From assembly GCA_945868845.1 (NCBI GenBank), contig CAMBMS010000002.1, positions 186,001 to 250,000 of the forward strand: DNA of 64,000 bases, given 5' to 3'. The translations under genes were made by a program, and so were the position numbers. The stretch comes from Asaia bogorensis (GTDB lineage: Bacteria; Pseudomonadota; Alphaproteobacteria; Acetobacterales; Acetobacteraceae). Positions 1-64,000 of the stretch are shown one piece after another. Numbering within the stretch: the stretch's first letter is position 1; each line of letters opens with the position of its first letter. Below the pieces are notes generated by a model, which saw only the letters and a list, made by a program, of their open reading frames with translations, did not search any database and was not told the origin of the DNA.

Positions 1-912
1 GGGCGGATCGACCGGGATGGCGGCGATAGGGGCGGCGAGGTCGGGGGCGCCGATCGTGTCGGGGATGGTGGAATCGCTCAGCCCGGCAACGGCGATAATG
101 TCGCCGGCCTCCACCTCGTCCACGGTGACACGGTCCAGGCCGCGAAACGTCATTAGCTTTGTCAGACGACCGGTTTCGACCACGCTGCCATCCTGGCGTA
201 GCACTTTCACCGGCATGTTCACTCGCGCGCGGCCTTGCTCGACGCGGCCGGTGAGGACGCGGCCAAGGAAATTATCGTATTCCAGGATCGAGGCGATCAT
301 GGCGAAGGGGGCATTGTTATCGACCTTGGGTTGCGGCACATGCGCTAGCACCAGATCGAACATCGCCGAGAGATCCTTCCGCGGGCCATCGAGGGTCGTG
401 TCCGCCCAGCCCTGCCGGCCGGAGGCGAACAACATGGGGAAATCCAGTTGGTCGTCATTGGCGCCGAGGGCGGCGAATAGGTCGAAAATTTCCTCATGCA
501 CCTCATCGGCACGGCTGTCGGAGCGGTCCACCTTGTTGACCACCACGATCGGCTTGATGCCTCGGGCAAGCGCCTTGCCGACGACGAATTTGGTTTGCGG
601 CAGCACACCCTCGGCGGCGTCCACGAGTACGATGGTGCCATCCACCATATTCAGGATGCGCTCGACCTCACCGCCGAAATCGGCATGGCCGGGGGTGTCG
701 ACGATGTTGATTTTCGTCTCCTTCCACGCCACGGCGGTGCATTTCGCCAGGATGGTGATACCGCGTTCGCGTTCCAGGTCGTTCCGATCCAGCGCGCGTT
801 CGGCCACGACCTGGTGCTCCCGAAAGGCACCGGACTGCTTCAGCAGCTGATCCACGAGCGTGGTCTTGCCGTGGTCGACATGGGCGATGATGGCGATATT
901 GCGGATTTGCAT
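1..912 (-). CDS. typA: Translational GTPase TypA/BipA, N-terminal part (runs off the window)
   Basis: This is a ribosome-associated translational GTPase of the EF-G family, implicated in ribosome assembly and stress adaptation. The 304 visible residues begin at an ATG giving MQIRNIAIIAHVDHGKTT. The P-loop AHVDHGKT lies at residues 10-17, followed by the switch motifs RGITI and DTPGHADF and by NKVD near residue 125, all intact. A domain II-like stretch follows (LGRVLTGRVEQG) before the window edge cuts the gene. The family is about 605 residues, so roughly half is missing only because of the edge. It is divergent from cspA, with a perfect inverted repeat in the shared intergenic region. The DTPGHADFGGEVERI context favours TypA over LepA. 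Confidence 0.95.
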   Translation of the reverse strand, partial: MQIRNIAIIAHVDHGKTTLVDQLLKQSGAFREHQVVAERALDRNDLERERGITILAKCTAVAWKETKINIVDTPGHADFGGEVERILNMVDGTIVLVDAAEGVLPQTKFVVGKALARGIKPIVVVNKVDRSDSRADEVHEEIFDLFAALGANDDQLDFPMLFASGRQGWADTTLDGPRKDLSAMFDLVLAHVPQPKVDNNAPFAMIASILEYDNFLGRVLTGRVEQGRARVNMPVKVLRQDGSVVETGRLTKLMTFRGLDRVTVDEVEAGDIIAVAGLSDSTIPDTIGAPDLAAPIAAIPVDPP

Positions 913-966
913 GGGATGGGGTGCGCCGGAGGGTAATGTTGCGGCGCACACATAGAGGGTTGGCCG

Positions 967-1001
967 CGCCCTGGCGAGCCTAAAATAATTGCGCCAGGGC
1001 G
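967..1001. promoter_or_regulatory. Perfect 10-bp inverted repeat between typA and cspA
   Basis: CGCCCTGGCG at 967-976 and its exact complement CGCCAGGGCG at 992-1001 flank a 15-nt AT-rich spacer. The element lies 55 bp upstream of the typA start and before the cspA promoter. It could be a stem-loop in the typA leader, a two-sided operator, or a terminator. A modest T run (GCATTTT) follows on the plus strand. Its function is not established by sequence. Confidence 0.5.
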
Positions 1002-1028
1002 GCATTTTGCGGGGGCGTGACTTAATCC

Positions 1029-1057
1029 TTGTAATTTTGTCGCTTAGGTCGCATATA
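1029..1057 (+). promoter_or_regulatory. Candidate sigma-70 promoter of cspA
   Basis: TTGTAA at 1029-1034 and CATATA at 1052-1057 are separated by 17 bp, an ideal spacing for a housekeeping promoter. Transcription would start near 1064 and leave an untranslated leader of about 130 nt before cspA. Long structured leaders are typical of cold-shock genes and usually control translation at low temperature. This is a motif match by eye only. Confidence 0.45.
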
Positions 1058-1195
1058 GGGAGATCGGCGCTTTTCCATCCGGGCTGTTTGTGCCTTCTCG
1101 CGACTGTAGTTGCTACCGTTGTCGCTCCCGTCCCCGCAGAAGAGTAATCCGGCCCGCGTTTTGTGGGTCGCCGGTGATTTTGGAGAGTAGCGGTT

Positions 1196-1402
1196 ATGGC
1201 TAAAGGCACAGTCAAGTGGTTCAATTCGCAAAAGGGCTATGGGTTCATCCAGCCGGAAGACGGCACGTCTGACGTGTTCGTGCATATCTCCGCGGTGGAG
1301 CGTTCCGGCATTGGCACGTTGAACGAGGGCCAGAAGGTCACGTTCGACGCGATGAAGGACCAGAAGGGCAAGACGTCGGCGGAAAACCTAAAATCTGCCT
1401 GA
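1196..1402 (+). CDS. cspA: Cold shock protein, CspA family
   Basis: This 68-residue protein is a single OB-fold cold-shock domain that binds single-stranded RNA or DNA and acts as an RNA chaperone in the cytoplasm. The RNP1 motif KGYGFI (residues 13-18) and RNP2 motif VFVHIS (27-32) are intact, as is the opening [10 protein letters not shown]. The length is exactly that of the family. An AG-rich site (TTTTGGAGAG) precedes the ATG. A long leader and a strong UUCG-capped hairpin just after the stop suggest post-transcriptional control. The paralogue (CspA, CspD or other) cannot be fixed from this sequence alone. Confidence 0.95.
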
Positions 1403-1410
1403 AGCCGGTT

Positions 1411-1436
1411 CCGGCGCTGTCTTCGGGCAGCGTCGG
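1411..1436 (+). terminator. UUCG-capped stem-loop after cspA
   Basis: Eleven contiguous base pairs (two of them G-U) are formed by 1411-1421 and 1426-1436, closed by the very stable tetraloop TTCG at 1422-1425. The stem begins 9 nt after the cspA stop. No clear T run follows, so it may be an RNA-stabilising 3' structure or a leaky terminator before the small gene at 1471. Confidence 0.6.
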
Positions 1437-1470
1437 TTGAGGGCAGCGCCGGTTTGGTTGGAGTTCGTCG

Positions 1471-1686
1471 ATGACGCATAAATTCCACGTGGGCCAGGCG
1501 GTGCATCTGATGCCTGGACGCCAGGACGGCAATGCGCCGGCCGGCGCCTATACCATCCAGCGCCAATTGCCGATCGAAGGACGCAATGTGCAATATCGCG
1601 TGAAAAACACGCGCGATGGGCATGAGCGCGTGGTGCCTGAGGGACAGCTTTCGGCGCAGGCCGGTTCGGGCTGGCCCGGCGGCTGA
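1471..1686 (+). CDS. Small conserved-looking protein of unknown function (71 aa)
   Basis: The product is 71 residues, starting MTHKFHVGQAVHLMP. It resembles short basic alphaproteobacterial proteins with an SH3-like opening (FHVGQAVHL), then YTIQRQLPIEGRNVQYRVKN and a Gly-rich tail. It follows cspA in the same direction after 68 nt and the UUCG hairpin, so it could be read through from the cspA promoter. There is no signal peptide or membrane segment. No function is assigned; coding status rests on intact length, a good start region (TTGGAG upstream) and recognisable small-protein composition. Confidence 0.65.
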   Translation: MTHKFHVGQAVHLMPGRQDGNAPAGAYTIQRQLPIEGRNVQYRVKNTRDGHERVVPEGQLSAQAGSGWPGG

Positions 1687-1740
1687 GGGATCTGTTACGT
1701 CAGCCGGCGGCTTTATCGTCTATCGTGTCATATCAACGAA

Positions 1741-2067
1741 CTTTTGTCTGACGAGCTGCGCGAGGGCCCGCTGGCCCTCGCCATCATCGGCATCGGGCTG
1801 ATGGGGTCGTAAGGGCATCTGCCCTATGAAGTCGGCGGGTTAACGATCGGCATCTGGTTCGCCCTGCTGATCCTGATGGTGCTGACGACCGAGCGCGGCA
1901 ACACGATCCCGTAATTCCTCGGCAAGATATCGTTCACCCTTTATCTTGCGCATGCCCCTATGCTGCATGGGCTATTTTATTGCCGGTATGGTCGCGTGCC
2001 GGCAGGTCCGATCCTGTTTCTGGCCTTTGTAGAATCGGTCCTGGCCCGCTGCGTGGCATTGGGTTGA
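1741..2067 (+). pseudogene. Acyltransferase 3 (OafA-like) C-terminal remnant
   Basis: One reading frame across this gap gives a hydrophobic protein tail interrupted by two stop codons. Recognisable pieces are LALAIIGIGLMGS, stop, LTIGIWFALLILMVLTTERGN, stop, then FLGKISFTLYLAHAPMLHG. The last is the signature end of membrane acyltransferase 3 proteins (FLGxISFxLYLxH), which O-acylate surface sugars. The N-terminal two thirds are absent. Because the frame is conserved apart from the stops, this is a gene fossil rather than noise. It explains the 390-base gap between the small gene and the beta-lactamase-fold gene. Confidence 0.75.
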
Positions 2068-2076
2068 ATAACCCCC

Positions 2077-3183
2077 TCAATCGATCGCGGCATGCACGAG
2101 GTTCGCCACGCGATCGAGGCGAGCGGAATGCCAGGGGTCGGGGGAGACAAAATTCGTTAAGTAAGTAAACGACACGCCGCTGGTGGGATCAGCCCAGGAA
2201 TAGGAGGAGCCGACGCCACCATGGCCGAATGTTGCCGATGCGCCGATGGTACCAAGGCCACGGATGCGCGCACTTTCACCGCGGACATGCGGGCCAAGGC
2301 CACGATGCATGGGAATATCCGTCATCGCCGCATCAGGCATTTCTGCGGTGTGATTACGTGCAACATAGGAGATCAGGCGGGGAGAAAATAAACGTACGCC
2401 GTTCAGCGTGCCGCCATTCAGCAGCATTTGGTAAAATGCCACCATGCCGCGCGCGGTGGCGTAGCCGCCACCCGAGGGTAGGCCGGCGGATTTGAATGCG
2501 GGGGAGTTATCGCGCGCTTCCGGGGCATAGGTATCGGCGCAGCGCAGTTGTTCTTCCATCGGCACGCCAACAAAGATTTCGCGGTCCAGGCCTAAAGGCG
2601 CGATGACTTTCTTTCGGATGACATCACGATAATCCTCACTGGTGACGGCCTCGATCACCATCGCCTGTACGGTGTGCGCGGCGCGGCCGTGGTATTGCAG
2701 TTTCGTACCTGGCGTCCATTCAAGGGAGAAATCGGCGACCTCGGCACGCATTTTCTTATGGTCGGTCCAGGTGGCCTGGCTGATATCGGAGGAGGGAAAG
2801 CCGCCGGTATGGGTCATCACCTGGTGTAAGGTGATCTCGGCCTTACCCCGGTTGGCGAATTCCGGGATGTGGTCCGCCACTTTATCCATAAAAGAAATTT
2901 TTCCTTCCTCCACTAGGGCCCAGACGGCGGCGGAGGTGAGGACTTTTGTTTGGCTGAACAGGAGGAACAGATTGTCGTCCGTCGCCGCGGTTGGCGTGGG
3001 CTTGGCTTTGACGTTGCCGTAGGTTTTGAACAAGGCTAGGCGGCCATGGCGGGCGAGCGCGATCTGCGCGGCCGAGAAGCGGCCCTCGGCGATATGGGCA
3101 TGGATCAGCGCGTCCAGATGCTCCAGAGGGCGGGCCGCAAAACCGAGTTCGGTGAGCCCGGCGGTGGGGAGGGGGTAGGCCAT
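2077..3183 (-). CDS. Serine hydrolase of the beta-lactamase / class C esterase family
   Basis: This 368-residue protein has the penicillin-binding fold of EstB-type esterases and class C beta-lactamases. The nucleophile motif SxxK is S77-Q-T-K80, a tyrosine motif YHG stands at 164-166, and the third motif appears as HGG at 321-323, in place of the KTG box of true beta-lactamases. That combination usually means an esterase or peptidase rather than antibiotic resistance. No signal peptide is evident, so a cytoplasmic location is likely. It stands alone, divergent from the DUF3237 gene. The substrate is unknown. Confidence 0.85.
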   Translation of the reverse strand: MAYPLPTAGLTELGFAARPLEHLDALIHAHIAEGRFSAAQIALARHGRLALFKTYGNVKAKPTPTAATDDNLFLLFSQTKVLTSAAVWALVEEGKISFMDKVADHIPEFANRGKAEITLHQVMTHTGGFPSSDISQATWTDHKKMRAEVADFSLEWTPGTKLQYHGRAAHTVQAMVIEAVTSEDYRDVIRKKVIAPLGLDREIFVGVPMEEQLRCADTYAPEARDNSPAFKSAGLPSGGGYATARGMVAFYQMLLNGGTLNGVRLFSPRLISYVARNHTAEMPDAAMTDIPMHRGLGPHVRGESARIRGLGTIGASATFGHGGVGSSYSWADPTSGVSFTYLTNFVSPDPWHSARLDRVANLVHAAID

Positions 3184-3304
3184 AGGGGTGCTTCCTTTCG
3201 GTTAGCGCCGGATGCTAGTGCCGGGCCGCGGGAGCATCAACCATGCCTTGTCGGGTGCGTGTGGCATGTTAAGGATGGGACCACAATTTTCGGGAGAAAC
3301 AAGA

Positions 3305-3763
3305 ATGACCGAAATCTGCACCCAGCCCTTATTCACCATGCGCTTGCAGGTGAGCGAGTTGCAGCAAGTGGGTGATGCTCCGGGGGGCAAGCGTGTCGTC
3401 GGCGTGGTCAGCGGCGGCACGTTCGAGGGCGCCCGGCTGAAGGGCACGGTACTACCTGGGGGATCGGACTGGATCATCGTGCGCACGGACGGAGCGTTTG
3501 CCTTAGACGTGCGTTTGGTACTCAAGACAGATGATGGGGCGCTGATCAGCATGACTTACAAGGGGTTGCGCCATGGCAGCCCGGAGGTGTTAGCCAAGGT
3601 CGCGCGCGGCGAACCCGTGCCGCCGAAAGAACTTTACTTTCGCACCGCGATTTTTTTCGAGACGGCTGTAGAAAAATATGGCTGGATTAATCGTATCATT
3701 GGCTTGGGCACGGGGCATCGCCCACCGGAAGGGCCGGCGTATGAAGTGTTTGAACTGCTTTAA
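3305..3763 (+). CDS. DUF3237 / UPF0311 family protein
   Basis: The 152-residue product begins MTEICTQPLFTMRLQV and matches the DUF3237 beta-barrel family (GKRVVGVVSGGTFEG, GGSDWIIVRTDGAFALDVR, YFRTAIFFET). The biochemical role is not known. The ATG at 3305 is preferred over an in-frame ATG 31 codons upstream because GGGAGAAAC precedes it and family homology starts there. It is followed after 14 nt by the 3-hydroxyisobutyrate dehydrogenase-like gene and then an acyl-CoA ligase, suggesting a small catabolic operon. Confidence 0.85.
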   Translation: MTEICTQPLFTMRLQVSELQQVGDAPGGKRVVGVVSGGTFEGARLKGTVLPGGSDWIIVRTDGAFALDVRLVLKTDDGALISMTYKGLRHGSPEVLAKVARGEPVPPKELYFRTAIFFETAVEKYGWINRIIGLGTGHRPPEGPAYEVFELL

Positions 3764-3777
3764 GGGATACGACGATC

Positions 3778-4695
3778 ATGGCGCGCATTGGTTTTATCGG
3801 GCTGGGTAATATGGGTGGCCCGATGGTTCTTAATTTGTTGAAGACGGGGCATGCGGTGCGCGTCTTCGACCTCAACCAGGCGGCGCTGGACGCCGCCGTG
3901 GCGGCGGGCGGGGTGAAGGCGGCGTCGGTGGCAGATGTGGTGGCGGATGCCGAGTTTGTCATTACCATGCTACCGGCTGGCGAGCATGTGCGCGCGGTCT
4001 GGACCGGCGCCGATGGCATTATTGAAGCCTTGCGCGGGCGTAACCAGGGGCCGTTGCTGATGGATTGTTCCACCATCGATGTGGAAAGTGCGTGCGCGGT
4101 CACCAAAATCGCCGAGGATGCCGGACTGGATGCACTGGATGCGCCGGTTTCGGGCGGCGTGGGCGGCGCGGTGGCGGGCACGTTGACCTTCATGGTGGGC
4201 GGCACGGCGGAGGCTTTTGTGCGTGGCAAGCCGATCCTGGCCGACATGGGTAAATCCATTGTGCATACTGGCGCGCCGGGAGCGGGGCAGGCTGTCAAAA
4301 TATGTAACAACATGATCCTCGCTATTTCTATGACCGGGGTGGCGGAGGCGTTTGCGCTGGGCGTGAAGCTCGGCGTCGATCCGCAGAAAATTTACGACGT
4401 GGTGTCCGTTTCCACCGGGCGATGCTGGGCGTTGAACGATTACTGCCCTGAGCCGGGTCTGGTGGCAGGCGCGCCCTCTTCCAAGGATTACGCGGCTGGG
4501 TTTACCGCGGCGTTGATGCTGAAGGATTTGAAACTTTCTCAGGATGCGGCGGTATCGGTGGATGTGCCAACCGGGCTCGGAGCAGCGGTGACGAAATTGT
4601 TTCAGCGCGTGGTGGACGAGGGGGAGGCGGCGAAGGATTTTTCTGTTATTCGCCGCTGGCTTGGCAAGCAAGGCCGCAAGGATGTCGTGAGCTAA
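3778..4695 (+). CDS. mmsB: NAD-dependent 3-hydroxyisobutyrate dehydrogenase-family protein
   Basis: This is a beta-hydroxyacid dehydrogenase of 305 residues. The Rossmann motif GLGNMG is at residues 8-13, the substrate-binding signature DAPVSGG at 121-127, and the presumed catalytic lysine is K174 in GQAVKICNN. True 3-hydroxyisobutyrate dehydrogenase acts in valine breakdown, but the family also includes tartronate semialdehyde reductase and others. The motif CWALNDYCPEPG resembles the HIBADH branch. The neighbouring acyl-CoA ligase 15 nt downstream fits branched or short-chain acid catabolism. The gene symbol is a best guess at subfamily. Confidence 0.85.
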   Translation: MARIGFIGLGNMGGPMVLNLLKTGHAVRVFDLNQAALDAAVAAGGVKAASVADVVADAEFVITMLPAGEHVRAVWTGADGIIEALRGRNQGPLLMDCSTIDVESACAVTKIAEDAGLDALDAPVSGGVGGAVAGTLTFMVGGTAEAFVRGKPILADMGKSIVHTGAPGAGQAVKICNNMILAISMTGVAEAFALGVKLGVDPQKIYDVVSVSTGRCWALNDYCPEPGLVAGAPSSKDYAAGFTAALMLKDLKLSQDAAVSVDVPTGLGAAVTKLFQRVVDEGEAAKDFSVIRRWLGKQGRKDVVS

Positions 4696-4710
4696 ACGAG
4701 GGAGCGTACG

Positions 4711-6393
4711 ATGAGTGGGGCAGCGTTTAAGCAGTCACGTGACTTTCTTTTTGCGCATCGTGCGGATTACGTGACTGCGCATCGTGATTTCCGCTGGCCG
4801 GTGCAGGAGTATTTCAACTATGCTTTGGACTGGTTCGATGCGGAACTAGCGCGGGGGCCGCTCAGTAATTCGCCTGCCTTACGCATAGTCGGCGAAGGCG
4901 CGGCGGAGCGTAGTTTCAAGCAATTGTCCGATGACAGTTCGCGCCTGGCCAATGGCTTGCGCGCACTGGGGGTGAAGCGGGGCGAGCGTATCTTGCTGAT
5001 GCTGGGTAATGTGGCGCCACTCTGGGAAACGATGCTGGCGGCGCAGAAATTGGGCGCGGTGGTGATCCCGGCTACTACCTTGCTGAATACGGCCGATCTG
5101 AAGGATCGGTTCGATCGTGGTCGGGTGCGCCATGTGATTGCCAATGGGGTGGATGCGGCGAAGTTTGGTGGGTTGGACCCCTCTGTTTCCCGCATTGCTG
5201 TGGGTGGCGCGAGCGGATGGACTGATTATGACAGCCTGATGCGCGGGTCGGCGGAATTTGTAGCCGATGGCGTGACGCGGTCCACTGATCCGATGCTGCT
5301 TTACTTTACTTCCGGCACTACGGCCAAGCCGAAGCTGGTGCTGCACGACCAGCAATCCTACCCGGTGGGGCATCTGATCACCATGCACTGGATCGGACTG
5401 CGGCCGGGGGATGTGCATTTGAACATCTCTTCGCCGGGATGGGCGAAGCACGCTTATAGTTGTTACTTCGCGCCGTGGAATGCCGGGGCTTGCGTGTTTA
5501 TCAATAACCAACCGCGGTTTAACGCACGCGGCACATTGGAGGTCATGGCCCAGCACGGCGTGCAGACTTTCTGCGCGCCGCCCACGGTATGGCGGATGCT
5601 GGTGCAGGAAGATATGGCGCCGTTCAAGGGTTCCTTGCGCGAACTGGTTTCCGCGGGCGAGCCCTTGAATCCGGAAGTGATCGAGCATGTGCGACGGGTC
5701 TGGGGCATGACGATCCGTGAAGGCTACGGGCAGACGGAAACGACCCTGCAGATCGGCTATTTTCCTGGCCAGGATATCAAACCGGGCTCGATGGGTCACG
5801 AAGCGCCGGGCTATCGCATTCGGTTGCTGGATTCCGAGGATAAGGAAACTCCCGAGGGCGAGGTTTCTATTTTACTGGATCACCCTCCGCTCGGGTTGAT
5901 GCGGGGCTACCAGCAGGATGACGGCAGCTTCACGCCGCTCGGGACCATTGCCTATCGGACGGGTGACGTAGCGACGCGAGACGCGGAGGGCCATTTTACT
6001 TATGTCGGCCGCGCCGATGACGTGTTTAAGGCGTCGGATTACCGGATCTCGCCGTTCGAGCTGGAAAGCGTTCTGGTGGAGCATGAGGCAGTGGCGGAAG
6101 CTGCCGTGGTACCGGCGCCGGATGCGGTGCGGATGGCGGTGCCGAAGGCATTTATTGCCCTAGCCCCAGGGGCGAACGGGGATCGGGACACGATGCTGTC
6201 GATCTTCCGCCATGTGCGCGAACGGCTGTCGCCGTTCAAGCGGGTGCGGCGGCTAGAGGTTTATGATTTACCGAAGACAATTTCGGGAAAAATCCGCCGG
6301 GTGGAATTGCGGCAGACGGAGGAGAAGCGGTTTTCCAGCAGTGAGCGCGAGGCGGCGGAATGGCGGGAAGAGGATTTTCCGGAATTAAAATGA
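4711..6393 (+). CDS. AMP-dependent acyl-CoA synthetase
   Basis: The 560-residue enzyme activates a carboxylic acid to an acyl-adenylate and then to the CoA thioester. The AMP-binding P-loop TSGTTAKPK is at 200-208, the adenylate motif EGYGQTE is near residue 340, YRTGD near 416, and the C-terminal lysine motif SGKIRR near 530. The acyl-binding region (ISSPGWAKHAYSCYFAPWNAGA) resembles medium-chain and aromatic acid ligases of the ACSM type rather than acetyl-CoA synthetase. It ends 12 bp from the convergent hydantoinase gene. The exact substrate cannot be read from the sequence. Confidence 0.9.
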   Translation: MSGAAFKQSRDFLFAHRADYVTAHRDFRWPVQEYFNYALDWFDAELARGPLSNSPALRIVGEGAAERSFKQLSDDSSRLANGLRALGVKRGERILLMLGNVAPLWETMLAAQKLGAVVIPATTLLNTADLKDRFDRGRVRHVIANGVDAAKFGGLDPSVSRIAVGGASGWTDYDSLMRGSAEFVADGVTRSTDPMLLYFTSGTTAKPKLVLHDQQSYPVGHLITMHWIGLRPGDVHLNISSPGWAKHAYSCYFAPWNAGACVFINNQPRFNARGTLEVMAQHGVQTFCAPPTVWRMLVQEDMAPFKGSLRELVSAGEPLNPEVIEHVRRVWGMTIREGYGQTETTLQIGYFPGQDIKPGSMGHEAPGYRIRLLDSEDKETPEGEVSILLDHPPLGLMRGYQQDDGSFTPLGTIAYRTGDVATRDAEGHFTYVGRADDVFKASDYRISPFELESVLVEHEAVAEAAVVPAPDAVRMAVPKAFIALAPGANGDRDTMLSIFRHVRERLSPFKRVRRLEVYDLPKTISGKIRRVELRQTEEKRFSSSEREAAEWREEDFPELK

Positions 6394-6404
6394 GTGGGGG
6401 CGTC

Positions 6405-8456
6405 CTACACCGCTTCGACGATCAGGTTGAGATAGGGTTCGACACGGGCGATTGTGCCAGGGAGAACCCAGGTGGTGGCGTCCATCTGTTCGATGATGGC
6501 AGGGCCAGGAACGCAGTTTCCGGCGTTTAGTTTTGTTCGGTCATAGACCGGGCAGGTAACGAAATTTTTGTTCTCGGGCAGCCAGATGTTGCGGCTGGCG
6601 GTGATCGCGGCGGTGGCGTCCGGGCCGGCATTCGGGTGCGGCTGAAAGGCGGCTTTCGGCACGCGGCCGGTGGCTTCGAGGCGGAAGGTGACGAGCTGGA
6701 TGGGTTCGCCCTCCGCCAGAAAGCCATACATGCGTTGATGCGCTTGCGCGAAGCCAGCGGCGAGGGCGTCCAGAGAGGCTTGCGTGACGGGACCCCCAGG
6801 GAGCGCGACGGGGAGTTCGTAATTTTGACCCGCATAGCGCATATCAATCGTGCAATTGACATGGCGTGCGTCGGCGGGGATTTCTTCCTCGACGAACCAG
6901 TGATCGGCGCGGATGCCGAGAGCGGCAAAGGCGTCGGCGATGATGGGGGCGGCGTCTGGGAGCAGGGTGGTCAGGCGTGTAGAGGAAAAATCGGCGCGTA
7001 GATCTGTGAGTAAAAGCCCCATAGCGCAGAGGATGCCGGGATTGCGAGGGACCAGGATGCGGCCAACTTCCAGTTCACGCGCCAGTCTTGCCGCGTGCAG
7101 TGGCCCTGCCCCGCCGAACGCGACCAAAGTATAATCGCGCGGATCGTGACCGCGTTGGACGCTGATGACGCGAATGGCGCGGGCCATGTTGGCGGTGACG
7201 ACGGAAATAATGCCCTGCGCCGTCGCCATCATATCCATGCCGAGTTGCGCGGCAAGGGAGGCGATCGCGGCTTCCGCCAGGTCGCGACGCACGCGCATGC
7301 GCCCGCCCAGTAAATGCATTGGGTTCAGGGTACCGAGGACGAGATTGGCGTCTGTGACGGTGGGCTCGGTACTGCCGCGATCGTAGCAAACCGGGCCGGG
7401 ATCGGCGCCGGCGCTGCGCGGGCCGACTTTCAGCAACCCGCCGCTATCGACGGTGGCGATGGAGCCGCCGCCGGCACCGACGGTGTGGATATCGAGCATC
7501 GGCGCCTTGATCGGATAGCCATGCACGATCGCCTCATTCGCCATACGGCATGCCCCTCCGCGCAAGAGCGCGACGTCGGTGGAGGTGCCCCCCATGTCGA
7601 ACGTGATCAGATTGTCGATGCCGATCATTCGGCTGATTTCCTGCGCGCCCACGACGCCGGTGGAGGGGCCGGAAAGCACGGTGCGTACGGGCAGACGTGC
7701 GGCCTGGTCGAAGCCGATGACGCCGCCATTGGATTGCGTCAGATGTGGCGTGGTGGTGATACCGAGGGATTGCAGGCGTTCGCCCAGGCGTTGGATGTAG
7801 CTTTGCATGATCGGGCCGAGATAGGCATTCACGACCGTAGTGGACAGGCGCTCGAACTCGCGGAATTCGGGGGCGACATCGTGGCCGGCGCAGGTAAAGG
7901 CGGCGGGAAATTCTTCCGCGATGATGCGTTTGGCAATGTTTTCGTGGTCTGGGCGAATGAATCCGTAGAGAAAACAGACGGCGACGGATTGCACGCCAGA
8001 AGATTTTAACTTTTGTACGGCTGCGCGCAAGGCAGGTTCATCTAGTGGAATCTCCACGCTACCATCATGGCGGATGCGTTCGGGAATTTCGAGGCGGAGG
8101 TCGCGGGGAACGAGGGTCAACGGTTTGTCGGCTTGCAGGTCGTAGAGATCGGGGCGTTTTTGGCGACCGATTTCTAGCAGGTCGCGGAACCCATCGGTGG
8201 TGATGAGGCCGGTTTTGACGCCCTGATGCTGGATCAGGGCGTTGGTGGCAACCGTGGTACCATGGCCGAAATAACCGACATCAGAGGCACGCGCGTTCAC
8301 GTGCAAAAGGCCTTCCGTTACGCTCTGGGCGATGCCGCGGGACGGATCGTCAGGGGTGGAGGGGACTTTCCAGACCTCCACCCGTCCGGTTGCGTCATCG
8401 AACAAGCACACATCGGTAAAGGTGCCGCCAGAATCCACGCCGATGCGCCAAGCCAT
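6405..8456 (-). CDS. hyuA: Hydantoinase/oxoprolinase family protein, HyuA type
   Basis: This 683-residue protein belongs to the ATP-dependent HyuA (N-methylhydantoinase A / oxoprolinase N-terminal) family. It shows the phosphate-binding motif DSGGTFTDV at residues 8-16, GHGTTVATNAL, a second ASKHA-type motif LITFDMGGTSTDVAL, and HTVGAGGGSIA. HyuA proteins normally work with a HyuB subunit encoded next to them, in hydantoinases, 5-oxoprolinase, acetone carboxylase and acetophenone carboxylase. No hyuB is present on either side here, so the partner must be elsewhere or absent. The gene is convergent with the acyl-CoA ligase and divergent from the FAD oxidase. Confidence 0.9.
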   Translation of the reverse strand: MAWRIGVDSGGTFTDVCLFDDATGRVEVWKVPSTPDDPSRGIAQSVTEGLLHVNARASDVGYFGHGTTVATNALIQHQGVKTGLITTDGFRDLLEIGRQKRPDLYDLQADKPLTLVPRDLRLEIPERIRHDGSVEIPLDEPALRAAVQKLKSSGVQSVAVCFLYGFIRPDHENIAKRIIAEEFPAAFTCAGHDVAPEFREFERLSTTVVNAYLGPIMQSYIQRLGERLQSLGITTTPHLTQSNGGVIGFDQAARLPVRTVLSGPSTGVVGAQEISRMIGIDNLITFDMGGTSTDVALLRGGACRMANEAIVHGYPIKAPMLDIHTVGAGGGSIATVDSGGLLKVGPRSAGADPGPVCYDRGSTEPTVTDANLVLGTLNPMHLLGGRMRVRRDLAEAAIASLAAQLGMDMMATAQGIISVVTANMARAIRVISVQRGHDPRDYTLVAFGGAGPLHAARLARELEVGRILVPRNPGILCAMGLLLTDLRADFSSTRLTTLLPDAAPIIADAFAALGIRADHWFVEEEIPADARHVNCTIDMRYAGQNYELPVALPGGPVTQASLDALAAGFAQAHQRMYGFLAEGEPIQLVTFRLEATGRVPKAAFQPHPNAGPDATAAITASRNIWLPENKNFVTCPVYDRTKLNAGNCVPGPAIIEQMDATTWVLPGTIARVEPYLNLIVEAV

Positions 8457-8552
8457 TCTTTTCGTCCCCGCTGTCCCCTAATTGTTATCGCAACTGGCCG
8501 AGGTGGGAAACCTGCGCCATGCTAGGAAATCTGACCGCATGAGGTGCGCAAG

Positions 8553-9866
8553 ATGCCGATCCCAATCCAGCCTGTACTGTCTGATCCCGCCTTGCCCGCG
8601 CGGGCCGACGTGGTGGTGATTGGCGGGGGCATTGCTGGGGTGATGACAGCCCTGTTCCTGGCGCAGAAGGGGATATCGGTTGCGCTGTGTGAAAAAGGAG
8701 AAATCGGCGCCGAACAATCGGGCCGCAATTGGGGCTGGTGCCGGACCCTGGGGCGCGATCCCGCAGAGATCCCGCTTGCGATGGAGAGCCTGCGGCTATG
8801 GCGCGGGATGAATGATCTTATTGGCGGGGAAACGGGGTTTCGCCAGGCCGGGATCGTCTATGTCTATGACACCGAAGCGGAGGTAGAGGCGCAGGAAAAA
8901 TGGCTCGAGTTGGCGCGGCTGCACCAATCGGATGCGCGGGTGCTGCGGGGCTCGGAGATGGCGGCGTTATTGCCGGGGATGCAGCGGGTATTCGCGGGCG
9001 CGCTTTATACCGGCACGGACGGACGGGCGGAGCCGTTTATCGCCGTGCCAGCGATGGCGGAGGGCGCGCGTCGGTTGGGGGTGTCGATCCATACGAACTG
9101 CGCGGTGCGCGGGTTCGAAATGCAGGCGGGCAGGGTCTCCGCGGCGGTGACGGAGCGTGGCACGATCGCATGCTCGTCGATCGTGCTGGCTGCCGGGGCA
9201 TGGTCGCGGCTGTTCTGCGGCAATCTCGGGATGGATCTTCCCCAACTCAAAGTGATGGGGTCCGTCATGCGTACGGCGAAAATGGCTGGACCACCGGAGA
9301 TAGCGGTTGGGGGATCGGATTTTGCCTTCCGCAAGCGGCTGGACGGTGGCTACACGATCGCGCGACGGGGACTGTATGATGCGCCTTTGGTGCCTGACAG
9401 TTTTCGTCTGTTCTTCGATTTCTTACCGGCCTTGCGCGGCGAGCATGGCGGGGTGAAATTGCGCCTCAATGCGCGGTTTTGGGAGGAATGGCGGACGAAG
9501 CGGGCCTGGTCGCTGGATGAAATCACGCCGTTCGAGACCATTCGGACCTACGATCCTAAACCCACCAAGACATTGCTGGATGAGGCGCGGGCGACGATTG
9601 TGCAGGCGTTTCCGGCCTTCGGCGGGATGCGGGTGGAAGAAGCCTGGGGAGGGTTGATCGATACCACGCCGGATGCGGTGCCGGTGATCGGGGAGGTGCC
9701 GTACTATCCTGGGTTCTTCGTGAGCACTGGCTATTCGGGACACGGCTTCGGCATCGGGCCCGGCGCGGGGCGGCTGACTGCGGATATCGTCGCGGGGGAC
9801 ACGCCAGTAGTGGATCCATTACCGTTCCGGCTGGATCGGTTCGCCCGTTTGGCGCGGATTCGGTGA
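8553..9866 (+). CDS. FAD-dependent oxidoreductase, DAO (D-amino acid oxidase/glycine oxidase-like) family
   Basis: The 437-residue protein carries the dinucleotide-binding motif GGGIAG at residues 24-29 after VVVI, followed by a Glu-terminated second strand (ALCEKGEIG). The end has the FAD-contacting GYSGHGFGIGPGAG typical of DAO and sarcosine/glycine oxidases, preceded by EEAWGGLIDTTPDAVPVIG. GNLGMDLP and the SEQSGRNWGW region match the glycine-oxidase-like branch. The ATG at 8553 is favoured over a GTG at 8544 because GAGGTG precedes it. The last codons and stop fall inside the left arm of a 40-bp inverted repeat. The substrate is unknown. Confidence 0.88.
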   Translation: MPIPIQPVLSDPALPARADVVVIGGGIAGVMTALFLAQKGISVALCEKGEIGAEQSGRNWGWCRTLGRDPAEIPLAMESLRLWRGMNDLIGGETGFRQAGIVYVYDTEAEVEAQEKWLELARLHQSDARVLRGSEMAALLPGMQRVFAGALYTGTDGRAEPFIAVPAMAEGARRLGVSIHTNCAVRGFEMQAGRVSAAVTERGTIACSSIVLAAGAWSRLFCGNLGMDLPQLKVMGSVMRTAKMAGPPEIAVGGSDFAFRKRLDGGYTIARRGLYDAPLVPDSFRLFFDFLPALRGEHGGVKLRLNARFWEEWRTKRAWSLDEITPFETIRTYDPKPTKTLLDEARATIVQAFPAFGGMRVEEAWGGLIDTTPDAVPVIGEVPYYPGFFVSTGYSGHGFGIGPGAGRLTADIVAGDTPVVDPLPFRLDRFARLARIR

Positions 9867-9894
9867 GTGCGGCTGAAAGTAAGTAAGATCGAGG
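9855..9894 (+). repeat. Left arm of a 40-bp inverted repeat
   Basis: This arm matches the complement of 10755-10794 at 38 of 40 positions. It starts CGGATTCGGTGAGTGCGGCT and overlaps the last three codons and stop of the FAD oxidoreductase gene. The pair bounds a tract of about 940 bp that contains transposase debris, so the arms look like terminal repeats of a dead element or a duplicated gene end. No matching target-site duplication was seen just outside. Confidence 0.85.
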
Positions 9895-10189
9895 TCTTTC
9901 CCTCTCTAATCTTGCCCCTGTTGAACGTCTCCTAAGGCTGAATGTGTATCATCAGTTTTGGAGGAGGGGACTTCTTGTCGTTAGATAATTTGAGACAGGT
10001 CGAATTTATTTAGTGGAGAGGCTATGGCGCATTTGTTGGTTGATTTTATGCGGCGATACGTCGGTACTTCAAGCGTCAGTTTTCGATGGTCTGTCGTTTA
10101 ATCCGGTAACTGCCTCGAATCTAAGAGGCTGCATAAGTAGAATTTTATCGGCACAATGAACGCAAGCGCTTTGGCTACCGTTGGCTGTT

Positions 10190-10579
10190 TATCCTGCTGT
10201 GCCAGGGCTGGAGCCTCCGACAGCCTCGGGGCGGATCAGTAATATAGCGCGAGCAGTCGTCGAGGATCGTCGACAGGTAGAACCAGCCCCAGCCAATGAC
10301 CTTTAGATAGATGAAGTCGGTTTACCACAGCTGGTTGGGTGCCATCGTCTTGTCCTTGAATTCATTGGCCGCCTTGATAACAATGAAGGCTGGTCTGGCA
10401 ATCAGGACCCGTTCCTTGAGCGGACGGTAGGCTGATGGCTCCGACACAAAGTACTTTTGCGTATTGGGAAAACGTGCCATTAGCTCCCGGCGGCACAGCT
10501 TGGCAATGCTAGACTCACTCCGAAGGCCGTCGCGAACAATGCAGATCTTCTCCTGGGCCGAGTGATGCCAGCGTGTCGC
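10190..10579 (-). pseudogene. IS3-type transposase (integrase subunit) remnant
   Basis: Read on the minus strand, the tract gives SAQEKICIVRDGLRSESSIAKLCR (helix-turn-helix start), then directly PNTQKYFVSEPSAYRPLKER, IKAANEFKDKTMAPNQLW, a stop, and TDFIYLKVIGWGWFYLSTILDD. The last piece is the classical start of the IS3-family DDE core (WxTDFTYLKxxGWGWFYLSTVLDD). The middle of the N-terminal region is deleted, one stop interrupts the core, and the second half of the catalytic domain is gone. The remaining flanking bases 9895-10189 and 10580-10754 show no recognisable gene. Confidence 0.85.
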
Positions 10580-10754
10580 TCGGCAGATGTTTTTTACCAG
10601 TTACTTGGACGGCGAATTCGGGCTAATCGATTTCTGTCTCATCTGTGATCTTCTTAGAGCTACGATGAGTCAGACGTCGTCCCTTCCTCAAATCCATAAA
10701 TCTGTTTCACTGGTGCTGATCCCGGACACGTTCTCAGCGGGATGCAGGGCAGTG

Positions 10755-10794
10755 CCTCGATCTTACTTACTTTTAGCCGCACTCACGGAATCCG
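10755..10794 (-). repeat. Right arm of the 40-bp inverted repeat
   Basis: This is the complement of 9855-9894 with two mismatches. It ends 9 bp from the stop of the convergent complex I accessory subunit gene. Both arms contain the block AAAGTAAGTAAGATCGAGG in mirror orientation. Confidence 0.85.
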
Positions 10795-10803
10795 TACTAG
10801 CGG

Positions 10804-11109
10804 TTAATGCGTCCAGTTTTCGTTGCGGGTGTATTTGAAATTATCGGCATAGGCTTTTTGGCGGACGCGGCGGTCGATGGGCAGTTCGAGGTCGTAGGTA
10901 AGGCCATGTTTTTGTGCGTAGGCGAGGGCTTCGTCCCTGGTGGGGAAGCGCAGACGAAGTTGGGCCTGGGTATCAGCGCTGCCGCTCCAGCCCATCAGCG
11001 GGTCGGCGACGCGGGGTTCTGCGGGTTCGAATTCCAGCAGCCATTCGTCGCTATTGGCGCGGCCGGATTGCATGGCGTTCTTCGGTGGTTGGTAGATGCG
11101 CGCGCGCAT
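10804..11109 (-). CDS. ETC complex I subunit, NDUFS4-like accessory protein
   Basis: The 101-residue product starts MRARIYQPPKNAMQSGRAN and contains the conserved NDUFS4 (18 kDa subunit) pattern: WLLEFEP, DPLMGWSGSADT, QLRLRF.TRDEALAYAQKHG and KAYADNF. In mitochondria and alphaproteobacteria this small protein stabilises the NADH-oxidising arm of complex I. It lies about 39 kb from the nuoA-N operon, as is usual for this accessory gene. A tRNA-Pro follows on the same strand upstream of it, starting 31 bp away. Full length for the bacterial family. Confidence 0.92.
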   Translation of the reverse strand: MRARIYQPPKNAMQSGRANSDEWLLEFEPAEPRVADPLMGWSGSADTQAQLRLRFPTRDEALAYAQKHGLTYDLELPIDRRVRQKAYADNFKYTRNENWTH

Positions 11110-11140
11110 GGGCCTCTCTCATTCATTATCGTCATCCTGG

Positions 11141-11215
11141 TCGGGGCGGCCGGATTCGAACCGGCGGCCTCGTGTACCCAAAACACGCGCGCTAACCAGG
11201 CTGCGCCACGCCCCG
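11141..11215 (-). tRNA. tRNA-Pro (anticodon TGG)
   Basis: The minus strand folds into a full cloverleaf of 75 nt. The acceptor CGGGGCG pairs with CGCCCCG, the D-arm is GCGC/GCGC, the anticodon stem CGTGT/ACACG encloses loop TTTGGGT, and the T-arm GCCGG/CCGGC encloses TTCGAAT. Loop positions 34-36 read TGG, so proline. CCA is not encoded. Confidence 0.95.
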
Positions 11216-11319
11216 ATCCGGGATCGGGCGCAAGCTATGGTCGGGGCGATGGGAGCGCAAGCCTGTATATATCGCTTGCAGTCTGGCACTTTCCCGCTCC
11301 CGGATTGCAAAATCAGGGA

Positions 11320-11608
11320 ACCGATTGATTGATTGGGCGGAAAGCTTGATCCGAGAAGCCTTTCCGCGAGGTCGTTCGTTCGAACATTGCCGGCCTTGCC
11401 CAGCATCGGGGCGAAGCAGTGGCGACGGTGTCGTCGGGGGCTTCGTAGAGGGTGATGAGGTCGTATTTGCCCATTGTCATGAGAATCTGGCGGAACTGGC
11501 CGCCCATGTCGGTGAGGGATTTTTTGCGGCGTCCAGGCGTTAGGGCAGGTTGGCGATGGTGCGCACGCCTTGGTCTGTCCAGTGGGCGAGCAGGACGTAG
11601 CTGGGCAT
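11320..11608 (-). pseudogene. GYD domain protein, frameshifted
   Basis: The small GYD family (about 95 residues) is recognisable in three pieces on the minus strand. MPSYVLLAHWTDQGVRTIANLP runs in the first frame, MGGQFRQILMTMGKYDLITLYEAPDDT in a second, and GKAGNVRTNDLAERL in a third. At least two frameshifts therefore break the gene. Intact relatives read MPxYVxLxxWTDQGxRxxKDxP ... GxMGKYDLVxIYEAPDD. The function of the family is unknown. Lies between the tRNA-Pro and the SDR gene. Confidence 0.8.
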
Positions 11609-11669
11609 GGGCGTCTCCGGTCTTTCCTGGATAGGTGTTTACAACGAGATGGTGAAAATTTCAGGCGCG

Positions 11670-12428
11670 TCACGACGGCATGAACAGGCCGCCATTGGTG
11701 TGTACGGTCTGGCCGGTCATGAAGCTGGATTTGTCCGACGCCAGGAAGACCGCGACGTTGGCGATATCCTCTGGCTGGCCCATCCGGCCGAGCGGCATGG
11801 CGGCGGCGCGGGCGGCAAGGTCTTCTTCCGTGTGGCCGTACCGCGGCTGGGCAGTGTCCGTCAGGCCTGGGGCGATGGCGTTGACCCGGATTCCCACGCC
11901 CGCAAGTTCTAGGGCCATGGCGCGGGTCAGGGAGACGACGCCGCCCTTGCTAGCCGAATAGTGCACACCGCGCGGGGAGGCGCCGAAGATCGCCGAGGAC
12001 GCCATGTTGATGATCGTCCCGCCAGTGCCAGCAGCGATCATGGCCCGGGCGGCCGCCTGGGCGATGAAGCAGTCGGCCTTCAGGTTAATCGCGTGGACGA
12101 AATCCCAATCGCTCGGTTGCATCTCCAGGAAGGCGACGCGAGGGAAGACGCCGGCATTGTTGACCAGAATATCTATTTTCCCAAGCGCAGCGATGGTCGC
12201 GTCAACCAGTTTTTTCGGACTCTCGGGGGCGGCGACATCAGCCTGGATCAGAGTAACGCGGTTTCCCATGGCGTGGATGGAGGCGGCGACGGCTTCGGCG
12301 GCTGGCTGGTCGTCCAGGTAATTGATGGCAATATCGGCACCTTCCTGGGCGAAGGCCAGCGCGATGGCCTTGCCGATGCCTTGCTGCGCGCCAGTGATGA
12401 GGGCGGATTTGCCGGCGAGATTTCCCAT
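11670..12428 (-). CDS. SDR family oxidoreductase (FabG-like)
   Basis: This classical short-chain dehydrogenase/reductase has 252 residues. The cofactor motif TGAQQGIG is at 12-19, NNAG at 90-93, the catalytic serine lies in NMASSA, and the active-site YSASK spans 157-161. The end (MTGQTVHTNGGLFMPS) is the usual FabG-type C-terminus. Such enzymes reduce or oxidise carbonyl/alcohol groups with NAD(P)H. The gene lies 16 bp downstream of epmA on the same strand and may be co-transcribed, but nothing ties it to that pathway. Confidence 0.9.
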   Translation of the reverse strand: MGNLAGKSALITGAQQGIGKAIALAFAQEGADIAINYLDDQPAAEAVAASIHAMGNRVTLIQADVAAPESPKKLVDATIAALGKIDILVNNAGVFPRVAFLEMQPSDWDFVHAINLKADCFIAQAAARAMIAAGTGGTIINMASSAIFGASPRGVHYSASKGGVVSLTRAMALELAGVGIRVNAIAPGLTDTAQPRYGHTEEDLAARAAAMPLGRMGQPEDIANVAVFLASDKSSFMTGQTVHTNGGLFMPS

Positions 12429-12444
12429 GGTGGTCTCCTCGGGT

Positions 12445-13446
12445 TCAGTCGTGATTTGGCAGCCATTGCACCTGTGCTATGCGGTCGGCGCCGGAGGCCA
12501 GCATGGCTAGCCGGTCGAAGCCAAGCGCGAGGCCGGACGATGTGGGCAGGCCGTGCGTGAGGGCGGCGAGAAAGTCTTCGTCGAGCGGCCAGTCGGGGCC
12601 GGTGAGCGCGTGGCGGCGCGCACGGTCCGCGATGAAGCGGGCGCGTTGCTCGATGGGATCCGTCAGTTCGTGAAAGGCGTTGGCGAGTTCGAGGCCGGCG
12701 ATAAAAAGCTCGAAGCGTTCAGCCACGCGCGGATCGGTGGGATCGTTTCGAGCGAGCGCGGCCTGGGCGGCGGGCCAATGGGTGAGGAAGGTGGGGTGAT
12801 CGCGGCCGATATTCGGCTCAACGCGTTCGAGGAGGAGGCGAAAGAAAAGGTCTTCCCAAGTTTCGTCTTCGCGCAATTTTGCGCCCGCCTGGGTGGCGAG
12901 GGCCGGGGCATCGCCGGCGGTGGCCAGTACTTCGGCGCCGACATAGCGACGAAAAGCTTCGGCGACGGTGAGGCGTTCGAATTTTTCCAGGCTGGTAGTG
13001 ATGCCGCCTCTGTTGACAACGGGGGGCAGGACCGCGCGGAGGAAGGTTTCGGTCTGGTTCATCAGGCCGGTGAAATCGAGGCCCGGCTCATACCATTCCA
13101 GCATGGTGAATTCGTGTGCGTGCAGGGCGCTGCCTTCCGAGTTGCGCCAGACACGGGCGAGTTGAAAGATTTTTCCCGCTCCGGCGACCAGGAGTTTTTT
13201 CATGGCGAATTCGGGGGAGGTGTGCAGCCAGAGTTTCGTCCGGTTGCCGTCGGTGGCTTCGCGCTCCGTGGCGAAAGTCCGGATGTGGATTTCCTCGCCG
13301 GGAGTGGGGACAGCGTAGGGGGTTTCGACTTCTGTGAAGCCTTGGGCGGTGAAGAAAGTGCGCGTCGCCCCAGTCAGTTCGGCGCGACGGCGTAAGAACG
13401 GGAGGCGCGCGGCGAGGCTTTCAGGGTGCCAAATAGGTTGCAGCAT
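12445..13446 (-). CDS. epmA: EF-P lysine aminoacylase EpmA (PoxA/GenX)
   Basis: The 333-residue protein is a truncated class II lysyl-tRNA synthetase that attaches beta-lysine to elongation factor P. It has motif 2 (ARVWRNSEGSALHAHEFTMLEWYEP, in part) and motif 3 (SGLALGFDRLAML) but lacks the N-terminal anticodon-binding domain, which is diagnostic. The start MLQPIWHPES at 13446 is chosen because family homology begins there; an in-frame start further upstream adds unrelated residues. It is divergent from epmB with only 28 bp between the start codons, so the pair probably shares a bidirectional control region. Confidence 0.93.
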   Translation of the reverse strand: MLQPIWHPESLAARLPFLRRRAELTGATRTFFTAQGFTEVETPYAVPTPGEEIHIRTFATEREATDGNRTKLWLHTSPEFAMKKLLVAGAGKIFQLARVWRNSEGSALHAHEFTMLEWYEPGLDFTGLMNQTETFLRAVLPPVVNRGGITTSLEKFERLTVAEAFRRYVGAEVLATAGDAPALATQAGAKLREDETWEDLFFRLLLERVEPNIGRDHPTFLTHWPAAQAALARNDPTDPRVAERFELFIAGLELANAFHELTDPIEQRARFIADRARRHALTGPDWPLDEDFLAALTHGLPTSSGLALGFDRLAMLASGADRIAQVQWLPNHD

Positions 13447-13474
13447 GCGTCCTCGGGGTTTAGAGGGGCTGAGC

Positions 13475-14515
13475 ATGCCGGATGATTGTTCCCGTGACCA
13501 TCGTAGATTGGGTTCCGCCGACGATCTCATAGCCGCCGGGTTGGTGACGGCGGAGGCACGCGATACCGTGGCGGCGGTGGCGGCACGTTATGCGGTGGCG
13601 ATCACGCCGGAGGTGTGTGCGCTGATCGAGCGGCCGGATGATCCGATCGGGTTGCAGTATGTGCCGCACCCGGACGAGCTCATTACCGCGCTACATGAGC
13701 ATGTGGATCCAATCGGGGATGAAAAATTATCGCCGGTCAAGGGGATCGTGCATCGCTATGCCGACCGGGTGTTACTGAAGCCGCTGCTGGTGTGTCCGGT
13801 CTATTGCCGATTCTGTTTTCGGCGCGAGCAGGTGGGGCCGGATGGTGGGCTGCTGAGCACCGCCGAGTTGCGGGCGGCGTATGCGTGGCTGGCGGCGCGG
13901 CCAGCGATAAGGGAGGTGATCCTTACGGGCGGCGATCCGTTCATGCTGTCGCCCCGTCGGCTGGGGGAGATTATGTCCGCCCTTGCGGCGATCCCGCATA
14001 TCGAGATTTTGCGGATTCATACGCGAGTGCCGGTGGCCGATCCGGGGCTTGTGACGACGGAACTGGTTACGGCCCTGGATGTGGGCAAGCCGGTCTGGGT
14101 GGTGGTGCATGCCAATCACGCGCGCGAATTTTCGCCCAAGGCGCGAGCAGGGCTGGATTTATTGCGCCGGGCGGGCATTCCCTTGTTGGGGCAGTCGGTG
14201 TTGCTGCGTGGGGTAAATGATTCGGCTGATGCACTAGAGAAATTATTCCGGGCGATGCTGGCGGCGCGGATGAAACCTTACTACTTGCACCAGTTGGACG
14301 CGGCCCCGGGGACGGCGCGGTTTCATGTTCCGATCCAGGAAGGCCGTGCCTTGCTGGCACAACTGCGCGGGCGGGTGACGGGGTTGGCCTGGCCAACCTA
14401 TGTACTGGATATTCCGGGCGGGGCGGGGAAAGTGCCGGTGGGGCCGGAGTATCTCGGGGCCGACGGGAAGGTTCAGGATCCGACCGGGCGCCGGCATGAT
14501 TTGATTCATCCCTGA
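13475..14515 (+). CDS. epmB: EF-P beta-lysylation protein EpmB (lysine 2,3-aminomutase-like, radical SAM)
   Basis: This radical-SAM and PLP enzyme (346 residues) converts (S)-alpha-lysine to (R)-beta-lysine for EpmA. The iron-sulfur motif CxxxCxxC is C107, C111 and C114 (CPVYCRFC), followed by VILTGGDPF. The C-terminal PGGAGKVPV supplies the lysine expected to bind PLP. The length matches EpmB (about 340) and not the longer fermentative KamA, which has a C-terminal extension. The start at 13475 (MPDDCSRDHRR) gives the normal EpmB N-terminus. The efp gene itself is not in the window. Confidence 0.93.
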   Translation: MPDDCSRDHRRLGSADDLIAAGLVTAEARDTVAAVAARYAVAITPEVCALIERPDDPIGLQYVPHPDELITALHEHVDPIGDEKLSPVKGIVHRYADRVLLKPLLVCPVYCRFCFRREQVGPDGGLLSTAELRAAYAWLAARPAIREVILTGGDPFMLSPRRLGEIMSALAAIPHIEILRIHTRVPVADPGLVTTELVTALDVGKPVWVVVHANHAREFSPKARAGLDLLRRAGIPLLGQSVLLRGVNDSADALEKLFRAMLAARMKPYYLHQLDAAPGTARFHVPIQEGRALLAQLRGRVTGLAWPTYVLDIPGGAGKVPVGPEYLGADGKVQDPTGRRHDLIHP

Positions 14516-14842
14516 TGCCGATTATTCAGGCCGATTGGGGCAAGCGGGGTTCCTGGAACACGGCCAGCGCGGCTGCTGGGCCGGCCAGCAATTCTGCCGG
14601 CCGGACGCGTTCCGCCAGGGTCATGCCGGGCCCCCGGTGGTGGTCTGGATGTGCACCGCCGCCGGGCGCAGCAGCGATGGCAGATCAGCCGGCAACGCTT
14701 GGGCGGCGGCAATGATTTACGCTGCCCAACTCGTAGCGTAGTCCGCGATCTTGGCGAGCATCGCTACCTGGCCGGCGCTGTCGCCCTCATGCGCGGGATG
14801 CCGGTGGGTTCCGATAAATCAATAGTTCATAGGACGTAAAAA
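14516..14842. other. 327-bp gap with no intact gene; possible decayed minus-strand coding
   Basis: No complete gene is visible. On the minus strand, short fragments such as HPAHEGDSAGQVAMLAKIADYATSWAA, then IIAAAQALPADLPSLLRP, look protein-like but are separated by stops and frameshifts. The family was not recognised. This may be another gene fossil like those in neighbouring gaps, or chance coding in GC-rich DNA. Confidence 0.4.
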
Positions 14843-15625
14843 TTAGCGCCCGCCAAAGACTGGTTTGCGCCTGGCGGCGAAGGCGGCGCAGGCGTTGCGG
14901 AAATCCTCCGTCAGCATGAAGCCGCTGCTGGCGCGGTCTTCCTCCGGCGTGATCGGCAGGGGGCCGCGCAGCTTGCGGATCGCTGCCTTGTGGTAGCGGG
15001 CGGAGAGCGGCGAGCCCTGGCTGATGCGTTCGGCCAGCGCCAGTGCTTCCGCCTCCACTTGATCGTCGGGGACGACGCGCGACAGCAGGCCTTTCTCATG
15101 GGCTTCGCGGCCGGTGAAGATGCGGCCCTCAATGAGGATTTCCGCGGCCACGCCGATGCCGACTATCTGGATGATCGAGTCGAGCTCGGCGTACGGATAC
15201 CAGATGCCCAGGTTGCGCGCGGTGATGCCGAAGCGCGTGCCCTCGCCGCCGACGCGGAAGTCGCACATAGTGGCGATGCCGGCGCCGCCGCCCAGGCAAT
15301 GGCCCATGATCATTGCCACCACCGGATGGCGGCAGAGGCGGATGGACTGCATGCTTGCATCCAGCACATGGGCGTATTCCGCTTCGCGTTCCTCGGTGCC
15401 GCGTTCGTGCGCGAAGGCCTTGATGTCGGCGCCGGCAGAAAAGGCTTCTGTCCCGGCACCGCGCAGCACGACGCAGCGCAGATCGTCGTCGGCGGAGAGT
15501 TCGTCCATCACCAGTTGCAGTTCGCGCCACATCGGCAGGTTGAAGGCGTTGCGTGCCTCCGGGCGGTCGAAGGTGACGATGGCGATATGGCCGTGATGGC
15601 TGCGCTGGATACGGTTTAGGGTCAT
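14843..15625 (-). CDS. Enoyl-CoA hydratase/isomerase (crotonase) family protein lacking the usual catalytic glutamates
   Basis: The 260-residue product has the crotonase fold. ARNAFNLPMW, the oxyanion-hole segment FSAGADIKAF at 62-71, and GHCLGGGAGIATMCDFR at 108-124 are all clear. In classical hydratases the second oxyanion loop reads GGGxE, with Glu acting as a catalytic base; here residue 116 is Gly. The second Glu, expected in FGxPExxLG, is replaced in FGITARNLG (132-140). It therefore is probably not a simple hydratase and may catalyse an isomerase, hydrolase, decarboxylase or other crotonase reaction. The ATG at 15625 gives the normal N-terminus. Confidence 0.88.
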   Translation of the reverse strand: MTLNRIQRSHHGHIAIVTFDRPEARNAFNLPMWRELQLVMDELSADDDLRCVVLRGAGTEAFSAGADIKAFAHERGTEEREAEYAHVLDASMQSIRLCRHPVVAMIMGHCLGGGAGIATMCDFRVGGEGTRFGITARNLGIWYPYAELDSIIQIVGIGVAAEILIEGRIFTGREAHEKGLLSRVVPDDQVEAEALALAERISQGSPLSARYHKAAIRKLRGPLPITPEEDRASSGFMLTEDFRNACAAFAARRKPVFGGR

Positions 15626-15735
15626 TATGCGAGCTCTCGTTGAGGATACGGACCCTCTCACAGGTCCCGGGGATGGTCCATCGCCGCTGCTTGCGCGGGA
15701 CGGCTGGGAAACACGGCAATAAGGTGAGGAACGAC

Positions 15736-15972
15736 ATGCCAAGTATCACCGAAGGCGCCAAGGCATTTTTTGCCGTCTGCAAAACGGGCAAGGGCTGTGA
15801 AGGCTGCGCGCCCTATCGCATCTTGGACGTCGGCTTCGGCTTGCAATCGGAGCCGCTGGCGGACGTACAGATGATTGCGGGCCAAGCGGAGTGGATGAAG
15901 GGGTTGCCAGTGTTCATGCCGGATACTGGCCACGTGGTAAAATCCTTCGCCACTAATATGATCACGCTCTAG
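15736..15972 (+). pseudogene. SnoaL/NTF2-like protein, C-terminally truncated
   Basis: The 78-codon frame starts MPSITEGAKAFFAVCKTGKGCEGC and continues LADVQMIAGQAEWMKGLPVFMPDTGHVVKSFA. This matches, from my knowledge of the family, the first half of NTF2-like proteins of about 130 residues that begin with AFFxACETGKGWExC and contain YTEWMKGL and KSFAVD. The second half of the domain is missing and the frame ends 11 bp inside the convergent alkA gene. The domain cannot fold as usual, so this is probably a remnant, although a Shine-Dalgarno-like AAGGTGAGG remains. Confidence 0.6.
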
Positions 15973-16633
15973 CCGCGGCCTGGGCCGCCGGGAAATCATC
16001 CATCGCCGGGCGGCCCGTGCGATGGCGCCAATGGTGCCAGAGCAGGCGCGCGGCCAAGGCGCGCGAGGGGCGCCATTGTTCGGCTAGGGCGCGGAATTGC
16101 TTCAGACCGGGGCGCGCGGGCAGGTTCTTGATCTCGGCCGCCGCCGCGGCCAATGCGAGATCGCCGGCGGGGAAAACATCCTGTCTGCCGAGGGCAAACA
16201 GTAGATAGATTTCCGCAGTCCATGGGCCGAGGCCGCGCACCGACGCGATGCGTGCGATGGCGGCATCATCGGGCAGGGCGGCGAGTGCATCCGCCTCCAG
16301 GGTGCCTTCCCGGAAGGCGGTGGCGAGAGAGCGGGCGCCCGATATTTTTGGCCGTGAGAGGCCGGCGGCATGCAAGTCTGCGTCTGTGAGCGACAAGAGG
16401 CCGGCGGGGTCGAGGGCGCCCGGGATGGCGCGCAGGCGCGACCAGATGGCGGCGGCGGCCTGGTTGCTGATGTGCTGGCCCATGATGGCTTGCAGCAGGC
16501 CGGGGTAACCCGTGGGCCGGACACGCCAGGGCAGGGGGCCAGCTTCGCGCTCGATCCGGGCCAGATCGGGGTCGGCGCGGGTCAGGAGATTGAGGGCGAT
16601 TCGGGCGGCACGGGGGGGATGCGGGAAGGTCAT
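15962..16633 (-). CDS. alkA: DNA-3-methyladenine glycosylase II (AlkA-like, HhH-GPD)
   Basis: This 223-residue base-excision-repair glycosylase has the helix-hairpin-helix-GPD fold. MGQHISNQAAAAIWSRL marks the conserved first helices, the hairpin is VRGLGPWTAEIYLLFALG, and the catalytic aspartate lies in FPAGDLAL. No iron-sulfur cysteines follow, which excludes Nth/MutY. It removes alkylated purines from DNA. The start MTFPHPPRAARIAL at 16633 is preferred; further-upstream residues are not conserved. It overlaps the truncated NTF2-like remnant by 11 bp at its 3' end and is divergent from the VOC gene. Confidence 0.88.
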   Translation of the reverse strand: MTFPHPPRAARIALNLLTRADPDLARIEREAGPLPWRVRPTGYPGLLQAIMGQHISNQAAAAIWSRLRAIPGALDPAGLLSLTDADLHAAGLSRPKISGARSLATAFREGTLEADALAALPDDAAIARIASVRGLGPWTAEIYLLFALGRQDVFPAGDLALAAAAAEIKNLPARPGLKQFRALAEQWRPSRALAARLLWHHWRHRTGRPAMDDFPAAQAAARA

Positions 16634-16703
16634 TTTTTTTGCTTTTCCTTTCGCCGGAGGAGGGTCAAGCTGCCCCAAGCGCGAAGGAAGGGGAGAGAAT
16701 CTG

Positions 16704-17183
16704 ATGACGTTTCGTCCGCAATATCTCGGCCATGTAAATCTTTATGTGCGTGACTCGGAAGTGTCCGGTGCTTGGTACAAGGATTTGCTGGGCCTGCACA
16801 CCTATCATCATCGGCCCGGCAAGGCGGTGTTTCTGTCCGCCGACAAGGACCAGTCGCATGAGGTGGCGCTAATGTCGGTTGGCGCGGACGCGCCGTTGCA
16901 GCAGCGTGGGCAGGTGGGGTTGAACCATCTGGCCTGGCGCGTCGCCAGCTTAGAGGATTTGCGGGAATTCTATGCGCGGATGCAAGAGAAGGGCGTGAAG
17001 CCGGAACGGATCGGCGATCATGGCATCTCGCTCGGAATTTACTTTCGCGATCCAGATGGCAATGGGGTGGAAGTTTATTACGAGCTGCCGCGAGCGGAAT
17101 GGCCAACGAAGGAAAATGTATTTTCGGTTGAGGGCGGACGCTTTCCGGGCCCATGGGATGCGAAGGTAGTCGTGGCAGCCTGA
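16704..17183 (+). CDS. VOC family protein (glyoxalase / extradiol dioxygenase-like)
   Basis: The 159-residue protein consists of one vicinal-oxygen-chelate domain made of two beta-alpha-beta-beta-beta units. Possible metal ligands are H10 (LGHVNLYV), H75 (LNHLAWRV) and E123 (NGVEVYYE), matching the His-His-Glu set of extradiol dioxygenases and related enzymes. The C-terminal DPDGNGVEVYYELPRAEWP is typical of catechol-2,3-dioxygenase-like VOC proteins. Its substrate is unknown. A GAAGGAAGGGGAG stretch precedes the ATG. It is divergent from alkA across a short spacer. Confidence 0.85.
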   Translation: MTFRPQYLGHVNLYVRDSEVSGAWYKDLLGLHTYHHRPGKAVFLSADKDQSHEVALMSVGADAPLQQRGQVGLNHLAWRVASLEDLREFYARMQEKGVKPERIGDHGISLGIYFRDPDGNGVEVYYELPRAEWPTKENVFSVEGGRFPGPWDAKVVVAA

Positions 17184-17204
17184 GTGGGGCCGGCGCATGT
17201 CACG

Positions 17205-17360
17205 CCACGGGCGCGACCTTTGGCGCTGAAGCGCTCGTCGAGCAATCTGGTAACCAATGTGGTGAATGGCGGCGGTAGCGTGCGGTTTGGACTGTCGCCG
17301 GAAGCGGATGGTGCGGTTGCGCTGGAGATCGCGGATGATGCCGGGCATTCTAGCCAGCGA
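17205..17360 (+). pseudogene. Histidine kinase ATPase-domain fragment
   Basis: The plus strand encodes PLALKRSSSNLVTNVVNGGG, then VRFGLSPEADGAVALEIADDAG. This closely follows the N box (RALSNLVxNAxxYGG) and the G1 approach (VxIxVxDDGxG) of a sensor kinase HATPase domain. The dimerisation domain, sensor and later G boxes are missing. A short open frame still covers it (17184-17408), but a functional kinase is impossible. It fills the gap between the VOC gene and the dipeptidase gene. Confidence 0.65.
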
Positions 17361-17411
17361 GCTGGAGCGGGTGGCGTGGTAAAGGCTATGGCGTCGTTGC
17401 CAGTGTGATCG

Positions 17412-18356
17412 TTAACTGCGCGCGGCGCGGAACACACGAAGCCAGTTTTCGGAGCAGACTTTCTGGATATCTTCGGCATTGAGGCCGCCTTCGCGCAAAG
17501 CAGCGGCGATGGCGATGTGGCGGGAGAAATCGGGCATTTCCGTCTGCGCGGCGCCGGAGGGCATGTCGGTACCGATGCCGACATGGTCGATGCCGACGGC
17601 GTCGATCAGGCGAAAAATATGGCGTATCAGGCCGGCGAATTTTTCGTCCCAGAGGACCGCGATCCAGCCGCCGATAACGCCGCCGGTGCCGGCAACCATC
17701 CTGGCATAGTCCAGGCTGATGAAGCGCTTGTGCAACCCGTTCGGGTGGCCGGGTTCGAGCAGGTTGGCATGGGTGCAGAGGATGGGTTTACTGCTCGTAT
17801 CGACGATGCCGCGTACTGTATCCTCGGAACAATGGGCGGCATCGACCATGATGCCGCATTGGTTCATGCGGCGGACGACATCGGCGCCGAATTTCGTCAG
17901 GCCGCCATGTACGGGTGGCGCGGTCTGGATGTCGCCCGTTTCGTTCACCAAATAATGGGTGAGCTGAATGGAGCGGACGCCGCGTTTGGCCAATGCGTCC
18001 AGCCGGTCCAGATCGCCTTCCAGGAAATCGCAGCCTTCCACGGCGAGGACGAGGGCGGGGTCCGCGATGGTGATTTCTCCCGGTTCGCGGGCGATGCGGA
18101 TGTCGGTCGATTCAAAGGCCGCGAGATATTCGTCTACCGCCGCCATGCATTCCCCGGGTTCGGGGTCGCGGATTTTCTCCAGCGCGCGGGTGGTCGGGTT
18201 GCGGCGGATGACCGGGAGGTCGGCAATGGCGGAGACCACGGCGGCACCCATCTGGCCGGCGCGCAGGGTGGCGAGGACGGCGCGGTCCACCGGGCCGTCA
18301 CGGCGGATGCGCCCTGCATGGGTGTGCATATCGATGATCATGGGGGTTGGGATCAT
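17412..18356 (-). CDS. Membrane dipeptidase family (peptidase M19)
   Basis: The 314-residue metallohydrolase resembles renal dipeptidase (M19), a TIM-barrel enzyme that cleaves dipeptides. Candidate zinc ligands are seen in IIDMHTHAG (9-13 region), LAVEGCDFLEG, VDAAHCSEDTV, ILCTHANL and HVGIGTDMPSG. The first motif reads DMHTH in place of the more common DGHND, typical of divergent environmental members. No lipoprotein or signal sequence is present with the start chosen at 18356 (MIPTPMIIDMHTHAG), so a cytoplasmic role is likely. It is divergent from the methionine aminopeptidase gene. Confidence 0.85.
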   Translation of the reverse strand: MIPTPMIIDMHTHAGRIRRDGPVDRAVLATLRAGQMGAAVVSAIADLPVIRRNPTTRALEKIRDPEPGECMAAVDEYLAAFESTDIRIAREPGEITIADPALVLAVEGCDFLEGDLDRLDALAKRGVRSIQLTHYLVNETGDIQTAPPVHGGLTKFGADVVRRMNQCGIMVDAAHCSEDTVRGIVDTSSKPILCTHANLLEPGHPNGLHKRFISLDYARMVAGTGGVIGGWIAVLWDEKFAGLIRHIFRLIDAVGIDHVGIGTDMPSGAAQTEMPDFSRHIAIAAALREGGLNAEDIQKVCSENWLRVFRAARS

Positions 18357-18471
18357 GCCGATAGGCTGTACCGGACTTTCCGCCGCTGCAAGACCTTGCG
18401 GATTGAGGTTGTGTTGCGCATCTTGCGGGGCGGGGTAAATCGCGCCGAGATGGGACAAACGAGACAAACAT

Positions 18472-19275
18472 ATGGACGGCGGAGCCGATAGCCGAAGTGT
18501 TACCATCCACGTGCCGGCCGATTTCGCGCCGATGCGCGCAGCCGGGCTGTTGGCGGCACAGGCGCTGGACATGATCGCGGAGTATGTGCGGCCCGGCGTG
18601 ACGACCTTGCAGCTCGATACGATCTGCCACCAGTTTATTTTGGCGCATGGGGCGATCCCGGCGCCTTTGGGCTATCGTGGCTATCCTAAATCGATTTGCA
18701 CGTCGATCAATCACGTGGTCTGCCACGGGATTCCGGGCGAGAGGAAGCTGGAGAATGGCGATGTGATCAATATCGATGTCACCGTGATATTGGAAGGGTG
18801 GCATGGGGATTCGTCGCGAATGTATATCGCCGGAAGCGCGAATACGAAGGCGTGGAACCTGATCGAGGTGACGTATGAATCTTTGATGCGAGGCATCGCG
18901 GTGGTGAGACCCGGTGCAACATTTGGCGATATCGGCCATGCCATCCAGGGGTTTGTGGAACGCCATCGCTTTAGTGTGGTGCGCGATTTTTGCGGTCATG
19001 GCATCGGGCGGAAATTTCATGAGCCACCCAACGTGCTGCATTTCGGCCGTCCGGGTGAAGGCACGGTACTGGCGCCGGGGATGTTTTTTACCATCGAGCC
19101 GATGGTGAATGCCGGGCGGCCGGAGGTGAAGGTGCTGGATGATGGCTGGACGGCTGTGACGCGGGACAGATCACTGTCGGCGCAGTTCGAGCACATGGTC
19201 GGAGTGACGGAGACGGGGTGCGAGATTTTTACCCTATCTCCGGCCGGGATGCATAAGCCGCCTTATTCGGCTTGA
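18472..19275 (+). CDS. map: Type I methionine aminopeptidase
   Basis: This 267-residue enzyme removes the N-terminal methionine from nascent proteins. All five metal ligands are in place: D102, D113, H176, E209 and E240, within INIDVTVILEGWHGDSS, CGHGIGRKFHEPP, FFTIEPMV and QFEHMV. The N-terminal zinc-binding extension of some homologues is absent, as usual in proteobacteria. It has a 3' neighbour on the opposite strand, a VapB-like remnant that overlaps its end. A second, housekeeping copy of map may exist elsewhere; this cannot be judged from the window. Confidence 0.93.
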   Translation: MDGGADSRSVTIHVPADFAPMRAAGLLAAQALDMIAEYVRPGVTTLQLDTICHQFILAHGAIPAPLGYRGYPKSICTSINHVVCHGIPGERKLENGDVINIDVTVILEGWHGDSSRMYIAGSANTKAWNLIEVTYESLMRGIAVVRPGATFGDIGHAIQGFVERHRFSVVRDFCGHGIGRKFHEPPNVLHFGRPGEGTVLAPGMFFTIEPMVNAGRPEVKVLDDGWTAVTRDRSLSAQFEHMVGVTETGCEIFTLSPAGMHKPPYSA

Positions 19276-19342
19276 AGCCCGGGCCGGAGAGGCGCTGTGC
19301 CTGGGCGAGAATCTCGCCGTCCAGGGCGATTGTGGTGCGCAT
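19276..19342 (-). pseudogene. VapB-type antitoxin N-terminal remnant
   Basis: From an ATG ending at 19342 the minus strand reads MRTTIALDGEILAQAQRLSG, the characteristic ribbon-helix-helix start of VapB-family antitoxins (MRTTIxLDDxLLxxAxxL). Homology stops after about 20 residues, where the frame runs into the end of the methionine aminopeptidase gene, and no VapC toxin follows. The upstream AT-rich palindromes at 19373-19408 probably represent its former promoter-operator. Confidence 0.6.
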
Positions 19343-19372
19343 TTTCGACTTCGGTGGTTGGCGATGTGGGAG

Positions 19373-19408
19373 CATCATAATTGGCATCATTTAATTCGAA
19401 TTATGATG
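19373..19408. promoter_or_regulatory. Palindromic AT-rich operator-like element upstream of the VapB remnant
   Basis: CATCATAATT at 19373-19382 is exactly mirrored by AATTATGATG at 19399-19408, with the smaller palindrome AATTCGAATT at 19393-19402 nested in it. Toxin-antitoxin promoters often carry such paired operators for autoregulation. It stands out sharply from the surrounding GC-rich DNA. If the antitoxin fragment is not expressed, the site may be a relic or may bind a VapB from another locus. Confidence 0.5.
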
Positions 19409-19426
19409 ACCAATTGTGGCATTATA

Positions 19427-20176
19427 TTAACCTGGCCGGTTAGCCCGCAAAAACATCCTCACATGGCGCAACACAACCGGGACGCGCTGAGGAATATCTT
19501 TCCATGGATAGAGGCTGACCTGGGCGTTTGGCGCCAGCATCGCGGATTCCATGGCCACGGCGTAGGGGTGGGCGGGGACGTCGTCTGGTAGGACCAGGAT
19601 CGGGGTTGGGCAGGCGCGGACAAAGTCGCGGGTGACGGTGAAGACGAAATCGGGGTTAGTGCGATACATTTTAGTTAGGAAGGCGTCCACCGTCTCCATC
19701 TTGATGTCGGGCCGACGGGCGGCTAGCGGTGGGCCCCAGCCGGTGAGGTTGTTGTTGTAGAACAGATCGCGCATTTCGGGGCGCGATCCGCTGGGCTGAG
19801 TGGGGACGGCGGCGACGACGCGATTCGGCGCGCGGCGGATCAGGTTCCAGATGAAGGGGCCGCCGATACAGAAGCCGAGGACAAAAAATTTATCGATACC
19901 GAGATGGTCCATCAGGCCGAGATGGTCGTCAGTGTAGGAATCCCACGGCCGGTCGACTTCCAGCGGGCCGGAAGATTCGCCGCCGTTGGCGTTGCGCAGA
20001 TCGGCGGCGATGACGCGGAATTCGTTGCTGAACTCGACCAGCGGGTTGAACGGGTGGCTGGTGGATAGGCCGGCGATGGTGGAGTTCAGGCCGCCGCCGG
20101 GGATTATAAGAAGGGGGAAGCCCGAGCCGGCTTCCTCATAACGGATGCGGACAGGGCCGCGTTCGTAGATCGGCAT
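19427..20176 (-). CDS. Alpha/beta hydrolase with a cysteine in the nucleophile position
   Basis: The 249-residue protein has the alpha/beta-hydrolase fold: LLIIPGGGLNS oxyanion region, then the nucleophile elbow GFCIGG with C103 where most relatives have Ser. An acid residue candidate lies in ILVLPDDVPAHP and the histidine candidate in LRHVRMFL near residue 239. A Cys nucleophile is found in dienelactone hydrolases, although the overall sequence is closer to the haloperoxidase/epoxide-hydrolase type. The start MPIYERGPVRIRYEE fits the family. It is divergent from purB. The substrate is unknown. Confidence 0.85.
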   Translation of the reverse strand: MPIYERGPVRIRYEEAGSGFPLLIIPGGGLNSTIAGLSTSHPFNPLVEFSNEFRVIAADLRNANGGESSGPLEVDRPWDSYTDDHLGLMDHLGIDKFFVLGFCIGGPFIWNLIRRAPNRVVAAVPTQPSGSRPEMRDLFYNNNLTGWGPPLAARRPDIKMETVDAFLTKMYRTNPDFVFTVTRDFVRACPTPILVLPDDVPAHPYAVAMESAMLAPNAQVSLYPWKDIPQRVPVVLRHVRMFLRANRPG

Positions 20177-20286
20177 GGCGGTTCTTCCTGTTTTCTGGCG
20201 GGGTTATGCCTTGTGGCGCGCCACCTTGCCATACCCGGCCATCAGGGCTAGCTCCGACCTGTTCCTTTTGAGCGGGCGGGCTTGTG

Positions 20287-21651
20287 ATGATTCCTCGGTA
20301 TACACGGCCGGAAATGGCGGCGATTTGGGCCCCGGAAAACCGGTTTCGCATCTGGTTCGAGATCGAGGTGACGGCGGCGGAGGGGATGGCGAAGGTCGGT
20401 GCCATCCCGGCCGAGGCGGCGCGCAATATCCGCGAGAAGGGGGCACCGAAGCTGGCGGCAATCTCCCAGGCCGATCTTGATCGGATCGACGCGATCGAGC
20501 GGGAGACGCGGCATGACGTGATCGCCTTCCTGACCTGGCTGGCGGAGGCGATCGGGCCGGACTCGCGGTTCGTGCATCAGGGGATGACGAGTTCGGATGT
20601 GTTGGATACCTGTCTCGCGGTGCAACTGACGCAGGCGGCGGATATTCTTCTCGCTGATCTTGACGCGGTACTGGCGGCGCTGCGCAGGCGGGCATTTGAG
20701 CACAAGCATACGCTGACCATCGGGCGCAGCCATGCAATCCATGCGGAGCCAACGACGTTCGGGTTGAAGCTGGCCGGGCATTACGCGGAATTCGCGCGCA
20801 ACCGGGCGCGGCTGGTGGCAGCGCGGGCCGAGATTGCTACGTGCCAGATTTCCGGCGCGGTGGGGACGTTCGCGCAGTTAGATCCGTCGGTAGAGGCGTT
20901 TGTGGCTGAGAAGCTTGGTCTCGCGGTAGAGACAGTGTCCACGCAAATTATTCCGCGCGACCGGCATGCGATGTTTTTTTCCGTGCTGGGGGTGATTGCC
21001 TCGGCGGTGGAGCGGTTGGCAATCGAAGTGCGGCATTTGCAGCGCACCGAGGTACGGGAGGCGGAGGAGTTTTTCCATGTTGGTCAAAAAGGCTCTTCCA
21101 CCATGCCGCATAAGCGCAATCCCGTGTTGTCGGAAAATCTGACGGGGCTGGCGCGGCTCGTGCGTTCGGCTGTGGTGCCGGCGTTGGAGAATGTGGCGTT
21201 GTGGCATGAGCGGGATATTTCGCATTCTTCGGTGGAGCGCGGAATCGGGCCGGATGCGACGGTGACGTTGGACTTTTCTCTCATGCGGCTGGCGGGGATG
21301 ATGGAGCGGCTGACGGTGTATCCGGAACGGATGCGGGAGAATCTGGAAAGCCTGGGCGGGATGGTGCATTCGGGCGAGGTGCTGACGGCGCTGATCCGGG
21401 CGGGGATTCTGCGCGAGGATGCCTATCGGATCGTGCAGGCGAACGCGATGGCGACCTGGTCGAACCTGGGCAAGCCGGGTGGTAAAAATTTCCGGGAAAA
21501 TTTAGTGGCCGATCCGGCGGTTGCGAGCCGGGTGAGTGAAGCCGAGCTGGACTTGGCGATGGATCCGGCACCGCATCTGCGGCAGCTGGATGTAATTTTT
21601 ACTCGCGTGTTCGGCGAGCCCGGTCCTGCTGCATCGGGGCCGGCGGCGTAG
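20287..21651 (+). CDS. purB: Adenylosuccinate lyase
   Basis: This fumarase-superfamily lyase (454 residues) acts twice in purine synthesis: SAICAR to AICAR plus fumarate, and adenylosuccinate to AMP plus fumarate. The superfamily signature [11 protein letters not shown] lies near residue 265, the base-bearing region [12 protein letters not shown] near 100, and [14 protein letters not shown] near 150. The start is ATG at 20287; a GTG directly before it would add one residue. The alternative SAICAR-synthesising genes purC, purS, purQ and purL lie 2.3 kb downstream on the same strand, separated by an NRDE gene and a flavoprotein. Confidence 0.95.
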
Positions 21652-21655
21652 AGAT

Positions 21656-22369
21656 ATGTGCACGGTCGTCGTTTTGGTGCGTCCGGGCCATGCTTGGCCG
21701 GTGCTGTTCGCGGCCAATCGGGATGAGCGAGTGGACCGGCTCTGGGATGCGCCGGCTTCGTACTGGGCGGAGCATCCGGGTGTGGTGGCAGGGCGGGATC
21801 GCACCGGTGGCGGCACCTGGATGGGTGTTAACCGGGATGGCGTGGTGACGGCGGTGCTGAACCGGCAAGGAACCCTGGGGCCGGCGAAGGGCAAGCGCAG
21901 CCGAGGTGTCTTGCCGTTGATTGCCCTGGAACAGCCGACAGCCCAGGCCGCCGTGGCGGCGATCACCGCGCTGGATGCTGGGCAATGGCGTGGGTTCAAC
22001 ATGGTGCTGGCCGACGCGCGTGGGGCGGTGTTCGTGCGCGGGCTGGGCAGCGGGCATCCGAAGGCGGAAACCCTGGCACCGGGGCTGCATATGATTACGG
22101 CGCACGAGCCAAATGATCCGCAAAGCCCGCGGGTGGCGCGGCATTTTCCCCGGTTCCAGGCCGCTAACGTGCCGGCACCACCGGATTGGGATGGGTGGCG
22201 GGCGATTCTGGCTGACCAGTCCGGCCCAGCGGGGACGGAAATAAACATTCCACCGCACGGCGGGTTTGGCACGGTGAGCAGCGCGTTGGTGGGGCTGGGG
22301 GCGCGGACGGAATGGTTTTTTGCGGGTGGGGCACCGCATGAGGCGGCCTTTGTCGAGGTGCCGATTTAA
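21656..22369 (+). CDS. NRDE family protein (TANGO2-like)
   Basis: The 237-residue protein starts MCTVVVLVRPG, keeping the conserved Cys2, and carries the family name motif as AANRDERVDR, followed by DRTGGGTWMGVNRDG, GVVTAVLNR and SRGVLPL. NRDE/TANGO2 proteins are N-terminal-nucleophile-fold relatives with a suggested role in haem or lipid handling, but the bacterial role is unsettled. It begins 4 nt after purB and is probably co-transcribed with it and with the flavoprotein at 22390. Confidence 0.88.
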   Translation: MCTVVVLVRPGHAWPVLFAANRDERVDRLWDAPASYWAEHPGVVAGRDRTGGGTWMGVNRDGVVTAVLNRQGTLGPAKGKRSRGVLPLIALEQPTAQAAVAAITALDAGQWRGFNMVLADARGAVFVRGLGSGHPKAETLAPGLHMITAHEPNDPQSPRVARHFPRFQAANVPAPPDWDGWRAILADQSGPAGTEINIPPHGGFGTVSSALVGLGARTEWFFAGGAPHEAAFVEVPI

Positions 22370-22389
22370 CAATTTAGGAGGAGTTTGCC

Positions 22390-23817
22390 ATGCCGTGTGA
22401 TGGCGCGAGCGCGGACGAAAATGCCGTCGCGACGTTGCGGCTGATTGGGCCGACACCGCCCAACTGGGTCCCGGATCGGGAAGGTGTGGATCATAACGTC
22501 GCCATCATTGGCGGCGGCCAGTCGGGCAGCGCGCTCGGGTTTGCGCTGCGACGGGCGGGTATTGGCAAGGTTTCCATCATTGAGGCGGCCGAGGAGGAAG
22601 ACCAAGCCGGCATCTGGCTGACCGCGGCGCGAATGAATTTGCTACGCACGCCGAAATCGCTGGTGGGGCCGGAGATCGGGTTGCCGGAACTTGGCTTTCA
22701 GGCCTGGTACGAGGCGCGGCATGGGCGGGAGGCTTATGCGGCGATCGACCGGATCCGGCGCACGGATTGGGCGGCGTATTTGATCTGGTATAGGGCATTT
22801 TTGGACATTCCTGCTCGTTATGGCACGAAACTGCTGCACGTTGAGCCGCGTGACGGATGTTTCGCGTTGCAACTGGATGTGGGTGGGGTGAGACGGGTGG
22901 AGACAGCCCGAAAAATCATTCTGGCAACAGGGTTTCACGGTAGTGGTGGAAATTATATTCCATCGTTCCTGACGGCGAACGTGCCGGCGCGACTTTATGC
23001 GCATACCGAACAGGTGATCGATTTTGCCTCCCTGCGTGGCAAAATGGTGGGGGTGATCGGGGCGGCAGCTTCCGCGTTCGATGCGGCGGGAGTGGCGTTG
23101 GAGAACGGTGCGGCGGAGGTGCATCTATTTGCGCGGCGGGCGGCGATTGCCTCGCTTCCGGTGGCGCGAGCGCGGATGTACCAGGGGGCGTACGACAATT
23201 ACTATGAGCTGCCGGACCTGCTGCGCTGGCGGCTGGCGGTTCGGTTTCGTGCGGCGGGATCCTCGCCCACCGTGGATGCGATTGAGCGGGCGGTGAAATT
23301 TCCAAATTTTCATCTGCATCTCGCGGCGCCGTGGACGGATGCGCGGCCGGAGGATGGGCGGGTTGTTGGGTGGGTTGACGCGAAAGAATTCCGCTGCGAT
23401 TTCGTCATTGCAGCGACGGGGTATTTCGCTGATCCGAATGCGCGGCCGGAGCTGGCTGGGATCGCTCCAAAGATCATGTTGTGGCGGGACCGGCTGACTG
23501 AGGCGGCTTCGGACGCGTATCTAGGGGCGCATCCCTATCTGGGAGCAGGGCATGAGTATTTGCCGCGAGATCCCGGGGGCGATCCGGCGGTGGCAGGGTA
23601 TTTGCGGGATATTCATGTGCAGAATCCGTCCGGGTTCGTGAGTTTCGGGCTACCGATCGGGGATGTGCCGAGCATGCGGCGGGATATCCCAGCGATCGTG
23701 GCGCGGATCAGCCGCGATCTTTTCCAGACCGATGCGGCGGCGCATGAGCAGCGGATGTTCGGCGATGTGGCGCCGGATTTCCCGCCGGAGTTGTACGCGT
23801 CCGCCCTACGGAGGTAA
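22390..23817 (+). CDS. FAD/NAD(P)-binding monooxygenase-like protein
   Basis: The 475-residue flavoprotein has two Rossmann motifs: GGGQSG near residues 40-45 for FAD (VAIIGGGQSGSALGFAL) and GAAASAFD near 222 for NAD(P) (MVGVIGAAASAFDAAGVAL), with ATGFHGSGG and AATGYFAD marking the ends of the two domains. This layout resembles flavin monooxygenases and lysine/ornithine N-hydroxylases. A strong Shine-Dalgarno AGGAGGA at 22376-22382 precedes the ATG. It follows the NRDE gene by 20 nt. The reaction and substrate cannot be inferred. Confidence 0.85.
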   Translation: MPCDGASADENAVATLRLIGPTPPNWVPDREGVDHNVAIIGGGQSGSALGFALRRAGIGKVSIIEAAEEEDQAGIWLTAARMNLLRTPKSLVGPEIGLPELGFQAWYEARHGREAYAAIDRIRRTDWAAYLIWYRAFLDIPARYGTKLLHVEPRDGCFALQLDVGGVRRVETARKIILATGFHGSGGNYIPSFLTANVPARLYAHTEQVIDFASLRGKMVGVIGAAASAFDAAGVALENGAAEVHLFARRAAIASLPVARARMYQGAYDNYYELPDLLRWRLAVRFRAAGSSPTVDAIERAVKFPNFHLHLAAPWTDARPEDGRVVGWVDAKEFRCDFVIAATGYFADPNARPELAGIAPKIMLWRDRLTEAASDAYLGAHPYLGAGHEYLPRDPGGDPAVAGYLRDIHVQNPSGFVSFGLPIGDVPSMRRDIPAIVARISRDLFQTDAAAHEQRMFGDVAPDFPPELYASALRR

Positions 23818-23910
23818 TTTGCGGCTGGAGGCGTGGCGGGCTCGGCTCGGCGCTGCTATACGCGCCTTCCCGGAGCGATTCCGCGCCGGTTCCCGACGGA
23901 GCGCACTGAT

Positions 23911-24675
23911 ATGGCCCGCCGCCGCCAACTCTATGAAGGCAAAGCAAAAATTCTATTCGAAGGGCCGGAACCCGGGACTTTGGTGCAGTACTTTAAGGAC
24001 GATGCCACGGCGTTTAATGCGCAAAAAAAAGGTACGATCACCGGCAAGGGGGTGCTGAACAACCGCATTTCCGAATATCTGATGCTGCGTCTAGGGGAAA
24101 TCGGCATTCCGACCCATTTTGTGCGCCGCCTGAACATGCGTGAGCAACTGGTTCGCGAAGTGGAGATCATCCCGCTAGAGGTGGTGGTGCGCAATGTCGC
24201 AGCCGGCAGCATTTCCACGCGGTTGGGGATTCCCGAAGGCACGCGGCTGCCGCGTTCGATCGTGGAGTATTACTACAAGAACGATCAGTTGAACGACCCG
24301 ATGGTCTCCGAGGATCATATCACCTGCTTCGGCTGGGCGGATGTGCAGGATATGGACGACATCGTCTCGCTCACCTTGCGGATCAATGACTTCCTGACCG
24401 GGCTGTTTCTGGGCGTCGGCATCACCCTGGTGGATTTTAAGCTGGAATTCGGCCGGCTGTGGGAGAACGAGCAGATGCGGATCGTGCTCGCCGACGAAAT
24501 TTCGCCGGATAATTGCAGGCTGTGGGACAGGAAGACGAACGAGAAGATGGACAAGGACCGCTTCCGCCGCGACCTCGGCAAGGTGGAGGAGGCGTATCAG
24601 GAAGTCGCCAAGCGGTTGGGAATTTTGCCGGAGGCGGGGATGCGCGACATGAAGGGCCCGGAGATTATGCAGTGA
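23911..24675 (+). CDS. purC: Phosphoribosylaminoimidazole-succinocarboxamide synthase
   Basis: PurC (254 residues) joins CAIR and aspartate using ATP to form SAICAR. The N-terminus [18 protein letters not shown] and the motifs [27 protein letters not shown] and [12 protein letters not shown] are diagnostic. The ATG at 23911 was chosen because the family starts at MxRRxQxYEGKAK; upstream in-frame codons are not conserved. The stop overlaps the GTG start of purS, which implies translational coupling. The order purC-purS-purQ-purL is typical of alphaproteobacteria. Confidence 0.97.
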
Positions 24676-24914
24676 AAGCTGTCGTAACGGTGATGTTGAA
24701 ACCCGGCGTGCTGGACCCGCAGGGTAAGGCGATTGCGCATGCGCTGGGCACTTTGGGCTTTGCCGGGCTAGGTGAGGTGCGTGCGGGCAAAGTGATCGAG
24801 CTGGAACTTGCGGAGAGTGATCCGACGAAGGCACGTGCGCTGGCTGAGGAGATGGCGCGTAAATTGCTCGCCAATACGGTGATCGAAAGTTATCGCGTAG
24901 CGGTGGAAGAATGA
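24672..24914 (+). CDS. purS: FGAM synthase subunit PurS
   Basis: The 80-residue protein starts with GTG ([20 protein letters not shown]) and overlaps the purC stop by four bases (GTGA). PurS dimers bridge PurQ and PurL in the three-subunit form of phosphoribosylformylglycinamidine synthase. The pattern [18 protein letters not shown] and [11 protein letters not shown] is characteristic. Its stop overlaps the purQ start as ATGA, so all three subunits are coupled in translation. Confidence 0.95.
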
Positions 24915-25594
24915 AGGCCGGCATCGTTGTCTTTCCCGGGATTAACCGGGAACGTGATATGGCGATAGCGATCGAGGCGAGTGCTGGGGTGGCGCCGCGT
25001 ATGGTGTGGCACACGGAGACCGATATTTCAGGGCTGGATTTGATCGTTCTGCCGGGTGGGTTTTCATATGGCGATTATCTGCGTTGCGGGGCGATGGCGG
25101 CTCAGTCGCCGGTGATGGGTGCGGTACGCGCGCATGCGGCGCGCGGCGGTTTCATCCTTGGTGTGTGCAACGGGTTTCAGATTCTCATTGAAGCCGGGTT
25201 GTTACCCGGGGCGCTGCTACGCAATGCCTCTTTGCGGTTTCTGTCCATGGATTGTCATTTGAAGGTGGAGCGAGTGGATACGGTGTTTGCGCAGCGCTAT
25301 CAGCGCGGATCGGTGTTTCGCGTGCCGATGGCGCATGGGGATGGAAATTATTTTGCCGATGATTCTGTTCTCGACCGGCTGGAAGGCGAGGGGTTGGTGG
25401 CGTTTCGGTATGCGACACCAGACGGCGAGATTGTGGCGGAGGCCAATCGCAATGGCAGCGCGCGCAATATCGCCGGGATCTACAGCGAGAATTTTCGCGT
25501 GCTGGGGCTGATGCCTCATCCTGAGGATCTGGTGGACCCGCTGATGGGTGGTACTGATGGAAAACCCTTGTTCGATTCTTTGACGGCGGCCTGA
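24911..25594 (+). CDS. purQ: FGAM synthase glutaminase subunit PurQ
   Basis: This 227-residue class I glutamine amidotransferase supplies ammonia to PurL. The nucleophilic cysteine is in [11 protein letters not shown], and the histidine-glutamate pair is in GLMPHPED near the C-terminus. The family opening [17 protein letters not shown] and [12 protein letters not shown] are intact. The gene overlaps purS (ATGA) and purL (stop TGA shares an A with the purL ATG), which gives a tightly coupled operon. Confidence 0.97.
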
Positions 25595-27798
25595 TGATGG
25601 TGAAAGAAGTTAATCAGGCGCTCGCACGCGAGTTTGGGCTGAGTGCGGAAGAGTATCAACGTGTGTTAGATATCATGGGGCGTACGCCATCACTGACAGA
25701 ATTGGGAATTTTCTCTGTCATGTGGTCGGAGCATTGTTCATATAAATCATCGCGCATCTGGCTGAAGCAATTGCCGACGACGGCGCCGTGGGTGATCCAT
25801 GGGCCGGGGGAAAACGCCGGAGTGATCGATATTGGCGAGGGGATCGCGGCGGTCTTCAAGATGGAGAGTCATAACCACCCTAGCTTCATAGAACCCTATC
25901 AGGGTGCGGCGACCGGGGTGGGGGGTATTTTGCGGGATGTATTCACCATGGGCGCGCGGCCGATTGCTAATCTAAATGCGTTGCGCTTCGGCAGTGTGGA
26001 GAACGCGCGGACGAAGCAGATCGTCGATGGCGTCGTGCGAGGGATCGGTGGGTACGGGAATTGCGTTGGGGTTCCGACAGTCGGCGGGGAAATTAACTTT
26101 CATCCAGCCTATGATGGCAATCCACTGGTCAATGCGATGACGGTGGGGATTGCGCGCACGGACAGAATATTTCTCAGCGCGGCAACTGGGGTGGGAAATC
26201 CGGTTGTCTATGTCGGCTCGAAAACTGGGCGCGATGGGATTCATGGTGCGACCATGGCGTCCGCGGAATTCGGTGGCGATTCCGAGGAAAAGCGGCCAAC
26301 TGTGCAGGTGGGCGACCCGTTTACCGAAAAACTATTGATCGAGGCGTGCTTGGAACTGATGGCGACGGATGCGATTATCGCCATTCAGGATATGGGCGCG
26401 GCGGGCCTCACCTCATCGTCTGTGGAAATGGCGGGCAAGGGTGGCGTGGGTATCGTGCTGGAATTAGACAATGTGCCGCAGCGTGAATCCGGCATGACGG
26501 CGTACGAGATGATGCTGTCGGAAAGCCAGGAGCGGATGCTGATGGTGCTACGCCCGGATCGGCAGGAGGTGGCGCAGAAAATTTTCGAAAAATGGGAGCT
26601 GGATTTTGCGGTCATTGGCCATCTGACCGATACGGGGCGGATCGTCATTCGTCATCAGGGGCGGGTAGAGGCGGATATTCCCTTGGTGCCGCTGGCCGAT
26701 CAGGCGCCTTTGTATGAGCGGCCGGCCGTGGAAACACCGAAGCAGGCGGTGCTGGACGCAACAAAAATCGAGAACCGCTGGACTTTGGCGGAAGCGCTGG
26801 AAAAATTAATTTCCGGTTCGGATCTGTGTTCGCGTGCCTGGGTGTGGGATCAGTATGATAGCACCGTGGGCGGGCAGACGGTGAAGCGGCCTGGGGCGGC
26901 CGATGCTGCTGTCGTAAAGATCGAGGGAAGTCGGAGGGCGTTGGCGATCACCACGGATTGCACACCGCGGTATTGCCTAGCGGACCCCGAGATGGGGGGC
27001 ATGCAGGCGGTGGCCGAAGCCTGGCGCAATATCACCGCGGTTGGTGCGAAGCCCTTGGCGATTACCGACAATATGAATTTCGGAAATCCGGAAAAGCCGG
27101 AGATCATGGGGCAGTTCGTCGGGGCCATTCGTGGCATGGCGGCGGCGTGCCGGGCGCTGGATTTTCCGGTCGTCTCGGGTAACGTGAGTTTGTATAACGA
27201 AACCAAGGGGCGGGCGATCTTGCCTACGCCGGCGATAGGCGGGGTGGGGGTGCTGGAGGACGCGGCGAAATCGGTGGGAATCGCGCTGCCGGCTTGGCTG
27301 GACCTGGTGCTGATCGGGGCGACGCAGGGCTGGTTGGGTCAGTCGTTGTGGCTGCGGGATTTGGCAGGACGGGAGGATGGCGCGCCGCCACCGGTCGATT
27401 TGGAAGCCGAGCGGCGCAATGGCGATTTCGTGCGCGGGCTGATCCAGACAGGGCAGGTGCGCGCCTGCCACGATGTCTCCGATGGCGGAGTGCTGGTGGC
27501 GGTGGCGGAAATGGCGATGGCCTCCGGGGTGGGGATACGGCTGTCCGCCGGGCCACGGGAAATTCCTGGGCATGCGTTCTGGTTCGGTGAGGACCAGGGG
27601 CGCTATGTGCTGGGGGTAACGGAATCCTCTGCCCTGATCCGTGCCGCCGAGGCCGCCGGGGTGCCGGCCGTCCGGCTAGGGCATTCGGGCGGGCAGGATT
27701 TGACACTGCCTGATGGAGGAAGCATATCAATCCTGGCGCTGCGCGCGGCTCATGAGCGGTTTTTACCGGACTGGATGGATGGCGTGGCGGCGGAGTGA
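25594..27798 (+). CDS. purL: FGAM synthase large subunit PurL
   Basis: The 734-residue subunit converts FGAR to FGAM with ATP and ammonia from PurQ. It is the short form (about 735 residues) that needs PurS and PurQ, in contrast to the single-chain enzyme of about 1300 residues found in enterobacteria. [38 protein letters not shown] and [16 protein letters not shown] are conserved in the first half, CHDVSDGG in the second. Either of two adjacent ATG codons could start translation. bolA follows after 12 nt. Confidence 0.97.
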
Positions 27799-27810
27799 GG
27801 GAGAATATCG

Positions 27811-28044
27811 ATGCCGATGGCGGCCAATGAAATCGAGGCGCTGATCAAGGCGTCCATCCCGGACGCCAGGGTGACGGTGGAAGACCTTGCCGGCGATGGG
27901 GATCATTATGCAGCCACGGTCGTGAGCGAAGTGTTTCGTGGTATACCGCGCGTGAAGCAGCACCAAATTGTCTACGCCGCCTTGCGCGGGCGGATGGGGG
28001 GTGAGCTGCACGCCCTCGCGTTACAAACCTCTGTTCCCGTATAG
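27811..28044 (+). CDS. bolA: BolA family protein
   Basis: This small (77-residue) BolA-fold protein partners with CGFS monothiol glutaredoxins to bind or deliver iron-sulfur clusters. The conserved DLAGDGDHYAATVVSEVFRG and RVKQHQIVYAALRGRMGGELHALAL cover the family signature, including the ligand histidine of VKQHQ. Eight nucleotides downstream lies grxD, an arrangement conserved in alphaproteobacteria and consistent with the proteins acting as a complex. Co-transcription with purL is likely from the 12-nt spacing. Confidence 0.92.
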   Translation: MPMAANEIEALIKASIPDARVTVEDLAGDGDHYAATVVSEVFRGIPRVKQHQIVYAALRGRMGGELHALALQTSVPV

Positions 28045-28052
28045 GAGGACTG

Positions 28053-28394
28053 ATGAGCAACCCGATATTCGAACGTATCCAAGCTGAAATCGATGCCGCC
28101 CCCGTCATGCTGTACATGAAGGGCACGCCGATGTTCCCGCAATGCGGCTTTTCGGCGCGCGTGATCCAGATGCTTTCGCATCTGAATATACCGTTCAAGA
28201 CCGCCAACGTGCTGGAGGACATGGAACTGCGCGAGGGGATCAAGGAGTTCTCTTCGTGGCCGACCGTGCCGCAGCTTTATATCAAAGGTGAGTTCGTTGG
28301 CGGCTGCGATATCGTGACGGAGATGTACCAGTCCGGTGATCTAGAAATTTTGCTCAACGAGAAGGGCATTCCGCATCAGGCGGCGTCCGCCTGA
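28053..28394 (+). CDS. grxD: Monothiol glutaredoxin (CGFS type, Grx4/GrxD)
   Basis: The 113-residue protein has the single-cysteine active site CGFS at residues 31-34 (MFPQCGFSARVIQML), followed by SSWPTVPQLYIKGEFVGGCDI, which includes the glutathione-binding TVPQ cis-proline. Such glutaredoxins carry glutathione-ligated [2Fe-2S] clusters to target proteins, often together with BolA, whose gene lies just upstream. An AGGAGG site precedes the ATG. No gene follows directly; the next stretch is a decayed glycosyltransferase. Confidence 0.95.
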   Translation: MSNPIFERIQAEIDAAPVMLYMKGTPMFPQCGFSARVIQMLSHLNIPFKTANVLEDMELREGIKEFSSWPTVPQLYIKGEFVGGCDIVTEMYQSGDLEILLNEKGIPHQAASA

Positions 28395-28419
28395 ATCAGC
28401 TGGACGGTTCCGCTCGAAA

Positions 28420-29089
28420 CTAGCGGTCAGCGCGCCGGCCTATAACGTTGCCGCCTATATTGGCGACACGATCACCTCCGTCATCGCCCAGCCCCACCCG
28501 GACTGGGCGATGGTCGTTGTGGATGATGGATCGACCGATGCGACCGCTGATGTGGGGGCAAAATTCGCCGATCCGCGTATCCGGCTGGTGCGCGAGGGGA
28601 ATGCGGGTGATTGTGCGCAATCTGTTTGCTAATGGCGGGCATGTGCTGATCCGGGGCGTCGCCCTGGATTAGATGACCGGCTTACGCACCGGCCTGTAAT
28701 TCGGCGAGGACTGGGAGTTCTTGGTGCGTTTGTGGATGCGCGGGCCATTCGCGGTGGTGGTGGGGTGGGCACCCTTGCTGTTCGTGCGGCCGCGGCCGAG
28801 TGGCGCCTATTTGCGCATGGCGATGCGCCCGGAGGCGTTCGAGCTTGACGTAGAGGCGATCCTTCGCAATCCGCGCATGCTGGCGCGGTTGGGCACGGGT
28901 CGGTGCTAAGCGTTGTGCTCGGCGGCGATGGCGGAAAATACCTGGATCGTCGGGCGGGAGCTGATCCGTCATGGACGCGATTTCGAGGGTCGCGTGATGC
29001 TGCGCCAGGTCGTGATGGCAAACCCGAGCGTGCGGTGGCTCGCGTTGCTGGCGACGAGTTATAGGCTGGATTGCCTGCCGGTGAGCTAG
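28420..29089 (+). pseudogene. Family 2 glycosyltransferase, decayed
   Basis: In one frame the plus strand gives VSAPAYNVAAYIGDTITSVIAQ, then VVVDDGSTDATADV and RIRLVREGNAG, the unmistakable nucleotide-sugar-binding start of a GT2 enzyme (SVxxPxYN..., VDDGSTD). The frame is then lost, the catalytic middle is deleted, and later fragments (FGEDWEFLVRLWMRG; AENTWIVGRELIRHG) are separated by stops. These enzymes build surface polysaccharides. The whole 760-base gap from grxD to the ABM gene is occupied by this fossil. Confidence 0.82.
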
Positions 29090-29154
29090 CGGGGCCCATT
29101 CCGGCCCTATGCGAGGGCGGAACGGCAGCAAGAAGGTACGGAGCCGGTGTCGAT

Positions 29155-29445
29155 TTAGCGGGTGCGGTTATAGGTGTAGTCCTCGCGTTCGCCGCTGCCG
29201 GCGCGCAGGCCGGGGGGGAGGGGTGCGCGGGTCAGGTTCACCTGTGCGTGGACATCGAGCGCGGCCTGGTCTTTCCAGAGCTCGAGCAGGACGAGCTTGT
29301 CCAGGTTCAGCGCGCTTTGGAAAATTTCAAACTGTTCGCAGCCGGGTTCTGCCATGACGTCGGCGCAGCGGCCACGATAGATTTGCGCGAGTTGGTTGCC
29401 CTTGCCTGGCTCGGCAGTAATTGTGACAACGAGACGAACGGACAT
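29155..29445 (-). CDS. Antibiotic biosynthesis monooxygenase (ABM) domain protein
   Basis: The 96-residue protein is a single ABM-like ferredoxin-fold domain (MSVRLVVTITAEPGKG, CEQFEIFQSALNLDKLVLLELWKDQAALDVHA). Members include quinol monooxygenase YgiN and several small stress proteins; the specific role here is unknown. The ATG at 29445 follows a perfect GGAGGAAA Shine-Dalgarno, so the longer upstream reading is rejected. It is divergent from the broken methyltransferase-like gene, with start codons about 100 bp apart. Confidence 0.8.
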   Translation of the reverse strand: MSVRLVVTITAEPGKGNQLAQIYRGRCADVMAEPGCEQFEIFQSALNLDKLVLLELWKDQAALDVHAQVNLTRAPLPPGLRAGSGEREDYTYNRTR

Positions 29446-29482
29446 GCTGTTTCCTCCTGCGCGCGTATGACGTAAAGGAGTA

Positions 29483-30080
29483 ATGATCGCGTGGGGCGTT
29501 CCGTCAAGTATGCGTGCGTTTCTGCTGGGGGGCTGGGGCATGAAGATCGGGCGCAGGGCTTTGCTGGTTGCGGTGGCGATCGTATTGGGCGCGGTGGTGG
29601 GGTCGCGCGCAGCGCTGGCGCAGCCGGTGGGAGAATTGTCGGTGGCGCCGCCATCGGGGGCGCCGCGGATATTGGTGGTGATCCCGGGCGACCGCGCGGC
29701 GCGGACGGGCGCGGCGGATATGGCGGCGGGCTCGGTCGATCTGGTGACGTTGATTTTTAACTATCACGATCTGGGGCATCTTGGCGATTTTTAACTATCA
29801 CGATCTGGGGCATCTTGGCGTCGATCGCGATGCGATGAACCGGGCGTTGAAATCGAGCGGGTATTATTTGATCGTCGATCATGCGGGCCGGACCGGGCCA
29901 GAGATTTCCGAGGCGGAAACGCTGCATCAAATCGAGCAGGTGTTCTTGCGGCGCGAAGTGGCAGCGGCGGGGTTTCGGGTGGTCGCGGAGGGGAATGTCG
30001 TGCGCAAACCGAACGACCCGCGTGACAAAAACAGTTCCGACCTGCTGCGGTCGAAGAATGAATTCGTTTTGGGTTTGTGA
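29483..30080 (+). pseudogene. Secreted class I methyltransferase-like protein, broken by a 34-bp duplication and a deletion
   Basis: The gene opens with a signal peptide (MKIGRRALLVAVAIVLGAVVGSRAALAQ), passes to SADLVTL-type text as GSVDLVTLIFNYHDLGHLG, and resumes in another frame with DLGHLGVDRDAMNRALKSSGYYLIVDHAGRTG and EAETLHQIEQVFLRREVAAAGF. The latter matches the C-terminal half of predicted periplasmic SAM-dependent methyltransferases, with NPNDPRDKN-like ending. A perfect 34-bp tandem duplication at 29753-29820 shifts the frame. The SAM-binding region normally found after the signal peptide is also missing, so restoring the frame would not give a normal enzyme. Confidence 0.78.
29753..29820 (+). 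repeat. Perfect 34-bp tandem duplication
   Basis: Copies 29753-29786 and 29787-29820 are identical and directly adjacent; each encodes FNYHDLGHL in its own frame. Because 34 is not a multiple of three, the second copy throws the reading frame off. Perfect identity shows that the event is recent or actively copied. Confidence 0.95.
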
Positions 30081-30102
30081 AGCCGCAAGCGGAGGAGGGA
30101 CC

Positions 30103-30798
30103 GTGTTTACTGGGAAAGTTATTATCGTGACCGGAGCGGCGGGGAATGTAGGCTCCGCCCTAGCTGGATTACTGGCGGGGCGAGGGGCGCGGATCGCGGC
30201 AGTGGATACGGTGAAGGATCGGCTGGAGGCGGTGGTGGCGGGTTTGCCGGGTACCGGGCATCTGGCGTTGTCGGACTACGATCTGACCGATGCGGCGGCG
30301 ACGGAGGCGCTGGTGGTGCGGGTACGCGCTTCATGCGGACGGCTGGATGGGGTGGGGACGACCGTGGGCGGTTTTGCTATGGCGAAGCTGGCGGATGCTG
30401 GGCTGGAGCAGTGGGAGCATATGTTCGCGCTGAATGTGAAGACCACCTGGAATATTTATCGCGCCGCCGTGCCGGTGATTCGTGCTGGTGGCGGCGGGGC
30501 GTTGGTGGGGATCGGCAGCGCGGCCGGGTTGAAGGGGGGCGGCGAAATGGCGGCCTATGGCGCCACCAAGAGTGCTGTGATGCGGCTAACGGAAAGCCTA
30601 GCCGACGAGCTGCGTGGAGATCGCATTCGTGTTAACGCGGTGCTGCCGAGCACGATCAATACGCCGCAGAATCGTGCCGCGATGCCGGGGGCGGATACGT
30701 CGCGCTGGGTGCGGCCGGTGGAAGTGGCGGAGGCCATGGCGTTCTTACTTTCGGATCGTGCCAGCGGGATCAGCGGCGCGTTATTGCCGGTGGGGTGA
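30103..30798 (+). CDS. SDR family oxidoreductase
   Basis: The 231-residue short-chain dehydrogenase has the cofactor motif TGAAGNVG at 10-17, the catalytic serine in GIGSAAG, and the active site YGATK, so it looks functional. A GTG start at 30103 is proposed because GGAGGAGGGA lies just upstream and the family N-terminus (FTGKVIIVTGA) begins there. The C-terminus (SDRASGISGALLPVG) is normal for the family. The next gene, encoding a binding protein, starts 1 nt after the stop, suggesting a shared transcript. Confidence 0.85.
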   Translation: MFTGKVIIVTGAAGNVGSALAGLLAGRGARIAAVDTVKDRLEAVVAGLPGTGHLALSDYDLTDAAATEALVVRVRASCGRLDGVGTTVGGFAMAKLADAGLEQWEHMFALNVKTTWNIYRAAVPVIRAGGGGALVGIGSAAGLKGGGEMAAYGATKSAVMRLTESLADELRGDRIRVNAVLPSTINTPQNRAAMPGADTSRWVRPVEVAEAMAFLLSDRASGISGALLPVG

Positions 30799-30799
30799 A

Positions 30800-31786
30800 A
30801 TGATGCTGCGTTTATTCAAAATTTCTTTGGGTTTCGTGCTGATGGGCGCGACGGCGGAGGCGGCCGATAAGGTAAATTTTGGCCTCGATTGGAAGGCGGA
30901 GGCGGAGTACGGCGGCTATTACCAGGCGGTGGCAACCGGCATTTACGCGAAGCATGGGCTGGAGGTGGAAATTCATGAAGGCGGGCCGCAGATCAATCAC
31001 ATGCAGTTGCTGATCGCCGGGCGGCTAGATTTTAACCTGGGCGGCGGCCGGGCGATCGAATTTGCGCAGGAAGGGCTGCCATTCGTGGCGGTGGCGGCGA
31101 TTTTCCAAAAGGAGCTGGCCACACTGCTCGCCCATCCCGGGCAGGGAAATGATAGTTTTGCGGCGCTCAAGGGAAAACCGATCATGATCGGGGCCGATAC
31201 GCGCAATGGCTGGTGGCTGTTCCTGGCGGCCAAATATGGATTTTCCGACAGCCAGATCCGTCCTTATACGTTCAACTTGGCGCCGTTTCTGGCGGATAAA
31301 AATGCGGTACAGCAGGGCTATATCAGCAGCGAGCCCTTCCTGATGCGCCAGGCCGCCCGAATCGATCCGGTTGTGCTCGCGCTGTCGGATGCTGGGTATC
31401 AAGGCTATGCAAATATCATTACCACCAGCGCGAAACTGGTGGCGAGTAATTCCGGGTTGGTGCAGCGGTTCATTACCGCGTCCATCGAAGGGTGGTATTC
31501 TTACTTGTATGGTGATCCGGGGCCGGCGAACCGGATGATCCGGCGGGTTAATCCGGATATGCCGGCCGATCTGATCGACTTCGGGCGGCAGACGATGATT
31601 GCGCGTGGGATAGTGGATTCGGGAGATGCATTAACCCTGGGTATCGGTGCGATGACGGATGCGCGTTGGAAAGCGTTTTATGAGTCGATGGTGGCCGTCG
31701 GAGTGTATAAGCCGGGGGTTGATCTGGCGAAAGCCTATACGACCCGGTTCGTCAATCAGCGGGTGGGGATGGAGGCGAAAAATTAG
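30800..31786 (+). CDS. ABC transporter substrate-binding protein, NMT1/THI5-like
   Basis: The 328-residue periplasmic binding protein has a signal peptide (MMLRLFKISLGFVLMGATAEAA, cleavage near residue 22) and the NMT1/THI5-like opening VNFGLDWKAEAEYGGYYQAVATGIYAKHGL. Relatives bind pyrimidine precursors of thiamine, sulfonates, or related small molecules. No permease or ATPase gene is adjacent, so the transporter partners must lie elsewhere. The start overlaps the SDR stop region directly, and the PRTase-HAD gene follows 5 nt downstream. The ligand cannot be determined from the sequence. Confidence 0.88.
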   Translation: MMLRLFKISLGFVLMGATAEAADKVNFGLDWKAEAEYGGYYQAVATGIYAKHGLEVEIHEGGPQINHMQLLIAGRLDFNLGGGRAIEFAQEGLPFVAVAAIFQKELATLLAHPGQGNDSFAALKGKPIMIGADTRNGWWLFLAAKYGFSDSQIRPYTFNLAPFLADKNAVQQGYISSEPFLMRQAARIDPVVLALSDAGYQGYANIITTSAKLVASNSGLVQRFITASIEGWYSYLYGDPGPANRMIRRVNPDMPADLIDFGRQTMIARGIVDSGDALTLGIGAMTDARWKAFYESMVAVGVYKPGVDLAKAYTTRFVNQRVGMEAKN

Positions 31787-31791
31787 CGCAG

Positions 31792-32739
31792 ATGGTTGTG
31801 AAACCACCGCAGTGGAAGGGCCTGAATACCGGAAAAATGCCGCGCTTCATTGGCTATGATCAGGCAGAGCGGATGGTGGCGGCGCTGCTAGGTGACGTAT
31901 CCGCACGGGGCGTGCGGGCGGTGGTGGCGATCCCGCGCGGCGGACTGGTGCCGGGGACTATGGTGTCCTGCATGCTAGCCTTGCCCCTTTACATGATCGG
32001 GTGGGATCGCCGGTCCGGCTCTACGGCGTGGATTGGCGATGCGCCAGAGGAGAAGTGCGTGTTGCTGGTGGATGATTGCTGTGCCACTGGGGCGACGATG
32101 CAAAACGTGCGCGATGCGTTGGTGGGGCATGGGTTCGACTGTGCTACATTCAGTATTGTACATGATCCGGAGACCACTCGGTTCGTGCCGGATTATTCGC
32201 ATGCGATGACGGAGTTCTTTCGGTTTCCCTGGGAGCGCGGGGAGGCAACGCCAGCAGCGCGGGCGCAGCGCGCGCAAGGCGAACCGGCAGATCGGGCATA
32301 TGAGGCGCCGTTTTTTGGCCTCGACTTGGATGGTGTGTTTCTGCCCGATGTGCCGCGCGCGCATTACGACGCTGATCTGAAAGCGGCGTTGCAGCGGCGG
32401 CGGCTGCTGGAACCGTTTTCCGTGTTACCGCCATTCGACGCGGCACGCTCGGTGGTAATTACCGGGCGGCCCGAAAGCGATAGGGCGGAGACAGAAGCCT
32501 GGTTGGCACAATTCGGCTATCGTGGATTGCGACTGGAATGCCGACCGGCGGATGTGTCCGCCGAGATCGGCGCGGTGGCGCGCTATAAGGCGATGACGGC
32601 GACGCGCTGGGGTTGCACGCATTTTATCGAAAGCGAGGCCGAGCAGGCCATTCGTATCGCTGCGCTGGCGCCGCATCTGATGGTGTCCTGGTGGGTGGCC
32701 GATGAGGTGCGGGCCTGGGTGATCGGTGCAGCAGGGTAG
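31792..32739 (+). CDS. Phosphoribosyltransferase domain fused to a HAD-like phosphatase domain
   Basis: This 315-residue protein joins two catalytic modules. Residues 15-150 form a type I phosphoribosyltransferase with the PRPP-binding loop VLLVDDCCATGAT at 90-102 and a conserved AIPRGGLVPG near 47-56. Residues 173-315 form a HAD-like domain with motif I FGLDLDGVFLPD (D178, D180) and motif II VITGRPES near 228, then RYKAM providing a possible motif III lysine. Neither half lacks its key residues. Together these suggest a nucleobase or nucleotide interconversion or salvage step, possibly linked to the binding protein upstream. No established family name was recalled. Confidence 0.75.
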   Translation: MVVKPPQWKGLNTGKMPRFIGYDQAERMVAALLGDVSARGVRAVVAIPRGGLVPGTMVSCMLALPLYMIGWDRRSGSTAWIGDAPEEKCVLLVDDCCATGATMQNVRDALVGHGFDCATFSIVHDPETTRFVPDYSHAMTEFFRFPWERGEATPAARAQRAQGEPADRAYEAPFFGLDLDGVFLPDVPRAHYDADLKAALQRRRLLEPFSVLPPFDAARSVVITGRPESDRAETEAWLAQFGYRGLRLECRPADVSAEIGAVARYKAMTATRWGCTHFIESEAEQAIRIAALAPHLMVSWWVADEVRAWVIGAAG

Positions 32740-33114
32740 TTTGCGGCAGAATATGGGTGGGGGGGCGGATGGCTCCGATTAAAAGCTACGCGGAGGATGA
32801 TGGGGTCGCGGAAAAGGTGGGCGAGGTCTGGTATCGGCACGCCATTAGGGACGAAGGTGAAGGGGAGGACGAGGCGGTCGGACATAAAATTGACTTTTGG
32901 ATATAGATAGTATGAATAACATATATTATTTGTATGGATAGACGAAAAAATTGGAAGGCTGTCCGTCGATTAAGGTGCCCATGTGCGCGCGCATGGGTAT
33001 GAGGGTGAAACGGCGAATAGGCGCGCGCCCGGTGGTTATGTAGCGCGGGTGGTTGTGTAGCGAGGTGGTCTCGCGCAATCTGGTGCCTCAGTTGGATCGG
33101 AGGAGATAACAAGG
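32740..33114. other. 375-bp intergenic tract with an AT-rich core and no convincing gene
   Basis: A minus-strand frame ending at 32885 (MSDRLVLPFTFVPNGVPIPDL) looks protein-like for some 30 residues but overlaps the PRTase-HAD gene and has no identified family. The core at 32885-32960 is strikingly AT-rich and contains TTGACT, so it may hold the promoter of the downstream thiamine diphosphate enzyme. A short imperfect tandem repeat (GGTGGTTATGTAGCGCG / GGTGGTTGTGTAGCGAG) follows near 33030-33065. Confidence 0.45.
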
Positions 33115-34653
33115 ATGAATGGCGCGGAAAGTCTGGTGCACTCCCTTTTGCATAACGGAGTGAAAGTGTGTTTCACCAATCCGGGCACGTCGGAGATGCA
33201 TTTCGTGGCGGCATTGGATCGGGTGCAGGGAATGCGGTGTGTGCTCGGATTGTTCGAGGGGGTGGTGACCGGGGCGGCGGATGGGTATTACCGCATGGCG
33301 GACAAGCCGGCGGCGACCTTGCTGCATTGCGGGCCCGGCCTCGCGAACGGGTTGGCCAATCTGCATAATGCGCGGCGCGCCGGTTCTGGAGTAGTGAACA
33401 TTCCAGGGGATCAGGCGACGTATCACCGCCCGCTGGATGCGCCGTTAACGGCGGATACTGAGGGTTGGGCGCGTGGCGTTTCGGCCTGGGTGCGCACGGC
33501 GAATTCGTCGACCACCGTGGGGTCGGATACGGCGCAGGCCGTGCTGGCGTCGCGGTTGGGGCATGGGCAGATTGCCACCCTCATCCTGCCGGCGGATACG
33601 GCGTGGGGCGAAGGGGGCGTGACTGGCGCGAAGTTGGATGTGCCACCGCGGCCAACATCGGCGCCGCAACAGGTTCGTGATGCGGCCGCGGTGCTGCGGC
33701 GCGGGGAGCCAACGATCTTGGTGCTGGGTGGTACGGCATTACGCGAAGGCGCATTGGCCGACGCGCATCGGATCGCTGCAGCAACGGGGGCAAAGTTAAT
33801 AGCGGAGGGCTCGAACGCGCGCGCGCAGCGTGGACAGGGGCGCTATCCGCTGGATCGCGTGCCCTATGTGGTGGATCAGGCAACGAAGGTGTTGGCGCCG
33901 TATCGGCATGTGGTGCTGGTGGGCGCGATCCAGCCGACGGCGTTCTTTGCCTATCCGAACAAGCCTGGATACCTAACCGCGCCGGGCGCTGAAATACACG
34001 TGCTGGCGCGGAGGGAACAGGACCCGGCGGAAGCTTTGGCGCGGCTGGCCGAAGAACTAGGCGCGCCGCGCGTGGCATTGCCATCCGTGGTGAAGCCGGA
34101 GGGGCCGGGGAAGGGAAAACCTACTTTGGACGCGATCGCGCAGACCGTTGCCGCGCTGATCCCGGAGAACGCGATCGTAGTGGATGAGAGTGTGACCACC
34201 GGGCGTGCTTTCTTTCCGCAAACCTATGGTGCCGCGCCGCATGACTGGTTGCAGAATTGCGGTGGCTCAATCGGCTATGGCCCACCGGTCGCGGTAGGCG
34301 CGGCGGTGGCCTGCCCGGATCGCCGGGTGGTCGGGCTGCAGGCAGATGGTTCGGCGATGTATACGTTGCAGGCGCTGTGGACCCAGGCGCGCGAGCAACT
34401 GGATATCACCACAGTGATTTTTTCTAACCGAAAATACCAAATCCTGATCGGTGAGCTGGCCAATGTCGGCGCCAATCCGGGACGCACGGCGATGGATATG
34501 CTGGATATCGGTAATCCTGATCTCGACTGGACAAAGCTCGCCGCTGGTATGGGGGTGGAGGCCGCGCGTGCCACAACCTGCGAGGAGCTGGCCGATCTGA
34601 TGGCGCAATCCTATAGGCGCAAAGGCCCGTTCCTGATCGAATTGGTAATGTGA
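33115..34653 (+). CDS. Thiamine diphosphate-dependent enzyme, acetolactate synthase large subunit-like
   Basis: The 512-residue protein has the three-domain architecture of ThDP decarboxylase/synthases. The catalytic glutamate is E48 (LGLFEGVVTGAADGYYRMA), and the ThDP-Mg motif reads QADGSAMYTLQALWTQAREQL with ADG instead of GDG. The absence of a regulatory subunit gene and the presence of GTSEMHFVAALDRV point to the broad acetolactate-synthase-like / benzoylformate-decarboxylase-like group rather than biosynthetic IlvB. GGAGGAGATAACAAGG precedes the ATG. The substrate is unknown. Confidence 0.88.
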   Translation: MNGAESLVHSLLHNGVKVCFTNPGTSEMHFVAALDRVQGMRCVLGLFEGVVTGAADGYYRMADKPAATLLHCGPGLANGLANLHNARRAGSGVVNIPGDQATYHRPLDAPLTADTEGWARGVSAWVRTANSSTTVGSDTAQAVLASRLGHGQIATLILPADTAWGEGGVTGAKLDVPPRPTSAPQQVRDAAAVLRRGEPTILVLGGTALREGALADAHRIAAATGAKLIAEGSNARAQRGQGRYPLDRVPYVVDQATKVLAPYRHVVLVGAIQPTAFFAYPNKPGYLTAPGAEIHVLARREQDPAEALARLAEELGAPRVALPSVVKPEGPGKGKPTLDAIAQTVAALIPENAIVVDESVTTGRAFFPQTYGAAPHDWLQNCGGSIGYGPPVAVGAAVACPDRRVVGLQADGSAMYTLQALWTQAREQLDITTVIFSNRKYQILIGELANVGANPGRTAMDMLDIGNPDLDWTKLAAGMGVEAARATTCEELADLMAQSYRRKGPFLIELVM

Positions 34654-34659
34654 GGGCAA

Positions 34660-34890
34660 GCCCGTGATCATCTGTGGCACCAGATGGCCGTACCCAATCG
34701 TCGCCATGGTCTGCACGCTGAAGAAGAACGCCTCGGCAACCCCTCCCTTGTCGACATAGGGATTCGTGCCTTCCTGCAACAAATAAAGCCCGGCGAAGCC
34801 AAGATTGGCCACCGCATACACTCCGGCTGCGCACAGCAGGAACTCCCACTACGGCATCGAGAGCGCGTTGTGATGGGGATCATTCCACCA
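34660..34890 (-). pseudogene. Inward-rectifier potassium channel (KirBac-like) fragment
   Basis: The minus strand encodes NALSMP, a stop, then [31 protein letters not shown], and [24 protein letters not shown]. This is the first transmembrane helix, pore helix and selectivity filter TIGYG of a KirBac-type channel. The second transmembrane helix and the cytoplasmic C-terminal domain are gone, and the frame has a stop in the first helix. The fossil sits between the thiamine diphosphate enzyme and rplK, where secE and nusG are normally expected. Confidence 0.82.
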
Positions 34891-35057
34891 GCGCTGGCCA
34901 GATATGTTTATGCCCACCATTTAAGGGGCTGGACACATCCTCCGCCACCCCCTATACGCCGCCGCTTCATACAGGAACGCGGGAGACCGCCTTGCCCTTT
35001 CCGGGCATGGGGGTCGTTCGCACCGCGGTCCCTTGGAACATACAAAGGGCCAGGGAT

Positions 35058-35492
35058 ATGGCGAAGAAAATCGTCGGCTATATCAAGTTGCAAATCCCTG
35101 CCGGGAAGGCCAATCCGTCCCCGCCGGTGGGCCCGGCGCTCGGGCAGCGCGGCCTCAATATTATGGCTTTCGTGAAAGAATTCAACGCGGCGACGCAGCA
35201 GATGGAGCCCGGGATGCCGATTCCGGTGGTAATCACTGCCTTCGGCGACCGTACCTTCAGCTTCGTCATGAAGACGCCGCCCAACACCTACTTCTTGAAG
35301 AAGGCCGCCGGCATCACCAGCGGCTCGGCCACCGTGGGCAAGGGCGCTTCGGCCGGGCGCGTCACCATGGCGCAGTTGCGGGAAATCGCGGCGCAGAAGA
35401 TGGTGGACATGAATGCAAACAATGTTGATGGCGCGGTGCGGATGCTGGTGGGCTCCGCGCGCTCCATGGGCCTGACCGTGGTGGAGGGCTAA
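35058..35492 (+). CDS. rplK: 50S ribosomal protein L11
   Basis: L11 (144 residues) binds the GTPase-associated centre of 23S rRNA together with the L10-L12 stalk. The N-terminus [32 protein letters not shown] and the C-terminal region [24 protein letters not shown] are fully conserved. The ATG at 35058 follows GGGATA; an earlier in-frame ATG adds unrelated residues. In most proteobacteria secE and nusG directly precede this gene, but here a decayed potassium channel does. It is the first gene of the rplK-rplA pair and of the whole rpo cluster in this window. Confidence 0.97.
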
Positions 35493-35495
35493 TCC

Positions 35496-36188
35496 ATGGC
35501 CAAGAACAAGCGACTGAAGGTAGCGCAGGCGGGGGTCGACCGGGCTACGAGCTACGCCCTCGCCGAGGCGATCACCCTGGTGAAATCCAATGCCCGTGCG
35601 AAATTCGACGAAACAGTTGAAATTTCAATGAATCTCGGCATCGACCCGCGCCACGCGGACCAAATGGTGCGCGGCCTGGTCAACCTGCCGAACGGCACGG
35701 GTAAAACGGTTCGCGTCGGCGTCTTCGCCCGCGGGCCAAAGGCGGAGGAAGCCATTGGCGCCGGTGCCGAGGTTGTCGGCGCCGAAGATCTTGCGGAAAA
35801 AATCCAAGCGGGAGATATCCAATTCGACCGCTGCATAGCCACCCCGGACATGATGGGTCTGGTTGGGCGATTGGGAAAGATCCTCGGGCCGCGCGGTCTG
35901 ATGCCGAACCCGCGTCTTGGCACCGTCACCATGGATGTGAAGGGCGCCGTGACCTCGGCCAAAGCCGGGCAGGTGGAATTCCGCGCCGAAAAGGCAGGCA
36001 TCGTGCATGCCGGTATCGGCAAGGCCAGCTTCGAGGCCGACAAGCTGATCGAAAACGCCCGCGCCTTCGTCGACGCGATCCAGAAGGCGAAGCCGACCGG
36101 CGCGAAGGGCACCTATGTGCAGAAAGCCGCCGTCAGTTCCTCGATGGGTCCTGGCGTGCGGGTGGATGTCAGTACCTTGGCCGGCTAG
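35496..36188 (+). CDS. rplA: 50S ribosomal protein L1
   Basis: L1 (230 residues) forms the mobile L1 stalk of the large subunit and in many bacteria represses translation of its own rplK-rplA mRNA. Conserved text includes [47 protein letters not shown] and [20 protein letters not shown]. It begins 3 nt after the rplK stop. The C-terminus ([17 protein letters not shown]) is complete. The 282-base gap to rplJ looks like a regulatory leader. Confidence 0.97.
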
Positions 36189-36470
36189 GGCCGGCAACCA
36201 GATACGCCCCTTGGCGACAGGGGGCGAGCAGGGGGGCGGGAGCCTCCCGAACCTGTCCAAGACTACACGCAATCATCAGATTTTAAAGGACCCTTGGGTC
36301 CGCGCGTAGAAGATGGGGGAGCCAAGGATCGCCGTGGGAACGGTTGTCTTGGTTGTTCTGTTTCGGGCAGGCGAACCGGATCGGGTGATGCCGATAGGCA
36401 GGGCCGGATTCAGAGGGTAACCCGGTCTCTGCGCGGTACGCCGCGCGGGGGCCACCAACGGAGTTGAAAC
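36189..36470 (+). promoter_or_regulatory. rplJ leader region (probable L10-L12 autoregulatory leader)
   Basis: This 282-bp non-coding stretch separates rplA from rplJ. It contains a perfect hairpin GGACCC-TT-GGGTCC at 36288-36301 and a second GC-rich stem region around 36430-36450 (GCGCGGTACGCCGCGC) shortly before the GTG start. In many bacteria the L10-L12 complex binds the rplJ leader and represses translation of rplJ-rplL. That role is inferred from position; the exact kink-turn and stem geometry was not verified. Confidence 0.55.
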
Positions 36471-36989
36471 GTGGATCGTACGGAGAAGCGCGCATTCGTC
36501 GCCTCGCTCGCAACGGTTTTCGCGGAGACGTCGATGGTGGTCGTCACCCGCAATGCGGGCCTGACGGTCGCCGAAGCGACGGATCTGCGGCGCCGGATGC
36601 GTGCGGCGGGGGCGAATATCAAAGTCGCGAAGAACCGGCTGACTCACCTCGCTTTGGATGGGACCCGGTTCGACGCCATCAAGCCGCTGCTGAAGGGACC
36701 AATTGCGCTCGCATGGGCGCACGATCCCGTTGCGGTGGCCAAGGTGGCCGTCGAGTTCGCCAAGACCAATGAGAAGCTCGTCCTGATCGGCGGTGCGCTC
36801 GGAACCCAGATGTTGGATGCGGATGGGATCAGGGCGCTCGCGGAACTGCCGAGCCTGGATGCGCTGCGCGCGAGGCTGGTGGGGATGCTGCAAACCCCCG
36901 CCACGCGGATCGTCGGTGTGCTCCAGGCCCCGGCCGGGCAGCTCGCACGGGTCTTCGGGGCCTACGCCAAGCGCGAGGAGGCGGCCTGA
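36471..36989 (+). CDS. rplJ: 50S ribosomal protein L10
   Basis: L10 (172 residues) anchors L12 dimers to the ribosome. It starts with GTG (DRTEKRAFVASLATVFAETSMVVVTRNAGLT) and shows VAKNRLTHLALDGT and the C-terminal helix that binds L12 (APAGQLARVFGAYAKREE). GGAG precedes the start by 6 nt. The GTG start is compatible with tight translational control by the L10 leader just upstream. rplL follows after 80 nt. Confidence 0.95.
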   Translation: MDRTEKRAFVASLATVFAETSMVVVTRNAGLTVAEATDLRRRMRAAGANIKVAKNRLTHLALDGTRFDAIKPLLKGPIALAWAHDPVAVAKVAVEFAKTNEKLVLIGGALGTQMLDADGIRALAELPSLDALRARLVGMLQTPATRIVGVLQAPAGQLARVFGAYAKREEAA

Positions 36990-37069
36990 GTAGGCTTCGC
37001 AACCACACTTCGGGCCCGCTGCGGGCTTGAACAGAACCAACCAAGATTTAAACTTAGGGATATATGCAT

Positions 37070-37444
37070 ATGGCAGACTTACAGAAACTGGTGGGCGACC
37101 TGTCCACCCTTACCGTCCTCGAAGCCGCCGAGCTGTCGAAACTGCTAGAGGAAAAATGGGGCGTCTCCGCCGCCGCGCCGGTCGCCGTTGCCGCCGCCGC
37201 GCCGGCCGCCGCCGCCGCCCCGGTGGAGGAACAGACCGAGTTCACCGTCATCCTGGCCAAGGCCGGGGAGAAGAAAATTAATGTTATTAAGGAAGTGCGC
37301 GCCATCACCGGTCTCGGGCTGAAGGAAGCCAAGGACTTGGTGGAAGCCGCACCGAAAACCGTGAAGGAAGGCGTGAACAAGGACGAAGCCGCCAAGATCA
37401 AGAAGGTCTTGGAAGACAACGGCGCCGAAGTAACCGTTCAGTAA
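37070..37444 (+). CDS. rplL: 50S ribosomal protein L7/L12
   Basis: The 124-residue stalk protein recruits translation factors. It has the N-terminal dimerisation domain ([31 protein letters not shown]), an Ala-rich flexible hinge around residues 36-52, and the C-terminal globular domain ([35 protein letters not shown]). The ATG at 37070 is preferred to one two codons earlier because homologues begin MADLxKLV. It ends 185 nt before rpoB. Confidence 0.97.
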
Positions 37445-37628
37445 CGGGTCACCACGGGCTGGCTTGGCTTGTGCCATCGCCTATTGGATGTCACAGAGGA
37501 ATGAAAGGGACCGGGCGGGAATCGAGCGATTTCCGTCCGCGTTTCCGCTTTGATGATGGGCTAACCCTGGCGTCCTGGGGAAGACATAGAGCGCAAGCGT
37601 GCAGGAAATTGACAGGAAGCAGGGCAGC

Positions 37629-40600
37629 ATGAACGCATTTTCGGGCTCGTTCACGGGACGCAAGCGCATCCGCAAAAGCTTCGGACGGATTCCGGTAGGG
37701 GCACCGATGCCCAATCTGATCGACGTGCAGCGCTCCAGCTATGAGTTCTTCCTGCAAATGAATGTCCGCCCGGACAACCGCACCAATACCGGCCTGCAGG
37801 AAGTATTCAAATCAGTCTTTCCGATCGATGATTTCGCGGGCCGTGGCCGGTTGGAATTTGTCCATTACGAACTTGAAGACCCGAAATACGATGTCGAGGA
37901 ATGCATCGCCCGTGGCATGACCTACGCCGCGCCGCTGAGGGTGATCCTGCGCCTCATCGTCTGGGACGTAGATGAAGATACCGGCGCGCGCTCCATCCGC
38001 GACATCAAGGAACAACCGGTCTATATGGGCGACATGCCCCTGATGACGGATAACGGCACCTTCATCATCAATGGCACCGAGCGCGTTATCGTCAGCCAGA
38101 TGCACCGCTCCCCTGGAGTGTTCTTCGATCACGACAAAGGCAAGACGCATTCGTCGGGAAAGTATCTGTTCGCCGCCCGCGTGATCCCCTATCGCGGCTC
38201 CTGGCTCGATTTCGAATTCGATTCGAAGGACATCCTCTATGTCCGCATCGACCGTAAGCGCAAGCTGCCGGTCACCACCCTGATCTATGCTCTGGAAAGC
38301 GCTGCCACCGAAAAGCTGCGCGCTGACCGTGAATCCAAGGGCGAGCTGGTGGAAGCCGGCGAGATTAAGGGTATGGACGATGAGGAGATTTTGAATTTCT
38401 TCTACGGCAAGGTCGTTTTCACCCATACAAGCAAAGGCTGGGCGCGGCCCTTCGATCCGGAAGCCTTCCGCAACATGAAGCTGCTGGAGCCGCTGATCGA
38501 CGCCGCGACCGGCGAAGTGGTGGCGGACGTCGATACCAAGCTCACCGCGCGCAATATGCGCAAGATCGCGGAAACGACGAAGGAAGTGCTGGTCGGCCGC
38601 GCCGACGTGCTAGGCCGCTTTGTCGCCGAGGATCTGGTCAATCTGGAAACCGGAGAGATTTTCGCCGAAGCCGGGGAGGAACTGGCCGAAGCCCGCCTTG
38701 CCGCGCTCGAGGAAGCCGGCATTACCGCCCTGCCCACCCTGGCGGTGGACCAGAATGTCGGGCCGTGGATTCGCAATACACTGACGGTCGATAAAAACAA
38801 CAATCGAGACGATGCGCTGATCGACATTTATCGCGTCATGCGCCCCGGCGAACCCCCGACCCCCGAAACGGCGGAAAACCTATTCCGGGGCCTGTTCTTC
38901 GATGCCGATCGCTACGATCTCTCCGCCGTCGGCCGCGTGAAGATGAATATGCGCCTCGGCCTGACCGATGTGGCGGACACCATCCGCATCCTGCGCAAGG
39001 AAGACGTCCTGCGTACGGTGAAAACGCTTGTCGACCTGAAGGATGGCCGTGGCTCCATCGACGACATCGACAATCTCGGCAATCGCCGAGTGCGTTCGGT
39101 GGGCGAGCTGATGGAGAACCAGTACCGCGTCGGCCTGCTACGCATGGAACGCGCCATCCGCGAACGTATGGGCAGCGTCGATATCGATACCGTGATGCCG
39201 CATGATCTCATTAACGCCAAACCGGCGGCGGCAGCGGTGCGGGAATTTTTTGGCTCCTCGCAGCTCTCCCAGTTCATGGATCAAACCAATCCGCTGTCTG
39301 AGGTCACGCATAAGCGCCGCCTCTCTGCGCTTGGCCCGGGCGGCTTGACCCGCGAACGCGCCGGTTTCGAGGTGCGTGACGTCCACCCGACGCATTACGG
39401 CCGCATCTGTCCGATCGAGACACCGGAAGGTCCGAATATCGGCCTGATCAACTCGCTCGCCACCTACGCCAAGGTGAACAAGTACGGCTTCATTGAGACC
39501 CCTTACCGATTGGTGGTCGATGGTAAGGTGCAGGACGGCTGGAAATATCTCTCCGCTATGGAGGAAGAAAAACTCGTCGTTGCGCAGGCTGATGCCAAAC
39601 AGGATGCGAACGGAAAATTCACCTCCGATCTCATCTCCGTACGCCGCCAGGGTGATTTCCGGCTGGTGAAGCCGGAAGAAGTCACCGCCATCGACGTCTC
39701 GCCGAAGCAGTTGGTCTCCGTCGCCGCCGCGCTCATACCGTTCCTAGAAAACGACGACGCCAACCGCGCGCTGATGGGCTCCAACATGCAGCGCCAGGCG
39801 GTGCCGCTGATCCGTGCCGATGCGCCGCTTGTGGGCACTGGCATGGAACTGGCAGTGGCGCGCGATTCGGGCGCCACCATTATCGCACGCCGTGCTGGTG
39901 TGGTCGATCAGATCGATGGCGCGCGCATCGTCGTGCGTGCCACCAATGATGACGGCACGACCGAGGGCGTCGATATCTATCGCCTCCGCAAATACATGCG
40001 ATCCAATCAATCGACATGTATCAACCAGCGCCCGCTGGTGCGTGTGGGCGATCGTGTGGTCGATGGCGACATCATCGCCGATGGCCCGTCGACGGAACTC
40101 GGCGAACTGGCGCTGGGCCGCAACGTCCTCGTCGCCTTCATGCCGTGGAATGGCTATAACTTTGAGGATTCTATCCTCATCTCCGAACGCATCGCCCGCG
40201 ACGACGTGTTCACCTCGATCCATATTGAGGAATTCGAGGTGATGGCGCGCGACACCAAGCTGGGCCAGGAAGAAATCACCCGCGACATTCCGAACGTGGG
40301 CGAGGAAGCGCTGAAGAACCTGGACGAAGCCGGCATCGTCTATATCGGCGCCGACGTAAATCCCGGCGACATCCTGGTGGGCAAGGTTACGCCAAAAGGC
40401 GAAAGCCCGATGACGCCGGAAGAAAAATTGTTGCGGGCTATCTTCGGCGAAAAAGCGTCCGATGTGCGCGATACATCCCTAAAACTGCCGCCCGGCGTTA
40501 CCGGCACTATCGTGGATGTGCGCGTGTTCAGCCGTCGCGGCGTTGACAAGGACGAGCGCGCCATGGCCATCGAACGCGCGGAGATCGAGGCGCTGGCGAA

Positions 40601-41804
40601 GGACCGAGACGACGAACGCGCCATCCAGGAACGCAGCTTCCTCAACCGCTTGCGTGAAAAACTGATCGGCGCCAAGGCTGCCGGCGGCTTCAAGGGCATC
40701 CGCGGCGGTCAGCAGATCACCGACGAAGTGCTGGCCGAGCATCCGCGCGGCGCCTGGCGCCATATCGGCGTGCAGGACGATACGGTGATGGCCGAAATCG
40801 AGATCTTGAAGCGCGAATTCGACGCCGCTGTTGGTCGCCTGCAAGCGCGCTTCGATTCGAAAGCCGACAAGTTGCAACGCGGCGACGAACTACCCCCCGG
40901 CGTGATGAAGATGGTAAAAGTCTTCATTGCCGTGAAGCGCAAGCTGCAGCCCGGCGACAAGATGGCCGGTCGTCATGGCAACAAGGGCGTCGTCTCCCGC
41001 GTTGTGCCGGTCGAAGACATGCCGTTTCTGGAGGATGGCACCTCGGTGGACCTCGTACTCAATCCGCTCGGCGTGCCGAGCCGGATGAATGTGGGGCAAA
41101 TTCTGGAAACCCATCTCGGCTGGGCGTGCGCCACGCTGGGAAAGCAGGTCGGCGATCTCGTCGATGAATATCAGCGCACCGGCAATGCAAGACAGAAATT
41201 ACTGGATCGCCTTCGTGTCATCTATGGCGACGAAATATACGCCCAGCAGATCGCCACGCTCGACACACCGCAACTGATCGAGCTGTGCGAAAACTTAAAA
41301 AAAGGCATCCCCATTGCTACCCCAGTGTTCGACGGTGCGCGTATGGCAGATATCGAAGACATGCTGACTGAGGCCGGTCTTAACACCTCTGGCCAGGTTG
41401 TGCTCACCGATGGCCTCACCGGAGAGCCGTTCGAGCGCCAGGTGACGGTCGGCTATATCTACATGCTGAAGCTGCATCATCTGGTGGACGACAAGATCCA
41501 CGCTCGCTCCATCGGCCCGTACAGCCTTGTCACCCAGCAGCCCTTGGGCGGTAAGGCGCAGTTTGGCGGCCAGCGCTTCGGAGAAATGGAAGTCTGGGCT
41601 CTGGAGGCCTATGGCGCCGCCTATACCTTGCAGGAAATGCTGACGGTGAAGTCGGATGATGTGTCCGGCCGCACCAAGGTCTATGAAGCCATCGTGCGCG
41701 AGCAGGACAGTTTCGAGGCAGGCATTCCCGAAAGCTTCAACGTGTTGGTCAAGGAACTGAAATCCCTCGGCCTGAATGTCGATCTTGGCGGGGCGCCTAC
41801 TTAA
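37629..41804 (+). CDS. rpoB: DNA-directed RNA polymerase beta subunit
   Basis: RpoB (1391 residues from the chosen start) forms one half of the polymerase active-centre cleft. The rifampicin region reads [23 protein letters not shown] followed by LSALGPGGL, with the wild-type Asp, His and Ser at classical resistance positions. [49 protein letters not shown] and [12 protein letters not shown] are present. The ATG at 37629 ([19 protein letters not shown]) is preferred over an in-frame GTG ten codons upstream because homology begins there. rpoC follows after 68 nt. Confidence 0.97.
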
Positions 41805-41872
41805 GCCTCGCCTGCTAAACTCGTATTCGTGTTCACTGGCGGCAAGACCTGCTGCCTATCTGAGGTGAAGAT

Positions 41873-46036
<4,164 letters not shown>

Positions 46037-46169
46037 GATCGGCGTGTTGGGGTAAGCTAGAAAGGCCAGGGGCGTTACCTCCTGTACCCCTGCTAAAGTG
46101 GGATGATTTTAGGATGGATCGGTTGGGGGTTTTCCAATTGGTTTATTTTTGATCCAGCGTAATGGCTGG

Positions 46170-46413
46170 GGAGATGGCTTGTATGGAAGGACAAACCCCA
46201 CTTTATTAATCTTTGCGAGCGGTTGGTTGCGGCGGCCTGTCATGCCGCCGTTCTACGGCGTAATTTGGCGTGGCGGTGAGCACGGCGATCAACTGGTTGC
46301 GGCGGTTGCATGATACCTTAGGCATCGCTCCGGGAGAGATCGGCGGGCACAAGCCGAAGTCGATTTTGGGCGCGCACCGCGCTTGGCTGCTGGAGCGGTG
46401 CGCACTCGCTTAG
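46170..46413 (+). pseudogene. IS630-family transposase, N-terminal remnant
   Basis: The plus strand encodes FINLCERLVAAACHAAVLRRN in one frame, then, after a one-base shift and a stop, FGVAVSTAINWLRRLHDTLGIAPGEIGGHKPKSILGAHRAWLLERC. This is the helix-turn-helix and linker of IS630 transposases (RERVVAAVxxGxSCRxAAxRFGVSxSxAIxWxxR ... GQMGGHRPRKLxGEHRAWL). The DDE catalytic domain is completely missing. Between rpoC and this fossil (46037-46170) only a weak bulged stem at 46067-46092 was seen. Confidence 0.82.
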
Positions 46414-46451
46414 CACCCCCAAGAAACTGAATAGAAGAAACCGCATCACGC

Positions 46452-47543
46452 TTACCGGCGTTCGGGAAACAATGATAGCAATCCGGACGTACTGGCCGCG
46501 CATGACCCGCGTTCTGTAATCAATCCCGTCACCAACCGCGCCGGCGTCACGTCGAACGCCGGATTGGCCCCCGCGCTGCCCGTCGCAGCCACCCGCATCG
46601 TCGCCACGCTGCCATCGCTTAACAATCCGGTGATGCTGGTCACTTCCGCTTCGGCGCGTTCCTCGATAGGAATTTCGGCCAGCCCATCCGCCACTGACCA
46701 ATCGATGGTGGATGACGGCAACGCCACCCAGAACGGCACGCCATTATCGCGCGCCGCCAATGCTTTCAGATAAGTGCCGATCTTGTTTGCCACATCGCCA
46801 TCGCGCGTTACCCGATCGGTACCGACGATACAGAAATCCACCTTCCCATGCTGCATAAGATGCCCGCCTGCATTATCGGCAATCACCGTATGCGCCACGC
46901 CATGCTTGCCCAGCTCGAACGCGGTCAGGGCCGCCCCCTGATTGCGCGGCCGCGTCTCATCGACCCAGACATGCACCGGAATGCCCGCGTCATGCGCCAT
47001 ATAGATTGGCGCCAGCGCTGTTCCCCAATCCACCGTCGCCAGCCAGCCCGCATTGCAATGCGTCAGAATATTGATCGTTGTTCCCGCCCTGGCCCGCGCG
47101 ATCTCCTCGATCAGTTGCAATCCATGCCGCCCGATCGCGGCATTCATCGTCGCATCCTCATCGGCGATCCGTTCCGCCTCCGCATAGGCGGCCACCACGC
47201 GCGCGCTTACGGCTGTGTTGCGCAGCACCGCCAGCATCCGTTCCATCGCCCAATGCAGATTGATTGCCGTGGGCCGTGTTTCTCTCAGCATCGCCGCGTC
47301 ACGTTCCATCGCCACGCTGGACGTATCGGCGCGCAATGCCAGGCACAACCCGTAGGCCGCGACCGCCCCGATCAACGGTGCGCCACGCGTCTGCATGGAA
47401 CGGATCGCATGCGCTACGGCACCCACATCCGTCAGCTTCAGGATGTCCAGAGCCCAGGGCAATTTGGTCTGATCCAGGATGCGAACGGAGAACCCGTCGC
47501 TATCTACCCAGACACTGCGATAGGTGACGCCATCGATCTTCAC
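46452..47543 (-). CDS. mtnA: S-methyl-5-thioribose-1-phosphate isomerase
   Basis: MtnA (363 residues) isomerises methylthioribose-1-phosphate to the ribulose form in the methionine salvage pathway. The catalytic cysteine is C163 in ILTHCNAGWLAT and the catalytic aspartate D243 in IVGTDRVTRDGDVANKIGTY. The N-terminus KIDGVTYRSVWVDSDGFSVRILDQTKLPW is family-typical. The GTG start at 47543 overlaps the stop of the UPF0262 gene as GTGA, implying translational coupling; an upstream ATG would add eleven non-conserved residues. No other mtn gene is in the window. Confidence 0.95.
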   Translation of the reverse strand: MKIDGVTYRSVWVDSDGFSVRILDQTKLPWALDILKLTDVGAVAHAIRSMQTRGAPLIGAVAAYGLCLALRADTSSVAMERDAAMLRETRPTAINLHWAMERMLAVLRNTAVSARVVAAYAEAERIADEDATMNAAIGRHGLQLIEEIARARAGTTINILTHCNAGWLATVDWGTALAPIYMAHDAGIPVHVWVDETRPRNQGAALTAFELGKHGVAHTVIADNAGGHLMQHGKVDFCIVGTDRVTRDGDVANKIGTYLKALAARDNGVPFWVALPSSTIDWSVADGLAEIPIEERAEAEVTSITGLLSDGSVATMRVAATGSAGANPAFDVTPARLVTGLITERGSCAASTSGLLSLFPERR

Positions 47544-48046
47544 TGATGCGAATCCATTTTCCGGTGCAGCACGCACAGTAAAGTAAATAACCGCCGCGCG
47601 GTTTCAAAATCTACGTCGATCTTCCCTGTCAGCCGCTCTCTCAGCAGCGCCGCGCCATCATTGTGCAACCCGCGCCGCCCTATATCGATCGCCTGAATTT
47701 TTTCCGCCCGGCCCTCCTGCACCGCCATCATATGGCTGTCGACGAGGAGTGCATAATCCTTCATCAACCGCCGCAATGGCCCCAGCGCTAGGACCACCGC
47801 AACCAGCGGCGCGTTATCCTCGGCGCGGATATCAAAGACCAGCCGCCCCTGCTGAACAGAAAGATGCAGCACGAAAGGTCCGGCCCCCGCGCCGCTCGAT
47901 GCCAGGGGAGAAAAATGATTTTCATCTTCCAGATCGGCCACCGCCTGCGCGCGCTCGGTCTCCAGCACCGGGGAGAGGCGGGTCAGGGCCTCTCCCTCCA
48001 GTACCACGCGCGCCAACCAGCCGGGCTCAATCGTCGTCACGGCCAT
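47540..48046 (-). CDS. UPF0262 family protein
   Basis: The 168-residue protein belongs to UPF0262, a family of unknown function restricted mainly to alphaproteobacteria. Recognisable text includes RAQAVADLEDENHFSPL, LHLSVQQGRLVFDI and RLMKDYALLVDSHMMAVQEGRAEKIQAIDIGRRGLHNDGA. It overlaps the 3' end of the DUF983 gene by 20 bp and the start of mtnA by 4 bp, so all three are one transcription unit. No signal peptide or membrane segment is present. Confidence 0.88.
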   Translation of the reverse strand: MAVTTIEPGWLARVVLEGEALTRLSPVLETERAQAVADLEDENHFSPLASSGAGAGPFVLHLSVQQGRLVFDIRAEDNAPLVAVVLALGPLRRLMKDYALLVDSHMMAVQEGRAEKIQAIDIGRRGLHNDGAALLRERLTGKIDVDFETARRLFTLLCVLHRKMDSHQ

Positions 48047-48404
48047 CGCGGGGTTCGTGCTGGACCATGCCGAGCGTCACCATGGCCCCCACCGTCGCAC
48101 TCGTTACCGGGTGTAGCGGCGCCAGGGTCAGAATCAAGCTCAGCGGTAGAAAAATCAGCGACATCGCCAGGATCGATAGCGTGGAATGTTGCTCCACCAT
48201 CAGCAGCAGCGGCACCACGATATGGCCGATAATGAAGATGGTGAAATAAGGTGGTGCATCATCCGCGCACTTCGAGCCCCGCGGAGCGCCACATCCCGCG
48301 CATTCACACACCACCCGTAAATAACCCTGGAACAACTTGGTCTGGCCGCAAGACGGGCACTGGCGCAGTAATTTCCGCTTCAACGCCAACCCCGGTGGCG
48401 GCAT
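48027..48404 (-). CDS. DUF983 family membrane protein
   Basis: This 125-residue protein starts with a zinc-ribbon-like segment (CPSCGQTKLFQGYLRVVCECAGCG, two CxxC pairs) followed by two hydrophobic helices (TIFIIGHIVVPLLLM and ILAMSLIFLPLSLILTLAPLHPVTSATVGAMVTL). That pattern defines DUF983, found near cytochrome oxidase and other genes in alphaproteobacteria; its role is unknown. It heads the operon DUF983-UPF0262-mtnA and is divergent from the racemase-like gene. Confidence 0.88.
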   Translation of the reverse strand: MPPPGLALKRKLLRQCPSCGQTKLFQGYLRVVCECAGCGAPRGSKCADDAPPYFTIFIIGHIVVPLLLMVEQHSTLSILAMSLIFLPLSLILTLAPLHPVTSATVGAMVTLGMVQHEPRDGRDDD

Positions 48405-48547
48405 TGGCAGAGTACCTCCACCCGTTCACGTTTGGGGCGCCATTGCACGGGCGGGATCGTTGCATCCTTCAGGTTCAGCCATCGCCACTATACATAGTGG
48501 TGTATTTGGTGCGCTGCAATATCCCGCAATTCCTCTAGACTGGCTAC

Positions 48548-49207
48548 ATGGCCCGTATTCTCGTTATCAACCCGAATTCCTCGATAGCTTGCTCGGACGG
48601 CATCGACGCGGCCATTTCTCCGTTTCGCACCCAGGCCGGCCTAAGCATTGACGTCGTCACCACCCCCGACGGCCCATCCGCTATTTACTCCTGGCGCGAC
48701 TGGCATGCCGCCGTAGAACCCGTCTGCCGCCGTATCGAGACCGACCCGGCCGATATATATGTCATTGCCTGCGCTTCCGACCCCGGTATCGAGGCTGCCC
48801 GTGCGACCACCGACGCGCCTGTGCTCGGCGTCTTTCGCTGCGCTGTTGCCGCCGCTATCGCCCGCGCTGACCGATTCGGCATCATCGCCATTGTGGAGGC
48901 GTCGAAGGACCGCCATTTGGCAGCGCTGCGTGCCATCGGCCTCGAATCCCGTCTTGCCTCCGAAATCGCCCTCAATGTCAGCATGGATACCCTGCTGGAC
49001 CCCGTCGCCACGCGAGCCCGCCTGATTGACGCCGCCATCGCCTGCCGCGCGGCCGGGGCGGGAATGGTCGTCCTCGGCTGTACCGGCATGGCGCATCACC
49101 GCGCTGCCATCGAGATCGCCGCCCGTATTCCCGTGATCGAGCCCTGCCGGGCCGCCATGGCGCAGGCGGTCGGCATCCTCGACCCGTCGTTCTATCATCC
49201 CGGTTGA
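48548..49207 (+). CDS. Asp/Glu/hydantoin racemase family protein
   Basis: The 219-residue protein has the two-cysteine racemase architecture: ILVINPNSS at the N-terminus, C75 in VIACASDPG, and C178 in VVLGCTGM, with GHPV-type linking segments. Cofactor-independent hydantoin racemases and aspartate/glutamate racemases use such a Cys pair. It resembles the hydantoin racemase branch (NPNSS start). A hyuA-like gene lies 40 kb away in the same window, but proximity does not link them. Divergent from the DUF983 gene. Confidence 0.85.
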   Translation: MARILVINPNSSIACSDGIDAAISPFRTQAGLSIDVVTTPDGPSAIYSWRDWHAAVEPVCRRIETDPADIYVIACASDPGIEAARATTDAPVLGVFRCAVAAAIARADRFGIIAIVEASKDRHLAALRAIGLESRLASEIALNVSMDTLLDPVATRARLIDAAIACRAAGAGMVVLGCTGMAHHRAAIEIAARIPVIEPCRAAMAQAVGILDPSFYHPG

Positions 49208-49247
49208 CGCCGCTTCGGCAGCGTCCTAAACGCTGGCCCCTGCCGCT

Positions 49248-49324
49248 GCGGGTGTAGCTCAGTTGGTTAGAGCGTCGGCCTGTCACGCCGAAGGTCGCGG
49301 GTTCGAGCCCCGTCACTCGCGCCA
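49248..49324 (+). tRNA. tRNA-Asp (anticodon GTC), CCA encoded
   Basis: The sequence folds as a 77-nt tRNA. Acceptor GCGGGTG pairs with CACTCGC (one G-U pair), the anticodon stem CGGCC/GGCCG-type pairs around loop TGTCACG carry anticodon GTC, and the T-loop is GTTCGAGCC. The 3' end GCCA is encoded. Confidence 0.95.
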
Positions 49325-49353
49325 GCCGCGGCAGAAATTTTTCCCGAAGATGT

Positions 49354-49388
49354 GATTGCCGGAGGCGGCTCCTCCGGAAGCGTCAATC
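49354..49388 (+). terminator. Stem-loop downstream of tRNA-Asp
   Basis: GATTG at 49354-49358 pairs with CAATC at 49384-49388, and the inner stem CCGGAGG at 49359-49365 pairs perfectly with CCTCCGG at 49371-49377 around loop CGGCT, with a bulge on the 3' side. Position 30 nt after the tRNA suggests transcription termination or RNA 3' processing. T-rich sequence (TATTTTTGC) follows about 25 nt later. Confidence 0.55.
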
Positions 49389-49510
49389 GCCCTCTCAACC
49401 CCCTAAAGTATTTTTGCTATTTTTGAGGTAATCCGTCCGCCCGGGGCCCTATGGCGGTGCGCGGCGTATGGCGTTATGGTCCGGCCGCGTTTGGGTTGGA
49501 CTCCGCGCGC

Positions 49511-49541
49511 CCGTCGCTTTGGACGGCGTGGCGGGTTTTTT
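49511..49541 (+). promoter_or_regulatory. Terminator-like hairpin in the nuo leader
   Basis: CCGTC at 49511-49515 and GACGG at 49522-49526 form a short stem, and GC-rich sequence leads into six T residues at 49536-49541, only 36 bp before the nuoA start. This arrangement could attenuate transcription into the nuo operon. The stem is short and does not abut the T run, so the call is tentative. Confidence 0.35.
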
Positions 49542-49576
49542 CGTGCCTGCCTGGACGAGATGGAGTGGCACAGGTA

Positions 49577-49930
49577 ATGACGGAATATCTGCCTATCCTG
49601 GTCTTTATGGTCATCGCCGGCGGCATCGCCGTCGCCATGATCGGCGGCTCCCTTCTCGCCGCGTGGCAAAAACCCTATGATGAAAAACTTTCCCCCTATG
49701 AATGCGGGTTCGAACCGTTCGACGATGCCCGCCGCCGCTTCGATGTGCGATTCTACCTGGTCGCCATCCTGTTCATAATTTTTGACCTCGAAGTAGCCTT
49801 CCTGTTCCCCTGGGCGGTGGCGCTGGGCGATATCGGCTGGTTCGGCTTCTGGTCGATGATTGTCTTCCTCGGTGTGCTGACGGTCGGGTTTGTTTATGAG
49901 TGGTGCAAGGGCGCCCTGGATTGGGAATGA
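49577..49930 (+). CDS. nuoA: NADH-quinone oxidoreductase subunit A
   Basis: NuoA (117 residues) is a three-helix membrane subunit of complex I near the quinone entry. The conserved [43 protein letters not shown] is present, in which the Cys loop contacts subunit D. The ATG at 49577 ([10 protein letters not shown]) gives the normal length. It opens the fourteen-gene nuoA-N operon. A 15-bp tandem duplication spans its stop codon. Confidence 0.96.
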
Positions 49931-49949
49931 GCCAATTGGGAATGATCGG

Positions 49950-50477
49950 ATGAACCAGATTTTTTCACCCGGCGCCGATCAGGACGCCGTTATCAAGGGC
50001 ATCACCGGCGAAATCACCGACAAGGGCTTCGTCGTCGCCAATCTGGACAAATTGGTAAACTGGGCTCGTACCGGTTCGCTTTGGCCGATGACCTTTGGGC
50101 TCGCCTGCTGCGCGGTGGAAATGATTCATGCCTACATGCCGCGATACGACCTCGATCGCTTCGGCATTATCCCGCGCGCCTCACCGCGGCAGTCCGACGT
50201 GATGATTGTCGCCGGTACTCTCACCAACAAAATGGCTCCCGCGCTGCGGAAAGTTTACGATCAGATGCCGGAGCCGCGCTGGGTGATCTCGATGGGCAGC
50301 TGCGCCAATGGCGGTGGCTATTACCATTATTCTTATTCCGTCGTGCGCGGCTGCGATCGGGTGGTTCCGGTGGATATCTACGTCCCCGGTTGCCCACCCA
50401 CCGCCGAGGCACTGGTCTACGGTATCATGCAATTGCAGAAGAAAATCCGACGTACCGGAACCATCTTACGTGGCTGA
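49950..50477 (+). CDS. nuoB: NADH-quinone oxidoreductase subunit B
   Basis: NuoB (175 residues) holds the terminal iron-sulfur cluster N2 that reduces quinone. All four ligands are present: adjacent C53 and C54 ([10 protein letters not shown]), C118 ([10 protein letters not shown]) and C148 (YVPGCPP). The ATG at 49950 gives [14 protein letters not shown]; the near upstream sequence lacks a strong Shine-Dalgarno, suggesting some coupling to nuoA. The 3' end overlaps nuoC by 8 nt. Confidence 0.97.
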
Positions 50478-51108
50478 AGAAATTCCTACCGACACACCGG
50501 CCGAACCTGCGCCGGAAACCGCGGTCGAGGCGTTGGCCCGTGCGGCAGGCACGCTCCCCGGCGTCATCGGCACGCGCATCGAAAAGGGCGAGATCGTCAT
50601 CGGCGCGATTCGCGATTCGCTGTTCCCGCTCATGACCACCCTGCGCGACGATATGCGCTTCGCCTGCGAGCAGGTGATGGATATTTGCGGCGTCGACTGG
50701 CCCGAACGCGCTGAGCGTTTCGATGTCGTCTACAATCTCCTGTCCGTTTCCCTGAACCATCGCCTGCGTGTGGTGGTCACTACCGATGAAGTACGGCCGG
50801 TTCCCTCCGTTCACCAGATCTGGCCTGTCGCCACATGGTGGGAAAGGGAGGCCTGGGATCTTTTCGGCATCATCTTCTCCGGCCAGCCTGATCTGCGCCG
50901 CATCCTTACCGATTACGGGTTTGAGGGACATCCGCTGCGCAAGGATTTTCCGCTCACCGGCTATGTCGAGGTTCGCTATGATGAGGATCGCAAATCGGTC
51001 GTCTATGAACCCGTCAAGCTCACGCAGGATTTTCGTAACTTCGATTTCGTCTCCCCCTGGGAAGGCATGACCACCTTGCCTGGTGATGAGAAGGTGAAAC
51101 GGTCATGA
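50470..51108 (+). CDS. nuoC: NADH-quinone oxidoreductase subunit C
   Basis: NuoC (212 residues) is the 30 kDa peripheral-arm subunit. It starts with GTG ([14 protein letters not shown]) inside the end of nuo[48 protein letters not shown] is the conserved 30 kDa signature. The separate nuoC and nuoD genes match alphaproteobacteria, unlike the fused nuoCD of enterobacteria. Its stop overlaps the nuoD start as ATGA. Confidence 0.96.
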
Positions 51109-52307
51109 GCGACGCACCTGACAAAACCACAAAAACCATCGAGATCAACAGCCACTCGATCAATTTCGGCCCGCAGCACCCTGCGGCGCATGGCGTGCTG
51201 CGCCTGATTTTGGAAATGGATGGGGAGGTGGTGGAACGCGCAGATCCGCATATCGGCCTGCTGCATCGTGGCACCGAAAAACTGATCGAGTATAAAAGCT
51301 ATATCCAGGCGGTGCCGTATTTCGACCGCCTCGATTACGTCTCCCCGATGTGCCAGGAACATGCATTTGCCCTGGCGGTCGAAAAATTGATGGGAATTGA
51401 GGCACCCGAGCGCGGTAAGTGGATTCGCACCCTTTTCGCAGAAATCACTCGCATCCTAAATCACCTTCTTAACCTCACGACATACGCACTGGACGTGGGT
51501 GCGATCACCCCCGCGCTCTGGGCGTTCGAGGAGCGCGAGAAACTCATGGAATTCCATGAGGCCGCGTCGGGCGCGCGCCTGCACGCGAACTATTTTCGTC
51601 CCGGTGGTGTCGCGAAAGACTTGCCTGCCGGATTGACCGATCAAATTGCCGAATGGACGGAAAATTTTCCGAAATTTATCGACGATCTGGAAAATCTTCT
51701 AACATCTAATCGTATTTGGAAGCAGCGCACCGTTGATATCGGCGTCCTTAGCGCAGAAGAAGCGCTTGCCTGGGGCTTTTCCGGCCCCTGTCTGCGTGCC
51801 TCCGGCGTGCCGTGGGATTTGCGAAAATCGCAACCCTACGACATGTATGACCAAGTGGAATTCAAGATCCCTGTCGCCCGTAACGGCGATTGCTATGACC
51901 GTTATCTGATTCGTGTCGCCGAAGTGCGCGAAAGCGTGCGCATTATCCAGCAATGTCTAGCGAAGATGCGCCCTGGCCCAGTCAAGACGCAGGATAACAA
52001 GATTTCACCTCCGTCGCGGGAAAATATGAAGCGTTCGATGGAAGCCTTGATCCATCACTTCAAACTTTATACCGAGGGCTATCACGTGCCCGCCGGTGCC
52101 ACCTATACCGCGGTCGAAAGCCCGAAGGGCGAATTTGGCGTCTATTTGGTGGCCGATGGCTCCAACCGCCCCTATCGTTGCAAGATTCGCGCTACCGGAT
52201 TTGCCCATCTGCAAGCCACGGAAACCATGGCAAAGCGACACATGTTGGCGGACGCCGTCGCGATCATCGGATCGCTCGACATCGTGTTCGGTGAGATCGA
52301 CAGGTAA
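51105..52307 (+). CDS. nuoD: NADH-quinone oxidoreductase subunit D
   Basis: NuoD (400 residues) is the 49 kDa subunit that forms much of the quinone-binding site. [21 protein letters not shown] and [16 protein letters not shown] are conserved at the N-terminus, including the catalytic histidine of HPAAHG. The C-terminus [13 protein letters not shown] is complete. It overlaps nuoC by four bases and is followed by nuoE after 3 nt. Confidence 0.97.
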
Positions 52308-52310
52308 CCC

Positions 52311-52943
52311 ATGGCCGAGAATTCTTTCCATGATGTCGTGCAGCTCCAGAATTTTACTTTCGATACCGAAAGCGAGGATGCCATTGCGACGCACTTAAAA
52401 AAATACCCGCCGGAGAAGAAGGCTTCCGCTGTGCTGCCACTGCTCGATATTGTCCAACGCCAGATGAAGCGCCAGACCGACAGCGCTTGGGTGCCGCGCG
52501 TCGCTATGGATGTGGTCGCCGAACGCCTGGGAATGGCCCCGATCCGTGTCTACGAAGTCGCGACATTTTATTTGATGTTCAACATGCAGCCTGTAGGAAA
52601 ATGGCATTTGCAGCTTTGCACCACCACCCCCTGCTGGCTCCGCGGCTCCGATGATGTGGTGAAAATCTGCCGTGACATTACCGGTATCAAGGGCTGGGGT
52701 GAAACCAGTGCCGACGGACAATTCACCATGACGGAAGTGGAATGTGTCGGTGCCTGCGTGAACGCACCGATCCTGCAGGTTAACGACGATTTCTATGAAG
52801 ATATGGATGCGGAGACTACGACGGAGTTGCTGGAAGCGTTGCGGCGCGGGACTCCGCCACCCGTGGGATCGATGAAGGGCCGGCAAGGCTCGGCACCCGA
52901 AGGCGGCCCCACCACCCTGCTCGACATAAAGCCGGCGGAGTAA
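52311..52943 (+). CDS. nuoE: NADH-quinone oxidoreductase subunit E
   Basis: NuoE (210 residues) carries the [2Fe-2S] cluster N1a in the NADH dehydrogenase module. Its four ligands are in [10 protein letters not shown] (C-x4-C) and [11 protein letters not shown] (C-x3-C). The thioredoxin-like fold begins after an N-terminal helical part. A C-terminal tail of about 30 residues ([15 protein letters not shown]) extends past the usual end, as in several alphaproteobacteria and mitochondria. Confidence 0.96.
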
Positions 52944-52951
52944 GTAAATCG

Positions 52952-54238
52952 ATGCTGAGCGACAAGGACCGCGTCTATACCAATCTCTACGGCTTGCATG
53001 ACTGGCGGTTGGCCGGCGCACGCGCGCGTGGCGACTGGGACGGCACAAAAAACATCCTTGCGCGCGGGCGCGAGGCGATCGTAGAGGAAGTAAAATCCTC
53101 CGGCCTGCGCGGCCGCGGCGGCGCAGGCTTCCCCACGGGGCTGAAATGGTCCTTCATGCCGAAGCAAACGGATGGCCCAGCCTATCTTATCGTCAACGCC
53201 GATGAATCCGAACCTGGGACCTGCAAGGACCGCGATATACTGCGCCACGATCCGCATAAGCTGGTCGAGGGTTGCCTCGTCGCCGGTTTTGCCATGGGCG
53301 CCACGGCGGCGTTTATCTATATTCGCGGCGAATTCTATAACGAAGCGCGCAACCTGCAATTCGCCATCGACGAAGCATATGAAGCCGGCTTGATCGGCAA
53401 AAATGCCTGTGGGTCCGGCTATGCTTACGATGTGTTCCTCCATCGTGGCGCCGGCGCCTATATCTGTGGAGAAGAAACCGCGCTGATCGAAAGCCTGGAA
53501 GGTAAGAAAGGTATGCCCCGCCTGAAGCCGCCTTTCCCGGCGGCGATGGGCCTCTATGGCCGGCCTTCTACGGTGAACAACGTGGAATCGATTTCGGTGG
53601 CGCCCACCATCCTGCGGCGTGGCGCTGCCTGGTTTTCCGCCATGGGACGTCCCAACAACACGGGGACAAAGCTTTTCTGTATTTCCGGCCACGTGAACAA
53701 GCCGTGCAATGTGGAAGAAGAGCTAGGAATTCCGATGCGTGAGCTAATTGAAAAATATGCGGGCGGCGTGCGCGGCGGCTGGGATAATCTGTTGGCGGTC
53801 ATCCCCGGTGGCGCCTCCGTCCCTTTATTACCGAAAGCGATGTGCGACGAAGCGCTGATGGATTTCGATTCGCTCCGCAACATGCGTTCCGGCCTCGGCA
53901 CCGCTGCGGTGATCGTGATGGATAAATCTACCGATATCATCAAAGCGATCGCGCGCCTGTCGCAATTCTACAAACATGAAAGCTGCGGCCAGTGCACGCC
54001 TTGTCGCGAAGGCACTGGCTGGATGATGCGCGTCATGAATCGCATGGTGCAGGGGCGCGCGGATATCGACGAAATCGACACGCTTGAAAAGGTCACGCGC
54101 CAGATCGAGGGCCACACGATCTGCGCTCTTGGTGATGCTGCGGCCTGGCCGATACAGGGTCTGATCCGCCATTTTCGTTCGGTGATGGAAGACCGCATTG
54201 CCGCTTATAAATCCAGCCAGCGCATGGCGGCGGAGTAG
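52952..54238 (+). CDS. nuoF: NADH-quinone oxidoreductase subunit F
   Basis: NuoF (428 residues) oxidises NADH. The nucleotide-binding [10 protein letters not shown] and the FMN-binding [16 protein letters not shown] are intact, and [14 protein letters not shown] supplies three ligands of cluster N3, with the fourth cysteine in HTICALGD. The length is normal. It follows nuoE by 8 nt and precedes nuoG by 3 nt. Confidence 0.97.
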
Positions 54239-54241
54239 ACC

Positions 54242-56299
54242 ATGCCGAAGCTCACTATCGACGGGATCGAAGTCGAAGTCCCTCCCGGCTCCACCGTGTT
54301 GCAAGCCATGGAGGCCGCCCGCATCGAAGTGCCGCGCTTCTGCTACCATGAACGCCTTTCCATTGCTGGTAATTGTCGCATGTGCCTGGTGGAAATCGAA
54401 AAAACTCCGCCAAAGCCCATCTCGTCCTGCACCTATCCGGCCGGCGAGGGTATGGTGGTCCACACCGATACTTCGATGGTGCGTAATGGGCGAAAGGGTG
54501 TGATGGAATTTCTGCTCATCAACCACCCGCTAGATTGCCCGATCTGCGACCAGGGTGGCGAATGCGATTTGCAGGACCAGGCGGTCGCATACGGTTCAGA
54601 TACCTCGCGCTACGATGAAAACAAGCGCGCTGTGCCGGACAAAAATCTCGGCCCGCTGGTGAAGACCGTGATGACCCGCTGCATCCACTGCACGCGCTGC
54701 ATCCGCTTCATTACCGAGGTTGCCGGCGTTCCTGAACTCGGTGCCACCGCGCGCGGCGAGGGAATGGAGGTTGGCACCTATGTCGAAAAAGCCCTCTCAT
54801 CCGAACTTTCCGGTAACATCATCGATCTGTGCCCCGTTGGCGCTCTGACCTCAAAACCCTACGCCTTTACCGCGCGGTCCTGGGAATTGCAGAAAACTGA
54901 CAGCGTGGATGTGTTGGATGCAGTGGGTACCAATATCCGTGTCGACGCGCGTGGCTCCGAAATACTCCGAATTTTGCCGCGCCTGAACGAGGACGTGAAT
55001 GAAGAATGGCTAGGCGATAAATCCCGCTTCTCCGTCGACGGGCTGAAGCGCCGGCGACTAGACCGGCCCTGGGTGAAGCGCGATGGCAAGTTGCAGCCGG
55101 CTAGCTGGGACGAAGCCTTTGCTATCATCGCGGACAGAATTCGGGATACGCAGGTCAACCGGATCGGGGCCATCGCCGGCGACCTGATGGACGCCGAAAG
55201 CATGCTGGCGCTGAAAGACCTGTTCACCGCGTTGGGCTCGCGAAACCTCGATTGCCGCCAGGACAATGCTGCGCTCGATGCCACCCGCCGCGATTTTTAT
55301 ACTTTCAACACCTCCATCGCCGGGATCGAGGACGCTGACGCACTACTGATCATCGGCTCCAATCCGCGCAAGGAAGCTCCCGTGCTTAACGCGCGCATCC
55401 GTAAGCGTGGTATCATCGGTATGTTCCCCATTGGTGTGATCGGGGAGAACGCGGACCTGACTTATAAAACCCAAAATCTTGGTGCCGGGCCGGATGCGTT
55501 GAGAGCCCTGCTCAGCGGCACGCATGTGTTCAGCGAAACGCTGCGCGCGGCACGAAATCCGATGATCATCGTCGGCCAGGGTGCGCTCACCCGGCCCGAT
55601 GGGGCTGCCGTGCTGGCGGCTGCATGGAAACTGGCCGCCGAGACTGGCACGCTTACCGCCGAATGGCATGGTTTCAACGTGTTGCACACAGCCGCCGCGC
55701 GCGTGGGCGGCATGGATCTCGGCTTCCTGCCCGGACCCGGCGGTAAATCCGCTGCGGACATGGCGGGTAATATGGATGTGCTCTGGCTTCTTGGCGCCGA
55801 CGAGATCGAGGCTACGAGAATTCCCGCCAGTACGTTCGTTATCTACCAAGGACATCACGGTGATGCCGGTGCCGCCCGAGCCGACGTCATCCTGCCGGGT
55901 GCAGCGTATACGGAAAAGAACGGCACCTATGTTAACACCGAAGGCCGGGTGCAGCGCGGCGCGTTGGCGATATTCCCGCCCGGGGAAGCGCGGGAGGACT
56001 GGAAGATCATCCGGGCGCTGTCTGAAAAACTGGGGCACACCCTCCCCTATAACGATATCGACACCTTGCGTGCCCGCCTGGAACGGGCGAACCCGGTCTT
56101 TGCTCGTGTGGGATATTTACCGCGCTTTGGCTGCTCGGATCGTACTGGCCCCTCGGGAGATGCTGCTGCGATGGGGAGTGCCCCTTTTGCTTCGCCGATG
56201 AAGAACTACTACCAGACCGATCCGATCAGCCGCGCTAGTCCCACCATGGCGGAATGCACGGCGAGCTTTGCGCCGCAAGTGCAAGTGGCGGCGGAGTAA
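54242..56299 (+). CDS. nuoG: NADH-quinone oxidoreductase subunit G
   Basis: NuoG (685 residues) is the 75 kDa subunit with several electron-relay clusters. N1b ligands appear in PRFCYHERLSIAGNCRMCLVE, N5 in HPLDCPICDQGGECDLQD, and N4 in RCIHCTRCIRF plus IIDLCPVGALTSKPY. The remainder is the molybdopterin-oxidoreductase-like domain, without a bound cofactor in this family. It is the alphaproteobacterial-length form, shorter than the 900-residue enterobacterial one. nuoH starts 6 nt downstream. Confidence 0.96.
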   Translation: MPKLTIDGIEVEVPPGSTVLQAMEAARIEVPRFCYHERLSIAGNCRMCLVEIEKTPPKPISSCTYPAGEGMVVHTDTSMVRNGRKGVMEFLLINHPLDCPICDQGGECDLQDQAVAYGSDTSRYDENKRAVPDKNLGPLVKTVMTRCIHCTRCIRFITEVAGVPELGATARGEGMEVGTYVEKALSSELSGNIIDLCPVGALTSKPYAFTARSWELQKTDSVDVLDAVGTNIRVDARGSEILRILPRLNEDVNEEWLGDKSRFSVDGLKRRRLDRPWVKRDGKLQPASWDEAFAIIADRIRDTQVNRIGAIAGDLMDAESMLALKDLFTALGSRNLDCRQDNAALDATRRDFYTFNTSIAGIEDADALLIIGSNPRKEAPVLNARIRKRGIIGMFPIGVIGENADLTYKTQNLGAGPDALRALLSGTHVFSETLRAARNPMIIVGQGALTRPDGAAVLAAAWKLAAETGTLTAEWHGFNVLHTAAARVGGMDLGFLPGPGGKSAADMAGNMDVLWLLGADEIEATRIPASTFVIYQGHHGDAGAARADVILPGAAYTEKNGTYVNTEGRVQRGALAIFPPGEAREDWKIIRALSEKLGHTLPYNDIDTLRARLERANPVFARVGYLPRFGCSDRTGPSGDAAAMGSAPFASPMKNYYQTDPISRASPTMAECTASFAPQVQVAAE

Positions 56300-56305
56300 G
56301 CGGGA

Positions 56306-57325
56306 ATGGAATTGCTGATCGATTTCTTGTTGCACAACATCATCGGCCAGGTGATTCTGATCTTCCTGAAAGCGCTTGTCCTGCTGGTGCCACTGCTGAT
56401 CGCGGTGGCTTATCTGACCTATGCCGAGCGGAAGGTGATGGCGGCCATCCAGCTGCGCAAAGGCCCGAACGTGGTCGGTCCGTTCGGCTTGCTCCAGCCC
56501 TTTGCGGACGCCATCAAGATGGTGACGAAGGAAACCATCATCCCCGCTGAGTCCAATCGCATCCTGTTTCTTCTGGCGCCGATGATCACCTTCATGCTGG
56601 CGATGATTGCCTGGGCGGTGATCCCGGTGAACGATGGCTGGGCGATCGCCGATATCAATGTGGGCGTGCTGTATTTGTTCGCGATTTCCTCGCTTGGTGT
56701 GTACGGCATCATTATCGCCGGCTGGGCGAGTAACTCGAAATACGCCTTTCTCGGTGCCCTACGCTCGGCGGCGCAGATGGTCAGCTATGAAGTTTCCATG
56801 GGCTTCGTCATCGTCACGGTGCTGATCTGCGTGGGAAGCTTGAATTTGACGGAGATCGTCCGCGCCCAGGAAAAAATCTGGTTCGCCATTCCGCTGTTCC
56901 CGATGTTCATCATCTTCTTCATCTCGGCGCTTGCGGAGACCAACCGTTCCCCCTTTGACCTGCCGGAAGGTGAGAGTGAGATCGTCGCCGGTTTCTTCGT
57001 CGAATACTCGTCCATGAGTTTTGGCCTCTTCTTCCTCGGCGAATACGCGAATATGATTCTCATGAGCGCGATGATCACGATCCTGTTCCTGGGTGGCTGG
57101 TATGGGCCACTCGGTATTTTGCCCGCGCTTGGCCCGCTTTGGTTCATCGGCAAGGTCTGTTTCCTGCTATTCGTCTTTATCTGGGTACGCGCGACCTTTC
57201 CGCGCTTTCGCTATGATCAGTTGATGCGCCTCGGCTGGAAGATTTTTCTGCCATTCTCCCTGCTCTGGCTGGTGCTTACTGCGGGGGTACTGATGGCCTT
57301 TGGATGGTTGCCGAATGCATCATAA
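56306..57325 (+). CDS. nuoH: NADH-quinone oxidoreductase subunit H
   Basis: NuoH (339 residues) has eight predicted membrane helices and helps form the quinone chamber at the interface of the two arms. The conserved [24 protein letters not shown], the acidic loop [23 protein letters not shown] and [20 protein letters not shown] are present. The start and end are normal. It lies between nuoG and nuoI with short spacers. Confidence 0.97.
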
Positions 57326-57352
57326 TCAAGCACGCCAAGAGGAACGCTGAAT

Positions 57353-57841
57353 ATGGCCTTCCTGGACCGTACTGTGCGCGCTTTGTTTCTGTGGGAGCTT
57401 GTCTCCGGCATGGCACTTACCTTGAAATATTTCTTCAAACCGAAAGTGACGATCAACTATCCTTACGAAAAGGGCCCGATCAGTCCGCGCTTCAAGGGGG
57501 AGCACGCGCTGCGTCGCTACCCGAACGGTGAGGAGCGCTGCATTGCCTGCAAATTGTGCGAGGCCGTCTGCCCGGCGCAGGCCATCACCATTGAGGCCGA
57601 GCCGCGCGACGATGGCTCGCGGCGCACCACGCGCTATGACATCGACATGACGAAATGCATCTATTGCGGGTTGTGCGAGGAAGCCTGTCCGGTGGATGCG
57701 ATCGTCGAAGGCCCGAATTTCGAATTCGCGACGGAGACGCGGGAAGAGCTTATGTACAATAAGGACAAGTTGATCGCGAATGGCGACCGCTGGGAGGTGG
57801 AGATTGCCAAACGCCTCGAACTCGATGGGCCGTACCGGTGA
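57353..57841 (+). CDS. nuoI: NADH-quinone oxidoreductase subunit I
   Basis: NuoI (162 residues) holds the two [4Fe-4S] clusters N6a and N6b that link the peripheral chain to N2. The ferredoxin motifs [12 protein letters not shown] and [12 protein letters not shown] are intact; each supplies three ligands of one cluster and the last cysteine to the other. The N-terminal amphipathic helix and [26 protein letters not shown] are conserved. nuoJ follows after 7 nt. Confidence 0.97.
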
Positions 57842-57848
57842 ATACCCG

Positions 57849-58568
57849 ATGATCGTCGCCATTGCCTTTTACGTTTTTGCCGCCATCCTACTAATCTCCG
57901 CCACCCTGGTGGTGACGGCACAGAACCCCGTGCATTCGGTACTGTGGCTGATTCTCGGATTCTTCAACGCCGCGGTCTTGTTCTTGCTCGTCGGCGCCGA
58001 ATTCCTGGCGATGATTCTCGTCATTGTCTATGTCGGCGCCGTGGCTGTTCTCTTCTTGTTTGTCGTCATGATGCTGGATGTGAATTTCGCTGAATTGCGC
58101 TCGGGCTATCAGCGCTATCTGCCTATCGGTGGTACCATCGGCGTTATTTTTTTTGTTGAACTGATGTTTGTGCTCGGTGGGTGGAAACTGGCTCCCGATG
58201 CCGTAAAACTGCGGCTTTCGCCCACGCCGACCAATGTGCAGAATACCGCCGCGCTGGGGAAAGTCCTGTATACGGATTATATTTTCCTGTTCCAGGCGGC
58301 TGGCTTAGTGCTTCTGGTGGCTATGATCGGTGCGATTGTCCTCACGTTGCGTGACAAACGCACATCGCGTCATCAGGTAATCGCTGATCAGCTTGCCCGC
58401 ACCCCGGCCGACACGATCGAGCTAATGGAGGTGGGCATTGGCGCTGGCGTTAAGACGCTGGGTATTCTGCGCCCCAAATCGCCGAGAATCGCCGCGCCCG
58501 TCCATGACGCCGGCGATAACGGTGCCCATGGGCACGGAGGCGGCCATTACCCGTCGGAGACAAGATAA
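57849..58568 (+). CDS. nuoJ: NADH-quinone oxidoreductase subunit J, with a His-rich C-terminal extension
   Basis: NuoJ (239 residues) is a membrane subunit with five helices ([24 protein letters not shown] at the start, then [25 protein letters not shown] with the conserved third helix). Typical relatives are about 200 residues; this one has an extra tail ending [19 protein letters not shown], which is rich in Gly and His. The start at 57849 (MIVAIAF) is chosen by homology. Its stop overlaps the nuoK ATG. Confidence 0.95.
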
Positions 58569-58876
58569 TGGAAATCGGCCTCGGTCATTATCTGACGGTC
58601 AGCGCTATTCTGCTGGTGCTCGGTATCTTTGGCATCTTCCTGAACCGCAAGAATATCATCGTCATCCTGATGTCGGTGGAATTGATCCTGCTGGCGGTGA
58701 ACCTGAATTTTGTGGCGTTCTCCGCCGTTCTGGGCGATCTGGTAGGACAGATTTTCGCGATGTTCGTGCTCACGGTCGCCGCGGCGGAAGCCGCCATCGG
58801 CCTGGCTATTGTCGTCATTTATTTCCGCAACCGCGGCTCGATCCAGGTCGAGGACGTGAATCTGATGAAGGGCTGA
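58568..58876 (+). CDS. nuoK: NADH-quinone oxidoreductase subunit K
   Basis: NuoK (102 residues) is a three-helix antiporter-linked subunit. The conserved glutamate in [18 protein letters not shown] and that in [18 protein letters not shown] are present and belong to the proton-translocating E-channel. The length is exact for the family. It overlaps nuoJ by one base and is followed by nuoL after 1 nt. Confidence 0.97.
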
Positions 58877-58877
58877 G

Positions 58878-60806
58878 ATGATCTACGCCGTCGCCGTCTT
58901 CGCGCCGCTGTTCGGATCCCTGATCGCCCTTTTGCTGGGCAAGCAGATTGGGGACCGCGCCGCGCAGGCCGTTACTATCCTATGCATGATCCTGGCGTCG
59001 ATCTGCGGCGCCATCGCTTTTTTTGACCTTGCGTTCCACACTGCGCAACCTGGCGTGATCTCGCTCGGCACCTGGATTGATGTTGGAAGTTTTCATGTCA
59101 ACTGGGCGCTGCGCTACGACATGCTGGCGGCGGTGATGGTCGCCATGGTCACCTTCATCGCCATGCTCATCCATGTCTATTCCGTCGGCTATATGAGCCA
59201 TGACGCGACGATCTGGCGGTTCTTTAGTTATCTTTCTCTCTTTAGCTTCGCTATGCTGATGTTGGTGACGGCCGATAACCTGTTGCAGTTGTTCTTCGGC
59301 TGGGAAGGCGTCGGCCTCGCCTCCTATTTGCTCATTGGTTACTGGTATGATCGCCCATCGGCCTGCGCGGCCGCGATCAAGGCGTTTATTGTCAACCGCG
59401 TGGGAGATCTGTTCTTCGCCATTGGCGTGGCGCTGGTGTTCGTGAAGTTCGGTTCCATCGAATTTTCCGTCATTTTTCCGGCCGTTGCCCAGCATCAGGC
59501 AGACACGTACCCATTGTTTGGCACCGTCTTGCCGGCGTTCGAGGTGATCGGCGTGCTGCTTTTCCTCGGTGCGATGGGCAAGTCGGCGCAGCTCGGCCTG
59601 CACACCTGGCTGCCGGACGCGATGGAGGGCCCGACGCCGGTCTCTGCCCTGATCCATGCCGCTACCATGGTCACGGCCGGCGTATTCCTGATGGGGCGCA
59701 TGTCGCCCTTGATGGAATACGCCCCTTACGCGCTAGCCTTTGTGACCATCGTCGGGGCATCGACCGCGCTGTTCGCTGCAACCATTGGCTGCGTGCAGAA
59801 CGATATTAAGCGCGTGATTGCCTATTCCACCTGTTCGCAACTTGGCTACATGTTCATGGCGGCGGGCGTGGGCGTGTATCAGGCATCGATCTTTCACCTC
59901 ATAACGCATGCCTTTTTTAAGGCGCTGCTATTCCTGGGCGCCGGCGCGGTGATCCATGCGATGTCCGACGAACAGGATATCCGGAAAATGGGCGGCATCT
60001 GGAAGAAAATCCCTGCGACCTATATCGCCATGTGGGTTGGCAGCGTCGCGCTGGCCGGTATCTACCCCTTCGCCGGTTATTTCTCTAAGGATGCGATTAT
60101 CGAGGCCACCTACGCCGCGCACACCTCTGTCGGCCAGTACGCCTTCTTCTGCGCCATCGCCGCGGCCTTCCTCACGGCCTTTTATTCCTGGCGCCTGCTG
60201 ATCCTAACCTTCCACGGCAAGCCGCGTGCCGAACATCACGTGATGGAACACGTGCATGAATCGCCGCTGGTCATGCTGCTGCCCTTATTCCTGTTGGCCG
60301 GTGGCGCGCTGGTCAGCGGTTTTGCGTTGAAGGAGTGGTTCATCGGTCATCACTGGGCGGAATTTTGGGCTGGCAGCATCGTCAACGCGCCCGCAAATCA
60401 GGTGCTGGACGCAATGCATCATGTCCCCGCCTGGGTCGCCCTGTCGCCCAGTGTGGTGGGGTTCGCGGGTATCGCTCTGGCCTATATCCTCTATATGGCA
60501 ATGCCCACCGTACCTGCTCAGATAGCGAACAGCTTCGGCCCGCTGTACCGTTTCCTGCTCAACAAATGGTATTTTGACGAGCTCTACGACCGCGTCCTTA
60601 CCCGCCCGATACTCTTCATTGCGCGCCTCTTCTGGCAAGTGGGGGATGCTACGATCATCGATGGTATGCCGAACGGTGCCGCCGCGCTGGCCGCCGGCAT
60701 ATCGCGCCAGGCGGTAAAACTGCAAACCGGGTCACTCGCCATCTATGGGTTCTCCATGTTGATAGGCGTCGTCGCGCTGGTCAGCGTCTTTCTTGTGTTC
60801 CGGTGA
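58878..60806 (+). CDS. nuoL: NADH-quinone oxidoreductase subunit L
   Basis: NuoL (642 residues) is the distal Mrp-antiporter-like proton pump. LLQLFFGWEGVGLASYLLIGYW holds the conserved glutamate, GKSAQLGLHTWLPDAMEGPTPVSALIHAATMVTAGVFL the lysine, and the long lateral helix region near the C-terminus is present (YFDELYDRVLTRP). The end (GFSMLIGVVALVSVFLVFR) is complete. It overlaps a GTG that could add three residues to nuoM. Confidence 0.97.
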   Translation: MIYAVAVFAPLFGSLIALLLGKQIGDRAAQAVTILCMILASICGAIAFFDLAFHTAQPGVISLGTWIDVGSFHVNWALRYDMLAAVMVAMVTFIAMLIHVYSVGYMSHDATIWRFFSYLSLFSFAMLMLVTADNLLQLFFGWEGVGLASYLLIGYWYDRPSACAAAIKAFIVNRVGDLFFAIGVALVFVKFGSIEFSVIFPAVAQHQADTYPLFGTVLPAFEVIGVLLFLGAMGKSAQLGLHTWLPDAMEGPTPVSALIHAATMVTAGVFLMGRMSPLMEYAPYALAFVTIVGASTALFAATIGCVQNDIKRVIAYSTCSQLGYMFMAAGVGVYQASIFHLITHAFFKALLFLGAGAVIHAMSDEQDIRKMGGIWKKIPATYIAMWVGSVALAGIYPFAGYFSKDAIIEATYAAHTSVGQYAFFCAIAAAFLTAFYSWRLLILTFHGKPRAEHHVMEHVHESPLVMLLPLFLLAGGALVSGFALKEWFIGHHWAEFWAGSIVNAPANQVLDAMHHVPAWVALSPSVVGFAGIALAYILYMAMPTVPAQIANSFGPLYRFLLNKWYFDELYDRVLTRPILFIARLFWQVGDATIIDGMPNGAAALAAGISRQAVKLQTGSLAIYGFSMLIGVVALVSVFLVFR

Positions 60807-60811
60807 GTGCG

Positions 60812-62332
60812 ATGAACGAAGTGGGTTTTCCCCTCCTGTCCATGCTCACCTGGCTGCCGCTGGTCGGCTGTGGTTTCTTGCTCGCGGTGCGTGGTGATGA
60901 GGAAACCGTAGCCTCCAACGCCCGCTGGACCGCGCTCTGGACTAGCCTGATCGTCTTCGCTCTCTCCATCCTGCTCTGGCTAAAATTTGACCAGCGCCAG
61001 GCCGGCTTTCAGTTTGTAGAGACTCTGCAATGGATGCCACAATACGGGTTGAACTATAAAATGGGCGTGGACGGTATTTCCGTCTTGTTCGTGCTGCTGT
61101 CCACTGCGCTTACCCCCATCTGCATCCTTGCCAGTTGGGAATCGATCACGAAGAATGTGCGCGATTTCATGCTCGCCTTCCTGATCCTGGAAACGGCGAT
61201 GGTGGGCATGTTCGCCGCTGCTGATTTTGTCATTTTTTACATGTTCTTCGAAGCCGTGCTAATCCCGATGTATCTCATCATTGGCGTCTGGGGCGGGCCG
61301 CGGCGGGTCTATGCCGCATTTAAGTTCTTTCTTTATACGCTCACCGGCTCCGTGCTGATGCTTCTCGCTTTGCTGGTGATGTGGCGTGTTGCCGGTACTA
61401 CCGATCTTACCGTCATGCTAAAGACTCAGTTTGCACCCAGCCTACAAACTTGGTTGTTCCTGGCCTTCTTCGCCTCCTTCGCGGTCAAAGTGCCGATGTG
61501 GCCGCTACATACCTGGCTGCCGGATGCGCATGTGGAAGCACCCACTGCCGGTTCGGTCATCCTGGCCGGGGTGCTTTTGAAGATGGGGGCCTATGGCTTT
61601 CTGCGCTTTTCCATTCCGATGCTGCCGCAGGCAGCCGAATATTTTGCGCCGTTCATCTTCACCCTTTCTATCGTTGCCGTGATCTACACCTCCTTCGTCG
61701 CGCTAGCGCAGGAGGATATGAAGAAGCTGATCGCCTATTCGTCGGTTGCTCATATGGGTCTTGTCACCATCGGCATATTTACCTTCAATGTGCAGGGCAT
61801 CCAGGGTGCGTTGTTTCAGATGCTTTCGCACGGCATCGTTTCCGGTGCGTTGTTTCTCATCGTGGGTGTCGTCTATGACCGTATTCATTCTAGGGAGATT
61901 GCACGATATGGTGGCTTGGCGAATCGCATGCCGAAATATGCTTTAGTGTTCATGTTGTTCAGCATGGCAAGCGTCGGCCTGCCCGGCACCGCCGGGTTCG
62001 TCGGTGAATTTTTAGTCATTCTGGGCGCCCTAAAGGTGAATTTCTGGCTCGCTTTCCTCAGCGCCACCGGCATGATCCTGGGTGCCGCCTATATGCTTTA
62101 TCTCTATCGGCGGGTGGTCTTCGGCACCATCACGCGTGACGATCTAAAGTCTATTGTCGATCTGTCGCCGCGCGAAATTGTTATTTTTGCTCCTCTGGTG
62201 ATCCTCACGTTGTGGATGGGCATTTATCCCTCTAGCTTTACTGCCTTCTTTGAAGCCAGCGTGGCACAGATGGTGAAATCGCATAGCGCGGCGATCACCG
62301 GTGGGATCCAGCTTGCCGGAGGGGCCAACTGA
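60812..62332 (+). CDS. nuoM: NADH-quinone oxidoreductase subunit M
   Basis: NuoM (506 residues) is the middle antiporter-like subunit. Conserved segments include YMFFEAVLIPMYLIIGVWGG with the key glutamate and KVPMWPLHTWLPDAHVEAPTAGSVILAGVLLKMG with the lysine. The ATG at 60812 is preferred to an in-frame GTG that overlaps the nuoL stop. The stop overlaps the nuoN ATG as CTGATGA. Confidence 0.97.
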   Translation: MNEVGFPLLSMLTWLPLVGCGFLLAVRGDEETVASNARWTALWTSLIVFALSILLWLKFDQRQAGFQFVETLQWMPQYGLNYKMGVDGISVLFVLLSTALTPICILASWESITKNVRDFMLAFLILETAMVGMFAAADFVIFYMFFEAVLIPMYLIIGVWGGPRRVYAAFKFFLYTLTGSVLMLLALLVMWRVAGTTDLTVMLKTQFAPSLQTWLFLAFFASFAVKVPMWPLHTWLPDAHVEAPTAGSVILAGVLLKMGAYGFLRFSIPMLPQAAEYFAPFIFTLSIVAVIYTSFVALAQEDMKKLIAYSSVAHMGLVTIGIFTFNVQGIQGALFQMLSHGIVSGALFLIVGVVYDRIHSREIARYGGLANRMPKYALVFMLFSMASVGLPGTAGFVGEFLVILGALKVNFWLAFLSATGMILGAAYMLYLYRRVVFGTITRDDLKSIVDLSPREIVIFAPLVILTLWMGIYPSSFTAFFEASVAQMVKSHSAAITGGIQLAGGAN

Positions 62333-63747
62333 TGAACTGGACGGTCGCGCTCCCGGAAATTTTCCTCGCCTTCTCCGGCATGGCGATTTTGATCTATGGC
62401 GTGTTGCGCAAACAGGACGCGACGCAGATCTGCTCCATGATGACCTTGGGCGCCTTTCTGATCACGGCGATGCTGGTGATCACCGGTAGCAGCGGCAGCG
62501 GTTATCGCGGACAGTTCTTGGCGGATGGATTCGGACAGTTCACCAAACTTCTCATTCTCCTAGGCGCCGCACTGGCGCTTATTCTTTCGTTGGAGTTTAA
62601 CCGGAATCACTATCTCGCGCGCTTCGAATATTCCGTCCTCATGCTGTTCTCTGTCGTCGGCATGATGATCATGGCCTCAGCGTCGAACATGATGACCTTG
62701 TATCTGGGCCTGGAACTGCAATCGCTAGCGCTTTACGTCCTCGCCGCCTTCGCACGCGACGATCTGCGCTCGTCCGAAGCCGGGTTGAAATATTTCGTCC
62801 TCGGCGCGCTGGCTTCCGGCCTGTTGCTCTACGGAATTTCCCTGGTTTACGGCTTCTCCGGCGGCACGGATTTTGGTCAGCTTGCCGGTGCGCTGAATGC
62901 CAATGCGGCGCCTGGCCTGATTGTTGGTGTCGTGTTCATCCTGTGCGGCCTGCTGTTCAAGATCTCCGCCGTGCCGTTCCATATGTGGACGCCGGATGTC
63001 TATGAAGGCGCGCCCACCCCGGTCACCAACTTCATAGGCACGGCGTCGAAGATCGCCGCCATGGCGCTGATCACGCGGGTGATGATTTCACCCTTCGGCC
63101 CTTTGCTCGCGCAATGGCAGTCTTTGGTGGTCATCGTCTCCATCGCGTCGATGCTGCTCGGCGCGCTGGCGGCGATCGGGCAGACCAATATCAAGCGTCT
63201 GATGGCCTATTCCTCCATCGGCCATATGGGCTACGCGACGATCGGCCTCGCCGCCGGAACGCAGCAAGGCGTGCAGGGCGTGTTGATCTATATGCTAACT
63301 TACGCGCTGGTGAATGCCGGTGCCTTCGCCTGCATCATCGCCATGCGCCGGAAGGGTCGTCAGCTGGAAGATATCAACGACCTCGCCGGCCTCGGCGGTA
63401 CGGATCGCGCCTTGGCGGCGTTCCTCGCCATCTTTATGTTCTCGATGGCTGGCATCCCGCCGCTCGCGGGCTTCGTCGGCAAGCTCTATGTGTTTATGGC
63501 CGCGGTGCAGGCGGGTCTCTGGACCCTCGCGGTGGTCGGGGTGCTCACCTCCGTTATCGGCGCATATTACTACGTGCGTATCGTTAAGGTTATGTATTTC
63601 GAAGAAGCGGGCCAGGCCTTCGATGCCCGTGCGCCTTCGGTTTCCCTGGTCGCCGGGGTCAGCGCCATCGCCACGGCCACCTTCCTGCTCTATGCTGCCC
63701 CCCTCATCGGCGCGGCGGAGGCGGCGGCAAAGGTGCTGTTCCGCTAG
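62332..63747 (+). CDS. nuoN: NADH-quinone oxidoreductase subunit N
   Basis: NuoN (471 residues) is the antiporter-like subunit nearest to the peripheral arm. [21 protein letters not shown], the lysine-bearing [29 protein letters not shown], and [23 protein letters not shown] are conserved. It closes the nuo operon. coaX follows 25 nt later on the same strand; birA, often found between them in related genomes, is not here. Confidence 0.97.
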
Positions 63748-63772
63748 GAACAGTACGCGGGGAAACAAGGAC

Positions 63773-64000
63773 ATGCTGCTGGTCATCGACGCCGGCAACA
63801 CCAACATCGTCTTCGCGGTGCGCGATGGAGAAAGCTGGGTTGGTACCTGGCGTATCGCCACCGAAGCGCAACGCACGTCCGACGAATACGCTGTCTGGCT
63901 GCTGACCCTGCTTGGCCATGCCGGGATCAAACCTACCGACGTCACCGGCGCTGTCATTGGTACCGTGGTGCCGGCCGCGCTCTATCATCTCCGCCGCCTC
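63773..64000 (+). CDS. coaX: Type III pantothenate kinase, N-terminal part (runs off the window)
   Basis: The 76 visible residues begin [22 protein letters not shown], the phosphate-1 motif of the ASKHA-fold type III pantothenate kinase, followed by [22 protein letters not shown] and VIGTVVPA. The enzyme starts coenzyme A synthesis by phosphorylating pantothenate and is not feedback-inhibited by CoA. AAGG lies upstream of the ATG. Truncation is due to the window edge only. Placement right after nuoN is common in alphaproteobacteria. Confidence 0.93.

Follow-up and report, generated by a model that had tools for sequence, protein, structure and literature searches.

A phosphoribosyltransferase–HAD phosphatase fusion of Acetobacteraceae that is co-inherited with a periplasmic binding protein

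The fusion gene and its two domains

The window, a stretch of 64,000 nucleotides from Asaia bogorensis, carries on its forward strand a compact run of three genes, which encode a short-chain dehydrogenase (SDR), a periplasmic binding protein (SBP) and a protein that joins a phosphoribosyltransferase (PRT) to a HAD phosphatase domain, here called PRT-HAD. The open reading frame of PRT-HAD (31792-32739) has no internal stop and codes for one protein of 315 amino acids. The SDR is separated from the SBP by 1 nt and the SBP from PRT-HAD by the 5 nt given in the original prediction, with the SBP stop codon at 31784-31786 and the PRT-HAD ATG at 31792. The features, all on the forward strand (+), are as follows.

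30103..30798, +: SDR, 1 nt ahead of the SBP start (orthologues L003, L004)
30800..31786, +: NMT1/THI5-type periplasmic binding protein (SBP) with signal peptide MMLRLFKISLGFVLMGATAEA, co-inherited with PRT-HAD (PF09084; trees)
31046..31060, +: SBP loop G-R-A-I-E, present in all 12 PRT-HAD-linked SBPs (SBP alignment)
31792..32739, +: PRT-HAD fusion gene, 315 aa (single frame; full-length relatives)
31843..32241, +: type I PRT domain, residues about 18-150, archaeal HGXPRT/XGPRT-like fold (PF00156; 1vdm; VIA)
32059..32100, +: PRPP loop LLVDDCCATGATM, residues 90-103, with Ala98 within (sequence, alignment of relatives)
32299..32736, +: HAD phosphatase domain, residues about 170-315, PNKP-3'-phosphatase/LNS2 type (Pnkp1 profile match; VIA)
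32323..32334, +: HAD motif I, DLDG, residues 178-181 (sequence, alignment)
32461..32463, +: HAD motif II, Thr224 of ITGRP (223-227) (sequence, alignment)
32587..32589, +: HAD motif III, Lys266 (sequence, alignment)
32629..32631, +: HAD motif IV acidic residue, Glu280 of HFIESEAEQ (sequence, alignment)

The N-terminal half matches the Pfam family Pribosyltran (PF00156, E 3.6e-8, 33.3 bits against a cut-off of 26.3 bits), and the family profile searched against the PDB retrieves the Pyrococcus purine PRTase 1vdm at E 2.4e-17. A structure model of the full protein, built with only four sequences (pLDDT 65), scores Z 14 by VIA against the archaeal HGXPRT-type structures 5bqo, 4z1o and 1vdm. For the C-terminal half the Pfam search returned no family above cut-off; searched against the PDB, a family profile of this half matched the bacterial Pnkp1 phosphatase domain (E 1.7e-4). 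Modelled alone (pLDDT 71), this half is closest by VIA to the T4 PNKP 3'-phosphatase (Z 9.7, rmsd 3.0, 116 aligned residues), followed by Pnkp1 (Z 9.3) and the LNS2 domain of Nir2 (Z 9.1), with unrelated structures ranking below. Plant FUT1, which filled the top Foldseek rows for the HAD half (E 6e-4), was rejected, as it aligns with an rmsd of 8-9 and a low TM-score, against Z scores above 9 for PNKP by VIA.

PRT-HAD shares with the 3'-phosphatases of T4 PNKP and Pnkp1 a HAD core bearing DxDG, (S/T)GR and Lys motifs; it differs from them in having no kinase or ligase domain and in its motif IV, which reads ES..EQ. Of 19 full-length relatives, 17 retain residues D178, D180, G181, T224, K266 and E280. 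Such relatives occur at 12 other Acetobacteraceae loci (47-72% identity), in other Pseudomonadota and in Bacillota, and the presence of the same fusion in more than 20 independent records rules out a sequencing or assembly artefact. The original prediction of a PRT fused to a HAD domain, with an intact PRPP loop (at the place predicted) and DLDG motif, is thus borne out by domain searches and structure models, which match both folds; the remaining HAD motifs are in place too. PRT-HAD is a genuine, old and conserved two-domain fusion, from which we infer both catalytic activities.

Comparison with purine phosphoribosyltransferases

Could PRT-HAD be an ordinary 6-oxopurine salvage enzyme that carries an accessory HAD domain? 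Its fold and its best sequence matches are those of archaeal and bacterial hypoxanthine/xanthine/guanine PRTases, and with XGPRT and archaeal GpT it has in common the type I PRT fold, the PRPP loop and a C-terminal FPWE segment. In 6-oxopurine PRTases, an Asp of the PRPP loop serves as general base and a Lys recognises the purine O6. PRT-HAD differs at both sites: Ala98 occupies the column of the general-base Asp of 1vdm (PRPP loop DDxxDTG), and Pro126 that of its O6-recognising Lys. Because the catalytic Asp and the O6-binding Lys are absent, guanine, hypoxanthine and xanthine are unlikely substrates, and to judge from these residues PRT-HAD is unlikely to be a standard 6-oxopurine PRTase. 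Its ATG loop presumably resembles that of adenine PRTase. PRT-HAD also lies far under the cut-off of the XPRT model (NCBIfam NF006613, 31.7 bits versus 138), and has a HAD domain fused to it.

The genomes that encode PRT-HAD bear on the same question. A true XPRT accompanies PRT-HAD in six of the ten, by which we reject PRT-HAD as a general XPRT replacement, and a genome of the same genus (G077, 85% complete) has neither XPRT nor PRT-HAD. A separate XPRT was not found over cut-off in the window genome (G000; 32.4 bits in a genome-wide search), although 131 of the 150 family genomes have one; this observation speaks for 6-oxopurine salvage, which we regard as very improbable. The original prediction had envisaged a compact salvage, repair or signalling enzyme. 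Nothing indicates repair or signalling, and no repair genes were seen near PRT-HAD; salvage in its plain 6-oxopurine form is made unlikely by the missing Asp and Lys and by the coexistence with XPRT.

Salvage enzymes retain the phosphate. Adding ribose-5-phosphate and then removing the phosphate would instead yield a nucleoside at the expense of PRPP, a logic to be compared with nucleoside natural-product pathways and with glycan ribosylation.

Co-inheritance with the binding protein

What would the substrate be, if not a 6-oxopurine? The SBP encoded directly upstream belongs to PF09084 (E 8.8e-23, 81.8 bits versus a cut-off of 20.5), and its nearest solved relatives are the THI5-like SBP 4nmy and ThiY (3ix1), the latter a binder of a formylaminopyrimidine. 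Membership in PF09084 and tau/ssu-type ABC partners unite the window SBP with ThiY and 4nmy. The PRT-HAD-linked SBPs differ in carrying a clade-specific loop, and no riboswitch, including TPP, reached the Rfam gathering threshold at 12 loci (window, L003, L036, L055, L146-L150, L153, L155, L156).

The SBP adjoins PRT-HAD at nine of 13 Acetobacteraceae loci, frequently overlapping it or lying a few nucleotides away (window, L003, L004, L005, L035, L036 with one cupin gene between, L038, L039 and L040). At three others a DUF429-like gene stands directly upstream of PRT-HAD instead (L037, L041, L042), and at one neither gene does (L043), which counts against a substrate shared by the two proteins. 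The usual operon of the family runs SBP-ATPase-permease-DUF4169-DUF429, and DUF1491 and two SDRs point the opposite way, diverging from it (L146, L148); DUF429 was identified by Pfam, and the genes that we take to be DUF1491 and DUF4169 are so labelled from our own reading of the sequences. This gene order is conserved at L035, L036, L146-L148 and L158, and the genes occur in about 60% of family genomes. At L035 and L036, PRT-HAD is inserted into this operon, with the SBP on one side and the ATPase on the other. Three genomes (that of the window, G089 and G149) have the SBP outside the operon and beside PRT-HAD, and the ATPase-permease part on another contig (L055, L157, L158). The window SBP is therefore not the orphan that it had been called, because contig C18 of the window genome carries matching ATPase and permease genes (permease C18:55847-56587, 65% identical to the L036 permease). 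The SDR had been thought to share one imported substrate with SBP and PRT-HAD; its orthologues are confined to the two closest relatives (80% in L003, 75% in L004), with different SDRs or none directly upstream elsewhere, and only the tie to the SBP stands.

That tie is visible in gene content and in trees. Among 150 family genomes, the SBP occurs in 86, the permease in 87 and the DUF429-like gene in 90; PRT-HAD is present in ten, all of which hold the SBP except G129 (73% complete). The eight SBPs closest to that of the window (65-72%, among 86 genomes) are those of the eight other SBP-holding PRT-HAD genomes, and a tree of SBPs unites the 12 PRT-HAD-linked sequences in one clade with support 100/99. 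In the permease tree, it takes five changes to account for the nine PRT-HAD genomes, and their monophyly is rejected (AU p = 0.0013); the RpoB tree likewise requires five changes for PRT-HAD genomes and rejects their monophyly (p = 0.012). In these tests the group was set by the presence of PRT-HAD, not taken from the shape of a tree. SBP and PRT-HAD distances correlate with r 0.69, or 0.63 with permease distances partialled out, versus 0.35 for SBP and permease; permease and PRT-HAD distances also correlate (0.59), and the tree tests therefore weigh more than the distance correlation. The neighbourhood survey that had been proposed thus reveals a consistent pairing, and the co-inheritance suggests that PRT-HAD and the neighbouring SBP handle the same imported compound.

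Linkage alone can yield co-inheritance, and the pair might have travelled on one DNA segment without any common substrate; in three genomes where the genes are now apart (G051, G014, G133) they may once have adjoined. Yet a loop of these SBPs has been rewritten. All 12 share GRAIE, where the other 27 SBPs mostly have N-S-F-L-x-x-N, a loop two residues longer; positions 144, 206 and 207 (P0002 numbering) also differ in a nearly fixed manner. By analogy with the type II SBP fold, the GRAIE loop would line the ligand cleft. The pair has moreover outlasted separation from the operon in several lineages, and we consider mere co-transfer to be rather unlikely.

What does the transporter carry? At 12 of 22 sister-lineage loci (L155, L156, L159-L178), the SBP-ATPase-permease genes include or flank a gene for a PRK07583-type cytosine deaminase; the L155 enzyme matches the PRK07583 equivalog over cut-off at E 8e-184. 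These neighbours, together with the likeness to ThiY, favour a nucleobase-like ligand for the transporter family, perhaps with a variant of it as the ligand of the PRT-HAD-linked SBP. However, the deaminase-associated SBPs form a different sub-clade (47-54% identity), so that the deaminase context may not be telling for the PRT-HAD-linked SBP.

The explanation that we favour, while granting it somewhat less than an even chance, is that PRT-HAD acts as a bifunctional enzyme on an imported, nucleobase-like heterocycle and makes the corresponding ribonucleoside from it. The periplasmic SBP, with its specialised pocket, would pass the compound to an ABC transporter whose permease and ATPase genes lie elsewhere in the genome. 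The PRT domain at the N-terminus would then convert the compound and PRPP to a 5'-phosphoribosyl product and pyrophosphate, trapping the product in the cell, and the C-terminal PNKP-type HAD domain would take off the 5'-phosphate to leave the ribonucleoside. From folds, motifs and co-inheritance we infer the activities, the order of the steps, the nature of the substrate and the molecule shared with the SBP. If this explanation is right, the tight inheritance of the SBP offers a concrete handle: its ligand should be the enzyme's substrate, and both could be found by one ligand screen. The pair would also exemplify a binding protein that switches specificity while the permease stays. It is possible, though we put it forward as doubtful, that we are dealing with an undescribed one-chain family of ribonucleoside-making enzymes, inherited with a re-specified SBP that borrows the resident ABC permease, as an import-and-ribosylate unit for a heterocycle.

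The same genes could serve detoxification: if the transporter leaked a toxic base analogue into the cell, the analogue would be ribosylated, and the HAD domain would keep the harmless nucleoside out of the nucleotide pool. Such a role would account for the fusion of a phosphatase to a PRTase, which is wasteful in salvage, and for the patchy spread among family genomes. But resistance genes and efflux pumps were not noticed beside PRT-HAD, and co-inheritance with an importer suits use more than defence; we judge detoxification improbable.

Downstream of PRT-HAD, at 33115-34653 of the window, lies a gene for a TPP-dependent, acetolactate-synthase-like enzyme (PRK07586), which may belong to the PRT-HAD pathway. 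In L153 and L178, homologues of this type (67% and 64%) are next to genes for SBPs of the window SBP's family, and the stretches read there lack PRT-HAD.

Distant relatives and ribofuranosyltransferases

Outside the family, relatives with both domains (25-33% identity) are encoded on plasmids of Brevibacillus, Jeotgalibacillus, Rhodobacter and Sinorhizobium, and by one further member of the class. Rhizobium has another full-length relative, and two Pseudomonadota genomes (G758, G820) have full-length relatives near the window type. The tree divides into clade A (Acetobacteraceae, Bacillota, G758) and clade B, separated by one branch with 100/100 support; its branches are long, which calls for caution with its fine detail. 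Clade B genes lie within polysaccharide clusters, with flippases, glycosyltransferases, a sugar-phosphate transferase and a GMC oxidoreductase. One genome (G033) holds one copy of each clade, so that the two types coexist in one cell.

Might PRT-HAD, then, be a PRPP-dependent ribofuranosyltransferase with a sugar or glycan acceptor? The reaction logic of PRT plus HAD is proven in capsule and O-antigen ribofuranosyltransferases (PMC10299916, PMC12096443, PMC11127046). Like PRT-HAD, gPRT-PRP of Klebsiella, Bcs3 (CriT/CrpP) of H. influenzae type b and Cj1432 of C. jejuni combine a PRPP-using PRT fold and a HAD phosphatase in one chain; their sequence of transfer and then 5'-dephosphorylation would be shared by PRT-HAD if the proposed import-and-ribosylation model is right. 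The distant clade B in polysaccharide clusters, and its coexistence with clade A in G033, likewise favour a glycan acceptor, and the cluster context of clade B also weighs against a heterocycle as substrate. Several differences set the window protein apart, however. In Bcs3 and Cj1432 the HAD domain is N-terminal to the PRT domain (PMC10299916, PMC12096443), whereas in PRT-HAD the order is reversed, with PRT (18-150) ahead of HAD (170-315). In CrpP of Bcs3, some 100 residues are inserted as a helical cap, and of the two Asp of DxD just the first is present (PMC10299916); PRT-HAD misses this large cap, having about 40-42 residues from DLDG (178-181) to ITGRP (223-227), and retains both Asp. The gPRT-PRP enzymes are encoded in glycan clusters, and the window gene and its Acetobacteraceae orthologues in an SBP/ABC context, a glycan context being found only in clade B. 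The PRT half is nearest to purine PRTases, and the described ribofuranosyltransferases 7SHG and 8A0C are absent among the PDB matches listed for profiles and models, although they may still be kin. We consider a glycan acceptor for the window protein unlikely. Clade B, by its cluster context, may well comprise candidate ribofuranosyltransferases with reversed domain order. Its proteins are annotated just as 'phosphoribosyltransferase' and are encoded in exopolysaccharide clusters, in genomes of Rhizobium-like bacteria and of other Pseudomonadota (L069, L070, L073, L074, L049, L050, L047).

The favoured explanation, a ribonucleoside-making enzyme fed by the SBP, has to accommodate two further sets of relatives. 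Those at L046, L048, L071 and L072 (Bacillota and two other Pseudomonadota) have no SBP, so the fusion works there without one. At L005 (3016-3930) and L048 (7980-8870) the PRPP loop is intact and HAD motif I is lost, with motif III lost as well in L048; by their motifs these would be natural phosphatase-dead versions, and the phosphatase step would not always be needed. The loss of HAD motifs beside a kept PRPP loop suggests that transfer is the core activity of PRT-HAD.

Some other origins and roles were considered and rejected. Against a phage origin, a search of 50,697 phage records gave matches to the PRT half only and none at full length, viral contigs had no full-length relative either, and PHROGs matches were PRT-only or weak PNK. 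A defence role was set aside, with a PADLOC match limited to a 24-residue stretch of the PRPP loop (E 0.008), as was a Ter-type PRTase/TRSP system, for which PRTase_2 (PF15609) scored 11.5 bits against a cut-off of 28.8 and TRSP was unmatched. On the Brevibacillus plasmid (L046, 5425-8906), PRT-HAD has another setting, downstream of genes for a response regulator and for a sensor-kinase-like, ATP-binding protein. In the window itself, two overlapping frames at 29483-30080 resemble one broken gene for a secreted methyltransferase-like protein, in which NYHDLGHLG is repeated across a frame change near 29780-29800; this is probably a pseudogene or a frameshift.
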